In this document: piece by piece, positions 1 through 64,000 of the stretch
Layout: every line of letters starts with the position of its first letter
Position numbering within the stretch: the stretch's first letter is position 1
Assembly: GCA_032595675.1 (NCBI GenBank)
Contig: JAVQMD010000001.1
Location: 558,001 to 622,000, forward strand
Direction: 5' to 3'
DNA: 64,000 nt
Origin: Candidatus Electrothrix rattekaaiensis
Lineage (GTDB): Bacteria > Desulfobacterota > Desulfobulbia > Desulfobulbales > Desulfobulbaceae
The notes under the pieces: generated by a model
What the model saw: only the letters and a program-made list of their open reading frames with translations
Database searches by the model: none
Told to the model about the DNA's origin: nothing
Made by a program: the position numbers and the translations under genes

Positions 1-200
1 GCAGGAAAAACCATATGGTTAGCCAGATCCAGGGTAGAGGGGAGTATACAACTTTATTGGCAGAGTCGAGAAAAAGGATTTCACAGTAGGAAGGATTGTT
101 TGTCGAGGTGCATAAGGTTGTTCATTACGTGTGACTATGTTATTCTAGCCTAACATCGGAGAACAGTGCCGGAAACATATTACTATGCAATCATTTTCAT
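1..200. other. Leader region of cysS, no gene seen
   Basis: No open frame with a credible start is visible here. A weak sigma70-like match lies at 118-145 (TTGTTC, 16-base spacer, TTATTC), about 55 bases before the cysS start. This is only a pattern match. The region may also hold the 3' end of an upstream transcript outside the window. Confidence 0.3.
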
Positions 201-1682
201 ATGAAGATATATAACACACTGACACGAAAAAAGGAAATCTTCTTCCCACGTGAAGAAGGCCATGTCCGGCTTTATGTCTGCGGGATAACCTCTTACGATT
301 ATTGCCATATCGGGCATGCCCGCTCGGTCCTAGTCTTTGATATGGTGGTCCGTTACTTGCGCTATCGCGGATACAAAGTTACTTTTGTACGTAACTTTAC
401 AGATATCGACGATAAAATCATTGCCAGAGCTGCTGAACAAGGAGTTGATTCCGGTCAGCTTGCAGAGCGATTTATTCATGAATTTTATACGGACATGGAT
501 GCACTCGGGGTGCTTAGGGCTGATATCGAGCCAAAGGCCACAGAGCATATCCAGGAGATGATTGATCTGGTTCAGGATCTTATCGAGAAAGGACTTGCCT
601 ATCCTGCTGGCGGGGATGTCTATTATCGGGTACGGAAGTTTGCTGACTACGGAACCCTTTCTGGACGGAAACTGGAAGACATGCAGGCTGGTGCCCGGAT
701 AGACGTCAATGAGCAGAAGGAAGATCCTATGGATTTTGTTCTCTGGAAGGGAGCAAAGCCTGGGGAGCCCAAATGGGCGAGCCCTTGGGGCGAGGGGCGT
801 CCAGGCTGGCATATTGAATGTTCTGCTATGAGCCGTAAGTACCTCGGGGAGAATTTTGATATCCACGGTGGCGGCAAGGATCTGATTTTTCCCCATCATG
901 AAAATGAGCTGGCCCAGTCTGTTGGTGCCAATGAGTGCTCCTTTGCCAATCTCTGGATGCACCACGGCTTTGTCACGATCAAGGATGAAAAGATGTCCAA
1001 GTCCTTGGGAAATTTTTTAACGATCCGTGACGTGCTCAGGGAATATCCGGCAGAAACTTTGCGGCTTTTTATCTTCTCCACCCAGTATCGTAATCCCTTG
1101 GATTTCAGCGAGACTGCCTTGCAGGATGCCCAAATCGGTCTGGACAGGATGTATGATTGCTTGGCCGAAATTACCGGGCTTGTTCAAGCAGCAGATGCCG
1201 ATCTAGGTGGTACTGATGCAGTGGCCCCGGTGATCGGGCAGAAAGATCGGAAGAAGATCGCGTCATTGCAACAGCGTTTTGAGGCGGCAATGGATAATGA
1301 TTTCAATACGGCTCAAGCCCTGGGGCATCTTTTTGACGGAGTCAAGGTGTTAAACAAGGCATGCAGGCTGCTGGACTCACAGCAAGCTGCTGTTGAGGAC
1401 TTGGAGCTTCTTCAGCAGGCCGGAGCGACTTTTCAGGACTTGGCTGGGTTGCTCGGTGTGCTGCAACAAGACCCGGTGCAGTACCTCCAGGATAAAAAAG
1501 ATACGCTCTTAGCCTCGCTCACCCTGTCTGAGGAAGAGATCAACAGCTTCATCAAGGAGAGGAATGCGGCTCGGGAGAAGAAAGACTGGGCTGCAAGCGA
1601 TGCAGTTCGGGATAAGCTGCTGGTGCATAATGTGGAGTTGCACGATGGCCCGTACGGAACAACTTGGGATGTGAAGGCATAG
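201..1682 (+). CDS. cysS: Cysteine--tRNA ligase
   Basis: Class I aminoacyl-tRNA synthetase that charges tRNA-Cys in the cytoplasm. At 493 residues it is full length for the family. The zinc-ligand cysteine C27 and the HIGH signature (residues 36-39) follow the N-terminal strand, and KMSKS sits at 264-268, so both ATP-binding signatures are intact. The C-terminal helical DALR-like region ends in an Arg/Lys-rich anticodon-binding part. A hairpin terminator follows within 15 bases, suggesting a single-gene transcript. The next gene is on the opposite strand. The identification is secure. Confidence 0.97.
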
Positions 1683-1692
1683 GGTTTGCAGG

Positions 1693-1716
1693 GGGCGATC
1701 CTTGTGATCGCCCTTT
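1693..1716. terminator. Intrinsic terminator between cysS and fcl
   Basis: Perfect 8-bp stem GGGCGATC/GATCGCCC with a 5-base loop, followed by TTT, between two convergent genes. It can serve cysS on the plus strand; the T tract is short. Confidence 0.75.
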
Positions 1717-1722
1717 CATGCC

Positions 1723-2685
1723 TTATTTCCTCAACGCATCCTCATGGGCCAGGAACCAGGCATAGGTATCTGCTATACCCTGCTTCAGGGTTATCTGGCT
1801 GCTCCAGCCTAGGGCTGAGAGCCTGGAGACATCAAGGAACTTTCTCGGTGTGCCGTCCGGCATGTTCTTATTATAGCGCACAGCTCCTTCGTAGCCCACC
1901 GCCTCGGCCACAAGGCGGGCCAGCTCGGCAATGCTTACCTCTTCTCCTGACCCTACATTGACGATAGCAGGATCATCGTACTTTTTCATCAGGAAGATAC
2001 AGGCTGCTGCAAGGTCGTCCACATGCAGGAATTCCCGTTTGGGTGTGCCTGTTCCCCAGATCTCTACCTCAGACAGACCTTGGACCTTGGCCTCATGGAA
2101 TTTGCGGATCAGGGCGGGCAGGACATGGGAATTTCGGAGATCAAAATTATCTCCGGGCCCGTACAGGTTGGTGGGCATCAGGCTGATAGCATTGAAGCCG
2201 TGCTGCTTATGGTAGGCTTGACACATCTTAATACCCGCGATCTTGGCAATGGCATACCACTCATTGGTGGGTTCCAGTTCGCCGGTGAGCAGATGTGCTT
2301 CCTGCATGGGTTGGGGCGCAAACTTAGGATAGATGCAGGAGGAACCAAGGAAGAGCAGCTTTTTGCTTCCGCATTGATAGGCCGCATCAATGATGTTGGT
2401 CTGGATCAGGAGGTTGTCGCGGATAAAGTCGGCAGGCAGGCTGTCATTGGCATGGATACCGCCGACCTTGGCTGCCGAGAGAAAGACATAGTCTGGCTGC
2501 TTGTCGGCAAAGAAGGCACGGACAGCAGCTTGATCGGTCAGATTCAGTTCGGCATGGGTGCGGGTCAGGATCTTGGTGCAGCCCTGTTGCTCTAGGGCGC
2601 GGCAGATGGCAGAACCCACCAGACCCCGGTGGCCTGCAACATAGATCACTGCATCGGTAAGGGGGGAAGAAGGAGCTGTGGGCAT
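1723..2685 (-). CDS. fcl: GDP-L-fucose synthase
   Basis: Short-chain dehydrogenase/epimerase that converts GDP-4-keto-6-deoxymannose to GDP-L-fucose with NADPH, for polysaccharide or LPS synthesis. At 320 residues it has the usual length. The N-terminal Rossmann motif is GHRGLVGSA. The catalytic Ser region is LGSSCIYP, and the Tyr-Lys pair is in YAIAK. No GDP-mannose dehydratase gene or glycosyltransferase is adjacent, so its sugar pathway partners lie elsewhere. It is convergent with cysS. Confidence 0.95.
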
Positions 2686-2838
2686 AATGGTTATAAGGGT
2701 AAGGGTTATTTGCCTTGCCTAGTGCTTTGTAAGATCTATATTGATTGTTACGGGACAGGCAGGCAAGGAGCTGTGTTGTCTGCTTCTGTGCCGAGAGTAA
2801 GGGGTGGATGTAGATTATAACATGCGTGGCAGAGCCTC

Positions 2839-3282
2839 TCAATACATGATCCAGGGACAGGTAGCCCAAATGTTATTGTTGTAGATATCTTCAAGGAGAG
2901 GATGCGGCAGAGGTATGGCATTGCGATGGGCCAGGGTGAAAAGAGTGCGCAACAACTCCTTATCCATCTGTACGGGGTGCTCCTCAGCACCTGACTGCTT
3001 TGCCTTCCAGAACGAGATGGCAATGTACGGTTCCTCTGCATCGGTAATCTGGTTATCAAGCATCTGTTTGGCTTGGTCGTAGACATCAGTAAAATTGAAC
3101 GTCCCTTTTTTCACTTCTTTGTACCATTCTCCTGTGCCGAATCCATACCGTCCTGAACCATCCTTTCGTACGGTCACTTCCCAGCCGTCCTCCACGCGCA
3201 GGCAAACCGAACGGCATTGCCTTTTCGACGGGATGCATGCTATAAGAGCAATACATACAAAAAGAGAAACACATAATTTCAT
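2839..3282 (-). CDS. Predicted lipoprotein of unknown function
   Basis: 147 residues. The N-terminus is a short hydrophobic stretch ending in the lipobox LIAC (cysteine at residue 16), so it is probably exported and lipidated. The mature part is polar with no domain I recognise; a segment near the middle (DGSGRYGFGTGEWY) could be a beta hairpin. It lies 14 bases downstream of the zinc-ribbon gene on the same strand, so the two are probably cotranscribed. Function unknown. Confidence 0.7.
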   Translation of the reverse strand: MKLCVSLFVCIALIACIPSKRQCRSVCLRVEDGWEVTVRKDGSGRYGFGTGEWYKEVKKGTFNFTDVYDQAKQMLDNQITDAEEPYIAISFWKAKQSGAEEHPVQMDKELLRTLFTLAHRNAIPLPHPLLEDIYNNNIWATCPWIMY

Positions 3283-3296
3283 TTTATGCTGTTGGA

Positions 3297-3707
3297 TCAG
3301 AACAGACCTGCCAGTTCGGCAAGGCTTTTCACAAACTGTCCGTAGCCTTTATCAATATAGAGACCTATCTGGGCGATCAGGGAGTAGGCCAGGGCGAACT
3401 GAGCCAAAGCGAAGCCAGCCAGAGTGAACTGACTGACCGAGATCAGGCCGATGCCGAATTGCGATATCGTAAGAATCCCGCAGGCGAATTGCCCTACGGC
3501 AATGATGCCCCTTGCTGGCCTCGGACATCGGTTCGCGCTGAACTTGAAGGAGATATGCAACCAGGGAAGTCCCATCAGGGTTGCCTTGGATTTGTACTCA
3601 AAGCCCCAGCCGCTCCAGAGTTCTCTTCCTGGAAAGGGAGCTCCGCATTGCGGGCAGGTCATTGCCTGTTCAGATACGGTATGGCGGCAGTCTCGGCAGG
3701 GTTTCAT
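3297..3707 (-). CDS. Zinc-ribbon protein with hydrophobic decapeptide repeats
   Basis: 136 residues. The N-terminus holds a Cys4 zinc ribbon: CRDC at 4-7 and CPQC at 18-21. From about residue 70 the protein becomes hydrophobic and repetitive: five successive ten-residue units each place Gln-Phe (or Gln-Ile) at the same position (VGQF, ISQF, VSQF, LAQF, IAQI). The repeat is too regular for an ordinary membrane helix and could be a stacked or membrane-embedded solenoid; that is inference. The gene heads a probable two-gene unit with the lipoprotein downstream. No function is assigned. Confidence 0.7.
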   Translation of the reverse strand: MKPCRDCRHTVSEQAMTCPQCGAPFPGRELWSGWGFEYKSKATLMGLPWLHISFKFSANRCPRPARGIIAVGQFACGILTISQFGIGLISVSQFTLAGFALAQFALAYSLIAQIGLYIDKGYGQFVKSLAELAGLF

Positions 3708-3893
3708 AGGTTTACTCCGAAATCAGGGGCAGCATTGCTCTCTGTTCCGATGCAGCCTCGCAGGTCGCAGCGATGCAGGAGTCGACATCTGCATATCATA
3801 ACGAAAACCCGCAACTTGTTCAATGAGAAGTTTAAAAGGCAGGGGCAAAGCAGGAGGATGCGACAATCTCTTCCTTTCTGTATAAAGTATAGA

Positions 3894-3919
3894 CATAATA
3901 CATGATCGGGCGTATTATG
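3894..3919. promoter_or_regulatory. Inverted repeat in divergent intergenic region
   Basis: Perfect 8-bp inverted repeat CATAATAC/GTATTATG with a 10-base centre. It lies in the 303-base gap between the divergent zinc-ribbon and Kazal-lipoprotein genes. Its position suits a repressor or activator site. Nothing else recognisable is in the gap. Confidence 0.35.
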
Positions 3920-4010
3920 GATGTGCTGGTTCAGGCAGGAGATTTTTTGCCCATGGTCCACCTCTGCATGGGGTGGTTTTCTCGATTATAATTATAAAGG
4001 AGGTTGTTCC

Positions 4011-4451
4011 ATGAAGCAGTACATCACCTTATTTCTCGGTTGCTGCGCAATCCTTATTTTGAGTGGGTGCAGTCTGATTACCCCGTCTGATAAAGATGTC
4101 TGTGGCGGATTTCGTGGTCAAGGCTGCCCGGCTGACCAATACTGTGCTTACCCTGAAGGGGCGAACTGCGGCAGGGCGGATATGACCGGTATCTGTGAGC
4201 CGAAGCCAGAGTTCTGTACTCAGGAATACATGCCTGTCTGTGGTTGCGATGGTAAGACCTACAGTAATGCCTGCATGGCATCCATGGCCGGAGTCTCTGT
4301 CGATTATAACAGACAATGCGGCGGGGAGCAGCAAGTGTGCGGCGGAATTGCCGGACTCATGTGCCCGGAGGGAATGCAATGTGTTGACGATCCCGGTGAT
4401 GACTGTGATCCGGCCCACGGCGGTGCGGATTGCCTGGGGATTTGTCAGTAA
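4011..4451 (+). CDS. Kazal-type protease-inhibitor-like lipoprotein
   Basis: The start chosen is the ATG at 4011 because AAGGAGG lies just upstream; an in-frame ATG at 3921 has no such site. The product has 146 residues. A signal peptide ends in a lipobox (LSGC), so it should be a lipoprotein. The centre carries a Kazal-like domain with the typical CGCDGKTYSNAC core, a fold that inhibits serine proteases. Two similar Cys-rich modules flank it, each starting CGG and ending in GIC, so the protein looks duplicated around the Kazal core. A role in protecting the envelope from proteases is inference from the fold. Confidence 0.8.
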   Translation: MKQYITLFLGCCAILILSGCSLITPSDKDVCGGFRGQGCPADQYCAYPEGANCGRADMTGICEPKPEFCTQEYMPVCGCDGKTYSNACMASMAGVSVDYNRQCGGEQQVCGGIAGLMCPEGMQCVDDPGDDCDPAHGGADCLGICQ

Positions 4452-4474
4452 GTTTGGCAGGCCATTCATTTCGA

Positions 4475-4503
4475 GTAGGGGCACGGCACGCCGTGTCCCC
4501 TAC
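4475..4503. repeat. Dispersed palindromic element, copy A
   Basis: Near-perfect palindrome with arms GTAGGGGCACGGC and CCGTGTCCCCTAC around ACG. It lies between convergent genes and overlaps the last codon of the Roco gene, so it may act as a bidirectional terminator. Related copies are at 12288, 26014, 36289, 38760 and 58777. Confidence 0.85.
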
Positions 4504-6797
4504 TTCCGCTCCCTGTTCAGAATATCCTCGGTAATATTTTTGTAGTTGATTTTCAAGCCGAACAGCTCCAAATCTCCTTCAACATACCTGTTCAGCTTCT
4601 TTATCAGGCCCGGCAGCCCTCCGTCCTTCCTTTCTCCATCAGCTAAAGCCAGCATCTTTTCGCCCTCACTTGGGTTGTCGAAATGCACACCGTCCAGCAG
4701 CTCCTGCACACTGTACGCCTTTTTCGTCCCTTTGGGGATAATCTTTTCCAGCCCCTGTTCCGCATAGTTCAGCAGGGTCTGGTAATCCTCGGTGATGTCA
4801 GGGTTGTCCGGCATCGGGATGCGTTCATCCACCTTCAGTCCTTCAAAGCCAGCATGAATCTCCCGCAGGGAGAGCCAAATCAGGGCCAGGTAGACTTTGC
4901 GCTCCCTGCCTGTGACCGTGATATGGATGCGCCGGGCCTCGTTGTCCGCCCGGACCACCGCCGTGGCCTCCAGCAGGGGATGCTCCAGCACAACCCCGGT
5001 GCGCCAGCGCAGCCTGTCTTTTATCTCCTTATGCCGCTTGACGATGAAGCGGGGCATGATGGAGGGGGGCAGGAAGTCCTTATACTCCAGCAGGAAACGG
5101 AGTGCATCCCGGTCATCAAAGGCGAACTCAGGTTCTGAGACCTCCAGCAGGTCCGGGATAAGCACCTCGCCGTCTTCCAGCTCGTAGCACAGCTCGAACT
5201 TGCGCATCAGCTCAATGAAATAGCCGTGATCCCGCCACTGGTAGCGGTAGGTATCGCCCTCTTCATACCGAAGAATCTCCCGCAGATCATCCTTGCGGAA
5301 CAGCCCCTTGCGCTCGGCAATGGAAGGCGCATTGATAATCTTATACACGGCCTCGGTCACCCATTTGGGGTCCAGGACATGATTGTCGGCCAGATCGAAC
5401 TCGGTAAAGTGGATGACAATGCCCAGATCGTGGAGAAAATCCACCAGCACCTGCTGGCTGATCTCACCCTTGACCCCGGCATCCCGGCACAGGGCCTCGC
5501 AGTCTTCATAGCTGATGCAGGGATCGTTCAGCTTCTCCAGCCGCTCCTTTGCCCGGAACCAGCTTTCCGGCCATTCATTGCGGGTCAGTGGCACTTTGCC
5601 CAGTTGCTCCTTCAGGGCCTGGCGGAAGTCCCGGATGCCGTTGCCGGTGGCGCAGGATGTGCGGAAGAAGTCCACGATAAAGGGGTATTTCTTCTTGAGG
5701 AAGGGGCGGTTGAGATCAAAGCCAGGATTGGTGTCGTACTTGTTGAGCACCACCAGCACCGGCGAACCGCCCCCGAAGGATTCGATGTAGCGCAGCCAGT
5801 ACTCGGGCCGCTCGTCCCGCCTGCCGTCCAGCACCAGGACATAGAGACTGCGGCGGGACAGGAAAAACTGGTGGGTGGCGTGCATGATCTCCTGACCACC
5901 AAAGTCCCAGAGGTTGCAGCGCAGGGAGTGGTCAGCGGTGTCCAGCTGCCAGGGTTTAATGCGAATGCCGTGGGTGGTTTCCTCGTGGGCGTTGAACCGC
6001 TCCTCCCGGAGACAGCGGGTGAGGGAGGTCTTGCCTGATGCGCCTTCACCGACAAGGATGACCTTGACCTCGGAAACTGTGCGAGTGCCTTCTTCGGCAG
6101 AGGCAAAGTATTCGCGGATGGCTTCTATGCCTTGGACGGCGAGTTCGTAGGGTGGGGAGGTAAGGGGGGTGTCTTGAAGATTAAGCCCTTTTAAGTTGGT
6201 TAGTTGAAGTATTTCTGGGGACAAAGAGGTAAGCTGGTTATTCCCGAGACCAAGCTGAGTCAGGCTGGTCAACTGAAAGAGTTCAGGGGGTAGGGAGGTT
6301 AGTAGGTTGACGTCGAGACCAAGCCAACTCAGGTTGGTCAATTGATCGATTTTCGGGGAAAGGGAAGTTTGCTGGGTGAGGCGGAGGTCGAGAAAGGTCA
6401 GGCTGGTTAGCTGATAAAGTTCTGAAGGCAATCCTCCTAACGGGTTCCCAGCGAGGCCAAGTTCGGTGAGGTCAGTCAGTTGACCTATTTCCGGGGGTAG
6501 CCTGATCAGTTTGTTGCCCCAGAGGGAAAGTACGGTGAGTTTGGTTAGTTGAAAGAGTTCTGGTGGCAGAGAAGATAGTTGAAGATTGTTGAGTCCAAGT
6601 ACAGCGAGATTGGTCATCTGAAAGAGTTCAGCCGGAAACTCGGTAAGTTGAATATTGCTAAGGTCAAGGTGGGTAAGATTGGTCAACTCAAAGAGTTGTG
6701 AGGGTAACTCGGTCAACCCTTGCCCTGCAAGGCTAAGCTCCGTTGCCCCAGTCTCCCCTGCCTCCTTGATCCTCCGCAATGCCTTGTCATACCCCAT
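4500..6797 (-). CDS. Leucine-rich-repeat Roco-family GTPase (LRR-Roc-COR)
   Basis: The start is the ATG at 6797, preceded by AAAGGAGG; the longer frame to 6851 runs into tandem repeats. The product has 765 residues. About nine 23-residue leucine-rich repeats (residues ~18-225) lead to the linker AIREYF typical of bacterial Roco proteins. The Roc GTPase domain follows, with P-loop GEGASGKTS (~249), switch DFGGQE and base-recognition motif NKYD. A COR dimerisation region fills the rest. Roco proteins are GTP-regulated dimers, usually in signalling; the ligand of this LRR is unknown. No kinase domain is present. Its promoter region is occupied by a 23-bp tandem repeat array. Confidence 0.92.
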   Translation of the reverse strand: MGYDKALRRIKEAGETGATELSLAGQGLTELPSQLFELTNLTHLDLSNIQLTEFPAELFQMTNLAVLGLNNLQLSSLPPELFQLTKLTVLSLWGNKLIRLPPEIGQLTDLTELGLAGNPLGGLPSELYQLTSLTFLDLRLTQQTSLSPKIDQLTNLSWLGLDVNLLTSLPPELFQLTSLTQLGLGNNQLTSLSPEILQLTNLKGLNLQDTPLTSPPYELAVQGIEAIREYFASAEEGTRTVSEVKVILVGEGASGKTSLTRCLREERFNAHEETTHGIRIKPWQLDTADHSLRCNLWDFGGQEIMHATHQFFLSRRSLYVLVLDGRRDERPEYWLRYIESFGGGSPVLVVLNKYDTNPGFDLNRPFLKKKYPFIVDFFRTSCATGNGIRDFRQALKEQLGKVPLTRNEWPESWFRAKERLEKLNDPCISYEDCEALCRDAGVKGEISQQVLVDFLHDLGIVIHFTEFDLADNHVLDPKWVTEAVYKIINAPSIAERKGLFRKDDLREILRYEEGDTYRYQWRDHGYFIELMRKFELCYELEDGEVLIPDLLEVSEPEFAFDDRDALRFLLEYKDFLPPSIMPRFIVKRHKEIKDRLRWRTGVVLEHPLLEATAVVRADNEARRIHITVTGRERKVYLALIWLSLREIHAGFEGLKVDERIPMPDNPDITEDYQTLLNYAEQGLEKIIPKGTKKAYSVQELLDGVHFDNPSEGEKMLALADGERKDGGLPGLIKKLNRYVEGDLELFGLKINYKNITEDILNRERK

Positions 6798-6845
6798 CGC
6801 CTGTTCCTCCTTTCCTGTTGTTACCCTTCGCCCATGCCCCACCGG

Positions 6846-7020
6846 GAGCATAACACGTATCTCTCAACGAGTATAACGCTTGTCTCAATCCGAGCATAAC
6901 GTTTGTCTCGATCCGAGTAAAGCGTTTGTCTCAATCCGAGTAAAGCGTTTGTCTCGATTCGAGTAAAGCGTTTGTCTCAATCCGAGTAAAGCGTTTGTCT
7001 CGATTCGAGCATAACGCTAT
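6846..7020. repeat. 23-bp tandem repeat array, about 7.6 units
   Basis: Units start at 6846, 6869, 6892, 6915, 6938, 6961 and 6984, with a partial unit at 7007. Each begins GAGTAAAGCG or GAGCATAACG and continues TTTGTCTC; the later units alternate between two variants ending AATCC and GATTC. There are no spacers, so it is not CRISPR. It occupies the upstream region of the Roco gene, and unit one overlaps an upstream in-frame start. Confidence 0.9.
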
Positions 7021-7132
7021 ACTCCTAAACCCTGCGCCGCAGGGACTGGTTGCGGCTCGACCCTACGATTGCCCATCATACCCACAATCCGTAGGGGGAG
7101 CCCCCAGTGTCTCCCCAATCCCGCTCTTACTA
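7021..7132. other. Intergenic segment with decayed palindromic element
   Basis: Noncoding stretch between two tandem repeat arrays. It holds GTAGGGGGAGCCCCC near 7091, which resembles a degenerate arm of the dispersed palindromic element. Nothing else is recognised. Confidence 0.35.
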
Positions 7133-7213
7133 TAAGTCCACCGGTACTACCTAGGTAAGTCCGTCGGTACTACCTAGGTAAGTCCGTCGGTACTACCTAG
7201 GTAAGTCCGTCGG
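7133..7213. repeat. Second 23-bp tandem repeat array, 3.5 units
   Basis: Units start at 7133, 7156, 7179 and 7202 (partial). Each runs TAAGTCCGTCGGTAC then TACCTAGG, with an ACCTAGGT palindrome at the unit junction. It differs in sequence from the array at 6846 but has the same 23-bp period. No gene overlaps it. Confidence 0.9.
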
Positions 7214-7394
7214 ACATATTACCATAGGTCAGCAGGACATACGAGCATACCTCTGAAAAAGGAGACTTTGATCGTCATGAAGAGGAAACGGCGTTGGAGA
7301 AAAACAAGAAAGCCCGAATCAGCTCGGCAGGTGCGTGGTGGGTTGCTATTCGGTCAGGAAAGATGCTGCGGGAAATGAGCAGAGCAAGGAAGGG

Positions 7395-7429
7395 GAGGGC
7401 ATACCGACCAAACGGTGCGGTATGCCCTC
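7395..7429. terminator. Strong stem-loop after the exported Tyr/Pro-rich gene
   Basis: Perfect 12-bp stem GAGGGCATACCG/CGGTATGCCCTC with an 11-base loop, 13 bases past the stop codon of the minus-strand gene. There is no clean T tract, so it could be a terminator or a transcript-stabilising hairpin. Confidence 0.6.
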
Positions 7430-7442
7430 TACTTGATCGGCA

Positions 7443-7979
7443 TTAATATTTATACTGGTAATATGGTTGTGACGGGTATTCAGGATCTCTGTATTGCGGT
7501 TGCTGATATTCAGGAGATCTTTCAGGAGCTCTGTATTGGTACCGGTAGGTCTCCTCTTTCTTGTCATACTTAGAGCAACGTTCGCCCGCCCAGTTGTCAA
7601 TATAGCTCCACTGGGTCTTGGTCAGCTTTTTGCCGTCACCGATCTCCTGGAAGTTGTCAGCCAGAAGGAGCATGACCGCCCTAGCCGTTGACGTGCCGTA
7701 CCAGCCGTCAACAGGGCCGGAACAGTACCCTAAGACTCTCAGTATGCATTGGAGCTTTTCCACCTGCTGGCGTTTGTAGAGCCGGGGCCCGGGATAACCG
7801 TCACGGTACTCCAGTTCCGCGTACTTCTTGACCTCAGGCGGAGGCATGTACTTTGGCTGATCACATGATTGACACGTATTGCAGGAGCTGCGACTGTACC
7901 CTGTGCTCGCAAAGACGAACATGGCGAGCAGAACAACCCCGCACCCAATGAATTTGTGCAATGCTTTTCCGTTCTTCAT
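7443..7979 (-). CDS. Exported peptidoglycan-binding-like protein
   Basis: 178 residues. A signal peptide (hydrophobic residues ~12-28) precedes a Cys pair (CNTCQSC). Residues ~70-110 (VEKLQCILRVLGYCSG then VDGWYGTSTARAV) fit the peptidoglycan-binding domain 1 pattern, in which a helix pair reads as LGY...DG.FG..T..AV. The C-terminus is a low-complexity Tyr/Pro/Glu/Gln tail with repeated PEY/PQY motifs. It probably resides at the cell wall or periplasm. No catalytic domain is attached. Domain assignment is by pattern only. Confidence 0.7.
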   Translation of the reverse strand: MKNGKALHKFIGCGVVLLAMFVFASTGYSRSSCNTCQSCDQPKYMPPPEVKKYAELEYRDGYPGPRLYKRQQVEKLQCILRVLGYCSGPVDGWYGTSTARAVMLLLADNFQEIGDGKKLTKTQWSYIDNWAGERCSKYDKKEETYRYQYRAPERSPEYQQPQYRDPEYPSQPYYQYKY

Positions 7980-8109
7980 CGTTTAACCTCACAAAAAAAG
8001 TAACGTTAGTTTTAGTTGCTCCTGCCCCATCCTGCCATCTGTTCTGCATGGTGTTACGACAAGAAACAACCCTTAGTACTGCTTTGTTTTTCTAGTTTTA
8101 CTTCTTGAT

Positions 8110-8703
8110 TCACTGAGAAAGTTCACGGTCCATCGCATGATTCTTCTCCAGTGCCTCAAGATGCTTTTTGATGGCTCCTGCCCAGACCTGATAGCCTCGG
8201 GTGGACAGATGCACCCCGTCGCTGAAGAAACAGGGTTTGGTCACAGGCAGGCATTGCTCGGTGAAAGGGCCAGTCATGTCGAGAAAATGACAATTGCTTT
8301 GCTTTGCTACAGCAAGCAGTTGGTTGTTGGCCGTTGTGATGGCTTCCTGAGCCAGAGTCTGTCTCTGCATAGGCATAAGCGAATTCAGCGTAATACTGCT
8401 GTTCGGGCAGAGGTCAACCAGTCTTGGCAGCATGCTTCCCAAAATAACAGGAAAATATGGGCTACCCATGAGCAGATTATTGGTTCCGGTCATAAGTAGG
8501 ATATAATCCGGTTCTGTACCGGCGTCAAGAACAGCGTTCATCTCGCTGACCAGTCGGGCTGACAATTCTTCGGTGTGCTCCCCGGCAATGCCGCGATTAA
8601 TGACCTGTATGTCCGGGAGCAGGCTTTCCCAATCGCCCCATTCGACCAATGAGTCACCGAGCATGAGTAGGGTTGTTGCGGTCTGTGCAATTTGTGTTGT
8701 CAT
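8110..8703 (-). CDS. SGNH/GDSL-family hydrolase
   Basis: 197 residues with all SGNH blocks: GDS (block I, Ser nucleophile, residues ~17-19), GIAG (block II Gly), GTNN (block III Asn) and DGVHLS (block V Asp/His). This family hydrolyses ester bonds of lipids, acyl-thioesters or acetylated sugars. No signal peptide is obvious, so it is probably cytoplasmic, like platelet-activating-factor acetylhydrolase-type members. The substrate cannot be told from sequence. Confidence 0.9.
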   Translation of the reverse strand: MTTQIAQTATTLLMLGDSLVEWGDWESLLPDIQVINRGIAGEHTEELSARLVSEMNAVLDAGTEPDYILLMTGTNNLLMGSPYFPVILGSMLPRLVDLCPNSSITLNSLMPMQRQTLAQEAITTANNQLLAVAKQSNCHFLDMTGPFTEQCLPVTKPCFFSDGVHLSTRGYQVWAGAIKKHLEALEKNHAMDRELSQ

Positions 8704-9119
8704 GTAGCTTTCAGATCCTGCTCTTGTTGCTTTATCGGTTTATCTCAGCTCGGTGAAGGAAAATCGCAAAAATGTAAAATCTGCTCATCAGGGCAGGCTA
8801 CCTTACCTTCTTCGGCTGTCTTTCTTTATCTTCCATGAAGAGTTTCTTGTCAAGAGTTACAGAACAACATCCTGAAAGTCAAGTGCTTTTTTGTTTTTTC
8901 CTGAGAGAAGGCAGGTGCGTAATCGTGATGGGGCCGGAGTGGAGAAAAGAGTGACAGGATCGAAATGCGATGCCGGTGTCACGAAGTGGGATATGCTGAA
9001 AAAGATTTTTTTATATTTTGAGTGGTATTGAGTTGATGAGGAAGAGTTCTTTGTGATAAAGCGTTCCATTATGAGGAGTACAAAACTGTGAGTCGTTTCT
9101 TACGAAAATGAAATTCGGC
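8704..9119. other. Intergenic region, no gene seen
   Basis: Gap between the divergent hydrolase and folD genes. Minus-strand frames here (8857-9069 and the overlapping 9011-9244) lack ribosome-binding sites and family resemblance, and I do not call them. The folD promoter and leader follow. Confidence 0.4.
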
Positions 9120-9147
9120 TTGAAAAAAAACTGAAAAAGAATATAAT
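9120..9147 (+). promoter_or_regulatory. Predicted sigma70 promoter of folD
   Basis: TTGAAA at 9120-9125, a 16-base spacer, then a perfect TATAAT at 9142-9147, in an A-rich stretch 120 bases before the folD start. It may also drive the downstream CODH/ACS genes. Confidence 0.6.
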
Positions 9148-9188
9148 AGCTCTTCTTGTTAAAAATAGTCAATGTTAAACAATCTATA

Positions 9189-9216
9189 AAACCGGCTGCC
9201 TCTTGTTTGCCGGTTT
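9189..9216 (+). promoter_or_regulatory. Leader hairpin upstream of folD
   Basis: Perfect 8-bp stem AAACCGGC/GCCGGTTT with a 12-base loop in the predicted folD leader. It has no T tract and matches no riboswitch I recognise. It could stabilise the mRNA or act as an attenuator. Confidence 0.35.
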
Positions 9217-9269
9217 GCTGTATGTGGGCAGTGAAAATGGTCACATACGGACTCTTTTAAGGAGCAGCC

Positions 9270-10151
9270 ATGAGCGCAAAAATCATCAGCGGAACCGAAA
9301 CCGCAAAGGCGATAAGGGAAGAACTGAAGAAAGAAGTTGCCGAGCTGGCGGATAAGGTGGTTCCGGGCTTGGTTACTATTCTAGTGGGAGAAGATCCCGC
9401 TTCTCAGTCCTATGTGGCGGCCAAAAATAAAACGGCGCACGCTTTGGGGATTCATTCCGAGCAGGTTACCCTGGATGTTGAGACCAGTGAAGAAGATCTG
9501 CTGGCTCTGGTGGAAAAATATAATAACGACGATAAAATTCACGGTATTCTGGTGCAGTTGCCCTTGCCTAAGCATATTGATGAGGCTAAGGTTCTGAATA
9601 CTATTAATCCAGATAAAGATGTGGACGGGTTTCATCCGGTCAATGTGGGACGGATGGTGCTGGGTGAGAAATGCTTCCTGCCCTGTACGCCGCACGGCGT
9701 GCTGGAGCTGTTGCAGCGTTCCGGTGTAGAGACTTCCGGCGCTGAAGTCGTGGTTGTCGGGCGTTCGAATATCGTTGGTAAGCCGGTGGCCAATTTGATG
9801 CTCCAGAAGCGGGCCGCAGGCAATGCCACGGTCACCCTTTGCCATACCCGGACCAAGGACATGGATTTTCACACCAAGCGGGCTGATATCCTGATCGTTG
9901 CCGCCGGTGTGGCCAATATGATCAAGGCGGATCAGGTCAAAGAAGGCGTGGTTGTTATAGATGTCGGTGTGAACCGCATTGGAATGACCGAGTCCGGTAA
10001 AGCCAAGCTGGCCGGTGATGTGGATTTTGAGTCGGTCAAAGAAAAGGCCTCTGCCATCACCCCGGTGCCCGGTGGTGTCGGTCCGATGACCATCACCATG
10101 CTGATGAAAAACACCGTGCAGTCTGCCAGACAGTTTGCAGGACTGGCTTAA
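9270..10151 (+). CDS. folD: Bifunctional methylene-THF dehydrogenase/cyclohydrolase
   Basis: Interconverts methylene-, methenyl- and formyl-tetrahydrofolate in the methyl branch of the Wood-Ljungdahl pathway. At 293 residues it is full length. The substrate motif SYVAAKNK contains the catalytic Lys, and the NAD(P) region has VVVGRSNIVGKP; the C-terminal PGGVGPMT signature is intact. The start has AAGGAGCAGCC upstream. It precedes acsA by 117 bases in the same direction, which fits a carbon-fixation or acetate-oxidation operon supplying methylene-THF to the MetF domain encoded downstream. Confidence 0.97.
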   Translation: MSAKIISGTETAKAIREELKKEVAELADKVVPGLVTILVGEDPASQSYVAAKNKTAHALGIHSEQVTLDVETSEEDLLALVEKYNNDDKIHGILVQLPLPKHIDEAKVLNTINPDKDVDGFHPVNVGRMVLGEKCFLPCTPHGVLELLQRSGVETSGAEVVVVGRSNIVGKPVANLMLQKRAAGNATVTLCHTRTKDMDFHTKRADILIVAAGVANMIKADQVKEGVVVIDVGVNRIGMTESGKAKLAGDVDFESVKEKASAITPVPGGVGPMTITMLMKNTVQSARQFAGLA

Positions 10152-10213
10152 GATCGGGGATCGTCAAAGGATCTTTAAGGGATCGTTAAGGAATAATTTT
10201 AAGGATATGGAAA

Positions 10214-10235
10214 CAGGCATCCGTCGGGATGCCTG
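10214..10235 (+). terminator. Hairpin between folD and acsA
   Basis: 9-bp stem CAGGCATCC/GGATGCCTG with loop GTCG. Only a weak T-rich stretch follows some 15 bases later. It could be a partial terminator or processing site separating folD from the CODH genes. Confidence 0.5.
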
Positions 10236-10268
10236 CTCTCAGACTTCTGTTTTCGAGGAGACCGTACT

Positions 10269-12254
10269 ATGGCTAAGCCTAATCGCTGCGAAAGCTGCAA
10301 CGATATAACCGCCAGCTCAACTCGCGACCTGCTGAACCAGGATCTTGCCAAGCAGGTTCGCACCGCCTATGACCGTATTGAGGATCGGGGAATGTCCGCC
10401 TGTCTGTTCGGCTCAGGAGGCACCTGCTGCCGTAACTGCAATATGGGACCCTGTCAGATCATTGACGGTGTTGAATCTATGGTCGGCATCTGCGGTGCCA
10501 CAGCGGATACGGTTGCGGCCCGAAATTTCGCCCGCGTGGTGGCGGCCGGTACTTCGGCTCATACTGATCATGCCCGGGAAATGGTGCGCGGTTTCATTGC
10601 CACGGCAAAAGGGGAAACCCCGCACGAGATTAAGGATGTAGCGAAGCTGCATGATATGGCCCAACTTTTCGGTATTGCAACCGAAGACCGAGACAAGAAC
10701 GAGATCGCCCTTGAGCTGGGCGAGAAGGCTCTGGCAGAGTTTGGTAGCCAAGATGGTACTCCGCTGACCATGCTCAAGCGGGCCCCGGAAAAACAGCAGA
10801 AGATCTGGAAGGAACAAGGGGTTGAGCCGCGTGGCATTGATCGCGAGGTTGTGGAGATGATGCATCGTACCCATATGGGTGTGGATCAGGAGTATCATAA
10901 TATCATAAAGCAGGCCAGTCGCTGCGCCTTGGCCGACGGTTGGGGTGCTTCCATGCTCTCCACCGAGTTGACCGATATTATGTTCGGTACGCCGGTCCCC
11001 AAACGAGCCATTGTTGATCTCGGCGTGCTTAGGGAAGATATGGTCAACGTGACCGTGCATGGTCATGAGCCGCTTTTGGCAGAGTCCCTTTGTCTGGCAG
11101 CTGAGGACGAGGAGATACTAGCTCTGGCGAAAAAGGCCGGTGCCAAGGGAATTAACTTGGCCGGTGTTTGTTGTACCGGTAACGAAATCCTGATGCGTCG
11201 GGGTATCCCGGTAGCAGGCTCCTTTATCCAGCAGGAGATGGTATTGGCTACCGGTGCGGTGGAGGCTATGGTCGTGGATGTCCAGTGCGTGATGCAGTCG
11301 CTGGCCCAGGTCGTGAAAGGAAAGCATACCGACATCATTACCACCAACTATCGTGCCAAGATGCCCGACGGTGTGCATATTCAGTTTGACGAGCATGACG
11401 CCTATGCCTCAGCTAAGCAGATCTTGGCACATGCTATTGGCAACTTCAAGAAACGGGGTGAGCACTATATCCCGAAAGACAAGAAATTTGATGTGGTTGT
11501 CGGTTTCTCCCATGAGACTATCAATTACATGCTCGGCGGTCGCTTCCGTCAGTCTTATCGTCCCTTGAATGACAATATTATTAACGGTCGTATTCGCGGC
11601 GTAGGTGCCTTGGTCGGCTGTGAGCATTATAAGTATTCTGATGATATTCATTTTGAGATCGCCAAAGAGCTGATTAAGAATAATGTGCTGGTGCTGGCCA
11701 CCGGTTGTGCGGCCCAGGCCCTTGGTAGGCGAGGATTGATGCGTCCAGAAGCGGCAATTGAGTATGCCGGAGATGGGCTGCGCGAGGTCTGCGAGACCGT
11801 GGGTATGCCGCCGGTTCTCCATGTCGGTTCCTGTGTTGATAACTCCCGTCTCCTGATCGCCCTGACCGCGATGGTTAAAGAGGGGGGATTGGGTGATGAT
11901 ATTGCCGAGCTGCCTGCCGTTGGTTCTGCACCCCTGTGGATGAGTGAAAAAGCCGTTGCCATTGGCCAGTACTTTGTCGCCAGCGGTGCCCATGTTATCT
12001 TTCAGGATCTGCCCATCAACGGGGCCAAGAAGTTCTCAGAATATCTTCTCAAGGATATCAAGGAGGAGTTTGGTGCCTGTTGGGGCGTCCAAAACAATCC
12101 TTTGGATATTGCCAAGGCCATGATCGCGGCTATTGATGAAAAACGTGAGGCCCTGGGAATCAATAAGAAGAAAGAGCGCGTGCTTATGGATATGGCTATG
12201 CGTCGGGATCTGGAAGCAGGCAAAGGTATTGCCGGTGCCGGTTGCGGCGGTTGA
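10269..12254 (+). CDS. acsA: Anaerobic CO dehydrogenase, CODH/ACS alpha-type subunit
   Basis: Nickel-iron CODH catalysing CO2/CO interconversion; the CO is passed to acetyl-CoA synthase (AcsB). 661 residues. Cluster D/B ligands are in the N-terminal Cys-rich part (CRNCNMGPC and GICG). C-cluster motifs follow in order: GVCCTGNE, VDVQC, GCEHYKYSDD, ATGCAAQALG and HVGSCVDNSR. The start ATG has GAGGAG upstream. Placement directly before metF-acsD and acsB argues for the ACS-linked role rather than a stand-alone CooS. Confidence 0.96.
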   Translation: MAKPNRCESCNDITASSTRDLLNQDLAKQVRTAYDRIEDRGMSACLFGSGGTCCRNCNMGPCQIIDGVESMVGICGATADTVAARNFARVVAAGTSAHTDHAREMVRGFIATAKGETPHEIKDVAKLHDMAQLFGIATEDRDKNEIALELGEKALAEFGSQDGTPLTMLKRAPEKQQKIWKEQGVEPRGIDREVVEMMHRTHMGVDQEYHNIIKQASRCALADGWGASMLSTELTDIMFGTPVPKRAIVDLGVLREDMVNVTVHGHEPLLAESLCLAAEDEEILALAKKAGAKGINLAGVCCTGNEILMRRGIPVAGSFIQQEMVLATGAVEAMVVDVQCVMQSLAQVVKGKHTDIITTNYRAKMPDGVHIQFDEHDAYASAKQILAHAIGNFKKRGEHYIPKDKKFDVVVGFSHETINYMLGGRFRQSYRPLNDNIINGRIRGVGALVGCEHYKYSDDIHFEIAKELIKNNVLVLATGCAAQALGRRGLMRPEAAIEYAGDGLREVCETVGMPPVLHVGSCVDNSRLLIALTAMVKEGGLGDDIAELPAVGSAPLWMSEKAVAIGQYFVASGAHVIFQDLPINGAKKFSEYLLKDIKEEFGACWGVQNNPLDIAKAMIAAIDEKREALGINKKKERVLMDMAMRRDLEAGKGIAGAGCGG

Positions 12255-12287
12255 GCCGCGAAAAGCATTGATGCGGACGACGACGTA

Positions 12288-12315
12288 GTAGGGGCACGGC
12301 GTGCCGTGCCCCTAC
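12288..12315. repeat. Dispersed palindromic element, copy B
   Basis: Perfect palindrome with arms GTAGGGGCACGGC and GCCGTGCCCCTAC around GT, between acsA and the metF-acsD fusion. It could attenuate or stabilise the polycistronic message. Confidence 0.9.
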
Positions 12316-12396
12316 GGCATAAAAAATAAGGCATTGAGTTCTGCAGAACAAATTTCTGCCCGCAGGGCGGATCAGGTATAGAGGAGAGGAGGATTG

Positions 12397-15054
12397 ATGA
12401 AATCGGGGAGCAATTTGGAGCGGGTGCTCAGGAGCGGCGCATTTGCCGTGACCGGTGAGCTGGGGCCGCCGAAGAACAGTGACCCTGATGTGGTCAGAGA
12501 GAAGGCGAGAATCCTGAAAGGCAATGTGGATGCGGTTAATATCACCGACTGTCAGACCGCGATAGTCCGGATGTCATCCATCGGTGCCGGGCTGCTGGCC
12601 CAGGCCGAAGGGGTGGAGCCGGTTATCCAGATGACCTGTCGGGACAGAAACCGAATCGGTATGCAGTCGGATTTGCTGGCTGCATCCGCACTGGGGCTGA
12701 AGAATTTGCTTTGTCTGACCGGCGATCATCAGAAGTTCGGCAATCATCCCGGTTCTAAAGGCGTATTTGATATGGATTCTATCCAGCTGTTAGGGATGAT
12801 CCGGGATATGCGGGACGGGAAGAAATTTCAATGCGGCGAGGAAATTAAAGGAAAGGGGACAGATCTCTTTCTCGGTGCAGCAGCCAATCCCTTTGCCTAT
12901 CCTCATGAGTTCCGAGCGGTGCGCATGGGGAAAAAGATTGCCAACGGTGCTGATTTTATCCAGACCCAGATCATTTATAATCTGGATCGCTTTGCCGAGT
13001 TTATGAAGACGGCTCGCGAACTCGGTCTGCATGAAAAAGCCTATATCCTTGCCGGTGTGACTCCGCCCAAGTCTGTGGGCATGGCACGCTACATGAAGAA
13101 ATTTGTGCCGGGCATGGATGTGACCGACGAGGTCATCAAACGGATGCAGGGGGCAAAGGATAAAAAGCAGGAAGGAATTAACATCTGTGTTGATATTATC
13201 AATCAGGTCAAAGAGATTCCCGGTGTGGCTGGTGTTCATGTCATGGCCATTGAGTGGGAAGAGGCGGTTCCTGAAATTTGTGAAAAAGCAGGTCTGCTCC
13301 CACGTCCGACTTTTGATGTTTTTGGCGAGCCTGCCCTTGCGTTTGAAGCTACAGAAGAAAAGGCTGCCGAGGCTATTGAGGTCAGAGGTACTGACGAAGA
13401 TCTGGATGCCGCCGATGATGTTCTGGAACAAGCCAAGGCCGAAGCTGAAAAAATTATAGCCGCCGCCCGGACCCAAGCTGCCGCTTTTGCCGGTCAGACT
13501 GCTCAGTCCGGCGAAGCGACAACGGAAAATGCTGCTGTCGGCGGACAGGCGGCAGATGATGCAGGAGAACATGCGATGAATGAAAAAGGCCGCCGTGCGG
13601 CATTGGAATCAGTCAATCAGGGCCTGAATGCCTTGAAAAAGGCCTACGGCCTGAGCGATGATCAGTTTGATGCATTGATGAACTTTGTTGATGCAGCTTC
13701 GGTACTGAATAAAGAACCGGAGGGGATGACACAACAGCCTTCCGGAGCAACTCCTGCACCTGCCTCTCCTGCTGTACCGGCGGTTGAAGAAAAAACAGAT
13801 GATGCCGCCGCCAAAGCAAAGGCGGAAGCTGAAGCTAAGGCAAAAGCCGAAGCCGCTGCCAAGGCAGAGGCGGAAGCTAAAGCAAAGGCTGATGTAGAGG
13901 CCAAGGCAAAAGCCGAAGCTGTTGCTAAGGCTGAAATGGAGAAAAAGGCTACCGCAGAAGCTGCTGCTCAAGCGGAAGCAAAAGCAGAGGCTGAAAAGAA
14001 GGCTGCTGAAGTAAAAGCAGCTGAAGCAACGCCTGCTCCGGCTGCTGCTCCTTCTGACTTGGATGCTCCGGTTCTGTCCACCGATGAAACACCTTTTGCT
14101 GAGCGCGTGACCAAGGTGCCAGCTGCCAGCTATAAGGTAGATTATTCCGGTGCAATCCGTGAGGTGACTATGGGTAACGGCGATAAAGCTGTTACTGTGG
14201 GTGGTGCCACATCGCTGCCTTTCCATCTCTTTGAGGGCGAACTGGGCAATAAGCCGCTCATCGCTATGGAGATCATGGATGTCCGACCTGATAACTGGCC
14301 TGACACCCTGACAAAATACTTTGACGATGTTATGGACAGTCCGGTGGACTGGGCCAAGAAATGCGTTGATGTGTATAAGGCTGATGCCCTGAATATCTGG
14401 CTCAACGGCACAGATCCTAACGGGGAAAATCGTTCGGCGGCAGATGCGGCCAAGGACGCGGCAGCTGTTATCGAGGCTGTTGATGTGCCGATCATCATCT
14501 GGGGGTGTGGTAATTCCGAGAAGGATACGGAAACCCTGCGCGAGGTGACCTCGCTGATCGGTGACAAGAAAGTCTGTCTGGCACCGCTTGAGGATGCCAA
14601 CTACCGTGCTATCGGCGCAACGGCAATGGCCTTTCAGCATCCTATGGTTGCAGCCTCTCCCATTGATGTCAATCTGGCCAAGCAGTTGAATATTCTCCTG
14701 GAAAATCTCGGTGTGCCGCTTGGTACGGTAATGATGGACCCGTCAGTCGGTGCGCTGGGTTACGGTATTGAATATACGTATTCAGTTATGGAGCGTATTC
14801 GTATCGCTGCATTGACCCAGAAAGATGAAAAACTTCAGGTGCCGATTATCTGTAACCTCGGACGTGAGGTCTGGAAGGCCAAAGAGGTCGGGCTGCCCAC
14901 GGATGAGATGCTGGGCGATCAGGAAAATCGCGGTATTATGATGGAGGCGATTACGGCTTCCTGTATGCTGATGGCCGGTGGAGAAGTCCTGATCATGCGC
15001 CATCCCAAGGCGGTCAACATGACCAAGGCCCTCATTAACGGCCTAGCTGGTTAA
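12397..15054 (+). CDS. Fusion of methylene-THF reductase (MetF) and CFeSP small subunit (AcsD/CdhD)
   Basis: The start is the ATG at 12397 behind GAGGAGAGGAGG, giving 885 residues. Residues ~1-310 are a MetF-type methylene-THF reductase (TGELGPPK, VNITDCQTA, CRDRNRIGMQSDLL, CLTGDH). Residues ~311-465 are a spacer. Residues ~468-545 are an Ala/Lys/Glu-rich repeat, probably one long helix. Residues ~556-885 match the corrinoid iron-sulfur protein small subunit of CODH/ACS (MEIMDVRPDNWP, WLNGTDPNG, MMDPSVGALGYGIEY). The frame is open throughout, so this is a real fusion in the sequence as given. It would couple methyl-THF formation to methyl transfer onto the corrinoid protein. The methyltransferase AcsE and the MetV partner are not in the window. 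Confidence 0.92.
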   Translation: MKSGSNLERVLRSGAFAVTGELGPPKNSDPDVVREKARILKGNVDAVNITDCQTAIVRMSSIGAGLLAQAEGVEPVIQMTCRDRNRIGMQSDLLAASALGLKNLLCLTGDHQKFGNHPGSKGVFDMDSIQLLGMIRDMRDGKKFQCGEEIKGKGTDLFLGAAANPFAYPHEFRAVRMGKKIANGADFIQTQIIYNLDRFAEFMKTARELGLHEKAYILAGVTPPKSVGMARYMKKFVPGMDVTDEVIKRMQGAKDKKQEGINICVDIINQVKEIPGVAGVHVMAIEWEEAVPEICEKAGLLPRPTFDVFGEPALAFEATEEKAAEAIEVRGTDEDLDAADDVLEQAKAEAEKIIAAARTQAAAFAGQTAQSGEATTENAAVGGQAADDAGEHAMNEKGRRAALESVNQGLNALKKAYGLSDDQFDALMNFVDAASVLNKEPEGMTQQPSGATPAPASPAVPAVEEKTDDAAAKAKAEAEAKAKAEAAAKAEAEAKAKADVEAKAKAEAVAKAEMEKKATAEAAAQAEAKAEAEKKAAEVKAAEATPAPAAAPSDLDAPVLSTDETPFAERVTKVPAASYKVDYSGAIREVTMGNGDKAVTVGGATSLPFHLFEGELGNKPLIAMEIMDVRPDNWPDTLTKYFDDVMDSPVDWAKKCVDVYKADALNIWLNGTDPNGENRSAADAAKDAAAVIEAVDVPIIIWGCGNSEKDTETLREVTSLIGDKKVCLAPLEDANYRAIGATAMAFQHPMVAASPIDVNLAKQLNILLENLGVPLGTVMMDPSVGALGYGIEYTYSVMERIRIAALTQKDEKLQVPIICNLGREVWKAKEVGLPTDEMLGDQENRGIMMEAITASCMLMAGGEVLIMRHPKAVNMTKALINGLAG

Positions 15055-15149
15055 TGAAGATCTGCTCACTTGCTCAAAAGCAAAAAAGCACGTCATGAAC
15101 CTGAACTCTGAACCGTCTACACCAGATACACCATAAGGGAGTTGTCTCA

Positions 15150-17357
15150 ATGTCGAAGATCATTTGCTCCGCAGCGATTCGCGGCGCCCAAAAAATCGTG
15201 GATATGGCTGAAGCGTCCTACGAGGAGGCCGTAAAGAAGTACGGCCCTGAACAGGAAGTTTCCTTTCCCAATACTGCCTATTACCTGCCGATTATTTACT
15301 CCATGCTTGGAGCCAAGGTGGAGAAACTCGGTGATATGAAAGATATTTTTCAGGAATGTCGCAAGCTCCTGCCAGCTGTTGTTTCCGAGGACATTTGGCT
15401 GCCCTACTTGGCACCTGCCTTGGATGCCGGAATGGCTACCTATTTTGCCGAGGAAATGTACGAGGCAATTGATTACCTGAATTCACCGGATTATTACACT
15501 AAGACCGAAGATCCCACAGCGGATAATATCTGGCTGGGCGCGGCGGACGATGTTATTTTCCGGAAACGCGGTGTCGAGTTTGTTGACGGCACGGCTCCGG
15601 GTTTTGCCGCCATTGTCGGTTCACCGGCAGATCCTGAGGTTGCCTCGAAAATCGCCTTGGAATTGCAGGAGAAAAATCTCTATATCTTCATGCATACTGA
15701 TTCCGATGGGAATTATATGCCTGATCTGTTGGTTAAAAGTGGGGTGCAGGTCGGTTGGAACACTCGCTTGGTGCCCTTTGGTAAACGCTATACCTCGGTG
15801 GTTTTTTCCATCGGTTTTGCCTGTCGTGTGGCCATGGCCTTTGGTGGTGTGAAGCCGGGTGATTCCAGAGCGAACCTTATTTACAACAAAGAGCGAACCT
15901 ACGCCTTTGTTATCCCTTTTGGTCAGGTCAGCGACGAGTGGTATGCTAATGCTGCCGGTGCGATCAACTGGGGCTTTCCCGCTATCTCTGACTATGCTAT
16001 TCCCGAGATTCTGCCCACAGGTATCTGTACCTATGAGCATGTGGTGTCTGATGTACCCCATGATGAAATTGTCCAGAAGGCCATTGAAGTGCGCGGCCTC
16101 AAGGTCAACGTCAGCAAAATCGATATTCCCATGTCCTTTGGCCCGGCCTTTGAGGGTGAGCGTATTCGTAAGGATGATCTCTTTATGGAATGCGGTGGTG
16201 GTCGAACCACCGGCGTGGAGGTGCTGATTTCAAAAGAAATGGACGAGGTGGAAGACGGGCTGGTGACGTTGGAAGGACCGGATATTGCCGATATCGAATT
16301 AGGCCAGAATTTGCCCATCGCTATTCTGGCCGAGGTGGCCGGACGTGAGATGCAGTCGGATTTCGAGCCTATCCTGGAGCGTCAGTTTCATCACCTGATG
16401 AACTATATTCAGGGCATCATGCATATCGGCCAGCGGAATATCATGTGGGTCCGCATCGGCAAGGCTGCCGTGGAAAAAGGTTTTTCCTTTAAACATCTTG
16501 GTGTGGTGTTACATGGTAAGTTGCATCAGGAATTCGGCGCGATTCTCGATAAGGTGCAGATCAAGATCTACACTGAACAGGAAAAAGTCGAAGAGGTTAT
16601 GGATATTGCTAGGCAGGTGTATGAAGAGCGTGACCTGCGCCTCGGCTCCATGACTGATGAGACCGAAGATGTTTTCTACTCCTGTACCCTGTGCCAGTCT
16701 TTTGCACCCAGCCATGTCTGCGTGATCACACCGGAGCGTATTGGTATGTGCGGTGCCTATAACTGGTTGGACGGCAAGGCCTCCTTTCAGATTAACCCCA
16801 CCGGCCCGAACCAGCCCATTGATAAGGGCGAGTGTACAGATGCTGATAACGGCTATTTTACCGGTATCAACGAGTTTGTTAACCAAGCTTCCCGAGGCGC
16901 GGTGCCCGAGGTCAGTTGCTATTCTTTGATGAATAATCCCATGACCGCTTGCGGTTGCTTTGAGGCTATTGCCGCCATGTTGCCGCAATGTAACGGAATC
17001 ATGGTGGTCAACCGTGATTACATGGGAATGACCCCGTCCGGTATGAAATTCACCACCTTGGCCGGTATGGCTGGCGGCGGTATGCAGACTCCTGGGTTTA
17101 TGGGTGTGTCTAAGCATTACATGTCCAGTAAAAAACTGTTCAAGGCTGAAGGCGGCGTTAAGCGAATGGTCTGGATGCCGAAAATCCTCAAGGATGAGAT
17201 CAGCGAGAAGCTCAAGGCCTTATGTGAGTTTGAGGGCATGCCGGAGCTTTACGACATGATCGCCACAGAAGAGCAAGGCACCACAGAGGAAGAGATTCTT
17301 GCCTTCCTGAAGGAGAAGGGGCATCCTGCTCTGGAGATGGAAACGGCTATGGGGTGA
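15150..17357 (+). CDS. acsB: Acetyl-CoA synthase, CODH/ACS beta subunit
   Basis: Condenses CO, a methyl group from the corrinoid protein and CoA to acetyl-CoA at the nickel A-cluster. 735 residues, close to the usual size. A-cluster ligands are visible in CTLCQSF, in GMCGAYNWLDG and in ACGCFEA. The N-terminal CODH-contacting domain is complete. The start has AAGGGAG upstream. It follows the MetF-AcsD gene by 95 bases. acsC, normally adjacent, is displaced 2.4 kb by inserted genes. Confidence 0.97.
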   Translation: MSKIICSAAIRGAQKIVDMAEASYEEAVKKYGPEQEVSFPNTAYYLPIIYSMLGAKVEKLGDMKDIFQECRKLLPAVVSEDIWLPYLAPALDAGMATYFAEEMYEAIDYLNSPDYYTKTEDPTADNIWLGAADDVIFRKRGVEFVDGTAPGFAAIVGSPADPEVASKIALELQEKNLYIFMHTDSDGNYMPDLLVKSGVQVGWNTRLVPFGKRYTSVVFSIGFACRVAMAFGGVKPGDSRANLIYNKERTYAFVIPFGQVSDEWYANAAGAINWGFPAISDYAIPEILPTGICTYEHVVSDVPHDEIVQKAIEVRGLKVNVSKIDIPMSFGPAFEGERIRKDDLFMECGGGRTTGVEVLISKEMDEVEDGLVTLEGPDIADIELGQNLPIAILAEVAGREMQSDFEPILERQFHHLMNYIQGIMHIGQRNIMWVRIGKAAVEKGFSFKHLGVVLHGKLHQEFGAILDKVQIKIYTEQEKVEEVMDIARQVYEERDLRLGSMTDETEDVFYSCTLCQSFAPSHVCVITPERIGMCGAYNWLDGKASFQINPTGPNQPIDKGECTDADNGYFTGINEFVNQASRGAVPEVSCYSLMNNPMTACGCFEAIAAMLPQCNGIMVVNRDYMGMTPSGMKFTTLAGMAGGGMQTPGFMGVSKHYMSSKKLFKAEGGVKRMVWMPKILKDEISEKLKALCEFEGMPELYDMIATEEQGTTEEEILAFLKEKGHPALEMETAMG

Positions 17358-17380
17358 TTCGCTAGGACGCTCAATTCTAT

Positions 17381-17436
17381 CGGGAATCAGAAGTATTTAT
17401 TGGCTGTCTGATTCCCGAATAACTGTCTGATTCCCG
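17381..17436. repeat. Inverted and direct repeats after acsB
   Basis: CGGGAATCAG at 17381 pairs with either of two CTGATTCCCG copies at 17408 and 17427, the latter two being tandem 19-base repeats. This gives two alternative 10-bp stems. It is a possible terminator of acsB or a junction scar where the accessory genes begin. Confidence 0.6.
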
Positions 17437-17448
17437 AATAAGTAAATA

Positions 17449-18171
17449 ATGAGAGATAAGGAGGTCATAAAAAGGTTTATAGAGTATCTGAATAACTCTT
17501 ATGGCAAGGCACTGAAAATTGATAGATGGCCTGATGAAGAAAATAGAGAGTCTCCTGATATTGATGCTATCGCCGGGGAATACGCAATAGAACATACCCG
17601 TTTCGATACAGTTGAAAACCAAACCCGTGATAGCGACTATTTTTTGAAGGTAGTGCAAGGACTGGAAGAGGAGTTTTATGGAAAATTAGATTATCAACTT
17701 GATATTATATTTCCTTATGATGCTGTAAGAAGAGGTCAGGACTGGTCTAACATTAAAGAATCAATTCGCAAATGGATTATCAATGAATCTTGTTTGTTGA
17801 GTGATGGAACAGCTTGGATTCAAGAAATTCCAGATATACCTTTAAAATTGTATATTAATACACATCGAAATCCCGATATAATTGGAAGGGTATTATTTAG
17901 TCGTTTTCAACCGAGAGAACACTCAGAAGCTAATCGCTTGAAAAGTCAGCTTAATAGGAAAATACAGAAACTTAATAAGTATAAGAGACAGAACTATTTT
18001 ACACTATTACTTATTGAATCCAATGATATTGCACTGATGAATAAATTGAAGTTCGTTGAATGGGTAAAAAATGCTTTCCCTGTATATCCAGAGGGTGTTG
18101 ATGATTTTTGGTATGTGAAGACATCTCCATCAGATATTCATTTTGTAAACATTACGAGTTATTGCAAGTAA
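17449..18171 (+). CDS. Hypothetical protein, possible nuclease-like fold
   Basis: 240 residues, AT-rich, unlike the neighbouring acs genes. I do not recognise a named family. An early segment (SPDID then YAIEHT about ten residues later) resembles the Asp...Glu-X-Thr/Lys arrangement of restriction-type PD-(D/E)XK proteins, but the match is weak. It is the first of a run of accessory genes inserted between acsB and acsC. No clear ribosome-binding site precedes the start. Confidence 0.6.
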   Translation: MRDKEVIKRFIEYLNNSYGKALKIDRWPDEENRESPDIDAIAGEYAIEHTRFDTVENQTRDSDYFLKVVQGLEEEFYGKLDYQLDIIFPYDAVRRGQDWSNIKESIRKWIINESCLLSDGTAWIQEIPDIPLKLYINTHRNPDIIGRVLFSRFQPREHSEANRLKSQLNRKIQKLNKYKRQNYFTLLLIESNDIALMNKLKFVEWVKNAFPVYPEGVDDFWYVKTSPSDIHFVNITSYCK

Positions 18172-18214
18172 GTCGCAGCTTAAATTTTGGAAGTAGAAAC
18201 TTGAAAATTTTTAT

Positions 18215-18430
18215 ATGAAAACAGTTACTCTAAGAATAGACGACAGCATTATTGAGAAATTTCTATGGCTGTTGGAACAATTTAAAAGCCAAATTAAGAT
18301 TTTGGATCAGTCCGATTATGTCAGTGACGATGAATACCTGAGATCAATCGACGGTATGGTGCAGAGTATTAATGAGGCGAGAGAAGAGCCGGAGAACAAA
18401 GGGGTTACATTGGATAAGTTGGATTGGTGA
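18215..18430 (+). CDS. Putative type II antitoxin
   Basis: 71 residues, acidic, with an N-terminal strand-helix (MKTVTLRIDDSIIEK) as in ribbon-helix-helix or similar antitoxins and a charged C-terminal tail. Its stop codon overlaps the start of the toxin gene (TGATG). The assignment rests mainly on this pairing. Confidence 0.75.
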   Translation: MKTVTLRIDDSIIEKFLWLLEQFKSQIKILDQSDYVSDDEYLRSIDGMVQSINEAREEPENKGVTLDKLDW

Positions 18431-18690
18431 TGTACACTGTCAAATTTATGACGCAGGCACAGAAAGATGCCAAGAAACTGGCTGCCAGCGGATTAAAAAG
18501 AAAAGCTCAAAAACTGATCGAAATTATACAAAATAACCCTTTACAATATCCGCCGGAATACGAATTTTTGAAAGGCGATATGAAAGGATTGATCAGCCGA
18601 CGTATCAATAAGCAGCATCGTCTGGTTTATGAAATTTTTGAAGAAGAAAAGCGCATTAAAATTTATCGTATGTGGAGCCATTACGAATAA
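18430..18690 (+). CDS. Putative RelE-superfamily (Txe/YoeB-like) toxin
   Basis: The start is the ATG at 18430 overlapping the antitoxin stop; in-frame TTG and GTG codons lie just before it. 86 residues. The C-terminal part (SRRINKQHRLVYEI) is the conserved RelE/YoeB core that forms the ribosome-dependent mRNA-cleaving site, followed by a strand ending in W-S-H-Y. It is expected to be neutralised by the preceding antitoxin. Confidence 0.85.
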   Translation: MYTVKFMTQAQKDAKKLAASGLKRKAQKLIEIIQNNPLQYPPEYEFLKGDMKGLISRRINKQHRLVYEIFEEEKRIKIYRMWSHYE

Positions 18691-18711
18691 GTTTTTCAAG
18701 AGTATCATTAC

Positions 18712-18847
18712 CAATGGTTCGGTAATTAATTTTTAGTTCAATAATACCAATAGGTTACCTTGACGGAGCAAGTTTGTAAAGTGTGTATAATTTCAAACAG
18801 TTAACATTTAAAGGGTTTCCTGTACAAGAAAATTTACCGAACCATTG
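18712..18847. mobile_element. Possible MITE-like element with 14-bp inverted repeats
   Basis: CAATGGTTCGGTAA at 18712-18725 and its exact reverse complement at 18834-18847 bound a noncoding AT-rich stretch of about 136 bases; similarity extends a few bases further on each side. There is no transposase in the window. It could also be two halves of a regulatory or excision site. Confidence 0.45.
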
Positions 18848-18883
18848 ATTACTCATAATGAAAAAAAGTTTGATTGCGTGAAA

Positions 18884-19024
18884 ATGAAATGGGAAATTCA
18901 GCAAAAAATAGAAAAGGAGTGTGCAGGATTATCAGATAAAGAAGCACATAAGGCTCAAATGGAAAAAATATTGGAAAATGATATATTGGGAAGCTTCCTG
19001 GAGCAGATATATTCAACAAATTAA
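18884..19024 (+). CDS. Possible small protein (46 residues)
   Basis: Short frame from an ATG (18884) with no strong ribosome-binding site, encoding a Lys/Glu-rich helical peptide (MKWEIQQKIEKEC...). It lies just before the nuclease-like gene. It could be a small antitoxin or a remnant, or may not be expressed. Confidence 0.3.
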   Translation: MKWEIQQKIEKECAGLSDKEAHKAQMEKILENDILGSFLEQIYSTN

Positions 19025-19066
19025 GTGCTGGTAAATTTGGGAGATAAGAAAGAGGTGTAAATCGCC

Positions 19067-19666
19067 ATGCCGTACAGCAGCTTTAAATCAGTCGGTGAAG
19101 TAAGTCAGAAATTTGATATCGAAGTACGAGCCGAATCGTTTATACAAACAAAAGAAATTCAGGTGCTGGAATATATTTCTTCCCGTCTTGAAGAGAAGTT
19201 GCGAGAGGATGCCTATTTTGTTAACGAATTCGCTATCTGCGAACATATTATCAGCCAGATATTAGATGCGGTGTCGGAAAAACACAAACAGCTCCTTGTC
19301 TGGTCGCATGTTCCCTTTAATGTTGATCAGGAACAGAGTTTGGTCGGCGAGCCAGATTACCTGATTGCCCCGAAAACAAAGTACGGGGTGATGGCCGTTC
19401 CTCCTCTGTGTGTTATGGAGGCCAAACAGGAAAAATGGAACGAAGGCTGGGCACAGACTCTGGCGGAAATGTATGCCGCATCGTTACAGGGGGCGGAGAT
19501 TTGTTTTGGCGTCGTAACAACTGGTAAGGCCTGGGAATTCGGTAAGTTTGAGCACAATGTTTTTACTAAAGACCCGACGCAGATATCAGCCACGGAAAAT
19601 TTACAAAAAATTCTTGAGGTATTAAACTGGCTGTTCAGCCAAGCCGATACCCGTAAGCACAATTAA
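19067..19666 (+). CDS. Predicted PD-(D/E)XK nuclease-like protein
   Basis: 199 residues. The segment GEPDYLIAP, followed about 20 residues later by VMEAKQEKW and a downstream Gln (WAQTLAEM), matches the D...ExK...Q layout of the PD-(D/E)XK restriction-nuclease superfamily. A second protein of the same layout is encoded at 21771. Such genes often accompany toxin-antitoxin modules. Whether this one cleaves DNA is unknown. Between it and acsC is a short in-frame stretch (from ~19665) that looks like a coding remnant. Confidence 0.75.
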   Translation: MPYSSFKSVGEVSQKFDIEVRAESFIQTKEIQVLEYISSRLEEKLREDAYFVNEFAICEHIISQILDAVSEKHKQLLVWSHVPFNVDQEQSLVGEPDYLIAPKTKYGVMAVPPLCVMEAKQEKWNEGWAQTLAEMYAASLQGAEICFGVVTTGKAWEFGKFEHNVFTKDPTQISATENLQKILEVLNWLFSQADTRKHN

Positions 19667-19768
19667 AGAAATCGAAAAAGTACGTAAGAATAAATTGACA
19701 GCAACCGGGTGGACAGCAAAACGTATTCCCGGTGTTTTGATTCTGGTTTTTGAACAGGAGGATAGATA

Positions 19769-21118
19769 ATGGCGTTAACCGGTATACAGATACTCAAGAT
19801 GCTGCCCAAGAAGAATTGCGGCGAGTGCGACATACCTACTTGTCTCGCCTTTGCCATGAAAGTGGCTGCCGGGCAGGCCGAAATAGAAGCATGTCCTTAT
19901 GTAAGTGATGAGGCAAAGGCTACCATCGGCGAGGCTTCGGCTCCTCCGATTCGTACCATCAAAATCGGTGCCGGTGATGCGCAGTTCACCGCAGGCGGTG
20001 AAACCTGTCAATTCCGGCATGAGAAGCGGTTTGAGAATCAGACCGGCTTGGCTGTTCTGATCGCGACAGACGAAGGTGTCGCCTCGATTGACGGCAAGAT
20101 TAAGCGGGCCAACGATTTTGAGTATGAGCGTGTCGGGGTTCTGATGCGTAATAATCTGGTCGCTATCAAGGATAAGGGCGGTATTTCTCTGGCCGATATG
20201 GCCAGGAAGGTTATGGAAGGTGCTCCTAAACAGGCTATCATTCTGATGAGTGATAATGTGGAGAGCCTCAAGGCTGGAGCCGAAGCCTGCGGTGACAATA
20301 AACCTCTGCTCTATGGTGCCACCGGCGAAAGCGTTGACGCGTTTGCCAGTCTTGCTCAAGAGACCGGTTGTGTTATCGGTGTGAAGGGGAAAAATCTGGA
20401 CGATTTGGTTGAGACTGCGGAGAAGCTGCTTGCCGCCGGAGTCAAGGATATGGTCATCGACACCGGTGCTCGGACCCTTAAAGGAGCCTTTGAGGATAAT
20501 GTTGTGGCTCGTCGTTCTGCGGTTAAGGATAAGTTCAAGCCCCTTGGTTTTCCGACTATCGCCTTTCCCTGTGAGATGTGTGATGATCTGATGATGGAGG
20601 CCATGATCGGCTCTGTTATGATCGCCAAGTACGCAGGCATCACCGTGTTCTCTGATCTTCAGGGAGATATACTGTTCCCGCTCCTGCTGGAGCAGCTAAA
20701 CATCTTTACTGATCCGCAGCGGCCAATGGTTGTGGCTGAGGATATCTACCCGGTCACCGGACCGGATGAGAATTCACCGGTACTGATTACCTGTAACTTT
20801 TCGCTCACCTACTTTATTGTGTCCGGTGAGATTGAAGGCTCCAAGGTACCCAGCTGGTTGCTGATCAAAGATACTGAAGGTCTGTCCGTGCTCACTGCTT
20901 GGGCTGCTGGTAAATTCGGTGCCGATCTGATTGCCATGTTTGTTAACAAGTCTGGAATTTTGGATAAAGTCAAACATCGTGAGCTGATCATTCCAGGTTA
21001 TCTGGCCACCATCAAGGGTGAGCTGGAAGAGGAGCTGCCTGACTGGACTATCACCATCGGTCCTCGTGAAGCCGGGCATCTTCCTGCCTTTCTCAAGGAA
21101 TGGAAACCGGCAGCATAA
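19769..21118 (+). CDS. acsC: Corrinoid iron-sulfur protein large subunit, CODH/ACS gamma
   Basis: 449 residues. The N-terminal Fe-S motif CGECDIPTC...ACPYV binds the [4Fe-4S] cluster that reductively activates the cobamide. The rest is the TIM-barrel and C-terminal corrinoid-binding region. It carries the methyl group from methyl-THF to AcsB, together with the AcsD domain encoded in the fusion at 12397. AACAGGAGG precedes the start. It is separated from acsB by inserted accessory genes. Confidence 0.96.
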   Translation: MALTGIQILKMLPKKNCGECDIPTCLAFAMKVAAGQAEIEACPYVSDEAKATIGEASAPPIRTIKIGAGDAQFTAGGETCQFRHEKRFENQTGLAVLIATDEGVASIDGKIKRANDFEYERVGVLMRNNLVAIKDKGGISLADMARKVMEGAPKQAIILMSDNVESLKAGAEACGDNKPLLYGATGESVDAFASLAQETGCVIGVKGKNLDDLVETAEKLLAAGVKDMVIDTGARTLKGAFEDNVVARRSAVKDKFKPLGFPTIAFPCEMCDDLMMEAMIGSVMIAKYAGITVFSDLQGDILFPLLLEQLNIFTDPQRPMVVAEDIYPVTGPDENSPVLITCNFSLTYFIVSGEIEGSKVPSWLLIKDTEGLSVLTAWAAGKFGADLIAMFVNKSGILDKVKHRELIIPGYLATIKGELEEELPDWTITIGPREAGHLPAFLKEWKPAA

Positions 21119-21152
21119 CTAGGGCTGACGGTGCAGTTTTGCTTTGTACAAG

Positions 21153-21186
21153 ACAGCCCTGTCGTCCAATCGGATGATGGGGCTGT
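21153..21186 (+). terminator. Stem-loop after acsC
   Basis: ACAGCCC/GGGCTGT 7-bp stem with partly paired inner bases, then TTTGG. A second hairpin GGTGCG-TTTA-CGCACC sits at 21206-21221. Together they probably end or attenuate the acsC transcript before the next accessory block. Confidence 0.55.
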
Positions 21187-21266
21187 TTGGTCTGGAGCCG
21201 TGCAGGGTGCGTTTACGCACCAATCATGTGCCATTGAAGTGTTAAATTTTAGAAGGAGATGTAGAT

Positions 21267-21497
21267 ATGGCCACGGAAGCAGCTGTTACAATTTCAAAAA
21301 TGCTTGAGACATTACCGGAGCATTTCACGGATCAAGTGGTTGAACACATAAGAGAATATATTGAAGAGCTGAAAGACGAGGCTCGCTGGAACAATTCATT
21401 TTCCAAAACTCAAGGTAAACTAGCAGCAGCAGCGAGGCAGGTACGTAGAGAAATTAAGGAAGGGAAATCAGCACCTTTAGATATTGAAGAATTATGA
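21267..21497 (+). CDS. Putative antitoxin of RelE/ParE-like module
   Basis: 76 residues, helical and charged, with a good AGAAGGAG ribosome-binding site. It overlaps the next gene by ATGA, the classic antitoxin-toxin arrangement. The family is not otherwise recognised. Confidence 0.78.
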   Translation: MATEAAVTISKMLETLPEHFTDQVVEHIREYIEELKDEARWNNSFSKTQGKLAAAARQVRREIKEGKSAPLDIEEL

Positions 21498-21757
21498 AGT
21501 CCGCAACTGTCCCGTCTTTTTGGAAACAGTACCGTAAGGTTGACCGGGACATCAGGGAGAGGACAAAGAAAGCATATCGATTATGGATTGATGCTCCGTT
21601 TCATCCGTCTCTACGTTTTAAATGCATTAACCAGAGTGAAAATATCTGGTCGGTGAGAGTGACGCTTGCCTACCGAGCACTTGGTGTTCTTGACGAAGAT
21701 ACTGTTACTTGGTTTTGGATTGGCAATCATGATAAATACGAGCAATTTTTTGGTTAA
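21494..21757 (+). CDS. Putative RelE/ParE-superfamily toxin
   Basis: 87 residues. The core (FKCINQSENIWSVRVTLAYR) followed by a W-I-G-N-H-D-K-Y strand is typical of RelE/HigB-type toxins. It is translationally coupled to the antitoxin by a 4-base overlap. Cellular target not predictable with certainty (mRNA on ribosomes is usual). Confidence 0.83.
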   Translation: MKSATVPSFWKQYRKVDRDIRERTKKAYRLWIDAPFHPSLRFKCINQSENIWSVRVTLAYRALGVLDEDTVTWFWIGNHDKYEQFFG

Positions 21758-21770
21758 TCATTAAAATGTC

Positions 21771-22391
21771 ATGAAAAAGTCCATCTTCAAAGAAGGTAAG
21801 AAATACACCTTCAGCGATTATTTCTATCTGCCCAACCCCGTTGAAGATATTGTTGCGGAGCTAGGATATTCATATTCTCTGGAAGTACTTCAGTTGCCCA
21901 CGTCTACAAGTTGCGACGTTGAATCTGTCAATAATTTAAAGCGCACCTATTATAACGTATTACCGAAGATATCTCTTAATTCAGAAACAGCCAAGCGCGA
22001 ATTTTTAATCGCACCTGTTCTCTTTGAATTAGCCAAAGAAACTGACTCAAAGATCAACGTAGAATATCCGATCGACGTAAGTGAGCTGTTAAGCGGGTAT
22101 TTGGACTATTTAATACGTTATAAACAGGAATTGATCGTTATTGAGGCGAAAAAAGGGGATATTGACAGAGGATTCAATCAGCTGGCCGCAGAACTGATCG
22201 CCTTAGATCAATACGAAGAGGAAGGCGGCAGTATATTGTATGGTGTTGTTACCATCGGTGAAATGTGGGTATTCAGCATGTTGGACAGAAAAAATAAGAA
22301 AATTATACGGGATATGCATAATTATACCATCCCTGAAGATGTCGAAGATATTTTTAGGATTCTTGTTGGTATTGTTGAATCATCCGTTTAA
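21771..22391 (+). CDS. Predicted PD-(D/E)XK nuclease-like protein
   Basis: 206 residues. GYLDYLIRY, then VIEAKKGD and a downstream Gln (FNQLAAEL), gives the D...ExK...Q pattern of the PD-(D/E)XK superfamily, the same layout as the protein encoded at 19067 though with little overall identity. It sits between two toxin-antitoxin pairs, 13 bases after a toxin gene. Its biochemical activity is unknown. Confidence 0.77.
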   Translation: MKKSIFKEGKKYTFSDYFYLPNPVEDIVAELGYSYSLEVLQLPTSTSCDVESVNNLKRTYYNVLPKISLNSETAKREFLIAPVLFELAKETDSKINVEYPIDVSELLSGYLDYLIRYKQELIVIEAKKGDIDRGFNQLAAELIALDQYEEEGGSILYGVVTIGEMWVFSMLDRKNKKIIRDMHNYTIPEDVEDIFRILVGIVESSV

Positions 22392-22430
22392 CAAGACCTG
22401 TGAATAATTCAGCTTAAGCGAGGGGTGACA

Positions 22431-22670
22431 ATGTCTCCTGTAACTGTTCCAGATAAATTGATAAACCAAATAGCCAAGATTGCAGGGCGGGTTTACCAAA
22501 CACCTGAAGAGTTTATATTTGAGCTTATTCAGGAGCGTATAGATCACGACAGTGCCTACAGCGAAACAACGTATCTCTCAAGATCAAAAGCGAATAAAAA
22601 AAGACTTAATAAAGCCGTAAAAGAGATTAAGTCCGGTAAATATGAAGCCCATGAACTGACCGATGATTAA
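22431..22670 (+). CDS. Putative YoeB-type antitoxin
   Basis: 79 residues from the ATG at 22431 behind GAGGGG; a GTG at 22425 is an alternative start. The N-terminus resembles a helix-turn-helix or ribbon-helix-helix DNA binder, with a charged C-terminal toxin-binding tail. It overlaps the YoeB toxin gene by 8 bases. Confidence 0.8.
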   Translation: MSPVTVPDKLINQIAKIAGRVYQTPEEFIFELIQERIDHDSAYSETTYLSRSKANKKRLNKAVKEIKSGKYEAHELTDD

Positions 22671-22920
22671 TTGGCATATTCAGGCATGGGAAGACTACCT
22701 TTATTGGCAGAAAAAAGATAAACGTATTCTCAAACGGATCAATGCGCTGATAAAAGATATAACAAGAGAACCTTTTACCGGAATCGGGAAGCCGGAGCCG
22801 CTAAAGCATAATTGGCGCGGGTTCTGGAGCAGACGCATCAACGATGAACACAGGCTTGTCTATACTGTTCAGGATGGAGATGTGATCATAGCGCAATGCC
22901 GGTATCATTATGATAAATAA
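22663..22920 (+). CDS. YoeB-family mRNA interferase toxin
   Basis: 85 residues with the full YoeB signature: W-E-D-Y-L-Y-W-Q near the N-terminus, PFTGIGKPEPLK in the middle, and WSRRINDEHRLVY before the C-terminal YHY. YoeB cleaves mRNA at the ribosomal A site. It lies only 33 bases upstream of hdrA, so readthrough from this module into hdrA is likely. Confidence 0.93.
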   Translation: MINWHIQAWEDYLYWQKKDKRILKRINALIKDITREPFTGIGKPEPLKHNWRGFWSRRINDEHRLVYTVQDGDVIIAQCRYHYDK

Positions 22921-22953
22921 TTTTTAACCAATCAATAAACACTGGAGATTGCA

Positions 22954-25900
22954 ATGGGAAAAGGAATGGAACACAGGGCCGGATCAGTGATGGTCGTGGG
23001 CGGAGGTATCGCCGGGATACAAGCCGCCCTTGACCTGACTGAACTTGGTTATTACGTCTACCTGCTGGAAAAAGCACCGGTTGTGGGCGGGGTTATGGCC
23101 CAGCTCGATAAAACCTTTCCGACCAATGATTGCTCTCTCTGAATACTTGCACCTAAGCTGGTAGAGGCCGGTCGGTCTCCAAATATAGAGATGATCACCA
23201 ATGCGGATCTTTTGGCATTGGACGGAAAACCGGGTGATTTTACCGTGAAAGTACGGAAACGCCCTCGTTATATTGATGCGGACAAGTGTACAGCCTGCGG
23301 GTTGTGTACCCAATACTGTCCCAAGCATCTTTCAGATGCGTACAATGAAGGACTGTCTCTGACCCGTCCTATTCATATCGATTATGCTCAGGCCGTGCCC
23401 GCGACCTATTATATTGATCCGTCGGCCTGTATGTCTGTGCAGCACGATACCTGCCAGATCTGCGTACCGGTCTGCCAGAGTCATGCTATTGACTTCAGCC
23501 AGCAGCCGGAAGAGGTTGATATCAAGGTCGGGGCAATGGTGCTGTCACCGGGCTTTGGCAGGATAGATGACGCCACGCTGGAAAAATATTCCTACGGCGA
23601 TCACCCGGACGTGGTGACCGCTGTTGAGTTTGAGCGGATGACCACAGCATCAGGTCCTTTCCTTGGTGAGGTGAAATGCTTCTCCAATGGTCGCCATCCT
23701 AAGCGCATGGCCTTTATCCAATGCGTGGGTTCCAGGGATCTGGGCTGCGATAACGGCTACTGCTCTTCGGTCTGCTGTATGTATGCGATCAAAGAAGCAA
23801 TGGTTGCCAAGGAGCATGACCCGGAAGTGGATATTACCATCTACTACATGGATATCCGTACCCAGGGCAAGGATTTTGATAAGGCCAGGGAACGGGCGGA
23901 AAACATGGGCGTGAAGTTTGTCCGGGCCAAGGTCGCCGGTGTGACTCCGTGGGAGAATAACCTTCGGTTGACGTATTCCACCTTGGACGGCAAGCATGAG
24001 TTCAAACCCTATGATATGGTGGTTCTTTCTGTGGGTCTGGAAGCACCCAAGGATGCCAAGGGTATTTCTGAGATTACCGGAATGGAGCTGAATCATTATG
24101 ATTTTGCTAAAACCGATACCTTTAACCCGCTGAAGACCAGCGTGGAAGGTGTGGTTGTGGCCGGGGCATTCCAAGGGCCCAAGGATATTCCTGAATCGGT
24201 TACCCAGGCATCGGCAACTGCCGGTATTGTGGCCGGGATGTTGGAAAAACAGCGTGGGCTGGGAATTGTTCACAAGTCCTACCCGGATGAAAAGCCGATG
24301 GACGAAGAGGTTCGCATCGGGGTCTTTGTCTGCCATTGCGGTATCAATATCGCCTCGGTGGTGGATGTCCGTAAGGTGGAAGATTCGGTCGAGGGCATGG
24401 AAGGGGTTGTGTATCATACCGATTCCCTCTATTCCTGTTCCGCCGATGCTGTCAAGACCTTAAAGGATCGGATTCTTGAGCATAACCTGAATCGGGTGGT
24501 TATTGCCGCCTGTTCGCCGCGAACCCATGAGCCGCTCTTTCAGGAAACGCTCAAGGATGCGGGCCTGAACCGTTGCCTGATCGAGATGGTCAATATTCGC
24601 GATCAATGTTCTTGGGTCCATGCTGGTGAGCCGGAAGCGGCCACGGATAAATCGCAGGATCTGGTGCGGATGGCTGTGGCCAAGGCCAGAGGAATGCGGC
24701 CTTTGCCGGAGCAGACCGTGCCGGTTACGCCCAAGGCCTTGATCATCGGAGCAGGCATTGCCGGGATGACTGTGGCGTTGAACTTGGCAGCGCAGGGTTT
24801 TGACTCTGTGCTGGTGGAAAAAAGCGAAAAGCTGGGCGGTAGCTTGGGCCTGCTGAATCATACCCTGGATACCCACGAGACTGCTTCGCATCTGCACAAG
24901 CTGGTGGCCGAGGTTGAGGCGAACGAGCATATTGATGTCCTGACCAAGGCCGAGCTGAAAGATTTTTCCGGCTTTATCGGTAATTTCTCCTCTGTGGTTG
25001 CGGAAGAAGGCGGTGCCGAGCATACGGTTGATCACGGTGTTGTGGTGCTGGCAACCGGTGGTCATGAGCATCGACCCGAGGGCTACCTGCTGGAAGAGAA
25101 TGATAAGGTGGTCACCCAGACCGAGCTGGAGCAGCAACTGGCCGGGGGCGGCAAAGCACCGGAGTCCATTATCATGGTCCAGTGTGCTGGCTCACGCGGA
25201 GATGATCTGAACTATTGTTCCAAGGTCTGCTGTAATCATGCGGTCAAGAATGCGCTCACGATTAAAGAGCTGAATCCTGCCTCACAGGTTATTGTTCTGT
25301 ATCGGGATATGCGGACCTACGGTTATGCCGAGGATGCCTATCGGGAGGCCCGACTCAAGGGTGTGATTTTTATCCCCTACGAGCTGGAGCAGAAACCGCA
25401 GGTCTCCGCATCGGCAAAGGGCAGAAAGCTGACTGTGAAGTTCTTTGATGCCCTGTTGCAGGAAGAGGTGGAAATGCATCCAGACATGGTAGCCCTTTCT
25501 GTGGGTATTGTTCCAGACGGTACTGAAGATCTGAGCAAGCTGCTCAAGGCCCCGCTTACCGATGATCGTTTTTTCTTGGAGGCCCATGTCAAATTGCGGC
25601 CTGTTGAACTGCCGGTTTCCGGTGTTTATGTCTGCGGTCTGGCTCATGGTCCGAAGCCGGTGGACGAGACCATTGCCCAAGCCCAGGCAGCTGCGGCCAA
25701 GGCAGCCATCCCGCTGGTCAAGGGTGCTGTCAGCATTGATCCGATTGTCTCTGTGGTGGAGCAGGAAAAATGTATTGGCTGCGGTATCTGTGCCAGCCTT
25801 TGTCCGTTTGGTTCCATTGAGATGATCAAGAAGGATAAAAAACGCAAGGCCCAGACCATTGCTGCATCCTGTAAGGCCTGCGGTATCTGCTCCAGCCATT

Positions 25901-26004
25901 GTCCGACCTTTGCTATCTCTATGGGTGGGTTCACCAATGAGCAGATCATGGATCAGATTGCTGCCTTTGGTAATGTGAAGGCGACAGAACTGGTCGAGGC
26001 ATAA
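22954..26004 (+). CDS. hdrA: HdrA-like heterodisulfide reductase subunit, selenocysteine-containing
   Basis: Reading through the in-frame UGA at 23140-23142 as selenocysteine (residue 63) gives a 1016-residue protein. The UGA sits in NDCSL-U-ILAPK, where most HdrA proteins have Cys, and homology continues without a shift on both sides. An N-terminal FAD motif ([10 protein letters not shown]) and ferredoxin-type clusters ([11 protein letters not shown] and a second set) form module one. A second FAD module ([10 protein letters not shown], ~residue 590) and a C-terminal ferredoxin pair ([22 protein letters not shown]) form module two. HdrA is the flavin electron-bifurcating subunit. With MvhD downstream and MetF encoded in the same region, it probably serves the methylene-THF reductase step; that is inference. 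Confidence 0.94.
23140..23179 (+). promoter_or_regulatory. UGA codon and predicted bacterial SECIS element in hdrA
   Basis: After the UGA at 23140, a 6-bp stem GAGGCC (23164-23169)/GGTCTC (23174-23179, one G-U pair) encloses a GGTC loop starting 28 bases past the UGA. A GG/GU-type apical loop at this distance is what SelB-binding bacterial SECIS elements look like. Confidence 0.7.
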
Positions 26005-26013
26005 CGGTATATC

Positions 26014-26041
26014 GTAGGGGCGGTTCGCGAACCGCCCTTAC
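26014..26041. repeat. Dispersed palindromic element, copy C (diverged)
   Basis: Palindrome GTAGGGGCGGTTC/GAACCGCCCTTAC around GC, between hdrA and mvhD. It shares the GTAGGGG arm with the other copies but has a different core. Confidence 0.8.
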
Positions 26042-26080
26042 AACCTGAGTTGAAAAAGCAACATCTACGCGAGGTGTTTT

Positions 26081-26680
26081 ATGAGCAACGATTTCAGTCC
26101 CAAAATTCTGGGTTTTTTATGTAACTGGTGCTGCTATGCAGCTGCCGACGCAGCCGGGGTTTCTCGGTTTCAGTATCCGCCCAACCTGCGCACCATCCGG
26201 GTGATGTGTACCGGTCGAGTTGACCCCGCCTTTATCCTGCGCGGTTTTATCGAAGGCGCGGACGGTATTTTTACTGGCGGCTGACAACACGGAGAATGTC
26301 ATTACCAGGTAGGTAATTACGATGCAATGGGTGTGGATGCGCTGGTCAGAAAGGTACTGGAAGACGTGGGTATCCGCAAAGAACGTTATGATTTACAATG
26401 GGCTTCAGCTGCTGAAGCACCGCGCTTTGTTCGACTGATCACCGATTTTACCGAGCGGATGAAGGAACTCGGTCCGTTGGGCGAGGCTGAGGGTCTGTCC
26501 AAAGAGGAGATCAAAGAACGGCTGGAAAAGGCGTTAGCTGTCGTCTCTGACCAGAAGGTCCGGGTCAGCTTTGGTAATGCCAGTAAGGCAGTGCGCAAGG
26601 ATGCGGTCTGGACACCGGAGCATATTGATGAGGTGGTCACCACCAAGATGGCTAAGTCTTTGGATAAGGCTTTGGCCTGA
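26081..26680 (+). CDS. mvhD: MvhD/FlpD-type electron-transfer protein, selenocysteine-containing
   Basis: 199 residues when the UGA at 26282-26284 is read as selenocysteine (residue 68). The sequence FTGG-U-QHGECHYQVGNY aligns with the MvhD motif GGC-x-x-G-x-CHY-x-x-GN, in which Cys is usual; the family likeness continues past the UGA (DALVRKVLEDVGI). The N-terminal CNWCCY motif and CTGRVDP are the other iron-sulfur ligands. MvhD passes electrons between HdrA and a hydrogenase, formate dehydrogenase or, here, probably methylene-THF reductase. It is in an operon with hdrA (76-base gap). Confidence 0.94.
26282..26317 (+). promoter_or_regulatory. UGA codon and predicted bacterial SECIS element in mvhD
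   Basis: Perfect 6-bp stem ATTACC (26301-26306)/GGTAAT (26312-26317) with loop AGGTA, starting 23 bases past the UGA. The GGU loop and the distance fit bacterial SECIS elements. The hdrA element has a similar GGU loop. Confidence 0.75.
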
Positions 26681-26736
26681 TTTTATCGGCGGGAAGATAA
26701 AAAGGCCGGCTTACACTGGTCGCTCTGATGCAATGA

Positions 26737-26774
26737 AAGCGATGTTGTCCCCTTGGGATTGCATCGCTTTTTTT
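26737..26774 (+). terminator. Intrinsic terminator of the CODH/ACS-hdrA-mvhD transcript
   Basis: 8-bp stem AAGCGATG/CATCGCTT with a 17-base loop, followed by a run of T. It lies 57 bases past the mvhD stop. Confidence 0.8.
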
Positions 26775-26861
26775 GTTTGTTGCCTCATCGCCTCCGGCGA
26801 GATCTATTCAAAATAAATCCTGTATTTCAGAGAGGTAATACTTCTTTCTATACCAAGGGTA

Positions 26862-26890
26862 TTGACAAAGGTACTGTATCTTGTGATAAT
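26862..26890 (+). promoter_or_regulatory. Predicted sigma70 promoter of the MazEF-like module
   Basis: Perfect TTGACA (26862-26867), a 17-base spacer, then GATAAT (26885-26890), 35 bases before the antitoxin start. Confidence 0.7.
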
Positions 26891-26924
26891 ATATTCTCTC
26901 AATAAACTCTGCAACGGAGGGTAT

Positions 26925-27182
26925 ATGCCAGGTGTAAAAACAGCAATTTCATTGGATGAAAATTTATTTAATGCCGTAAAAAAAATGGCTTGCGATTTGA
27001 ATATTTCCAGAAGCAGAGTGTTTACACTCGCATTGGTTGAATTTATGGAAAAGCGGGAGAATGAAAAATTGCTCGCTCAATTGAATAAAGCATATGAGGA
27101 TCAGCCTGCTGATGAAGAAAATAAAATTGTACAATCAATGCGTGCCTCACATAGGAAAATAAGCGAGCAGGAACCGTGGTGA
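26925..27182 (+). CDS. Putative MazE-like/ribbon-helix-helix antitoxin
   Basis: The start is the ATG at 26925 behind GGAGGG; an upstream in-frame start at 26862 lies inside the promoter. 85 residues. The N-terminal KTAISLDENLFNAVKKMA then SRSRVFTLAL is a ribbon-helix-helix DNA-binding pattern. The C-terminus is charged. It overlaps the MazF-like toxin gene. Confidence 0.85.
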   Translation: MPGVKTAISLDENLFNAVKKMACDLNISRSRVFTLALVEFMEKRENEKLLAQLNKAYEDQPADEENKIVQSMRASHRKISEQEPW

Positions 27183-27529
27183 TCCAACAGGGGGAAATCT
27201 ACTGGCTTGATTTAGGCGAACCGAGAGGCTCAGAACCGGGATTTCGTCATCCACATATAGTCATTCAAAATAACCTGTTCAACACGAGCCAAATAAATAC
27301 AGCGGTTGTCTGCTCCTTGACCTCAAATCTTCGCCGGATTGCGGCTCCCGGCAATGTTCTGCTCAATAAAGGCGAGGCCAATCTTCCTAAAAAAAGCGTG
27401 GTCAATATCTCGCAGATTTTCACAGTGAATAAAAGTGAATTGACGGAAAAAATCGGGCAGGTTTCCAAACAGCGATTCCTGGAAATATTTGAAGGAATAA
27501 GGTTGCTTGTTGAGCCAAGAGAAGTTTGA
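27176..27529 (+). CDS. MazF/PemK-family endoribonuclease toxin
   Basis: About 117 residues from a GTG start (27176, or GTG 27179), overlapping the antitoxin stop. The family pattern is clear: GEIYWLDLGEPRGSEPGFRHP then VIQN at the N-terminus, VVCSLTSNL in the core, and KKSVVNISQIFTVNK near the end. MazF toxins cut single-stranded mRNA at short sites. Confidence 0.92.
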   Translation: MVIQQGEIYWLDLGEPRGSEPGFRHPHIVIQNNLFNTSQINTAVVCSLTSNLRRIAAPGNVLLNKGEANLPKKSVVNISQIFTVNKSELTEKIGQVSKQRFLEIFEGIRLLVEPREV

Positions 27530-27641
27530 TCAATGTTGTTGGTTTTTTTATTGTTATAACGAAAAGTTCAGTTGATGCCTCTCGGTTGGGATACATCGCT
27601 TTTTATAAAAACGGCGCACTATTTTCATAAAGGACGAAAAA

Positions 27642-27956
27642 ATGTCGGAATTCAGCAATGTCACGGTTAAGAAAGCAGCAAATATCTATTATGACGGCAA
27701 GGTGACCAGTCGGGTTGTCACTTTTGCCGACGGCACCACCAAGACTTTGGGCATCATGATGCCCGGTGATTACGAGTTCGGAACCAAGAAAAAAGAGCTG
27801 ATGGAGATTCTCAGCGGTGAGGTTTCTGTGCTGCTGCCCGGTTCCGATGAGTGGCAGGTTGTTGAGCCGGGACAATCTTTTGAGGTGCCTGCTGATTCAA
27901 AATTCGGGATTAAGATCGGCACGGTGACGGATTATTGTTGCTCGTATCTTGATTAA
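27642..27956 (+). CDS. ppnP: Pyrimidine/purine nucleoside phosphorylase
   Basis: 104 residues, a compact cupin of the PpnP/YaiE family that phosphorolyses several nucleosides. Diagnostic stretches are [31 protein letters not shown], and the ending [12 protein letters not shown]. It is slightly longer than the E. coli enzyme. It follows the MazF toxin gene by 112 bases and ends at a strong terminator, so it is probably its own unit. Confidence 0.9.
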
Positions 27957-27961
27957 GGGAG

Positions 27962-27993
27962 CAGACCGCCGGTCTTTTCATTCCGGCGGTCTG
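27962..27993. terminator. Bidirectional terminator between ppnP and the AAA/TPR gene
   Basis: Perfect 11-bp stem CAGACCGCCGG/CCGGCGGTCTG with a 10-base loop between converging genes. Confidence 0.8.
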
Positions 27994-28023
27994 AACTGTT
28001 GTTTTTCCGGCTCCGTTTTGATC

Positions 28024-31000
28024 TTATTTTTCCTCCAGAAGCTCCGGGGCGATTTCCTTGAGGATGGACAGAGCGGGTTGGCGCACCTCCGGGGCAACGC
28101 CGTTCAGGTAGCGACGGCTGCCTTCAGCTGCGGCGGCAAGGGCTTCGCGTAAGGGACGCCAGCGTTCGGCAACTGGTGTTTGGTCAATGAGTTTCAATGC
28201 ATCTGCGGTTCTGCCTGTATAGACAGCCTCTTTAAATATGCAGAATAAGACAGTCCACCCTGCATTAAAGAATTCTTCATCACCCTTATCAATCAAATAA
28301 CGTATATGATTTTCCGCCTCCTTCCATTCATTATTTGCAACAAGAAGAGTGGATAACGTGTAACTCTCCCACATCTTATCTCCTGAAGACAACTCATAGC
28401 TTTTCTTGGCAAATTTTACGGCTTGGTCAAGCTTCTTCTTTTGCTTGTAATAAAGCCAAGCAACATTGCTATATGCAACAGCGTTTTTTGGTTCAAGCTC
28501 TATAGCCCTCATGAATGCCTGTTCAGCTACTGAAAAACGTTTACAATATTTTTGCAGAAGACTACCAAGGCCATTCCAGGAATCAGAAGAGTTAGGGTCA
28601 GTTTCAATCGCTTTTCTGTACGCATGCTCTGCCTCTGAACAACGATTCAAACGAATTTGTAAAAGATTTCCAAGCGCATTCCATGAGTAAGAAGAACGTG
28701 GCTCAATCTCAATGGCTTTTTTGTAAGCCTCTTCTGCTTTATTGAAATTTTTCAATTTGTATTCCAGTAACTTGCCTATATTAAGCCAAGGGTATACTTC
28801 ATTAGGCTCAATCTCAATAGCTTTTCTATATGCTTGTTCAGCTTCTTGAAAACGTTGAACATTTTCACTTAAAATAACACCTACATTAGTCCAAGCTTCC
28901 CAATTATTGGGTTCAATTTCTAGAGACTTTCTATAAGCTTGTTCTGATTCATGAAGTCGTTCTTGATCCTGTAAAATGATTCCTATATTAAACCAAGAAG
29001 ATGCATCGTTATTATCAATTCTGATAGCCTCATTATAAGCATATTCAGCTTCTGGTAATCGTTTAAAATAACGACGCAGTAGGTTACCAAGGTTCTTCCA
29101 TGTTGATGCGTTATTCTGATCGATCTCAATGGCTTGTCGATACGCCTGTTCAGCTTCTTCAAATTTTTCAAGGTGATTATGCAGTAACACTCCGAAATTA
29201 TTCCATACAAGTGAATTGTTTTTATCTGCTTCGAGAAATTTCCTGTAAGCATCTTCTGCTTCAGAAAAACGTCCAGAAGTAAAGTGAAGTAATTCTGCTA
29301 GACTAAGCCATAAATGAGTTCCGTTTGGTTTTAATTCAATAGCTTTTCTGTAGCATTTCTCTGCTTCTTTAGCATATTTGTATTTTTCCAGTATCCTGCC
29401 AAGATCATGATATAGTCGGTCGTTATTAGGATCAGCCTGAATCGCTTGCTTGTAAGCTGTGGCAATCCGTTCTTTCTGTTTTTCTGAAATATTTTTACAA
29501 CAATATGTTACGCACCAATTGTTCCACGTCGCAGCGGCAAGCCCCGGAGCATCATATTTCTGGGCGGCATGTTCTGCCCTATCGACATCATCCATAGATG
29601 TCATGATGCCTTCACTTATAGCTTGGTAGATCAATTCAGTGTGCCGTCGCAATTTTTCATCCTTAATGTCGCGTAGAATACGGTTTAGCTGAGGCCGTAG
29701 TTCCGCATCATCTCCCTCTAAATCCAGCAACGCTTCAATTTTTTTTCTATCCTTTTTTTCCAGCACTATGCAGCTTAGAGCATTATGCTCCAACGCACGA
29801 CATAGGCATTTATTCTCCATTGCTCGTGCCAGAGCCAGCTTATACTCAGCTCGCCGAACATCCAGCCCTTGCTCTCCCAACAATTTCCGGGCATGCCCCT
29901 GCAGCTCATCAGCACTGAAAAACATCCGCAGAAAATGTACCAGCCAAATCAGCCTGCGTCGCACCCGGCGGCTGGCTCGCATAAGGTACCAGATATTAAA
30001 AAAACGCTCACCGATCTGAAAGGCAGCTCGCTTGCCCTTGGCCGGTTCTACCTTTTCCACCAGGGCCTGTTGCTGCAAGCGATTGAGCTGGGACGAGGTG
30101 GTATTAACATCCCAGCCCAGTTTATCTGCCAGTTGCCGGGCCGTCATCGGGTCCCAGTTTACAGCCAGTCCGTCCACCAGCTGCTGGGCTTGGGCAGGCA
30201 GTTCTTCAAACCTAGCTTTGTAGAGCGGAGTCACCATGTCGAGCAGACCCTCAAGGTCGCTGCGCACATCCCCGTCCAAGCCACGGGCCAAGACATTGTA
30301 GAGCAGGACAATGGTGCGCGGATTGCCGCCGGTCAGAGTATGCAGGGTCTTGATCCGGGCCGGATCGTCCTTGAGTAGGTCAAGAACATGGGGCGTTTTT
30401 CCCTGCTCTGCCAGCCGGGTCAGGGTGGCCCGCATTTCCGCCTCGGTCAAGCCTTTCAGCTCATCTACCCTGAAAAAATCGTAAAAGGCGGCATCATACT
30501 GATAACTGGCCTCAATGGCTTGGGAACTGGCCCCGATGATCAGTAGCCGGGGTTCTGACTGAAGGATTTCCCGCAACGACCAGTGTTCTTTTTTCAGTCG
30601 CTCCAGAATTAAATCAATATTATCGATCAGCAGGAGCAGGCGGCAGCCCAGCTTGTCTGCCTCACTCAGTAATCGCTCCAGGATGGTTTCAGTGTCGTCC
30701 AGTTCCTCAACCGCCCGATCCAGAGCCGTAACTTGGTCTCGCAGGCCGCGCTCCTCCAAAATATCACAGAAGGCATCCAGGCAGTTGAGCCAGAGATCGG
30801 CTGGGGAGCTGATATTATACTGCTCCTCCGGAAAGGTCAGGGGGAGCCACTCCTTGCCAAGAGCCTCGTCCTCTTCTACGGCAATGCCGATGCGTCGCAG
30901 CAGGGTGGATTTGCCCATACCTCGCAGGCCGAGGACTAGGCGGTGCTGACAGGGGCTGCCGGACCGTTCCCGCCGAAGATCGTCAATAACTCGTTCTAGG

Positions 31001-31098
31001 AGTTCGGTGCGGGCGACAAAATAGCGTTTCAGCTCCTCACGGCTCCATAATGCAGGATTATAGACCGCAACGCCGTGCAGACAGGTTTCTCCGATCAT
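28024..31098 (-). CDS. P-loop ATPase with winged helix and TPR array
   Basis: 1024 residues. N-terminal AAA-type ATPase: Walker A GLRGMGKSTLL (~55) and Walker B LLLLIDNIDL (~155). A winged-helix-like region (QLADKLGWDVNTTSSQLNRLQ) follows near 320-370. After a linker, about ten TPRs of 35-36 residues occupy ~540-960 (repeated AYRKAIEIEPN pattern). This layout recalls STAND-type signalling ATPases, in which TPRs sense and the ATPase switches. The start overlaps the stop of the next minus-strand gene by 4 bases, so the two ATPases are made together. The TPR part is visibly more AT-rich than the ATPase part. Function unknown. Confidence 0.85.
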   Translation of the reverse strand: MIGETCLHGVAVYNPALWSREELKRYFVARTELLERVIDDLRRERSGSPCQHRLVLGLRGMGKSTLLRRIGIAVEEDEALGKEWLPLTFPEEQYNISSPADLWLNCLDAFCDILEERGLRDQVTALDRAVEELDDTETILERLLSEADKLGCRLLLLIDNIDLILERLKKEHWSLREILQSEPRLLIIGASSQAIEASYQYDAAFYDFFRVDELKGLTEAEMRATLTRLAEQGKTPHVLDLLKDDPARIKTLHTLTGGNPRTIVLLYNVLARGLDGDVRSDLEGLLDMVTPLYKARFEELPAQAQQLVDGLAVNWDPMTARQLADKLGWDVNTTSSQLNRLQQQALVEKVEPAKGKRAAFQIGERFFNIWYLMRASRRVRRRLIWLVHFLRMFFSADELQGHARKLLGEQGLDVRRAEYKLALARAMENKCLCRALEHNALSCIVLEKKDRKKIEALLDLEGDDAELRPQLNRILRDIKDEKLRRHTELIYQAISEGIMTSMDDVDRAEHAAQKYDAPGLAAATWNNWCVTYCCKNISEKQKERIATAYKQAIQADPNNDRLYHDLGRILEKYKYAKEAEKCYRKAIELKPNGTHLWLSLAELLHFTSGRFSEAEDAYRKFLEADKNNSLVWNNFGVLLHNHLEKFEEAEQAYRQAIEIDQNNASTWKNLGNLLRRYFKRLPEAEYAYNEAIRIDNNDASSWFNIGIILQDQERLHESEQAYRKSLEIEPNNWEAWTNVGVILSENVQRFQEAEQAYRKAIEIEPNEVYPWLNIGKLLEYKLKNFNKAEEAYKKAIEIEPRSSYSWNALGNLLQIRLNRCSEAEHAYRKAIETDPNSSDSWNGLGSLLQKYCKRFSVAEQAFMRAIELEPKNAVAYSNVAWLYYKQKKKLDQAVKFAKKSYELSSGDKMWESYTLSTLLVANNEWKEAENHIRYLIDKGDEEFFNAGWTVLFCIFKEAVYTGRTADALKLIDQTPVAERWRPLREALAAAAEGSRRYLNGVAPEVRQPALSILKEIAPELLEEK

Positions 31099-32261
31099 GC
31101 CACCCTCCGTAGCCAGTATTCACGCAACCATTCCAGTCGGAACCGGCAGCGGTCACCTGTGCTGACGAGGTAGCCGTCATTCTCCAGCACGTCCAGAAGA
31201 TAGCGCATTGTTTCTTCTCGTTGTTCTGGCTCCTGAATCCGTTCCTGTAGAACCTGACTGAGCACGGACCGGCTTGCACCGTTGCGGTCCCGACAAACCG
31301 CGTTGAGCAGGCGTACCGCATGGCCGTCTTCCGGGCTGCCTAGCTCTTCCTTGAGCCGCTGCCGCCAGTAATCAAAATGTACTTTATAGGCCGGGGAGAG
31401 CAATTCTTCAAAGGCGGTGTCGATCATGGCCTTGGTTGGGCTGTTGCCCTGGCTGATGAGCTTGTCAAAAAGCAGCTGGAGATAATAGGGAACCGGCCAG
31501 CCGACCCGTTCGATCATGTATTGGCGGGCAATTGCACTGAGTTGTAGATCATAGCTCTCCGCTAAACGAGCAAGAAAGAGGTCTGCTGTGGCTTCGCTGA
31601 AGGCACCCAGGGGAAATGGGTCAAGATCGTTGACCGTATCGCCCAGTCGAAACCGGGAGGCTACTGTGTCCATGCCGATAGAACCGGCAAGTATCCAGCG
31701 TACCAGTCGGTATTTCTGGCGCAGGTCTCTGAACCAGTAGAGGAAACTGCGGGCACGATCCCGTCCGTTTTCGCCTTCCAAGAGCTTCAGGATAAATACA
31801 GGTAATTCGTCCACACAGATAAGGTGCATTCCTTCGAGCTCGGCCAGGGTTTTAGTTAGGGCTTCCCCGACTTCACGCCAATCTGCTCTGTTTTCTGTTT
31901 GAAGGTCAATGCCGCCGCCCACGCCAAGCACGGAAAGTTTAACGCCCTTTATATGACTGATAGCTCTACTGAGTACTTCTTTAAATTTTCCTCCGGCCTT
32001 CTGTTCTTTGCTGACCGCCTTGATGATTTCCCGGACACAGCCCATCTCGTCTTCGCAGGGAGCGAAGCTCGTCAATGTTGCATGAAATTTATGTTCTTCG
32101 GCAGTTGCGCAGAGCCGGTGCATGAGTGAGGTTTTGCCGATGCGGCGCGGGGCCAGTAGCATGATGTGGTTGCGTTCAAGTTTGCGCCAGATCTGCTCCT
32201 GCTCTTTTTCCCGGTTGAAAAAGTCGTCGCCTGTAACTGGATTGCCGATGGAAATTTTCAT
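31095..32261 (-). CDS. AAA ATPase (archaeal-ATPase/Orc-like fold)
   Basis: 388 residues. The N-terminus FFNREKEQEQIWRKL and Walker A LLAPRRIGKTSLMH are the pattern of archaeal-type ATPase domains; Walker B is LICVDELPVF. The C-terminal part ends in a winged-helix-like region (YLLDVLENDGYLVSTGD). It is the first gene of a two-gene unit with the AAA/TPR protein, overlapping by ATGA. The tight coupling of two different ATPases suggests one complex. No effector domain is visible in either. A link to defence or stress is only inference. Confidence 0.85.
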   Translation of the reverse strand: MKISIGNPVTGDDFFNREKEQEQIWRKLERNHIMLLAPRRIGKTSLMHRLCATAEEHKFHATLTSFAPCEDEMGCVREIIKAVSKEQKAGGKFKEVLSRAISHIKGVKLSVLGVGGGIDLQTENRADWREVGEALTKTLAELEGMHLICVDELPVFILKLLEGENGRDRARSFLYWFRDLRQKYRLVRWILAGSIGMDTVASRFRLGDTVNDLDPFPLGAFSEATADLFLARLAESYDLQLSAIARQYMIERVGWPVPYYLQLLFDKLISQGNSPTKAMIDTAFEELLSPAYKVHFDYWRQRLKEELGSPEDGHAVRLLNAVCRDRNGASRSVLSQVLQERIQEPEQREETMRYLLDVLENDGYLVSTGDRCRFRLEWLREYWLRRVA

Positions 32262-33029
32262 ATTGCCTCTCTGGGGAACGGTTGTCTTTGTGGCCTGTTT
32301 TTTTGATTACAGCCACTTTACAACAGAATTGTTTTAAGGCAATATGTTTTTAAAAAATATTTGTTGTAAAAATTGAGTCGCAATCCCGGTAGGGCGACCA
32401 ATATTTCGTTCATCCAGCCCTGTTTTGATGAAAAAGCTGTCGTGTTTCAGAATGTTGTTCGCGTTATTGCTCGTTGCCCACCCAACGTTCCGGTACAAAA
32501 AATGAAATTCCCCAATGTGACGGTCGCGATTGTCGAGATTCGTCACCTCTTCTCAGATTTCTCCAAATCGACTGGGTAAACGGATCTCTTTTCTTTTAAT
32601 TCTCTATAATTGCAATATTGTTCCTTGTTTTTTCTTTTTATTCGACTGCGTTCGAGGAAAAATGCCAGTCAAGAATCCTGATACGTACATTCATCTTTTC
32701 CTGCAAGGTCTGCGGTAAAAAAAACACCTCATCTTGTAACATCTTGTTTATCCAATTCTAAAATAATTTTCCGAAAGGTTTTTTTCGTTTTTTTCAGGGA
32801 CTGTTTTAATTTTAATACTTAATTCGGTTGAAGATGGGAACGAATATTTTTTTTACAGGGTTTCTGAAAGGCAATCGGGTGAGATGTGCTCTTTCTGCTT
32901 GATTGTACAAATTTTTTGCCTGGAAAAAACATTGTAATATCCCGGCTCGGGAGGTAACATTATAAGAAAATACACATCGTAATTGGTCAGATACTTTGAC
33001 AAAGGGAATGAAAAAAGGAAGACAAGGTG
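32262..33029. other. Intergenic region, nothing coding recognised
   Basis: 768 AT-rich bases between the divergent ATPase pair and the exporter gene. Short frames on both strands (32373-32579 plus, 32334-32546 minus) overlap each other, lack good ribosome-binding sites and resemble nothing. It should hold the promoters of both flanking units. Confidence 0.4.
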
Positions 33030-35357
33030 ATGAAAAAATTTGAAGCACGTCTGGGCCGATTTGTCATCACATACAGCATTCCGCTGATCCTGCTTTCTCT
33101 ACTCGTTGTGGCGGTAACTGGCTATGGTGCCCGTTTCCTGACCTTCTCCAGTAACAGCCGGATGTTCTTTTCCGAGGATAATCCTGAACTCCAGGCTTTT
33201 AACGCCTTGGAGCAGACCTATACCAAATTCGAGAACGTCTTTTTTACGATTGCTCCAAAATCCAAAAATGTCTTTACCCGTGATGTGCTGACTGCGGTGC
33301 ATGATCTCACGGAAAAATCCTGGAAACTGCCCTATTCCAGCAGAGTAGACTCCATAACCAACTATCAGCATACCAAGGTGGAAGGTGATGATCTGATCGT
33401 TGAAGATCTGGTAGAGAATGCGGAACAGCTTACTGACGAGCAGCTTGGGGAAATTCGCAGGATCGCCCTGAATGATCCGTTGTTGAAAGGACGCCTTATT
33501 TCTCCCACCGGCCATGTAACCGGCGTAAATGTCAACGTTGTGAAGCCGGATGAAAAGGGTAAGGTCTCGGATACGATCTCCCAGGCTGCGTATGCCTTAC
33601 AGGCTGAAATGCAGCAGGAATATCCCCAGCTGGATATCTATGTCACCGGAGTGGTGATGATTGATACGACCTTTGAGCTGGCAGCCGAAGAGGACATCAC
33701 GCTGCTGGTCCCTATCATGTGCGGGCTTCTTCTGTTGATCCTAGCCTTCTGTTTACGTTCTGCACTTGGTATGGGCTTAACCTTTCTGGTGATTGTTTTT
33801 TCCTCCCTGACCGGACTAGGCTTAGCAGGCTGGCTGGGTATTCCCATGAATCCTGCATCAGCCAATGCACCGACTATTATACTTACCTTGGCTGTTGCTG
33901 ATTCCGTCCATTTGCTGACTACAGTGTTTCACCAGATGCGAAATGGTCTTACTCGGCATCAGGCCATTGAGCAATCCATCAGGATCAATTTTCAACCGGT
34001 GCTCATCACCAGCCTGACCACAGCTATTGGATTTCTGACTATGAATTTTTCCGATGCTCCTCCGTTTCGGGATCTCGGAAATGTTGTTGCAATGGGTATT
34101 ATTGCCGCCTTCCTTTATTCGATATTGCTTTTGCCTGCCTTGGCCGCTATTCTGCCGCTCAAGGTTGCTCAGTCATCCCCGTCCTCCTCGCCTTCATCTT
34201 CGCATATTTATGATCGCTTTGCCGATTTTGTCGTGCGCAGACGTACCGCAATTTTTTGGGTTATGATCATCATGATTATCGGAGCCACCACGGGGATTTC
34301 TCGTATCCAGCTGGATGATGATTTTGTCAAGTTTTTCAGCCCACGTTTTGATTTTCGCCGCGCCACGGATTTTACTGCCGAGAATCTGACCGGTATGTAC
34401 ATGATTGACTGGGATCTCAATTCAGGACGGGAAGGAGGAGTCAATGAACCCGAGTATCAGCACACGATTGAGGCCTTTGCCGATTGGTTCCGCCGTCAAA
34501 AGTATGTCTGTCATGTGTACACCTTCACAGATATCATGAAGCAGATTAACCGCAATATGCATGATAACGATCTTGCATATTACCGGCTCCCGGAAGAGCG
34601 AAATTTGGCAGCCCAGTACCTGCTTCTTTATGAGATGAATCTGCCCTTTGGTTTGGATTTGAACGACCGAATTAATATTGATAAATCAGCGAGCAGGATG
34701 ACAGTGTCTCTTGTTGGGGCAAGTACCAGGGAGATGCGTGAGCTAGAAATCGCAGGTCGGGAATGGCTTAAGGAAAACGCCCCGCCTTCCATGTCTACAC
34801 AGGGATCCGGTGTGACCATGATGTTTGCTCACCTTTCGGAGCGCAATATTAAGTCCATGCTTTCTTCCTCTTTACTTGCCCTGGGTCTTATTTCGCTAAT
34901 TATGGTCATTGTTCTGCGGAGTGTTAAATTGGGTGTTCTCAGTTTGATTCCCAATATCGCCCCGGCATTTATGGGCTTTGGGGTGTGGGGATATGCCGTA
35001 GGGCAGGTCGGGCTTGCGGTTTCTGTCCTGATCGCCATGACTATGGGCATTGTTGTGGATGATACGGTTCATTTTCTGGCTAAATATCAGCGGGGGCGGA
35101 CTGAGCAGGGAATGATGCCGGAAGAAGCTGTTCGTTTTGCCTTCCGGACAGTTGCCGCTCCTATGTGGATTTCTACAGTCACTCTGGTCGGCGGGTTTAT
35201 CGTTCTTGCCTGCTCAGGATTTCAGATTAATGCGCATATGGGCAGTATGACCGCGATCACCATCAGTTTGGCTCTGCTGCTTGATTTCTTTTTTCTTCCT
35301 GTTCTGCTGTTACGATTCGACCGTTCTGCCCCATCTGTTCCGGTACGGACTGATTAA
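33030..35357 (+). CDS. RND-superfamily (MMPL-type) exporter
   Basis: The start is the ATG at 33030; a GTG one codon earlier is possible. 775 residues with the RND plan: one N-terminal membrane helix, a large periplasmic loop, five helices, then the same again. Polar residues in the fourth helices (LAVADSVHLL and MGIVVDDTVHFL) carry the proton-relay Asp residues typical of the family. It probably moves a lipid or hydrophobic product from the inner membrane. It lies in a unit with a lipoprotein-sorting-like protein, a beta-barrel and a giant polyketide synthase, so the PKS product is a likely cargo (inference). Confidence 0.9.
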   Translation: MKKFEARLGRFVITYSIPLILLSLLVVAVTGYGARFLTFSSNSRMFFSEDNPELQAFNALEQTYTKFENVFFTIAPKSKNVFTRDVLTAVHDLTEKSWKLPYSSRVDSITNYQHTKVEGDDLIVEDLVENAEQLTDEQLGEIRRIALNDPLLKGRLISPTGHVTGVNVNVVKPDEKGKVSDTISQAAYALQAEMQQEYPQLDIYVTGVVMIDTTFELAAEEDITLLVPIMCGLLLLILAFCLRSALGMGLTFLVIVFSSLTGLGLAGWLGIPMNPASANAPTIILTLAVADSVHLLTTVFHQMRNGLTRHQAIEQSIRINFQPVLITSLTTAIGFLTMNFSDAPPFRDLGNVVAMGIIAAFLYSILLLPALAAILPLKVAQSSPSSSPSSSHIYDRFADFVVRRRTAIFWVMIIMIIGATTGISRIQLDDDFVKFFSPRFDFRRATDFTAENLTGMYMIDWDLNSGREGGVNEPEYQHTIEAFADWFRRQKYVCHVYTFTDIMKQINRNMHDNDLAYYRLPEERNLAAQYLLLYEMNLPFGLDLNDRINIDKSASRMTVSLVGASTREMRELEIAGREWLKENAPPSMSTQGSGVTMMFAHLSERNIKSMLSSSLLALGLISLIMVIVLRSVKLGVLSLIPNIAPAFMGFGVWGYAVGQVGLAVSVLIAMTMGIVVDDTVHFLAKYQRGRTEQGMMPEEAVRFAFRTVAAPMWISTVTLVGGFIVLACSGFQINAHMGSMTAITISLALLLDFFFLPVLLLRFDRSAPSVPVRTD

Positions 35358-35414
35358 TATTCTTTGACCCCGAGCAAAGAAAAAATATATAATTCAGAAG
35401 ACGAGGATAATTTT

Positions 35415-36221
35415 ATGAAATTTTCTACAATCCTGCCCGGAGTGCTCCTACTCGGTATATGTTTCTCGCCACTCTGCGGGCAAATCAGTCTGGCAGAGAC
35501 TCCTGAAAAAAAGGGGCTGGCCATTGTCCTGGAAGCTGAACGCCGCGACCAGGGCTTCGGAGATCAGACCGCCGATATGCTGATGATCCTGCGCAACAGA
35601 AACGGTCAGGAAAGCCGACGGGAGATGACTAATAAAGTTCTGGAAGTAAAAGATGACGGTGACAAGAGTCTGTCTGTTTTTCACACGCCCCGTGATGTTC
35701 GAGGGACAGCCTTGCTGACCTTTTCTCATACAAACGGTGATGATGAACAATGGTTGTATCTGCCTGCTCTGAAACGGGTGAAACGTATCAACTCCCGCAA
35801 TAAATCCGGTTCCTTTGTCGGAAGCGAGTTCTCTTATGAGGATATTTCCAGCCAGGAGGTTGAGGAATATACCTATAAGTATCTTCGAGATGAAAAGGTT
35901 GACGGCCATGCCTGCACAGTGTCTGAATATTATCCTGTTGATGCGGAAAACTCAGGGTATAGCCGACAGGTGGTGTGGCGGGATAAAGACGAGTACCGCA
36001 TCCAGAAGGTGGAATTTTATGATCGCAAGGACAGTCTGCTGAAAACCCTGACGATGAAGGGTTATAAGCAATATGAGGGCAAATACTGGCGAGCCGGGGA
36101 AATGCATATGATGAATCATCAGAGTGGTAAATCCACTGTTTTGCTCTATACCGCATATCGATTTAGGACGGGCCTTACGGATAACGATTTTAATAAGAAC
36201 AGTTTGAAGAGAGCGAGATAA
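35415..36221 (+). CDS. Outer-membrane lipoprotein-sorting-like protein (LolA-type fold)
   Basis: The start is the ATG at 35415 after GAGGATA; the longer frame to 35364 overlaps no better signal. 268 residues with a signal peptide (cleavage near SLA-ET). The mature part carries the pattern of exporter-linked outer-membrane lipoprotein-sorting proteins (RGTALLTF, WLYLPALKRVKRI, GSFVGSEFSYEDI). These are periplasmic LolA-like carriers of hydrophobic cargo, commonly encoded next to MMPL exporters. It probably receives cargo from the RND protein. Confidence 0.85.
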   Translation: MKFSTILPGVLLLGICFSPLCGQISLAETPEKKGLAIVLEAERRDQGFGDQTADMLMILRNRNGQESRREMTNKVLEVKDDGDKSLSVFHTPRDVRGTALLTFSHTNGDDEQWLYLPALKRVKRINSRNKSGSFVGSEFSYEDISSQEVEEYTYKYLRDEKVDGHACTVSEYYPVDAENSGYSRQVVWRDKDEYRIQKVEFYDRKDSLLKTLTMKGYKQYEGKYWRAGEMHMMNHQSGKSTVLLYTAYRFRTGLTDNDFNKNSLKRAR

Positions 36222-36228
36222 TTTTATC

Positions 36229-37539
36229 ATGCGAAGAACGAGGGTTAGGGATCTCATAAGAAATATCTTATCCATTATTCCGGGTGCCGTAGGGGCGAAT
36301 TCCTGTGTTCGCCCTTGCATACCGGGCAGGCACAGGGGCCTGCCCCTGCGATTCTCTCTTTTTCTGCTGTTGATAATGGCACTGCCAGCGGCACTGGTGC
36401 CGGTGACGGCATCAGGCTTTGAGCTTACCGGCAATCTTGTTCTTGAAGGGCGTTATTTCCCGGAAGAACCGCAATACGCCGCCCAACAAGAGCATAACGC
36501 CTCTGTGGTTCTTGAGCCTGAGCTGTATCATGCCTTCAAGGACGGTTCAAGCTTTCTTTTGAAACCCTTTGTTCGTCTGGACAGCAATGAGGACGAGCGG
36601 AGTCATTGGGATATTCGTGAAGCAAATTTTTTATATCCGGCTGAAGGCTGGGAGGTACAGGTCGGCATCAGCAAGGTTTTTTGGGGAGCAACCGAGTTTG
36701 TTCACCTTGTTGATATTATCAATCAGACCGATTCGGTTGAGGGCTTCACCGGAGAGGAAAAACTTGGACAGCCCATGCTTCGCTTCACTGTTCCGCAGGA
36801 TAAGGGCATGATTGAAGCCTTCCTCCTTCCCTGGTTTCGGGAGCGGACCTTTCCCGGAGAGAAAGATCGTCTCCGCAGCCAACCGATCATTGCTGCTGAT
36901 AATCCCTTGTATGAGAGCGTAGCTGAACAATCCCACCTTGATTTTGCCTTACGTTACAGTGATACCATTGGTAACGCTGACTTTGGCCTGTATCATTTTA
37001 TGGGTACATCCCGTGACCCTGAGTTGATATTGGGCGGTGATATGCGCAATCCTATTCTCCTCCCTTACTACGCTCAAATCGGCCAGACCGGCATGGACGT
37101 ACAGATGGTTGCCGGTGATTGGTTGCTGAAAGGAGAAGCCCTGTATCGAACCGGCCAAGGCAGGGATTTTGCTGCCGTTGTGTGCGGTTTTGAGTACACG
37201 TTGTACGGTATTACTGCTGGCGGCGCAGATCTCGGGATTATCGGAGAATATGTCTTTGATGATCGGGCGGACAAATCCTTGACGGTTTTTACGAACGATG
37301 TCATGGGCGGCTTCCGTCTGGCCCTGAACGATGCAGCGGGAACCGAGATTCTGGCAGGTCTTATGAAGGATGTCGAATTTTCCACCTCTATATTTTCACT
37401 AGAGGCGGATCGCCGCCTGGGAGGGCATTTCAAGTTGCACCTAGAGGCCCTGTATATTCTTGATGCAGCGAAGCAGGATGCGGTGTCGCCGCTTGCACAG
37501 GACAGCCATCTTGCCGTTGAATTGCAATATTTCTTTTAA
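36229..37539 (+). CDS. Outer-membrane beta-barrel protein
   Basis: 436 residues. The mature part (from about FELTGNLVLEG) consists of alternating amphipathic strands and ends in Tyr-Phe-Phe, the C-terminal aromatic signature recognised by the BAM machinery. The N-terminus is odd: about 40 residues precede the hydrophobic signal core (FSLFLLLIMALPAALVPV), and residues ~20-42 are encoded by copy D of the dispersed palindromic element. It may be the outer-membrane exit or anchor for the exporter-carrier pair encoded just upstream. The exact family is not certain. Confidence 0.8.
   Translation: MRRTRVRDLIRNILSIIPGAVGANSCVRPCIPGRHRGLPLRFSLFLLLIMALPAALVPVTASGFELTGNLVLEGRYFPEEPQYAAQQEHNASVVLEPELYHAFKDGSSFLLKPFVRLDSNEDERSHWDIREANFLYPAEGWEVQVGISKVFWGATEFVHLVDIINQTDSVEGFTGEEKLGQPMLRFTVPQDKGMIEAFLLPWFRERTFPGEKDRLRSQPIIAADNPLYESVAEQSHLDFALRYSDTIGNADFGLYHFMGTSRDPELILGGDMRNPILLPYYAQIGQTGMDVQMVAGDWLLKGEALYRTGQGRDFAAVVCGFEYTLYGITAGGADLGIIGEYVFDDRADKSLTVFTNDVMGGFRLALNDAAGTEILAGLMKDVEFSTSIFSLEADRRLGGHFKLHLEALYILDAAKQDAVSPLAQDSHLAVELQYFF
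36289..36350. repeat. Dispersed palindromic element, copy D (double hairpin)
   Basis: First hairpin GTAGGGGCGAATTC...TTCGCCCTTGC (36289-36318), second GGGCAGGC...GCCTGCCC (36324-36350). It lies wholly inside the 5' end of the beta-barrel gene and keeps the frame open. Confidence 0.75.
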
Positions 37540-37592
37540 AAAGAACAGCCTCTTCCTGAACGCTTGAAAAAGGCACAGGGCGAGGCTGGCTC

Positions 37593-40500
37593 ATGAAAAA
37601 ATTAATGAATTCAAAATTGATCGCCATTGTTGGTATGGCCTGCCATTATCCGGGAGCACAGGATCTCCGTTCTTTTTGGGAAAACATTTTGACAAGAAGG
37701 CGTCAGTTCCGCCCTCTCCCGGACACCCGGTTACCAGCGTCGGATTATTATGATCCTGATCCTGCCGCACCGGATAAAACATACTGCCGCAAGGCCGGAT
37801 TACTTGATGGGTTTGCTTTTAATCCTGCTCAATATCGCATTCCTCGTTCCACCTTTGAGTCCGCTGATATTGTGCATTGGCTGGCACTCAAGGTTGCCCT
37901 GGCCTCGTTGGACGATGCTGGTTTTAGCAAAGCGTCCGTGCCCAGAGAACGAACAGGGGTCATTCTCGGCAACACCCTGACCGGCGAATATTCTCGGTCC
38001 GAGGGCTTGCGTCTCCGATGGCCTTTTGTCCGTCGAGTAGTAGAGAAAGCCGCCCTTGAAAAGGGTTTGTCTTCGAAACAGACCGCAGGATTTCTCAGAA
38101 CAACGGAGGCATATTATAAATCCGTTTTTACTCCAATCACAGAAGATACCTTAGCCGGTGCGCTGTCCAATACCATTGCCGGGAGGATCTGCAATTATCT
38201 TGATCTGCATGGCGGCGGTTACACTGTTGACGGGGCTTGCTCCTCTTCAATCATTGCGACAGCAACCGCTGCAACACATCTTGTCAACCGTGATCTCGAT
38301 TTAGCCTTGGCCGGTGGGGTGGATATCAGCCTGGACACCTTTGAACTGGTCGGTTTTGCCAAGACCGCTGCGCTGGCTACAGAGGATATGCGGGTCTATG
38401 ATCGCAGGGCAAACGGATTTATTCCCGGAGAAGGGTGCGGCTTTGTGGTGATGAAGCGTTTGGAAGACGCTGTTGCCGACGGTGATTATGTTTATGCTGT
38501 ATTGCACGGTTGGGGTATTTCATCAGACGGGAAAGGCGGCTTGACCGCCCCGAATGCTCAAGGGCAAGCTAGGGCCTTGCAACGAGCCTATGAACGAGCT
38601 GATTGGAATATGAACGATGTTGATTTCATCGAAGGGCACGGAACCGGTACTGCTGTTGGTGATAAAACGGAACTGGAAGGCATAGCCCTGGCTATGAAGA
38701 CGATGAACACGATGAATACGGACAGCGGTAGCGGTGTAGGTGTAGGTGTAGGTGTAGGTGTAGGGACACGGCATGCCGTGTCCCTACAGGACGAGGAGGG
38801 CGAGGAGGGCGAATCAACACCGCTGCGTCGTTGCGGCATCACCTCGTTAAAATCGCTTGTCGGCCATACCAAGGCGGCATCAGGAGTCGGGGCCTTGATC
38901 AAGACCGTGATCGCCTTAAATCAACGGATTCTTCCCCCGCTTGCCAACTGTTTTGAACCCAGTCCTGTTTTTGCAGAGACGACAACGAGCCTTTATCCTC
39001 TTCTGCGCGGAGAAATTCGTCCGCCCCAGGAAATCCTACGAGCTGGTGTCTCCGGTATGGGATTTGGCGGTATTAACTCGCACCTTGCCTTGGCTTCAGG
39101 TGATGCTCCTTCCCCGAAATTGATGCCTGCAATCCGCGAACAGAAATTATTGGCAGATTATCAACGCACCGAGCTCTTTGTTTTCAGTGCGCCCACTGTT
39201 GAGGCGTTATTGAGGAGGGTGCAAGCGGCAGAAGACCTTGCCCGGAATATCTGTGAGGGGGAACGTCTTGATTTGGCTGCCCATCTCGCAACACTTTACG
39301 GAGATAATGCAGCCTGCGGTCCGGTTCGGGCGGCGATCATGGCGGAGTCACCGGAGATGCTCATGGAGCGTCTTGCCAAGATTGTCCATATCCTTGGTAC
39401 ATCTCCCCCGAAAGGGCAGAAAACTTTTTTTGATCCTCGCTCAGGTATCTGTATAGGGAACGATGTGCAGAACTACCGTGTTGGGTTCCTCTTTCCCGGC
39501 CAAGGTTCACAGCAAATCAATATGGGATACCAGCTTGTTCAGCGGCATGATTGGGCTGAGGAGATGGTTAAGGCGATGGAAAAGTCTCTTGGTTGGCCAG
39601 AAGGGAAGCAGCTGAGTGATTTTATCTTTCGACCGGTAGAAAGGGCACTTGATGAATCGCAGGTTAACGACTGGCAGGAGCAGCTCAAGCGGACAGAGAT
39701 TGCCCAGCCTGCTCTCTGTCTGGCATCCATGCTCCGTCTGGAGCAGCTGGCCCGACTTGGGATACAGCCTGAAGCGGTTGGCGGGCACAGCCTTGGCGAA
39801 TTGACATCCTTTTATGCTGCCGGGGCCTATTCCAGAGAAGAGTTGATCGGTTTTGCTGCACTCCGAGGACAGGCAATGACTCCGGGGCAGGGTTATGCCA
39901 GAGGTGATACCGGAGGTACTGCTGGAACCATGGCAAGCCTTGCCTGTTCAGCTGACCAAGCCCAGGCTATTCTTGATACCAGCCAAGGATATGCCGTTGT
40001 GGCGAATAAAAACAGTCCCTCCCAAACGGTTATCTCTGGCGAACCCTTCTGCATTGAACAGGCCTGCCGTCATGCGGAAGAACAGGGCATACGGGCCGTT
40101 CTCTTGCCGGTTGCCAATGCCTTTCATTCACGGTTTGTCTCCTCGGCTGCTCAGGTATTGACTGCATCCCGACTGCTTCCTGTATGCCCGAACCAGTTGA
40201 CAACAAAGCTTTTTTCTGGTCTGCAAGGAGGCAAAGTTGACTTGGATTGTGATTTGAGGAGGCATTTTTCGGAGCAGGTTATCTTGCCGGTTGATTTTAT
40301 TTCCTTGGTTCAGGAAATGAGCAAGCAATGCGATCTGTTCCTGGAGGTAGGACCTAGCAGAGTGCTGACCGGTCTTGCCCGCTCAATCATTGCCAAAGAA
40401 AATGGAGAGGATAGAGGAAATGGAGAAGATGGGCCGATCTGTTTTCCTCTTGAAACAAAACCGGAACAGGACAGAGATCTGAATCTTTTTCTGGCAAACT

Positions 40501-43500
40501 ATTTTGTCCGTGGTGGAACGATTAACTGGCACGCTTTGTACGAGGATCGTCTTGTCCGTTCCTTCACGCCGGTTGATGAACGCGTCTTTTTTGCCAATCC
40601 CTGTGAGCGTTCTTTTCCAGAGTATTTTCCAGAGCAAAAAGAGCAGAGCCTTTCACTGCCCAGCTCTCACTCGTCGGGACAGGTGAATCTTGGTGAGACA
40701 GGTCGTGTTCTTGCTGACGCTGCTGGTCTTTCTAAAGATGAGTTAGCAGTCTATCTGGAGCGACGCAGCCAATTTATCGGGAGTCTTATCAGAGTGGATA
40801 TTGATAATATGGCATCTCTGCTTGAAGATCCCCTTGCCCCTTCTAAATCCACTGTTAAGTCGATTTCCGTTCCCCCTGTTATAGCATTATTTGAAAAGAA
40901 AAAATCAAACATTGATGGCAAAGTTGAGGCGGAAGAACAAAATAGTGCTGACTTGCTCTTTGCTTTGATTGAAGAACGAACCGGTTTTCCACCGGAAAGC
41001 CTTGCTCTGGATCTTCGTCTGCTGGATGATTTGAATCTCGACTCCATCAAAGCATCCGAGTTGATTGCCGAAGCAGCAAACCGAGCAGGTGTTTCAGCTG
41101 CAAACCTGAATGTTTTTGAATATGCTAATGCCACCCTACAAGAGGTGGCTGCGCTCCTGGATGGAGAACCTGAGCAAGATAAGGACATTACTAAGAACAG
41201 TTCTTCGAGGTATCCAAGCTGGGCCCGTGATTTTACCCTGCAATATATCCCAAAACCGCTTTCATCGGAATATGCAGATGAGCAACCTCGGCTGTACCGG
41301 GAAGAAGAGATCCTTATTCTTTTTGAACCTGCTGAGCAGCATATTGCAGAACATCTTGAGGCGGTTTTTCACCGGTTTTCAGCCGAATTTTCAGCCAAGG
41401 TGGAACTCGTTTCTTTTGCAGAGGCCCGACAAGGTATCTCGTCCCTGCTGGCTAGATTCACCCGAGTCATTGCTTTGCTCCCGCAGCAAGAATCAGGTGG
41501 AGATGAATTTTTTGATCAACAAACTCTGGTTGAACACATCACCAGATTGCACACAATATTTTCTCCTTCTTATTATCGGGCCGAGTTGGATAATCAATCA
41601 CTGAGTGTGGTGCAATTCGGTGGTGGCTTTTTTGGTGACGGACCTGTTCCGGCGAATATCAGACGGTGTTCGGCAAAGGCTTTGGCTGCCAGTCTGCATC
41701 TTGAACAACCCGGTCTTAAGGTGAGGGTGCTTGATGTTTCTCCACAAATTTCACAGGATCAGCTTTGTGAATATATAATGGTGGAACTCACCACTGCTGA
41801 GAGATACGCAGCTGTCGGGTATGCTGCTGATCAGATTCGCCGGGTTCCGGCCCCTGTTTTAAGGAGTGTTGCCGCTGATAAACCAAGGCTCATACGATGG
41901 TCACCAAAAGACGTTGTTCTTGCCACTGGTGGAGCAAAGGGCATTACGGCAGAGTGTGTGTTGGCCTTTGGACGTGCCACCGGGGTACAGCTGGCCTTGG
42001 TGGGCAGTTCTTCCCCAACAATGCGCAACGAGCAGCAGGATGAGATCCTTTATACCCTGAAACGAGCCAATGAGGCAGGGCTTTCAGCGCATTATTATCA
42101 ATGTGATGTAACAGATGCCGAAGCCGTGAAGCGACTTGTTCATCAGGTAGAAAATGAACAGGGAACAATCACCGGAGTTATTCATGGCAGTGCTCTGAAT
42201 CGGCCTGGTGGGCTAGATACTGTACCTGTTGAGCAGGCTCTGGAAGAAATCAGCCCTAAAGTTATCGGGGCAATGAACCTTTGCGCTGCTTTGCATGATC
42301 ATCCACCGCAACTGTTTATCGCGTTTTCATCTCTCATTGGCATATCCGGGATGCGGCAAAACGGCTGGTACGGATTTTCCAATGAGGCTCTGCATCTTTT
42401 TCTGCGACAGTATGGAAAAGCCGAGCCTCGTACGGATACGTTGACTATTGCTTTCAGTATCTGGGACGAGGTCGGGATGGGCAGCAGGATGGGCAGCACG
42501 TCTTGGTTGAGTACAATAGGGGTGGATGCTCTGACTGTTCAGCAGGGGACTTCCCGTTTTCTTCAGCTCGCCCTGCATGATCCTGGTGTGGATCAAGTGA
42601 TTGTTACAGCAAGGGCTTATGGGATAGATACCTTTCTTCCTCATGGCCTAGCCCTTCCGCAAGGGTTGCGATTTATTGACAAGGTGATTGATTATCAACC
42701 GGGGGTTGAGATTATCGCCAGAACACGGCTGACCTTGGAAGATGACCCCTATATTAAAGATCATTGTTGGCGCGGTACGTATCTCTTTCCCTTGGTTTTT
42801 GGGCTAGAAGCGATGGCCCAAGCAGTACGCACAGTCACAGGAAAAACTTGTTTTGATGCGGTGTGTATTGAGGATATCGAACTGGCTCGACCGATTGTTT
42901 TGTCAGAGGACATTGGGGCGGAAATCGAGATTCATGCCTTGGTCCTTGAGCAGGATGATTTGGAGGCTGTCCCTCAGGTGCAGGTGCAGATACGCACAGA
43001 ACAGACCGACTTCAGAGAGGATCATTTTTCTGCGATTTTTGTGCTGAGGGATGATTGCTCGCCTGTCTGGCAGGATCCTCCAGAAGGTCTTACTCCCCTT
43101 GATATACTGCCTAAAATCGACCTTTACAAAGAGGAATTGCTCTTTCAAGGTCCTCTGTATCAGAAAATTCAGCAAATTTTTCAGCTCGCTTCCGATATCT
43201 GTCTGTTTACGACAGTACCGTCTTCCGAGACGACCGGTATTTTGGATTTTCCATGGATACTCGGAGACCCTTTCTGTAGAGACTCATTTTTGCAGTCAGG
43301 ACAGGTATCAATACCTAGAGATCTCTGCCTGCCTGTTCGTATCCAACGTATTGAACGTTATCCTGTTGCTCTTGAGGATGATGAATCTGTTTGGGGTAAG
43401 GCTGTTATTGAAGAGCATGCTGAAAAATATATCGACAGCGCAGTGACTGCTTTCAACAAGCAGGGCCGGGTTATTGAGCGGATAACAGGTTATCGTGCCC

Positions 43501-45296
43501 GAATTATTGAACACAAAAAGGAGAACCCGACAGCAGAGGATTTGGTTTATCCTGGTCGACGAGATTGCAAAATTTTGTTGAGCGAACTGAAACAAAGAGC
43601 AACGCTTTTGCCTGCTCATTGTATGCTTCCAGAATTAAGTTCGTATTTTATCTCTTGCCTACAGAGTGTTAGCAAGGAGGTGAGGCGTGGGAAAGAGTTA
43701 CCGTTCATCAAAAATGCCTTAGCACCTCTTCTGGATGCCTCGAATACTCGTATCGAAATTTCTTGGTCACAGGAAGGAAAACCCTTTCTTGCAATTCCCA
43801 CAGATGCCGGGGTGCATTTTTCATTGACTCATAACGAAGGGACACTCGTCTGTACAGCGGGCCAAGGACTCCAGGGGTGTGATCTTGAAACCGTATCTAG
43901 CCACAGCAAAGAAGAATGGCAAAGCCTCTTGGGTAAAGGAAGTGCGGCAATGCTTGCCGAGCTGACCGAGCAGGACAATGATAGTACTAGGCTGGACCAA
44001 TCTGGAACTAGGCTCTGGACAACCTTTGAGGCTGTTTTTAAAGCTCTGGCAATTCAACCTGATGCGAGCAAGCTGCGTATTGCAGAGAAGCAAGGTGATA
44101 CGGTGCTGTTTTTATATGGCGATTGTTGTATCCTTACTTTTCCGGTCAGGCTTACCCTGAGAGGCGAGAGGATGTTGGCTGTGGTGGTTCCGGAAAAATG
44201 CAGTAAGAATAAAATGTTGGAACAGGATCCTCTGTTTGGTAATACCGATGTTCGACCGAATCAGGTCGGCAGCTTTACTCATGAGTTTATAACGACCTTT
44301 TTAGAGGGCAGAGGGCCGCAGGGGAAAGTCTATTTTACTAATATTCCTGTGTGGATGGGTGAGTTAAGAGAATTGGCCTTGTTACCGATAGCTGATCTTC
44401 TCGTACAGGATATGAAAAGCCGTCAATGCGGGATGGTGACGAACAGGTCCTTTTTTTCTGTTGACCAGCAGTTGGATAGTTACGACACTGTGATAGGAGA
44501 GGTTCGTTTGCTGCAGGACACGGATCTTACCAGCTCCTTTCTTTCTCTGGGGTTTAACTGGTTTAAAAAAAAGGAAGACGGCAGTTTGATCCGGGCCGCT
44601 TCTGGTAAGCTCTCGACCACCTGGGTGACAGTGAAAGGTCATGGTAAGGTTCAACTTGCCAATTTGCCAACTTATTTTAAAGATCATTTTATGAGGCTTC
44701 CCCTTGCTCAGGATGATTCCGAGCCAGCGGAGAAGAAGAGACATTCGTTTTTCTCCAAGGCATCACTCCTTTTCACAGCGACTCTTTCTACAAGAAAACA
44801 CAATATATTGTTTCGGCAACAGTTTCTGACATCTCAAGAAGATTCGAATCTGGTTGGTAATATTTATTTTTCTAATTATTACAGTTGGCAAGCGCGGGTG
44901 AGGGATCAATATATTGCAACAAATATTCCTGATATATCCCCCAAAAGTTTTTCTGGTGATTTTGTCTGTGTATACGCAGAGGTTTACCATTTACAGGAGG
45001 CAATGCCCTTTGAGATTATCGAAGTATCCATGTATCTGTATGAACTTTTTTCAGAAGGTTTTACACTCTATTTTGAGTACTATAGTGTCAGTGAGCATGG
45101 TACTCGACGAAGAAAATTAGCTCATGGAGAGCATAGTGTTGTCTGGGTGCCAGAGGGGCAGGAATTGAGCAGTGAAATCCATCCGGCAAAAATGCCAGAG
45201 GAATACGTAGCCCATTTTATGACGATGATAGATAACTCGGAGAAATCTCATTCCTCAGCCCCTGCTCAAGAAGGGGGAGATGAGGATGAGACATGA
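37593..45296 (+). CDS. Iterative type I polyketide synthase, KS-AT-ACP-KR-DH-PPTase-TE-TE
   Basis: 2567 residues in one frame. KS: DGACSSS with C216, EGHGTGT, GHTKAASG. AT: GFLFPGQGSQ and GHSLGE with S733. ACP: LNLDSIKASE with S1151 as the phosphopantetheine site. KR: Rossmann motif ATGGAKGI (~1445). DH-like hotdog: KDHCWRGTYLFP (~1720). PPTase: GCDLE (~2095) and WTTFEAVFKA. Two C-terminal hotdog thioesterase-like units follow; the last has NLVGNIYFSNYYSWQ, like the stand-alone thioesterases of enediyne clusters. KS-AT-ACP-KR-DH-PPTase is the enediyne/polyene PKS order. An insertion of about 40 residues in the KS (368-408) includes palindromic repeat copy E. The gene follows an exporter trio and overlaps recQ. 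Confidence 0.9.
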   Translation: MKKLMNSKLIAIVGMACHYPGAQDLRSFWENILTRRRQFRPLPDTRLPASDYYDPDPAAPDKTYCRKAGLLDGFAFNPAQYRIPRSTFESADIVHWLALKVALASLDDAGFSKASVPRERTGVILGNTLTGEYSRSEGLRLRWPFVRRVVEKAALEKGLSSKQTAGFLRTTEAYYKSVFTPITEDTLAGALSNTIAGRICNYLDLHGGGYTVDGACSSSIIATATAATHLVNRDLDLALAGGVDISLDTFELVGFAKTAALATEDMRVYDRRANGFIPGEGCGFVVMKRLEDAVADGDYVYAVLHGWGISSDGKGGLTAPNAQGQARALQRAYERADWNMNDVDFIEGHGTGTAVGDKTELEGIALAMKTMNTMNTDSGSGVGVGVGVGVGTRHAVSLQDEEGEEGESTPLRRCGITSLKSLVGHTKAASGVGALIKTVIALNQRILPPLANCFEPSPVFAETTTSLYPLLRGEIRPPQEILRAGVSGMGFGGINSHLALASGDAPSPKLMPAIREQKLLADYQRTELFVFSAPTVEALLRRVQAAEDLARNICEGERLDLAAHLATLYGDNAACGPVRAAIMAESPEMLMERLAKIVHILGTSPPKGQKTFFDPRSGICIGNDVQNYRVGFLFPGQGSQQINMGYQLVQRHDWAEEMVKAMEKSLGWPEGKQLSDFIFRPVERALDESQVNDWQEQLKRTEIAQPALCLASMLRLEQLARLGIQPEAVGGHSLGELTSFYAAGAYSREELIGFAALRGQAMTPGQGYARGDTGGTAGTMASLACSADQAQAILDTSQGYAVVANKNSPSQTVISGEPFCIEQACRHAEEQGIRAVLLPVANAFHSRFVSSAAQVLTASRLLPVCPNQLTTKLFSGLQGGKVDLDCDLRRHFSEQVILPVDFISLVQEMSKQCDLFLEVGPSRVLTGLARSIIAKENGEDRGNGEDGPICFPLETKPEQDRDLNLFLANYFVRGGTINWHALYEDRLVRSFTPVDERVFFANPCERSFPEYFPEQKEQSLSLPSSHSSGQVNLGETGRVLADAAGLSKDELAVYLERRSQFIGSLIRVDIDNMASLLEDPLAPSKSTVKSISVPPVIALFEKKKSNIDGKVEAEEQNSADLLFALIEERTGFPPESLALDLRLLDDLNLDSIKASELIAEAANRAGVSAANLNVFEYANATLQEVAALLDGEPEQDKDITKNSSSRYPSWARDFTLQYIPKPLSSEYADEQPRLYREEEILILFEPAEQHIAEHLEAVFHRFSAEFSAKVELVSFAEARQGISSLLARFTRVIALLPQQESGGDEFFDQQTLVEHITRLHTIFSPSYYRAELDNQSLSVVQFGGGFFGDGPVPANIRRCSAKALAASLHLEQPGLKVRVLDVSPQISQDQLCEYIMVELTTAERYAAVGYAADQIRRVPAPVLRSVAADKPRLIRWSPKDVVLATGGAKGITAECVLAFGRATGVQLALVGSSSPTMRNEQQDEILYTLKRANEAGLSAHYYQCDVTDAEAVKRLVHQVENEQGTITGVIHGSALNRPGGLDTVPVEQALEEISPKVIGAMNLCAALHDHPPQLFIAFSSLIGISGMRQNGWYGFSNEALHLFLRQYGKAEPRTDTLTIAFSIWDEVGMGSRMGSTSWLSTIGVDALTVQQGTSRFLQLALHDPGVDQVIVTARAYGIDTFLPHGLALPQGLRFIDKVIDYQPGVEIIARTRLTLEDDPYIKDHCWRGTYLFPLVFGLEAMAQAVRTVTGKTCFDAVCIEDIELARPIVLSEDIGAEIEIHALVLEQDDLEAVPQVQVQIRTEQTDFREDHFSAIFVLRDDCSPVWQDPPEGLTPLDILPKIDLYKEELLFQGPLYQKIQQIFQLASDICLFTTVPSSETTGILDFPWILGDPFCRDSFLQSGQVSIPRDLCLPVRIQRIERYPVALEDDESVWGKAVIEEHAEKYIDSAVTAFNKQGRVIERITGYRARIIEHKKENPTAEDLVYPGRRDCKILLSELKQRATLLPAHCMLPELSSYFISCLQSVSKEVRRGKELPFIKNALAPLLDASNTRIEISWSQEGKPFLAIPTDAGVHFSLTHNEGTLVCTAGQGLQGCDLETVSSHSKEEWQSLLGKGSAAMLAELTEQDNDSTRLDQSGTRLWTTFEAVFKALAIQPDASKLRIAEKQGDTVLFLYGDCCILTFPVRLTLRGERMLAVVVPEKCSKNKMLEQDPLFGNTDVRPNQVGSFTHEFITTFLEGRGPQGKVYFTNIPVWMGELRELALLPIADLLVQDMKSRQCGMVTNRSFFSVDQQLDSYDTVIGEVRLLQDTDLTSSFLSLGFNWFKKKEDGSLIRAASGKLSTTWVTVKGHGKVQLANLPTYFKDHFMRLPLAQDDSEPAEKKRHSFFSKASLLFTATLSTRKHNILFRQQFLTSQEDSNLVGNIYFSNYYSWQARVRDQYIATNIPDISPKSFSGDFVCVYAEVYHLQEAMPFEIIEVSMYLYELFSEGFTLYFEYYSVSEHGTRRRKLAHGEHSVVWVPEGQELSSEIHPAKMPEEYVAHFMTMIDNSEKSHSSAPAQEGGDEDET
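38733..38787. repeat. GGTGTA hexamer run plus dispersed palindromic element, copy E
   Basis: Five tandem hexamers (GGTGTA) run directly into the palindrome GTAGGGACACGGC/GCCGTGTCCCTAC around AT (38760-38787). All lie in frame in the KS domain and encode a Gly-Val run followed by TRHAVSLQ. The adjacent DEEGEEGE coding is also short tandem repeat. Confidence 0.88.
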
Positions 45297-47275
45297 CTCT
45301 CTTGACGAATACTCCCGAAGAAACCCTGCAACAGATTTTCGGCTTTGATGCCTTTCTGCCGGGGCAGGAAGCGGTGATTGCAGCTGTTTTGGCAGGCCGT
45401 TCCGTCTTGGCGATTTTCCCCACTGGTCAGGGAAAGAGCCTTTGCTATCAACTGCCTGCTCTCCATCTTCCCGGCCTGACCTTGGTGGTGTCCCCGCTTA
45501 TGGCTCTGATGAAAGATCAGGTGGATTTCCTTCTCAGCAAAGGAATTGCAGCGGCCCGCCTGGATTCTTCCCTGGATTTTAACGCAGTCAATGCGGTGTA
45601 TGACCGGCTGCACCGTAATGAGCTGAAGCTGCTCTATGTGGCTCCTGAGCGCTTTGCCAATGAACGATTTGTAAGCTTGGTTTCCCGATTGCACCTTTCT
45701 TTGCTGGTGATTGACGAAGCCCATTGCATCTCCGAATGGGGGCATAATTTTCGTCCTGACTATCTCAAACTGGCTGAATTGGCCAAAACCTTTGCGGTGC
45801 CTGCGGTGCTGGGCCTGACCGCGACAGCAACGCCTAAGGTGGCAGCGGATATCCGACAGAGCTTTGCTGTTGCTGACGCTGACTGCATCCAGACCGGATT
45901 CTATCGCCCCAACCTCACCCTGCTCTTTGCACCGGCTGATGAACCGACAGAGAAGCCGGATCAGGAACCGGATCAGGCCTTGGTGCGTCGGCTGACTGAA
46001 CAGCAGAAAAACGGAACATCAGGGCCGACCATCGTTTATGTCACCCTCCAGCAGACCGCAATGCAGGTGGCTGGGCTGCTTGCCAAAGAAGGTTTTCCAG
46101 CCAAGCCCTATCATGCTGGCATGAAGGATGAACAACGGCAGGCGGTTCAGGACTGGTTTATGGCCTCGGACAAGGCAATTGTGGTCGCGACCATTGCCTT
46201 TGGTATGGGTATTGACAAGAGCAATATCCGGGCAGTTTTTCATTATAATCTGCCCAAGAGCCTGGAAAATTATGCCCAGGAAATTGGTAGGGCAGGGCGG
46301 GACGGTTTGCCTTCAACCTGTATTATGCTTGGCAACGGCAATGACCTGCATGTGCTGGAGAACTTTGTCTACGGCGATACGCCAGAGCCCGATCACGTTC
46401 GGGAGTTTGTTGATCATATTCTCGGGCAGGAGGCTGTGTTTTCTTGTTCGATCTATGAGCTTTCCGGCCTGTTTGATATGCGACCGCTGGTCGTCAAAAC
46501 CCTGCTCACCTATCTGGAGCTTGAAGGGCTGCTCGCATCCACCGGGCCGTTTTACAGCAGCTACTCCTTTAAGCCCTTACGGCCCTCTGCGGAGATCCTT
46601 CCTCGCTTTGATGCGGAACGACAGGGCTTTCTCAAAGGACTCCTTTCCTGCGCAGTCAAGCAGAAGATCTGGTTCAGCATTGATCTTGACGAGGCAGCGC
46701 AACGAACGGGCAGTCCGAGGAAACGAGTGATCACGGCCTTAGATTATCTGGAACAGCAGGGGGATCTGGTGCTCAAGGTCAGCGGGGCGCGGCTTGGTTT
46801 TAGAAGGCTTGCTGCTGATCATCTTGATCTTGCTGGCCTCAAGGACGGGCTGGTCAAGCGGTTTGAGCAACGGGAGCAGAGTGACTTGGATCGGCTGGGA
46901 CTGGTGGTTGATCTGGTGAATCATGCAGGGTGCAAGGCTGGGTTTCTGCTGCGATATTTTGGTGAGGAACCGGCAACGGCCTGCGGCCATTGCTCGTTCT
47001 GCCTGCACGGAGAGAATGCGCAGATAAGCGGCAGGTCGAGCGATGTTAGGGTTCTGGAACAAAAGGGTTTGACGGAAGAGCTGCAACGACTCCGTGAAAA
47101 ATATCCCCAGGCCTTGGCAAACCCGCGTCAGATCACCCGCCTGCTTTGCGGTCTTTCATCGCCCGGTTTGACCCGGAATAAACTGAGCAAACATGAGTTG
47201 TTTGGACGATTAGAACAATATCCTTTTGCGGAAGTTATGGCGTGGGTTGCGCGGTTCATGGAGCGTTATAAATGA
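45293..47275 (+). CDS. recQ: RecQ-family ATP-dependent DNA helicase
   Basis: 660 residues. Superfamily 2 motifs: Walker A TGQGKS (motif I), DEAH (motif II), GLTATATP (motif III), QEIGRAGRDG (motif VI). The RecQ-Ct zinc knuckle is CGHCSFC. The C-terminal region is shorter than E. coli RecQ and shows no clear HRDC domain. It unwinds recombination and stalled-fork intermediates. The start overlaps the PKS stop by 4 bases (ATGA), an unexpected coupling of a house-keeping repair gene to a PKS. Confidence 0.94.
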   Translation: MTLLTNTPEETLQQIFGFDAFLPGQEAVIAAVLAGRSVLAIFPTGQGKSLCYQLPALHLPGLTLVVSPLMALMKDQVDFLLSKGIAAARLDSSLDFNAVNAVYDRLHRNELKLLYVAPERFANERFVSLVSRLHLSLLVIDEAHCISEWGHNFRPDYLKLAELAKTFAVPAVLGLTATATPKVAADIRQSFAVADADCIQTGFYRPNLTLLFAPADEPTEKPDQEPDQALVRRLTEQQKNGTSGPTIVYVTLQQTAMQVAGLLAKEGFPAKPYHAGMKDEQRQAVQDWFMASDKAIVVATIAFGMGIDKSNIRAVFHYNLPKSLENYAQEIGRAGRDGLPSTCIMLGNGNDLHVLENFVYGDTPEPDHVREFVDHILGQEAVFSCSIYELSGLFDMRPLVVKTLLTYLELEGLLASTGPFYSSYSFKPLRPSAEILPRFDAERQGFLKGLLSCAVKQKIWFSIDLDEAAQRTGSPRKRVITALDYLEQQGDLVLKVSGARLGFRRLAADHLDLAGLKDGLVKRFEQREQSDLDRLGLVVDLVNHAGCKAGFLLRYFGEEPATACGHCSFCLHGENAQISGRSSDVRVLEQKGLTEELQRLREKYPQALANPRQITRLLCGLSSPGLTRNKLSKHELFGRLEQYPFAEVMAWVARFMERYK

Positions 47276-47564
47276 CTCGGTTACGGCAGTGTGGTGTAAA
47301 GAAAATATACAGCAGAGTGCTGTACATATATAATCCCATAAGAGTTGAGGGCTAAAACTAAAAAATCAAAGAGAAAGGCAAGATTGGGCTATTGCACACA
47401 AAAAAAGAATTCGTGTGTTGTTTTATTCCTGGACCAATACTCCATTGCAAGATAATTCGTTGACTGGATCACTTTATGCTACTGATACAGAGAGAACATT
47501 TTGAGCAATTGATGAGAAAGAATTTAGCATCTCTTCACACTTGGTGGTAGAGGGAGGATGAAAC

Positions 47565-47777
47565 ATGCTGCATTTAATAAGCGAAGAGGAATATAAAACA
47601 AAACTCATTACCTTAGCGTATGCCTGCCCTCTTGAACATGAGCCTCACCATTGCCCTTTAAAACAGGTCAGAGAGAGAAACTTTTCCGGCAAGAAACAAT
47701 GGATTAACAGTTTGTCGTTGCCTACAAAGCAAACAATATATAAATATCATATGGCATGTTATGCTAAAAATAAATAA
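47565..47777 (+). CDS. Small Cys/His-containing hypothetical protein
   Basis: 70 residues, start ATG behind GAGGGAGGA. The centre has C-P-L-E-H-E-P-H-H-C-P-L, which could bind a metal; a further Cys is near the end. Gene-like by its ribosome-binding site and length, but no family is recognised. It lies 290 bases past recQ in an otherwise empty stretch holding a small palindrome (ACAGCA/TGCTGT near 47309). Confidence 0.5.
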   Translation: MLHLISEEEYKTKLITLAYACPLEHEPHHCPLKQVRERNFSGKKQWINSLSLPTKQTIYKYHMACYAKNK

Positions 47778-48044
47778 GAAAAAAGAGGCTGCCCCTGCCC
47801 CTGCCGTTGGGATTCCCGACTGCCCCTCCCCCTAGGGCCCGTATTACTGCGCGGTCTGATCTTGCCCTGTGATTACCTGCATGAGTATTTTTTTCGCAGT
47901 CACAGCAGGTTTCCCTATACTTTACTTCGCACCTTCAGTATGATTGATTTTTTAGAAAGTTCGTCTTGTGACAAGGTGACAGAAAGCTGAACATACCTGT
48001 TCAGCTGTGGATGGACCATACATTTAACACAGGAGATGTTGACA

Positions 48045-48293
48045 ATGGGTATTCTATCGTGGATCGTAATGGGATTGATCGTAGGCGTACTTGCAAAATT
48101 TATCATGCCGGGGAAAGACCCCGGAGGGATTATCGTTACCATCCTGATAGGAATAGCCGGAGCCTTTGTGGGTGGCTATATCGGTTCCTTCTTCGGACTC
48201 GGGACTGTTACAGGATTTAATCTCGTGAGTGTCCTGTTGGCTACCGGTGGCGGTATCATCCTTTTGGCCTTATATCGTGTGATAAAGAAATAA
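48045..48293 (+). CDS. GlsB/YeaQ/YmgE-family stress-response membrane protein
   Basis: 82 residues from the ATG at 48045, with AGGAG nine bases upstream; an earlier in-frame ATG at 48036 overlaps that site. Three hydrophobic segments with Gly-rich turns (LIVGVLAKFIMPGKDPGG, GIAGAFVGGYIGSFFG) are the family pattern (transglycosylase-associated proteins). It is an inner-membrane protein often linked to general stress. Precise function is unknown in the family. Confidence 0.88.
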   Translation: MGILSWIVMGLIVGVLAKFIMPGKDPGGIIVTILIGIAGAFVGGYIGSFFGLGTVTGFNLVSVLLATGGGIILLALYRVIKK

Positions 48294-48515
48294 GCCCCTC
48301 TTTTTCGTGGGGTACATCAATGGGGCAGACTCGATTGGTCTTCGTAGAAGGGAGAAAAGTAGGAGCTGCCTCCTTATGGAATTAATCGGGGTTTTCTCCC
48401 CAACCAGCTAGTTCTTTGTTGTTACATGGCGAAGGAGAAAAGGACGTATCAATTCAAGCAAGTTTCTGGTTGCCTGTCAAGAGGCGTGGCCGATGGCTGA
48501 GTAGGTACGCCAGTT

Positions 48516-49610
48516 CTATTTAAGGGGAGGATAATCCGTATATCCTTTTTCTCCCGGTGTATAAAAGGTGTTTTCATCCCACTTGGCAAGCTCCGCATTC
48601 TTTTCAAACCGTTCTACAAGGTCAGGATTGGAGATGAAAGGTTTTCCATAGGCTACCAGGTCCGCCAGGTTATCCTTGATGACTTGGTTCCCTCGTTCCC
48701 TGTTGAAGTTAGAGTTGATCATGAGCGTCCCTTTGTACATCGGCCTGTAATGTTGCGCAATGTTGGGCTCGGCCCCCGGAACTTCCGTGACATCGTTGAA
48801 TGGCTCGGAAAGATGAAGGTAAGCGAGATCGTAGTTGTTCAGATTTTCTACGATATAATCAAAGGTCGGGATGGTTTCTTCGTTCAGGGTCATGCCGAAG
48901 ATGTTGTGGAGCGATGGGTTAAGCCTTACCCCGATCCGTTTTATCGGCATATGCTGTTTGATTTCATCAAGTACATCAAAGAGGATCTTGGCCCGGTTTT
49001 CAATGGAGCCACCGTATTCGTCCGTCCGGATGTTGGAGGTCGGGCTGAAGAATTGATGGAGAAGATACCCGTTGGAGGCGTGGATCTCCACCCCATCAAA
49101 GCCTGCTTTCAGAGCATTTTTGGCGGCATTGCCAAAGTCTTTTATAGTTTCCTTGATCTCCTCGATGCTCATCTCTTTGGGTGTGACGGTCTTTTTGAAA
49201 CCCTCGGGTGTGTAGGATTCGGCGTTTGGGTTTAAAGCGGAGGCTGACAGGGGAAGCTCTCCGTTATGGAAATCCGGGTGGGACATGCGGCCCACATGCC
49301 AGAGTTGGATAAAAATTTTGCCGCCTTTTTCATGGACTGAGGAGGTCACCTTTTTCCACCCCTCTACCTGTTCGGTGGAGTAAATTCCAGGCGTGTTGAT
49401 ATAACCCACAGCGCGTTTGGATATCTGGGAGCCTTCGGTGATCAAAAGCCCGGCTGATGCTCTCTGGGCATAGTGCTCAGCTATGAGATCCGTAGCAACG
49501 TTGCCTGGGTTGTCAGCTCGACTTCTCGTCATGGGTGCCATGACCACCCGGTTTGCCAGGGGTAGTCCTTTCATTTCGTATTGTGTAAGAAGTGCTTGTG
49601 TATTTTCCAT
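48516..49610 (-). CDS. Old-yellow-enzyme family alkene reductase
   Basis: 364 residues, an FMN TIM barrel. The active-site His-Asn pair is in EIHASNGYLLHQF. The FMN-binding N-terminal RVVMAPMTRSRA and C-terminal YGKPFISNPDLVERF are typical of NemA/OYE alkene reductases that reduce activated C=C or nitro groups with NAD(P)H. It stands alone. Its physiological substrate is unknown, possibly detoxification of electrophiles. Confidence 0.93.
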   Translation of the reverse strand: MENTQALLTQYEMKGLPLANRVVMAPMTRSRADNPGNVATDLIAEHYAQRASAGLLITEGSQISKRAVGYINTPGIYSTEQVEGWKKVTSSVHEKGGKIFIQLWHVGRMSHPDFHNGELPLSASALNPNAESYTPEGFKKTVTPKEMSIEEIKETIKDFGNAAKNALKAGFDGVEIHASNGYLLHQFFSPTSNIRTDEYGGSIENRAKILFDVLDEIKQHMPIKRIGVRLNPSLHNIFGMTLNEETIPTFDYIVENLNNYDLAYLHLSEPFNDVTEVPGAEPNIAQHYRPMYKGTLMINSNFNRERGNQVIKDNLADLVAYGKPFISNPDLVERFEKNAELAKWDENTFYTPGEKGYTDYPPLK

Positions 49611-49729
49611 GAGCTTGTCTCCCTTTCTTCAGTTAATAATGAGTATGTCCTTAAATAACCGACTTTCGTTTCCCTCAAGCTGGTTAACGTGGCTTTTTAC
49701 GAAAATTGCCAACGATTTATTCGACCGCA

Positions 49730-50074
49730 TTATTGTTGCAAAAGTTTACGTTCTACAGCTCTGCGCCACTCGCTGGAGCCAATATCAGGTCCGTGACCAT
49801 CTTCATCAGAAATTTTGAGTTGGTGATTCAAGGCATACGCCCATTCATCCGATCCGATATCGGGTCCATGCCCTTGATCATCGCCAACCGAATGCTGCTT
49901 ATCTGCCCAAGCGGCCCACTCATCCCATTGTTCCGGGGCTACATTTTCAGCAGGCTCAACAATAGGTGGGGTTGGATTTGTTGGCGAGGTGCGTTCACCT
50001 GACGGAGATTTTTTGCAGGCGTTGAGAGTGAAGGGCAGGGTTAAGGCCATGATGGCGATGAGTATTTTTTTCAT
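49730..50074 (-). CDS. Small lipoprotein with duplicated D-x-GHGPDIGS-x-EW motif
   Basis: The start is taken at 50074 (the longer frame adds MNK). 114 residues. Signal peptide with lipobox LNAC. After a Pro/Thr-rich linker come two copies of GHGPDIGS followed by (D/S)EW, about 27 residues apart, next to similar Asp/Glu-rich turns. Two acidic Gly-containing turns suggest a calcium or metal site, by inference only. No known family recognised. Confidence 0.7.
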   Translation of the reverse strand: MKKILIAIMALTLPFTLNACKKSPSGERTSPTNPTPPIVEPAENVAPEQWDEWAAWADKQHSVGDDQGHGPDIGSDEWAYALNHQLKISDEDGHGPDIGSSEWRRAVERKLLQQ

Positions 50075-50166
50075 TTTGTTCACTGTGGGGAATTAATCGG
50101 GGGCTGTCCTCTGTTTCCTAGGAGACGCTCTAAAAGTTTCATCCTGCTTCCCATACATCAAAAATA

Positions 50167-50865
50167 TCAAAAAAGCACTGCTAAGCTTGCAAATATCTCT
50201 GTATGCGTTGCAAAGAAATCTTCATCCCGGTTTACATTTTCACATGTACGCCTATATTCACGTTCCTCGTTGCATGTTTGTATAGAGCCCGGTCCGCCGA
50301 TAACGCGTACACCCATTGATGGGGCAAGGGTGGTATAGTTACCGGCTTTGAAATTTATGCCTGTAACCAATCCGATGCCGAGTTGACCGAAAAAGTATTC
50401 ATCTTCGTGCTTGGTCCCTGAATCGTCGTAATATACCTCACCAGTCCCGCTATTGAAGCCGAAGAGGAAAAGTGGACCACCCCACCAGCGGTAACCCGGA
50501 CCTTGATCAAAAGCAAAAGCGAAAATATTTTCAAGGCTGATTCCGGGCAAGTCCACAGACGTATTAAATTCATCGTCGATTTTACGGGTTTTTAGGCCTA
50601 TATTCAAGCGATAGTTAAAGAATGATTGATAGGTAGTATCTGTATCCAAGGTAAAGCCTGTGTCGCCGGAAGTGAGATCCATATTGATCTCCCGATCAGA
50701 ATCCTCTAGCTCGTAGTTTCCCGATCCGGTAGATATATCAATATATCCTCCCATTAAGAACGGCTTAGCCTCTGATTGAGAAATAAATATCCCCGAAAGA
50801 TTTGTGAAGAGCATTGCCATAATCAGTATTTTTTTCAATCGAAATCCTTTTGTACATTGTGCCAT
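50167..50865 (-). CDS. Outer-membrane beta-barrel protein
   Basis: 232 residues. Signal peptide (residues ~12-33, ending SEA). The mature chain is alternating polar/hydrophobic strands with Gly- and Asp-rich loops and ends in Leu-Phe, like small outer-membrane barrels. Two Cys in CNEEREYRRTC could form a loop disulfide. Function unknown. Confidence 0.72.
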   Translation of the reverse strand: MAQCTKGFRLKKILIMAMLFTNLSGIFISQSEAKPFLMGGYIDISTGSGNYELEDSDREINMDLTSGDTGFTLDTDTTYQSFFNYRLNIGLKTRKIDDEFNTSVDLPGISLENIFAFAFDQGPGYRWWGGPLFLFGFNSGTGEVYYDDSGTKHEDEYFFGQLGIGLVTGINFKAGNYTTLAPSMGVRVIGGPGSIQTCNEEREYRRTCENVNRDEDFFATHTEIFASLAVLF

Positions 50866-50964
50866 ATTTTTTCCCGTGTTGGTTATTTATGGATAAATTT
50901 ATGTGAGCGAGGAGGGCAAGACACGGCCTTGACGGTAAGTATTTCAAACGGGTAACAGTCCGCT

Positions 50965-51132
50965 TTAGGCTAATAGGGGTCTGTCCCTTATTCTCTGAAG
51001 GATGCCGTGAAATTCACCAAATTTGTCATTCGACATCACAATAACATCTTCTCCAAAAGCCTTAACAATTGGAGTCAAATCACTTCTTGATTTAATAAGC
51101 AAATCAACGTTGAGGTATCTAATATCTTCCAT
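50965..51132 (-). CDS. Truncated gene-cassette protein
   Basis: The start is the ATG at 51132, 18 bases past the attC end. 55 residues: MEDIRYLNVDLLIKSRSDL then TPIVKAFGEDVIVM resembles the N-terminus of a longer family of small unknown proteins. The frame ends soon after, where a palindromic stretch (AATAGGGG/CCCTTATT, 50971-50992) begins, so the gene is probably truncated. It is the second cassette gene downstream of attC. Confidence 0.5.
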   Translation of the reverse strand: MEDIRYLNVDLLIKSRSDLTPIVKAFGEDVIVMSNDKFGEFHGILQRIRDRPLLA

Positions 51133-51149
51133 TTTTTTATTTCTGGGCA

Positions 51150-51220
51150 CTAACGCTCCGCATAACCGGCTGGCAATGGAGCGCAGCGGAATTGCCAGTC
51201 CGAGTTGATGCGGTTGTTAG
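51150..51220 (-). mobile_element. attC site (59-base-element) of an integron gene cassette
   Basis: Read on the minus strand: CTAACAACCGCAT...ATGCGGAGCGTTAG. Outer CTAAC/GTTAG core sites, then CCGCAT/ATGCGG, then AAC-T-CGG-A-C opposite GCCGGTT: the left arm carries unpaired extra bases, the hallmark of attC folding. A central TGGCAAT/ATTGCCA stem closes the fold. Layout and ends closely follow Vibrio VCR-type attC sites. Orientation makes the GIY-YIG gene upstream the cassette gene. Confidence 0.82.
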
Positions 51221-51222
51221 CC

Positions 51223-52035
51223 TCAATTTTTATTATAGCCATGGCTTTTTGATAATAAAGAATTCTTCCAATGAGATTCCCTTGAAATAACGGCATCGTC
51301 AGGAGTAGACATTGTCATTATTTCCAGTATGGACATACGAAAATTTTCACGTGCATATTTCATCTGCCTTTCATTTATCAATTTTGTAAGCTCGTCATTC
51401 CAACCATGCCCGGTACCGATATAGCAGGCCCATCTTGACCATATTCCAGTGCCTCCATAGGCAGAGCCAACATATTTTTTGCCGTTACTTTTATCGGAGA
51501 TTAAATAAACTCCTTTCACACTTGATAATGCGGCTTTCCAATCAGATCGCTCTGTTTTGAAAATTGGCTCTAATACATTAAATTCATGGCAAATGTTTTC
51601 ATAGCCAGGGAAACTCTCACCGCTATAGGCATTAGGGAGTATCTCGCTAACTTCAAATTTTTCAATGTAATTTTCGAGATAGTACGCTCTTCCTCTCATT
51701 CCTTGATATCTGTGGAATGTAAGAATTACTCTTCCGACATATTTTTTGTAATCATCAATTTCTTGCAATACGTAATGATCTTTATTTCTTTCTATAACCT
51801 TGAAAACACCGCCAAACAACCATGCATCTGTTCGTGGATAAAACGCCATCAATGAGAAAACATAATCTCTCGTCCAATCATTTTTATTGCCTCGCCATTC
51901 ATTCCAGCCAAGCCAGTTTTTGTCATCGGTCACATATTCGTCAAGCGGACTAACCCAATCTTCGTTCCGGCACGCCAAGTGCAATTTATACTGGGCGGGG
52001 TCGTCAATTCTTATGACATCCTTGAGTTTTATCAT
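51223..52035 (-). CDS. GIY-YIG nuclease-family cassette protein
   Basis: 270 residues. The C-terminal ~100 residues carry the GIY-YIG pattern: GVYLISD then KKYVGSA, a downstream Arg (WSRW), a conserved Glu (SRESHWK) and Asn (HGYN). The N-terminal ~165 residues form a separate domain I do not recognise. The stop lies 2 bases before attC, and a core-like G/TTAGCC lies about 20 bases before the start, so the gene is the body of an integron cassette. Activity could be a nuclease used in defence or competition; not shown. Confidence 0.83.
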   Translation of the reverse strand: MIKLKDVIRIDDPAQYKLHLACRNEDWVSPLDEYVTDDKNWLGWNEWRGNKNDWTRDYVFSLMAFYPRTDAWLFGGVFKVIERNKDHYVLQEIDDYKKYVGRVILTFHRYQGMRGRAYYLENYIEKFEVSEILPNAYSGESFPGYENICHEFNVLEPIFKTERSDWKAALSSVKGVYLISDKSNGKKYVGSAYGGTGIWSRWACYIGTGHGWNDELTKLINERQMKYARENFRMSILEIMTMSTPDDAVISRESHWKNSLLSKSHGYNKN

Positions 52036-52142
52036 CGCTTTCTTCCTTGGATGGCTAACAGTATTAATAAGTGGAAATTTGTCCTGCTATTGACCGTAAT
52101 AGGTACCGCAAAAATCCACTTATTCAGATATTGACACGGTAA

Positions 52143-52166
52143 AAGTGGAAACCTTTTCCACTTATC
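52143..52166 (-). terminator. Stem-loop after the 127-residue hypothetical gene
   Basis: AAGTGGAA/TTCCACTT 8-bp stem, followed on the minus strand by TTTTACC. Related ATAAGTGG/CCACTTAT words recur at 52068 and 52115. Confidence 0.55.
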
Positions 52167-52226
52167 AATTTTCACCTCCATCTTTCCTCTTATCACGCTA
52201 TACAATAGCCTAACATGGAACAAGCC

Positions 52227-52610
52227 CTACGGAGTATCTCCTTCCCCTCCACCTCCCGACTTCTCACCGTCCTTCTTTTTAGGCTTTTTGCGCTCACTGA
52301 GCCGGGTTCCACCCGCCATCTCATACTCATTGCTATCCCTGCCATACTTCACTTTCACGCCAGAAAGCATCTGCGAAGACATATCACGAAGATCCTTTTC
52401 ATCTGCCCTGAAATTATTGCCTCCCGCATCAGCCTGGGCCAACTGCCCGTTATAGGTATTCTCGGATGTCTGTGTTTTGTTTATCTGGGTTTCAAAAGCA
52501 GCAACGGTGAGGCCATTGCCTAAATCCAGATCAGGATCAATTGCCTTGAGATTAGCGAGACGTTTAAGGGCTTCGGCGATAACGCGGGATGATTTACGTT
52601 GATAGGCCAT
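52227..52610 (-). CDS. Hypothetical polar protein
   Basis: 127 residues, no signal peptide. N-terminal helix rich in Arg/Lys (RVIAEALKRLANLKAI), central Asn/Gln/Thr-rich region, C-terminal Lys/Gly-rich disordered tail (KKPKKKDGEKSGGGG). The start has GAGGAAGTC upstream on the minus strand. A terminator follows. Not recognised; it lies at the edge of the integron cassette region. Confidence 0.6.
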   Translation of the reverse strand: MAYQRKSSRVIAEALKRLANLKAIDPDLDLGNGLTVAAFETQINKTQTSENTYNGQLAQADAGGNNFRADEKDLRDMSSQMLSGVKVKYGRDSNEYEMAGGTRLSERKKPKKKDGEKSGGGGEGDTP

Positions 52611-52867
52611 GAGACTTCCTCCTCTGTAAAAGGATTTTATCTGAGAGAAAAGGTAGTTAGAAATGTATAAAAAACGGTTTAATCTCTTTTGCTCTACCTG
52701 TCAAGAAATAAACAAGCGAGATGTCGAGACGATCCAGCAGGGTATGCTTGTTTTTTTCTTCTGCGCCAAAGAGATTTCTCTAGGCAGGGCTTCTTTCCTG
52801 ATGTTCAACAAGCCTTGCTCTTTTCTCAAACCTTCTCACAGCTCCAAACATCTCTTTGCCATCAGCC

Positions 52868-53240
52868 ACAACTCATCTATTGATAACCAACAACTCCTTG
52901 TTGGTCGCGAACAACCTTCTGTTGATAACAAACAACCTTCTGTTGGTAGCAAACAACCTTTTGTTGGTAGCAAACAACCTTTTGTTGGTAGCAAACAACC
53001 TTTTGTTGGTAGCAAACAACCTTTTGTTGGTAGCAAACAACCTTTTGTTGGTAGCAAACAACCTTTTGTTGGTAACCAATAACCTTCTGTTGATAGCAAA
53101 CAACCTTTTGTTAGTAACCAAGAACCTTCTGTTGATAGCAAACAACCTTCTGTTGATAGCAAATAACCTTTTGTCAGCTATCAACAACCTTCTCTTGATA
53201 ACCAACAACCTTTTGTTTGCTCTTGCGAACCTTCTTGTAC
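52868..53240. repeat. 21-bp tandem repeat array, about 17 units
   Basis: Perfectly phased 21-bp units from 52868 to ~53240; units 3-9 (52931-53077) are nearly identical. The unit is AACAACCTTTTGTTG then GTAGCA, and each contains a CAACA...TGTTG dyad. The period is exactly seven codons, so several frames stay open on both strands, giving repetitive frames that I do not call as genes. The array lies between the hypothetical gene at 52227 and the 3' end of the sensor kinase. Confidence 0.92.
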
Positions 53241-53268
53241 AAAGATAAGAATGTTCGATAACAGCAGG

Positions 53269-54795
53269 TTATTCTTCAGGAGAAGCCTGCTGAGGCTGGG
53301 GAAGAGAAAGGGTAAAACTGGTGATACCTTTCTTTGGAGGATCAAGCACTAGGCGACCCTTATGAGCACGAGTGATCTCAAGGGCCAAGGATAACCCCAG
53401 CCCGGAACCGGGCACCCTATCATTCCGTGATTGATCCACCCGATAAAAGCGGTCAAAGATCCGTTGCCGATCTTGCGGTGGAATGGCCGGACCCGTATTC
53501 GCCACCCGAAAATGGACCACACCTTTCCGGTTTGCCAAGCGAAAGGCGATTACCCCTTTTTCCGGGAGATTATACTTGATGCCATTGGAAACCATATTTT
53601 GCACCACCTGCCTGATGAGCTGGGGATCAGCATTGACCATCAGGCCGGGTTGGATGCGCTGGTCAATGCGCAGCTGCGGTGCCATAATCTCCACGTCTTC
53701 CAGCATGGATTCCACCAGATTGCTCATATTCACCGGCTCAAGAGAGATATCCAGCCTGCCTGCATCGGCCCTAGAAAGGATCAGCAGTTTGCGGACAATG
53801 GTCTTCAGCCGTTGCACTTCTTCCAGCAAATCGCTGCTTCGTTGCTGTTCAGCAGAACCCGCCTCGCTATGGCGAATAGCGTCATCCAGCATCCCTTGCA
53901 GGATGGTCAGCGGAGTCTGGAGTTCATGGGCCGCATCCGCACTAAAGCGCACTGCCTGCTGAAACCCGCTTTCCAGTCGATCAAGCATGGCATTAATCAC
54001 GCTGACCAGACGCTGGAATTCCGTGTCTGCCTTGGCCGTTGGGATTCGTTGATCAAGCCCTTGGGCGGACATCTTTTCTGCGGTTTTGGTGATCAGCCCC
54101 ACCGGGCGCAAGGCTCGCTGGGCGAGCCACCAGCCTCCTCCGGCCATGAGCAGGAGAGCCAGGGGGGCTGCAAGGAGAAAGTTGTTGCGGTAGCGGTTTG
54201 CATCTTCATAAAATCCAGCCATGTTTAAGCCGATAAGAATGGTGATGCGCTGATTACCCATGATCCCGGTTCTCCATACACCGGAAGGCGTTTCCAAGGT
54301 CTGATAAAGAGGTGTTTTTAAGGCAACTGGTTCAGGTCGAAACCGAGGCGGAGGATACATTCCCGGAGGCGCATCAGGGGGCGGCGGGGGGTGCCTTGCT
54401 GCTGCTCGGGGCTGGGACTCACCTGTTTCTTGTGCAGGATCTTGTTCTATAGCTTGTTCTATAGCTTGTTCTGTAAATGCGGGAAAGGAGGAAAGGGAGA
54501 TTTCTTTGGGCCATTCCGAGGATGCATAGAGGATGTCCTGCTGACGACCTCGCACCTGGATAATCAGATCGTCCTGATGCTGCTCACCGTAGATGGAACG
54601 TAACGAGTCGTTAAAATTCTCCCAATGTTCTCTGGGATGAACCACATGGAGCTGACTTTCGCCAAGGGTGAGGATTTCCCGATCAAGTCGCTCCAGTTGC
54701 ACCCTGCTGATGACCGAGAGAAAATGCAGACCAAAGGCAATCAGGATGGTGCCAGAGATCAGGACAGAGAACAGGGCGATCTTGAGACGGAACAC
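53269..54795 (-). CDS. Sensor histidine kinase
   Basis: 508 residues. Membrane helix ~7-27, periplasmic sensor (~28-208) with a Pro-rich stretch (HPPPPPDAPPG), second helix ~209-227, HAMP, then a HisKA H-box AAHELQTPLT and an ATPase with N-box (NMVSNGIKYN) and G boxes (NTGPAIPP, GSGLGLSLA). Autophosphorylates and passes phosphate to the regulator encoded 1 base upstream. The input signal is not known; the 21-bp array lies just beyond its stop. Confidence 0.95.
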   Translation of the reverse strand: MFRLKIALFSVLISGTILIAFGLHFLSVISRVQLERLDREILTLGESQLHVVHPREHWENFNDSLRSIYGEQHQDDLIIQVRGRQQDILYASSEWPKEISLSSFPAFTEQAIEQAIEQDPAQETGESQPRAAARHPPPPPDAPPGMYPPPRFRPEPVALKTPLYQTLETPSGVWRTGIMGNQRITILIGLNMAGFYEDANRYRNNFLLAAPLALLLMAGGGWWLAQRALRPVGLITKTAEKMSAQGLDQRIPTAKADTEFQRLVSVINAMLDRLESGFQQAVRFSADAAHELQTPLTILQGMLDDAIRHSEAGSAEQQRSSDLLEEVQRLKTIVRKLLILSRADAGRLDISLEPVNMSNLVESMLEDVEIMAPQLRIDQRIQPGLMVNADPQLIRQVVQNMVSNGIKYNLPEKGVIAFRLANRKGVVHFRVANTGPAIPPQDRQRIFDRFYRVDQSRNDRVPGSGLGLSLALEITRAHKGRLVLDPPKKGITSFTLSLPQPQQASPEE

Positions 54796-54796
54796 C

Positions 54797-55474
54797 CTAC
54801 TGCACCGGTTCTTTCAGGCGGTAGCCTACTCCGCGTACGGTTTCTATCACCGGAGCGCCGGGAAACTCTTTGGTTTTATTGCGCAGTCGCCGGATATAGA
54901 CATCCACCACATTGGTTTGCGGGTCAAAATCATAGTCCCAGACATGCTCAAGGATCTGGGTCCGGGTGTAGACACGATCCGGGCTTCGCAGGAGCAGCTC
55001 CAGCAGGCTGAATTCTCGGGCTGTTAGGTCGATGCTCTCTTTCCCTATCTTCACCTCCCGGCTGATAAGATCCACAACCAAGTCTCCGCATTGCAGGAGG
55101 TTCAAGGTATTACCCGAGGCCCGCCGGCTGACCGCATGGAGACGGGCTGCCAGTTCTTCAATAAAAAAGGGCTTGCAGAGATAATCATCCGCCCCGAGGT
55201 TCAAGCCCTCTAGGCGTTCGTTCAGGGCTGAGCGGGCGGTTAGCAGGATGACAGGCACTGTGTTTTTTTGCTCGCGCAGGTTTCTGAGAATACTGAGACC
55301 GTCCCGTCCCGGCAGCATGATATCAAGAACCACAACGTCAAAGGACTGGGTGGTTGCCACATAATAGCCCTCATCTCCGTCGTCGCAGGCCGTGATGTTA
55401 AAACCCAGTTCTTTGAGGCCTTTTTGCACAAATGCGCTGATTTTTCGGTCGTCTTCAACAAGGAGGATTTTCAT
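54797..55474 (-). CDS. OmpR-family response regulator
   Basis: 225 residues. Receiver domain with acidic pocket EDD, phospho-acceptor Asp in VVVLDIMLPGRDG (~51), and Lys in LCKPF. C-terminal winged helix of the OmpR/PhoB class (LTAREFSLLELLL, VVDVYIRRLRNK, VRGVGYRL). First gene of the two-component operon with the kinase. Targets unknown. Confidence 0.95.
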   Translation of the reverse strand: MKILLVEDDRKISAFVQKGLKELGFNITACDDGDEGYYVATTQSFDVVVLDIMLPGRDGLSILRNLREQKNTVPVILLTARSALNERLEGLNLGADDYLCKPFFIEELAARLHAVSRRASGNTLNLLQCGDLVVDLISREVKIGKESIDLTAREFSLLELLLRSPDRVYTRTQILEHVWDYDFDPQTNVVDVYIRRLRNKTKEFPGAPVIETVRGVGYRLKEPVQ

Positions 55475-55540
55475 AGGCGGTGAGGGGGGATGTGTTCTGT
55501 CGGGCGCATCTACGAGTTAGGGGGGAGCCTATTTTCTGTG

Positions 55541-55649
55541 CCCGGCGTTGAAACACCGGGCTATTTTCGGCAGTCCCTCCGGGACGCTGTTTTCCGAATA
55601 TCCCGCCCCAGAGGGGCGATTGATAATAGCCCACCGTTTTAACGGTGGG
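55541..55649. repeat. Multi-hairpin repeat element in divergent intergenic region
   Basis: Four consecutive short hairpins: CCCGGcGTT...CACCGGG (55541-55560), GTCCC-TCC-GGGAC (55573-55585), CGCCCC-AGA-GGGGCG (55604-55618) and CCCACCG...CGGTGGG (55630-55649). It resembles REP/RAYT-type clustered palindromes. It occupies most of the gap between the divergent two-component operon and the M16 peptidase gene. The rest of the gap (to 55875) shows nothing. Confidence 0.75.
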
Positions 55650-55875
55650 TGGCAAGGACGAGAGACTTCAGGTTATTTGAAAAACTATACCCCAATCCTC
55701 AGCAGGCGGCAAACGGTTCTCTCACTGCTGGAGGCGAAGGACGGCTCTGAGCAGGGAATTTCTCTTTATTTCTTTGGGCTGACAGGTGAAACATGGTATC
55801 CTTGCTCCAACTCACGCAACTCAGATTCAAAGCTGTATTTTTTAACCTGCAACCCTCATCGTAAAGGATCGTTCA

Positions 55876-58767
55876 ATGCATGTGCAGCGTACTCGTTTCT
55901 TGCTTGTTTTTCTTATGACCTTCTTTTTTTATCTTCCTGGGACTGTTGTCTCATCTCCGGCAAAGGAGACACCCGAGACACCCGAAACACCCATTTCTTC
56001 CACAAAAATGTGCATCACTACGGGCTGGCCCCACGAGCAAAGTGATCTTGAGTCTGACCCTTCGCTGATTTTCGGCACCTTGGAAAACGGGCTACGCTAT
56101 GTGTTGATGCCCAATCATGAACCCAAGGGTCGGGTTGCTATGTATCTTAATGTCCAGTCTGGTTCCCTGCATGAAACCGATGAGCAGCGCGGGGTGGCTC
56201 ATTATCTGGAGCATATGCTTTTTGAAGGCAGCACCCATTATCCTCCCGGATCCTTGGTCGAGTATTTCCAGTCCATCGGCATGGAGCACGGTTCGGATAG
56301 CAATGCCCATACCTTTTATGATGAGACGGTGTACAAACTGCTTTTGCCGGATGGCAAGGAAAAGACCTTGGATGAAGGGTTGTTGGTCCTTGCTGATTAT
56401 GCAGGTGGAGCACTGCTCTTGGAAAAAGAGGTGGATCAAGAGCGGGGTGTTATCCTCGCAGAAAAACGAACCAGGGATTCTGCTGTAAGGCGGGTGTCCA
56501 AGAAGAGCATTGAGCAGTGGCTTGCCGGGACGCTGATAGCTGAACGTGACATGATCGGCACGGAGGAGGTGCTGAAAACCGCTGATTCAGCTCTGCTGAG
56601 GCAGTATTACGAACGCTGGTATCGACCAGAGAATATGATGCTGGTTGCAGTCGGTGATACGGATCTCAGCCAGTTGGAAAAGCTGATCAAAAAGCAGTTT
56701 AGCGGGCTCAAGGCCAAAACAGCTGTTCCTCCTTGCCCGGATTTTGGTCGGGTTGCAGAAAGCGGGACCAAGGCCATCTATCTTTTTGAGCCAGATCTTG
56801 GTTATACCAATATTTCCCTTGGATCTGTGTGGAATGTTGTCCCTACACAACCGAGCAAGGCGGAAGAACTCCTTGACCTCAAGAAATATGTTGCCCAGGT
56901 TATGATGGATAATCGCTTGCAGCATTTGGTTAATCAGCCTAAGAGTCCTGTGACGAGTGCCAGTTTCTCCCACGATATCTTTCTTCGTCGCTTGGGCTAT
57001 ACCTCCATTGATGCCCACACATCACCGGAACATTGGCAGCAATCTTTGGCGGCTCTCAGTATGGCCGTACGGCAGGCCCAGAAATTTGGTTTTGGTGCGT
57101 CCGAATTTGCTCGAGCCAAGAGCGAAATACTGACCCAATTAAAAAAAGACGTGCAGGTGGCAGATAGCAGAGAGAGTCAGGATTTGGTCACCACGATTAT
57201 TAACAGCCTGAATGATAATGATGTCTTCATGTCACCGGAACAGGAGCTGGCCCTCTTTGCACCGGCCTTGGAAAAGATCGTCTTGGCTGAGGTCAACCAG
57301 GTTTTTCAAGAGATGTGGCATGGGCATCGCGTGGTCAAGGTCATGGGGACAACTGCGTTGAAAGCGAAAGATGGTGTACATCCAAAGGAGATCATTTTGG
57401 AGGCCCTCCGTAAGGCCGAGCAGGCGGAAATGACTGCTTGGGTGCAGGGCAAGGAGGCGGTTTTCCCCTATCTGCCTATCCCGGCAGAGCAGGGCAAGGT
57501 TGCCGAGCATGTCAGCTATAAGGACATTGGAGTGGAACGCTATGTCTTTCAAAATGGTCTGATCCTCAACCTGAAACACACGGATTTTGAACCCAATCAA
57601 ATAAATATAACGGCAACCTTGGGACACGGCAAACTCGCCGAAACCAAGCCGGGTTTGGCCTTGCTTGCCGAGATGCTGCTGCCAAAGAGCGGAGTCGGCG
57701 GGCTAACCGAGGACCAGCTCAAGGAAGCCCTAGCCCCGTATTCGACCAGTGTTGATTTTCAGGTTGAGGACGACAGCTTTCAGTTTCAAGGGAAAGGGTT
57801 GAAGAACGAGAGTGAACTCCTTTTTCAACTCATATACACCTATCTGTATGATCCGGCTTTCCGGGAAAATGTTTTTCAGCGGGGGATGCAGCGGATCCGT
57901 CAGGCCTATGCCCAGCTGGAAAGCTCTGTCGAGGGGATGATGCATCTTGAGGGGGAACGGTTTCTGGCCGGAGGCAATCTGCGCTATGGGGTTGTTCCTC
58001 AGGAGATGTTAAAAGCGATAACGGCTCCTGATATCGAGCAATGGCTGCGCCCTGTTTTCAAGGAGAGCGGGCTCGAAATTTCTGTGGTGGGTGATTTTGA
58101 TCAACAGGAAATCCTGGGACTGGCCAAGGTTTATTTGGGCGGACAAGCGAGGAAGAAATTTCAGAAGCTTGAAGGCGAGCAGGTCACCTTTCCTTCTGGC
58201 AAAGCCTTGCCTCTGCCCGTGACAACCCATAGCGAAAAGGGCATGGTTACCGTTGCTTGGCCTACAGATGATTTTTGGGATATATATCAAACCCGGCGGC
58301 TTAATATGCTCGCCTCGGTCCTTGATGATCGGATCCGCAAGCTGATCCGGGAGGAACTGGGAGCTGCTTACTCACCTTATGCCTATAACCGGTCTAGCCT
58401 TGTTGATCCAGGGTACGGCGTATTGCGTGCCGTGGTGGTGGTTGATCCACCTCAGGCCGAGATGGTGGTTGATAAGCTGAAACAGCTCGGTGCGAAACTC
58501 GCTACAGGAAAAATTACTGCGGATGAGCTGGAACGCGCCCAGGAGCCGACCCTGACCTCAATCCGAGATTTGGTCCGTACCAATCTTTACTGGCAGGAAT
58601 CTGTGCTGGTGCAATCGTCCCGACATCCTGAGCGGCTGGAATGGCCCAAAACTATTCAGAGTGATATCGCCGCCATTACTGTGGAGGAAATCTCCGCTCT
58701 TGCGGCCAAGTACCTGCAACCGGAAAAGGCGGCAGAAGTTATTTTGTTGCCGACCAAGAAAGAGTAA
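55876..58767 (+). CDS. M16-family zinc peptidase (insulinase/PqqL type)
   Basis: 963 residues with a signal peptide (LLVFLMTFFFYLPG), so exported to the periplasm. The inverted zinc motif HYLEH is at 109-113, with the third ligand in the downstream EVDQERGVILAEK region. A second M16 repeat makes up the C-terminal half (from ~550) and lacks the metal motif, as is usual in this family (RELGAAYSPYA retained). It probably degrades peptides or misfolded envelope proteins. Single gene between a repeat region and palindromic element copy F. Confidence 0.93.
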   Translation: MHVQRTRFLLVFLMTFFFYLPGTVVSSPAKETPETPETPISSTKMCITTGWPHEQSDLESDPSLIFGTLENGLRYVLMPNHEPKGRVAMYLNVQSGSLHETDEQRGVAHYLEHMLFEGSTHYPPGSLVEYFQSIGMEHGSDSNAHTFYDETVYKLLLPDGKEKTLDEGLLVLADYAGGALLLEKEVDQERGVILAEKRTRDSAVRRVSKKSIEQWLAGTLIAERDMIGTEEVLKTADSALLRQYYERWYRPENMMLVAVGDTDLSQLEKLIKKQFSGLKAKTAVPPCPDFGRVAESGTKAIYLFEPDLGYTNISLGSVWNVVPTQPSKAEELLDLKKYVAQVMMDNRLQHLVNQPKSPVTSASFSHDIFLRRLGYTSIDAHTSPEHWQQSLAALSMAVRQAQKFGFGASEFARAKSEILTQLKKDVQVADSRESQDLVTTIINSLNDNDVFMSPEQELALFAPALEKIVLAEVNQVFQEMWHGHRVVKVMGTTALKAKDGVHPKEIILEALRKAEQAEMTAWVQGKEAVFPYLPIPAEQGKVAEHVSYKDIGVERYVFQNGLILNLKHTDFEPNQINITATLGHGKLAETKPGLALLAEMLLPKSGVGGLTEDQLKEALAPYSTSVDFQVEDDSFQFQGKGLKNESELLFQLIYTYLYDPAFRENVFQRGMQRIRQAYAQLESSVEGMMHLEGERFLAGGNLRYGVVPQEMLKAITAPDIEQWLRPVFKESGLEISVVGDFDQQEILGLAKVYLGGQARKKFQKLEGEQVTFPSGKALPLPVTTHSEKGMVTVAWPTDDFWDIYQTRRLNMLASVLDDRIRKLIREELGAAYSPYAYNRSSLVDPGYGVLRAVVVVDPPQAEMVVDKLKQLGAKLATGKITADELERAQEPTLTSIRDLVRTNLYWQESVLVQSSRHPERLEWPKTIQSDIAAITVEEISALAAKYLQPEKAAEVILLPTKKE

Positions 58768-58776
58768 GGGGGTGCC

Positions 58777-58804
58777 GTAGGGGCACGGCGCGCCGTGCCC
58801 CTAC
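58777..58804. repeat. Dispersed palindromic element, copy F
   Basis: Perfect palindrome, arms GTAGGGGCACGGC/GCCGTGCCCCTAC around GC, starting 9 bases after the peptidase stop. Its position suits a transcript 3' end. Confidence 0.9.
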
Positions 58805-58873
58805 CGAATGCAAATTTTTTGGAAGGACACCCTGTGTTCGCCCTGAACGTTATAAGACAACCGATAGAAAAAA

Positions 58874-59461
58874 ATGACACAACAACCGGCGGTCTTCCTG
58901 GACCGCGACGGCACCATCAACGAGCAGATGGGCTATATCAACCATATCAGCCGATTCATCCTTCTCCCCGGTGCTGCCCAAGCAATCCGCACCTTGAACG
59001 AGCAGAATGTTCCTGTGGTGGTGGTGACTAACCAATCCGGCTTGGCGCGGGGTTATTTTCCGCCGTCTCTGCTGGATGAGGTACATGCCAAGATGGAGCG
59101 GGAGCTGGCAGTGGCAGCAGAGGGTGCCCATATCGATGGCCTCTACATCTGCCCCCATCACCCGGAGGCCAAGGAAGAACAGTTCCGCAAGGCCTGTGAT
59201 TGCCGCAAGCCCAAGACCGGCCTGCTGGAGCAAGCAGCGGCAGAGCTTAACCTTGATTTAAGTCGTTCTTTCATGGTCGGGGATCGCTGGTCTGATCTGA
59301 AATGCGGGGCTCGGGTCGGAGCCACCTCGATTTTGGTGCTCACCGGTTACGGGCGGGGTGATCTGGAATATATCGGCCCGCAGCAGGAGATGCAGCCTGC
59401 CAAAGTTGCTGAAGATCTGCCGGAAGCCGTGGCGTGGATTATGGAGCAACTCAAAGGGTAG
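58874..59461 (+). CDS. gmhB: D-glycero-D-manno-heptose-1,7-bisphosphate 7-phosphatase
   Basis: 195 residues of the HAD superfamily. Motif I FLDRDGTIN, motif II VVTNQSG, Lys motif III in CRKPKTG and motif IV FMVGDRWSDLKCG are intact. The zinc loop shows C-P-H-H-P and C-D-C. It makes heptose-1-phosphate for LPS inner core, consistent with a Gram-negative envelope. No other heptose genes adjoin. Confidence 0.95.
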   Translation: MTQQPAVFLDRDGTINEQMGYINHISRFILLPGAAQAIRTLNEQNVPVVVVTNQSGLARGYFPPSLLDEVHAKMERELAVAAEGAHIDGLYICPHHPEAKEEQFRKACDCRKPKTGLLEQAAAELNLDLSRSFMVGDRWSDLKCGARVGATSILVLTGYGRGDLEYIGPQQEMQPAKVAEDLPEAVAWIMEQLKG

Positions 59462-59499
59462 AAGGGCGGCGTGGTGCCTGATAATTCCAAGGATATGCT

Positions 59500-61053
59500 A
59501 TGAAAAAACTCGGCCTGGGTATTCAGGCATTATCAGAATTCAGAGTAAATGATTATATCTATGTGGATAAGACCCGGCATATCCACAAGATGATAGATGA
59601 CGGGAAATACTATTTTTTGTCCCGTCCCCGCCGCTTTGGCAAGTCGTTGCTGGTTGATACCATCCACGAGCTTTTCTCCGGTGAAAAAGCCCTCTTTGAA
59701 GGCTGCTGGATTGCTGATAATTGGGATTGGCACAAGAAATACCCGGTGCTGAAGATCAGCTTTGCTACGATGAGTTATCAGGAAAATGATCTGAAAAAAG
59801 CCCTGGAAATGTACCTGCTCAAATTAGCTGAAGAACACGGCGTTCAACTGAAGAGTACAGGGTATGACGAACAATTTTTAGAACTCATTGAAACCTTGGG
59901 CAAAGAAATTCCGGTTGCGGTCCTGATTGATGAGTATGATAAGCCGATTATTGATTATCTGGAACAATCTGCCGTGCAGCAGGCCCTGGAAAATCGAGAA
60001 ATATTAAAAACCTTTTATGCCGGGGTCAAAGATCTGGATAAATATCTGCGTTTTTTCTTTATCACCGGGGTGTCAAAGTTCAGCCGTGTCTCCATATTCA
60101 GTGACCTCAATCACCTGACCGATATAACCATCTCCAAGCAGTTTGCTGATGTGGTCGGGTACACCGCAGCTGAAATCAAAAAGTATTACGCCCCGTATCT
60201 TGCCGCGCTCTATCAGGAATTTGATCAGTCGGAGGAGAAGGTCATGGAGGAAATTATCCGTCGCTATAACGGCTATTCCTGGGACGGCAACACCTTTGTC
60301 TGTAATCCCTATTCGATCATCAGTCTGTTGTACCATCAGGAATTTAAAAATTTTTGGTTTGAAACAGGAACACCGACCTTTTTGATGAAGAAATTCAAAG
60401 AGACGAACAAAAGTATTCACGCCTCTATCAATAAGATGGTCAAGGAATCTGTTTTTAACAAGTATGATATTGAGAATATCAACACAACCGCCCTGTTGTT
60501 TCAGACAGGTTATCTGACCATAAAGAAATATGACCGGGCCGCAAGGAAATATCTTCTTGAATTCCCCAATGAAGAGGTGCGGGAAGCCTTTCTGGACTTT
60601 GCTGTTGAACAGTATGCCCACAGTTCACCCGATGAGATGGAGCACATTGTCGATACGCTGCTTGAGGCCCTGAAGTATAATGCTATGGATCAGTTTTTCA
60701 CGGCATTGCAGGCTCTGTTTAGCTCAATCACAGCGAGACAGCTGGACAAGGTCAAAGAGTACGAGGGGTTCTATCATTCCATCATCTATATTGTTTTAAA
60801 GATGATGGGGATTCGTCTTGCCTGCGAAGTGCAGTCACACTTTGGCAGCACGGATGCCGTCATCTGGACAGAGCAATATATCTACATCCTTGAGTTTAAG
60901 ATGGGCAAGGCACAGGCCGCTGTTGAGCAGATTAAACAGAAAAAATATTACGTTCCCTATCTTGCTGACAAGCGGGAGAAGGTCATGGTTGGGTTTGGTT
61001 TTGATAAGGCGGAACGAAATCTGGTTGATTACCTTGCTGAAACCGTAGAATGA
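59500..61053 (+). CDS. AAA-ATPase-like protein with PD-(D/E)XK nuclease domain
   Basis: 517 residues of the common AAA-ATPase-like plus DUF1703 family. N-terminus FRVNDYIYVDKT, Walker A-like RPRRFGKSLLV (~43-53), Walker B-like VLIDEYDKPI (~147). The C-terminal PD-(D/E)XK nuclease part has DAVIWTEQYIYILEFK with the E-F-K catalytic pair. Often multicopy in anaerobes; biological role unclear (mobile, defence and regulatory roles have been proposed). A 16-base direct repeat (61080-61111) follows the gene. Confidence 0.92.
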   Translation: MKKLGLGIQALSEFRVNDYIYVDKTRHIHKMIDDGKYYFLSRPRRFGKSLLVDTIHELFSGEKALFEGCWIADNWDWHKKYPVLKISFATMSYQENDLKKALEMYLLKLAEEHGVQLKSTGYDEQFLELIETLGKEIPVAVLIDEYDKPIIDYLEQSAVQQALENREILKTFYAGVKDLDKYLRFFFITGVSKFSRVSIFSDLNHLTDITISKQFADVVGYTAAEIKKYYAPYLAALYQEFDQSEEKVMEEIIRRYNGYSWDGNTFVCNPYSIISLLYHQEFKNFWFETGTPTFLMKKFKETNKSIHASINKMVKESVFNKYDIENINTTALLFQTGYLTIKKYDRAARKYLLEFPNEEVREAFLDFAVEQYAHSSPDEMEHIVDTLLEALKYNAMDQFFTALQALFSSITARQLDKVKEYEGFYHSIIYIVLKMMGIRLACEVQSHFGSTDAVIWTEQYIYILEFKMGKAQAAVEQIKQKKYYVPYLADKREKVMVGFGFDKAERNLVDYLAETVE

Positions 61054-61079
61054 GCGGTTTGCTCTGGAAGGGCTGGAAC

Positions 61080-61111
61080 CAAAATATCAATAAGGCAAAA
61101 TATCAATAAGG
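61080..61111. repeat. 16-base tandem direct repeat
   Basis: CAAAATATCAATAAGG occurs twice in a row between the DUF1703 gene and the nucleotidyltransferase gene. Function unknown. Confidence 0.8.
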
Positions 61112-61242
61112 TATCGACGGGGTACGTTAGAAGAAGATGAGCGCGGGGTAAAGGCAAATCTGCATTTCATCGGAAACCGCTCTCTAGCCCCATCCCTGAA
61201 AACCATTTTACCTGCTTGCCATAATAGGGTAAGGTTAAGGGC

Positions 61243-63960
61243 ATGGAAATCATCACCACCCACATAAACGCCGATTTTGACGGGCTTGCCTCTATGGTGG
61301 CGGCCAAGAAGCTGTATCCTAAGGCAAGCTTGGTTTTTTCCGGTTCCGCAGAACGACCCTTACGAGATTTTCTTTCCCAGGATATTCGCAATCTCTATGG
61401 ATTCAAGAAGATCAAGCATATTGATCTGGCATCCGTAACCCGTCTCATTGTTGTCGATACCCGTCAGGCCAATCGTTTGGGACCGCTGGAGGAATGTCTT
61501 CATAATCCGGGTATTGAAATCCATCTCTACGATCATCATCCTGATGCCCCTGGTGATATGGTGGGTGATGTGGAACATATTCAGGCGGTTGGGTCAACCA
61601 CGGCTCTGTTTGTTGGCCTGCTGCGAGAACAGGGGATGATGCTGTTTCCTGATGAGGCCACTCTGTTGAGTCTCGGTCTGCATGAGGATACAGGCTCTTT
61701 TCTCTATGCCACCACCACTCCGGCCGACTTGCAGGCGGCGGCTTGGCTATTGGAGCAGGGGGCTGATCTTGATATTGTCAACCAGTTTATCAGTCGGGAT
61801 CTTTCCGCTGAACAGATTCCTCTGCTCAGCCTGCTCCTGGAAAACGCCATGACCTATACGGTCCACTCTATTCAGATTACCGTGAGCAGGCTGACGTTAC
61901 CTGCGTATGTAGATGACTTCGCCGTGCTGGTTCGCCGGATGATGGTCATGGAAAATCTGGATGCTGTTTTTTCGTTGGTCTGTATGGGCGAACGGCTCTA
62001 TCTCATCTGTCGCAGCAGGATTCCTGAAATCAATGTCGGGGTTATAGCCCGTGAAATGGGCGGCGGCGGTCATGCTGCCGCATCCTCGGCCACCATTCGG
62101 GACAAAACCCTGTTCGAGGCAGAGGAAGAGCTGCTTTATCTCCTGCATCGTCATGTAAAGCCCCGGGCTATGGCCGGAGAGCTGATGTCCTCTCCGGTAA
62201 TAACAGCTACGCCGGATGTCACCCATGAGCAGGCGAACGATCTCATGGCCCGTTATAATATTAATGTGCTTCCTGTGGTTCGTGAGAATGCCGATCGAAA
62301 GAACCCTTCAGGATTACTGGGGATCATTTCCCGACGGGATATCACCAAGGCCATTGCCCATAAACTTGGTGATATGCCGATCAGTGAGTATATGACAACT
62401 GATCTTGCGGTGCTGCCGGAAAGCGCAACCCAGGCTGATATCCAGGAACTGATTATCGAAAACCGGCAGCGCCTGATTCCGATTATCCGGGAATCTGCGC
62501 AGGCAGAGAACAGCGAGGGAGTTATCTGCGGGGTGATCACCCGTACTGATCTGCTCAATCTGATGGTCAATGACCCGGCCCATCTGCCCCGTGACCTGTT
62601 TCATGAGGACGAGCATCCCTCCTCAGAGCGGACTCGTAATATCAACTCGCTTATGACGGATACCCTGAGTCGGGATATTATTCTTCTGCTGCGGGAAATC
62701 GGTGAGATCGCTGAGGACGTTTGTATGCAGGCCTATGCGGTAGGCGGGTTTGCCCGTGATCTGCTTTTGCAAACCAGGAATCTGGATATTGATATTGTGG
62801 TGGAAGGGGACGGCATCGTGTTCGCCAAGGAGCTGGCTGCAAAGAAACAGGCTGCGGTCCGTACTCATGAGAAATTCGCCACAGCCACTGTCATGCTGGC
62901 TGACGGCATGCGTATTGATGTGGCAACGGCACGGCTGGAATATTATGCCTTTCCTGCCGCCATGCCCACAGTGGAGCACAGTTCGCTGAAGCAGGATCTT
63001 TTTCGACGTGATTTTACCATCAATGCTATGGCGATTCACCTGAATCCGAAGCGATTCGGCACGCTGGTGGATTTCTTCAATTCACAGAATGATCTCAAGG
63101 AACGGCGCATCAGGGTTCTGCATAATCTCAGTTTTGTAGAAGATCCCACCCGTATTTTCCGGGCTGTTCGTTTTGAGCAGCGTCTTGGTTTTACGATCAG
63201 CAGGCATTCGGAAAAGCTGATGCGGAACGCTGTTCGGATGCATATGTATGAGAAGTTTTCTGGACCTCGTTTTTTTAGCGAATTGAAGCTGATCCTCTCG
63301 GAAGATCATCCCTTGGCTTCTCTGCGCAGACTGGATTCCTTTCACCTGTTTCCTGTGCTTTGGCCTGATTTACGACCCAACCTAAAGATAGATCGCCGCT
63401 TTGTTCATATTCTCACCCAGGCGGAAAAAACTATCTCTTGGTTCAAGCTGCTCTTTTTAGAGGATGCCGGAAAGCAGGCGACCCGTTGTAACACCTGGAT
63501 GGTTTGTTTGCTGGCCGTGTTTAGTCGGTCCCGTGAGCAGGAGCTGCGCAATTTTTGCCATCGCTTTGAGCTACCGCCCAAGCATCGAAGGCAGTTATTG
63601 CGACAAAAGCGCAAAGCGGATCATATTGCATTGCATATGCTGCGACGACCGGTCATGCAGCCTGCTGTGGTCTACTGGCTGCTTGAGCCCCTGGATAATG
63701 AGGGGCTTCTTTACCTGATGAGTATTGCTCGGAAAAAGCATATCCGTCAACAGGTCTCTCATTATGTGACCCATCTTCGTGGTGTTCAGCCATTCCTCAG
63801 TGGCCAGGATCTGATGGAGTTGGGGTATGCCCCGGGGACCTCGTTTCGCATTATGATAAATTATACCTTGAGTGCCCGATTAAACGGTGAGATTTCCAGT
63901 AAAGAGGAGGCTATCGCCTTGATTCAAAAAAAATACCCTGTGGATTCCCTGAATTTTTAA
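61243..63960 (+). CDS. DHH-CBS-tRNA nucleotidyltransferase fusion (A-adding or CCA-adding type)
   Basis: 905 residues. N-terminal DHH phosphoesterase: THINADFDGLASM, DTRQAN, DHHPDAPGD and a C-terminal DHHA1-like GGGGHAAASS. Two CBS domains (~315-445). Then a polymerase-beta-type nucleotidyltransferase: AVGGFARDLLL and DIDIVVEGDG (metal-binding Asp pair), then RRDFTINAMA. The rest is the poly(A)-polymerase-like helical domain. In several bacteria the CCA-adding task is split between two enzymes, and such DHH-CBS fusions act as the A-adding partner; this assignment is by analogy. It ends 40 bases before the window edge. Confidence 0.93.
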   Translation: MEIITTHINADFDGLASMVAAKKLYPKASLVFSGSAERPLRDFLSQDIRNLYGFKKIKHIDLASVTRLIVVDTRQANRLGPLEECLHNPGIEIHLYDHHPDAPGDMVGDVEHIQAVGSTTALFVGLLREQGMMLFPDEATLLSLGLHEDTGSFLYATTTPADLQAAAWLLEQGADLDIVNQFISRDLSAEQIPLLSLLLENAMTYTVHSIQITVSRLTLPAYVDDFAVLVRRMMVMENLDAVFSLVCMGERLYLICRSRIPEINVGVIAREMGGGGHAAASSATIRDKTLFEAEEELLYLLHRHVKPRAMAGELMSSPVITATPDVTHEQANDLMARYNINVLPVVRENADRKNPSGLLGIISRRDITKAIAHKLGDMPISEYMTTDLAVLPESATQADIQELIIENRQRLIPIIRESAQAENSEGVICGVITRTDLLNLMVNDPAHLPRDLFHEDEHPSSERTRNINSLMTDTLSRDIILLLREIGEIAEDVCMQAYAVGGFARDLLLQTRNLDIDIVVEGDGIVFAKELAAKKQAAVRTHEKFATATVMLADGMRIDVATARLEYYAFPAAMPTVEHSSLKQDLFRRDFTINAMAIHLNPKRFGTLVDFFNSQNDLKERRIRVLHNLSFVEDPTRIFRAVRFEQRLGFTISRHSEKLMRNAVRMHMYEKFSGPRFFSELKLILSEDHPLASLRRLDSFHLFPVLWPDLRPNLKIDRRFVHILTQAEKTISWFKLLFLEDAGKQATRCNTWMVCLLAVFSRSREQELRNFCHRFELPPKHRRQLLRQKRKADHIALHMLRRPVMQPAVVYWLLEPLDNEGLLYLMSIARKKHIRQQVSHYVTHLRGVQPFLSGQDLMELGYAPGTSFRIMINYTLSARLNGEISSKEEAIALIQKKYPVDSLNF

Positions 63961-64000
63961 CTCTGCTCCCGATCTTTGAAAAAACACCTATGGACTTGAA

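Follow-up and report, generated by a model that had tools for sequence, protein, structure and literature searches.

CalE8 and its homologues, the polyketide synthases of enediyne producers (PKSEs), make conjugated polyenes, which CalE7 releases (PMC3107222). Ketosynthases (KSs) of the enediyne type have also been published from Deltaproteobacteria, marine sediments and anaerobes (PMC10308959). In Methylococcus capsulatus Bath, an 'atypical' polyketide synthase (PKS) having 'domains with unknown functions', MCA1238, was noted in 2004, adjacent to a GGDEF-EAL gene (PMC517821). Multidomain secondary lipid/PUFA synthases, several of them in Deltaproteobacteria, were described by Shulse and Allen in 2011, whose Type Q is from Rhodococcus erythropolis PR4 (PMC3098273). 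We found no open-access literature that links a polyketide synthase to cable bacteria or to Electrothrix, and none on a fused enediyne-type thioesterase as judged from titles and the beginnings of abstracts.

The cable bacterium Candidatus Electrothrix rattekaaiensis encodes a PKS that reprises the KS-AT-ACP-KR-DH-PPTase order of PKSEs such as SgcE of C-1027 (the protein compared) and CalE8, and continues into two hotdog units, HD1 and HD2. It lies in the 64,000-nucleotide stretch analysed here, referred to as the window, whose numbering is used throughout (Table 1). The ORF is complete, with an ATG start and zero internal stops. Pfam places the KS at residues 10-293 and 301-370, AT at 632-925, ACP at 1122-1189, KR at 1442-1625 and DH at 1706-1976. 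The expected motifs of KS, AT, ACP, KR, DH and PPTase are all present, and the AT motif is of the malonyl type. The KS insert between the two His motifs, which varies within the genus, consists of short in-frame tandem repeats (38694-38812; 9-, 6- and 9-base units, e.g. GVGVGVGVGVG).

Table 1. Features of the PKS locus, in window coordinates
Feature	Position	Strand	Basis or remark
MMPL/RND transporter, 776 aa	33027..35357	+	upstream cassette; putative functional link
LolA-like periplasmic carrier, 285 aa	35364..36221	+	PF17131, E=2.9e-66
orf436, putative outer-membrane protein	36229..37539	+	N-terminal hydrophobic stretch, C-terminal YFF, by eye
Iterative type I PKS, 2567 aa, KS-AT-ACP-KR-DH-PPTase-HD1-HD2	37593..45296	+	ORF call and domain searches
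Ketosynthase	37620..39107	+	VDGACSSS (212-219), EGHGTGT (347-353), GHTKAASG (424-431)
Acyltransferase	39450..40427	+	GHSLGE (731), NAFHS (842)
Single ACP	40926..41177	+	LNLDSIKA; predicted phosphopantetheine Ser1151
Ketoreductase	41880..42572	+	TGGAKGIT, FSS, WYGFSNE
Dehydratase	42660..43562	+	DHCWRGTYLFP
Sfp-type PPTase	43707..44234	+	GKP, FSLTH, GCDLE, WTTFEAVFKA; family profile
Hotdog unit 1 (HD1), enediyne-TE type	44265..44699	+	family profile and predicted model
Hotdog unit 2 (HD2), enediyne-TE type	44802..45227	+	sequence match, profile and predicted model
RecQ-family helicase	45293..47275	+	start overlaps PKS stop by 4 bases
OYE/N-ethylmaleimide-reductase family gene	48516-49610	-	downstream of RecQ, ~3.2 kb past PKS

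The PPTase is the least obvious of these domains. The single window sequence gives a weak match to ACPS (E=0.015, under the Pfam cut-off), has no PPTase among its phmmer matches, and goes unmatched by ACPS in a row-by-row scan of the 29-row PPTase family set, in which 19 of the 29 rows do match. A profile of that family, built from 29 of the 38 listed references, has Sfp as its top match (E=2.4e-5); of 13 PDB matches at E<=1, 11 carry the name PPTase or holo-ACP synthase. The single sequence has diverged too far to match with confidence. The domain order read in a preliminary description of this DNA is borne out by Pfam, by motifs and by the PPTase family profile. Since homologues occur throughout the genus and in several phyla, the PKS is not a chance ORF; the ORF and its domain architecture are confirmed. 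Pfam domain searches revealed no ER anywhere along the chain, so the double bonds should stay.

The same description had proposed two hotdog units at the C-terminus, the last of them resembling an enediyne thioesterase, and both proposals hold up. HD1 spans residues 2225-2369 and HD2 residues 2404-2545. When a 378-aa query covering both is searched, known thioesterases match the HD2 stretch only, among them 5vpj (1.6e-11), CalE7 (2.7e-9) and DynE7 (1e-8). Profiles of 26 rows each (the window and 25 of the 26 HD-bearing loci, L039 being omitted as a near copy of L038, as in all HD counts and trees) are topped by the same six enediyne/polyene-thioesterase chains, with best E-values of 1.6e-10 for HD1 and 2.2e-24 for HD2. 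By sequence, then, both units are akin to CalE7 and DynE7. An AlphaFold2 model of HD1-HD2 (pLDDT 87.3, pTM 0.88) predicts a double-hotdog fold, two tandem hotdogs in the FatA arrangement, whose nearest folds are acyl-ACP thioesterases. Identity to the plant and bacterial FatA/FatB enzymes is only about 8-14%, and the HD units differ from these in belonging by sequence to the enediyne-TE family and in residing within a PKS chain.

Residues N19, Y29 and R37 of CalE7, which we take to be catalytic, are all kept in HD2 of the window (N2419, Y2429, R2437). HD1 has lost the first two (replaced by G and I) and keeps the third as R2259. Across the family, the HD1 Arg is present in all 26 rows, whereas 17 retain the HD2 Arg and nine have lost it. 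An Asn aligned with CalE7 N23 occurs in 26 of 26 HD2 rows and at the same position in none of the 26 HD1 rows, and the HD2 Tyr is near-invariant (25 of 26). This distribution suggests that HD1 and HD2 may have one asymmetric site in common. As the HD2 equivalent of R37 is lost in nine rows, the catalytic layout may differ from that of CalE7.

For the KS lineage, 44 domains were extracted and six omitted as near copies or a fragment (L015, L038, L039, L055, L056 and L063). The addition of five hand-cut modular KSs gave a 43-row tree, and removal of two long branches a 41-row tree; both carry a long-branch warning on joins toward the outgroup. The window falls in a 29-row clade (support 97/97 and 99/98), labelled 'PPT-HDHD' in the trees, that comprises 22 rows with HD-HD and seven without. 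At 100/100 (with a Sinorhizobium meliloti row) and 100/99 it joins the PKSE rows from actinobacteria, that of the C-1027 plasmid among them, but as their sister and outside all five, of which presumably only that of C-1027 is characterised. In both trees, which were built without HglE or aryl-polyene KSs, the window clade stands apart from PUFA-type KSs (two PfaA-type rows and one PfaC-type) and from modular KSs; the labels PUFA, modular and, for four of the five rows, PKSE were assigned here from similarity, architecture and neighbours. On these grounds a PUFA-type PKS and a modular PKS were both rejected, and the kinship to enediyne PKSs that had been proposed for this protein is upheld.

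The PKS occurs throughout the genus. A 448-aa C-terminal query, covering the PPTase end and both hotdogs, matches 11 of 96 genomes, among them all eight Electrothrix genomes, each at one place. The closest loci in the named-genome scan are those of Electrothrix aarhusensis, marina and gigas and of a Desulfobulbaceae MAG. Five of the eight Electrothrix genomes have the PKS as a single full-length ORF; in G006 and G003 it is broken, and in G005 a contig end truncates it. In G006, a one-contig genome, it appears as two overlapping ORFs split near the second KS His motif (L015, 5307-12867), which is either a sequencing error or a real frameshift.

The genome scan recovered 38 loci, 26 of them with PPTase and both HDs on the same chain: 15 in which one ORF runs from KS to HD, four cut by contig ends, two broken, and five (three Rhodococcus and two cyanobacteria) split over two or three genes. 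The remaining 12, without HDs on the chain, are 11 cyanobacterial loci and one 3.1-kb contig. By NCBI label the 26 belong to Thermodesulfobacteriota, Pseudomonadota, Bacteroidota, Cyanobacteriota, Candidatus Melainabacteria, Omnitrophota and Actinomycetota, although many are MAGs, for which single phylum assignments may be wrong. The preliminary description, in holding that few such systems are described from strict anaerobes, overstated their rarity, given this occurrence of the PPTase-hotdog-hotdog arrangement in seven phyla and the enediyne-type KSs already reported from Deltaproteobacteria and from anaerobes (PMC10308959). Relatives carry one to five ACPs. An extra C-terminal FAD oxidoreductase is found in L030 and L034 and, by eye, in L031 and L036; a methyltransferase-like tail is discernible by eye in L026/L045, with no Pfam match. 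In L034, L036 and L049, the gene directly after the PKS is of the histidine kinase type and begins with a 7TM region.

Two of these relatives touch on the earlier literature. A Methylococcus locus from a Texas strain (L047) has the same KS...PPTase-HD-HD chain beside a GGDEF-EAL gene, from which we infer that its gene corresponds to MCA1238; it differs from Electrothrix in having two ACPs and, as a neighbour, an RND gene of the AcrB type. Rhodococcus erythropolis NBRC 15567 (L040) has the architecture of the Electrothrix PKS, although its gene may differ from Type Q. The Electrothrix PKS differs from the secondary lipid/PUFA synthases in KS clade, as judged against the PUFA-type rows, and from Pfa synthases in the one ACP found in the window protein, as opposed to a tandem array. 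No further PKS or Pfa gene was recognised among the PKS neighbours scanned.

We assign a probability of about three in four to the Electrothrix PKS being an iterative polyene synthase of the PKSE lineage that, as one protein, both activates itself and releases its own product. In such an enzyme, the PPTase domain would arm the ACP, the KS and AT would add malonyl units repeatedly, and the KR and DH would convert each keto group to a double bond; with no ER, the bonds would stay and conjugate. The fused HD1-HD2 would then act as a FatA-like double-hotdog thioesterase, cutting the chain off in cis and so taking over the task of the separate E10/CalE7 protein of enediyne producers, which is of the same hotdog family. 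Domains, motifs and KS lineage are read from sequence; iterative use, conjugation of the double bonds, and hydrolysis as the release step we infer. By analogy with CalE8, we expect the enzyme to set free a linear conjugated polyene or a derivative thereof.

The same KS kinship and domain order could instead point to a true enediyne pathway, in which the polyene becomes an enediyne warhead through enzymes encoded elsewhere, and antiSMASH does apply an enediyne-like label to the RefSeq relatives of such KSs from outside the actinobacteria (PMC10308959). The gene content of the genus makes this highly improbable. On the C-1027 plasmid, two DUF1702 genes, SgcE4 (CRTAC1-type) and SgcE5 (Rnf-like) adjoin the PKS, and E4/E5-type genes adjoin two further Streptomyces PKSEs. 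Homologues of DUF1702, SgcE4 and SgcE5 were not found in any of the eight Electrothrix genomes (69-97% complete), whereas control searches with all three were positive in the C-1027 and Sinorhizobium meliloti plasmids. DUF1702 was also not found in the Gloeothece plasmid or in the Rhodococcus and Methylococcus genomes searched. Among the loci compared, SgcE4/SgcE5 genes occur in PKSE loci and in no HD-HD locus; DUF1702 does not split the clade cleanly, as it occurs in seven of its cyanobacterial loci, one of which (L044) has HD-HD. No enediyne tailoring genes were recognised among the 16 neighbouring ORFs scanned, and no discrete E10-type protein was found at the locus. Enediyne production was rejected for Electrothrix because the partner genes were not found, and a plain polyene is the probable product. 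The PKS should work like a PKSE and E10 in one chain, even though it lacks two features of PKSE membership.

On plasmid psymA of the alphaproteobacterium Sinorhizobium meliloti T073 (L070, 123-10137), DUF1702, SgcE4-like, SgcE5-like, PKSE-like and separate hotdog thioesterase genes lie in a row and form a compact core cassette of the enediyne type. Twelve cyanobacterial loci (L041, L044, L052, L053, L055, L058, L059 and L061-L065) adjoin one to three genes of a single family, annotated as tryptophan halogenase in Gloeothece; a Scytonema member has no Pfam match. Several of these loci have DUF1702 and three a carotenoid oxygenase family gene, and a pathway to a halogenated, cleaved polyene is possible there.

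Two further alternatives concern the fate of the chain. Were a trans-acting enoyl reductase to remove some or all of the double bonds, the product would be a membrane fatty acid. PfaA is the second NCBIfam match of the PKS (TIGR02813, E=2.6e-155, with a score of 519 bits where the cut-off is 1010), relatives vary in ACP number, a transport cassette adjoins the gene, and an OYE-family gene, the only ene-reductase-like neighbour recognised, lies downstream. That gene is convergent with the PKS, however, and presumably not of a known PKS-ER type; with the KS outside the PUFA-type rows and the chain devoid of an ER domain, a lipid synthase is unlikely. It is also quite improbable that HD1-HD2 is non-hydrolytic, serving to hold, shape, isomerise or decarboxylate a chain that another enzyme releases: releasing thioesterases are the closest sequences to both units, and acyl-ACP thioesterases the nearest predicted fold of the pair.

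Upstream of the PKS, the MMPL, LolA-like and orf436 genes (33027-37539) form a three-gene cassette that is conserved in related genera (L085-L092). The third gene has no Pfam match and no significant PDB match, and its predicted structure has a pLDDT of 28.5; an outer-membrane location is putative, based on the sequence ends as judged by eye and on the neighbours. Its called N-terminus (residues ~5-43) matches short, scattered places in all eight Electrothrix genomes, which marks a dispersed DNA repeat; as the repeat covers the 5' end of the gene (36229-36360), the true start is probably downstream. No inverted repeats were found in 35900-37700.

Whether the cassette serves the PKS is an evenly balanced question, with about as much to be said for the two being unrelated and mere neighbours in Electrothrix. 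The three genes keep strand and order upstream of the PKS in six of the seven assessable Electrothrix genomes, and in the window a gap of just 53 bases separates orf436 from the PKS. Against this, E. gigas (93% complete) has an intact PKS ORF without the cassette, and a survey of ten non-Electrothrix genomes with a strong orf436 match, which did not include others such as G020, G082 and G083, found the cassette complete with no PKS beside it in eight of ten regions, two being in genomes with the PKS on other contigs. Both observations weaken the idea of a cassette dedicated to the PKS. An MMPL/LolA-like protein of Thalassolituus has been tied to growth on long-chain alkanes (PMC6304351), so other cargo is conceivable. 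RND and LolA-like genes also accompany aryl-polyene (APE) synthesis, where they are proposed to serve transport (PMC8253772), and this makes envelope delivery attractive. APE clusters have a predicted polyene, an RND transporter and a LolA-like protein in common with the Electrothrix locus (PMC8253772), but use separate small enzymes, a dissociated type II KS/KR/DH/ACP set, where Electrothrix has one type I chain. No glycosyl- or acyltransferase gene was recognised among the 16 neighbouring ORFs scanned.

On the other side of the PKS, the RecQ gene follows directly in four Electrothrix genomes; in a fifth a single ORF intervenes, and in two others RecQ was not seen in the fetched PKS flank. 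Self-protection by RecQ against a DNA-damaging product was considered and rejected; the arrangement seems to be conserved gene order, and RecQ is probably an ordinary neighbour only. The window also contains an array of ~15 copies of a 21-base unit (52898-53217) and two arrays of 23-base units, of ~7.5 and ~3.5 copies (6846-7213).

The suggestion of a membrane polyene, made from the sequence at the outset, remains plausible. A long polyene is expected to give a Raman band near 1500-1530 cm-1. Table 2 of a multi-wavelength Raman study of native cable bacteria, whose species may differ, lists no band in that region, and the 410-nm band in UV-Vis spectra is read there as cytochrome (PMC10959288). 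Given that mode table (PMC10959288), the filaments examined are unlikely to contain a strong constitutive pigment; a polyene might still be made in low amount, with a short chain or under certain conditions. Only tentatively do we propose a linear polyene or polyene acid as the product, with the adjoining RND-LolA-outer-membrane cassette carrying it to the envelope and perhaps a role as an antioxidant. A more ambitious picture can be drawn, although we think it unlikely: single-protein polyene synthases across phyla would merge an enediyne-type PKS with a tandem-duplicated E10 thioesterase having a composite site (HD2 Asn/Tyr, HD1 Arg), and in cable bacteria the polyene, handed to the outer membrane by an RND-LolA-barrel machine, would protect the oxygen-exposed cells of an otherwise anaerobic, current-carrying filament.

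Synthases of this family may plausibly account for some of the 'enediyne' KS signals of marine sediments and anaerobes (PMC10308959). The sister clade, at least in Electrothrix, is read here as polyene synthases with built-in release and not as enediyne producers, a reading that would correct automatic 'enediyne' labels. It would also provide a single-gene polyene maker suited to expression and testing, and would mean that cable bacteria produce, genus-wide, a further molecule still to be characterised.
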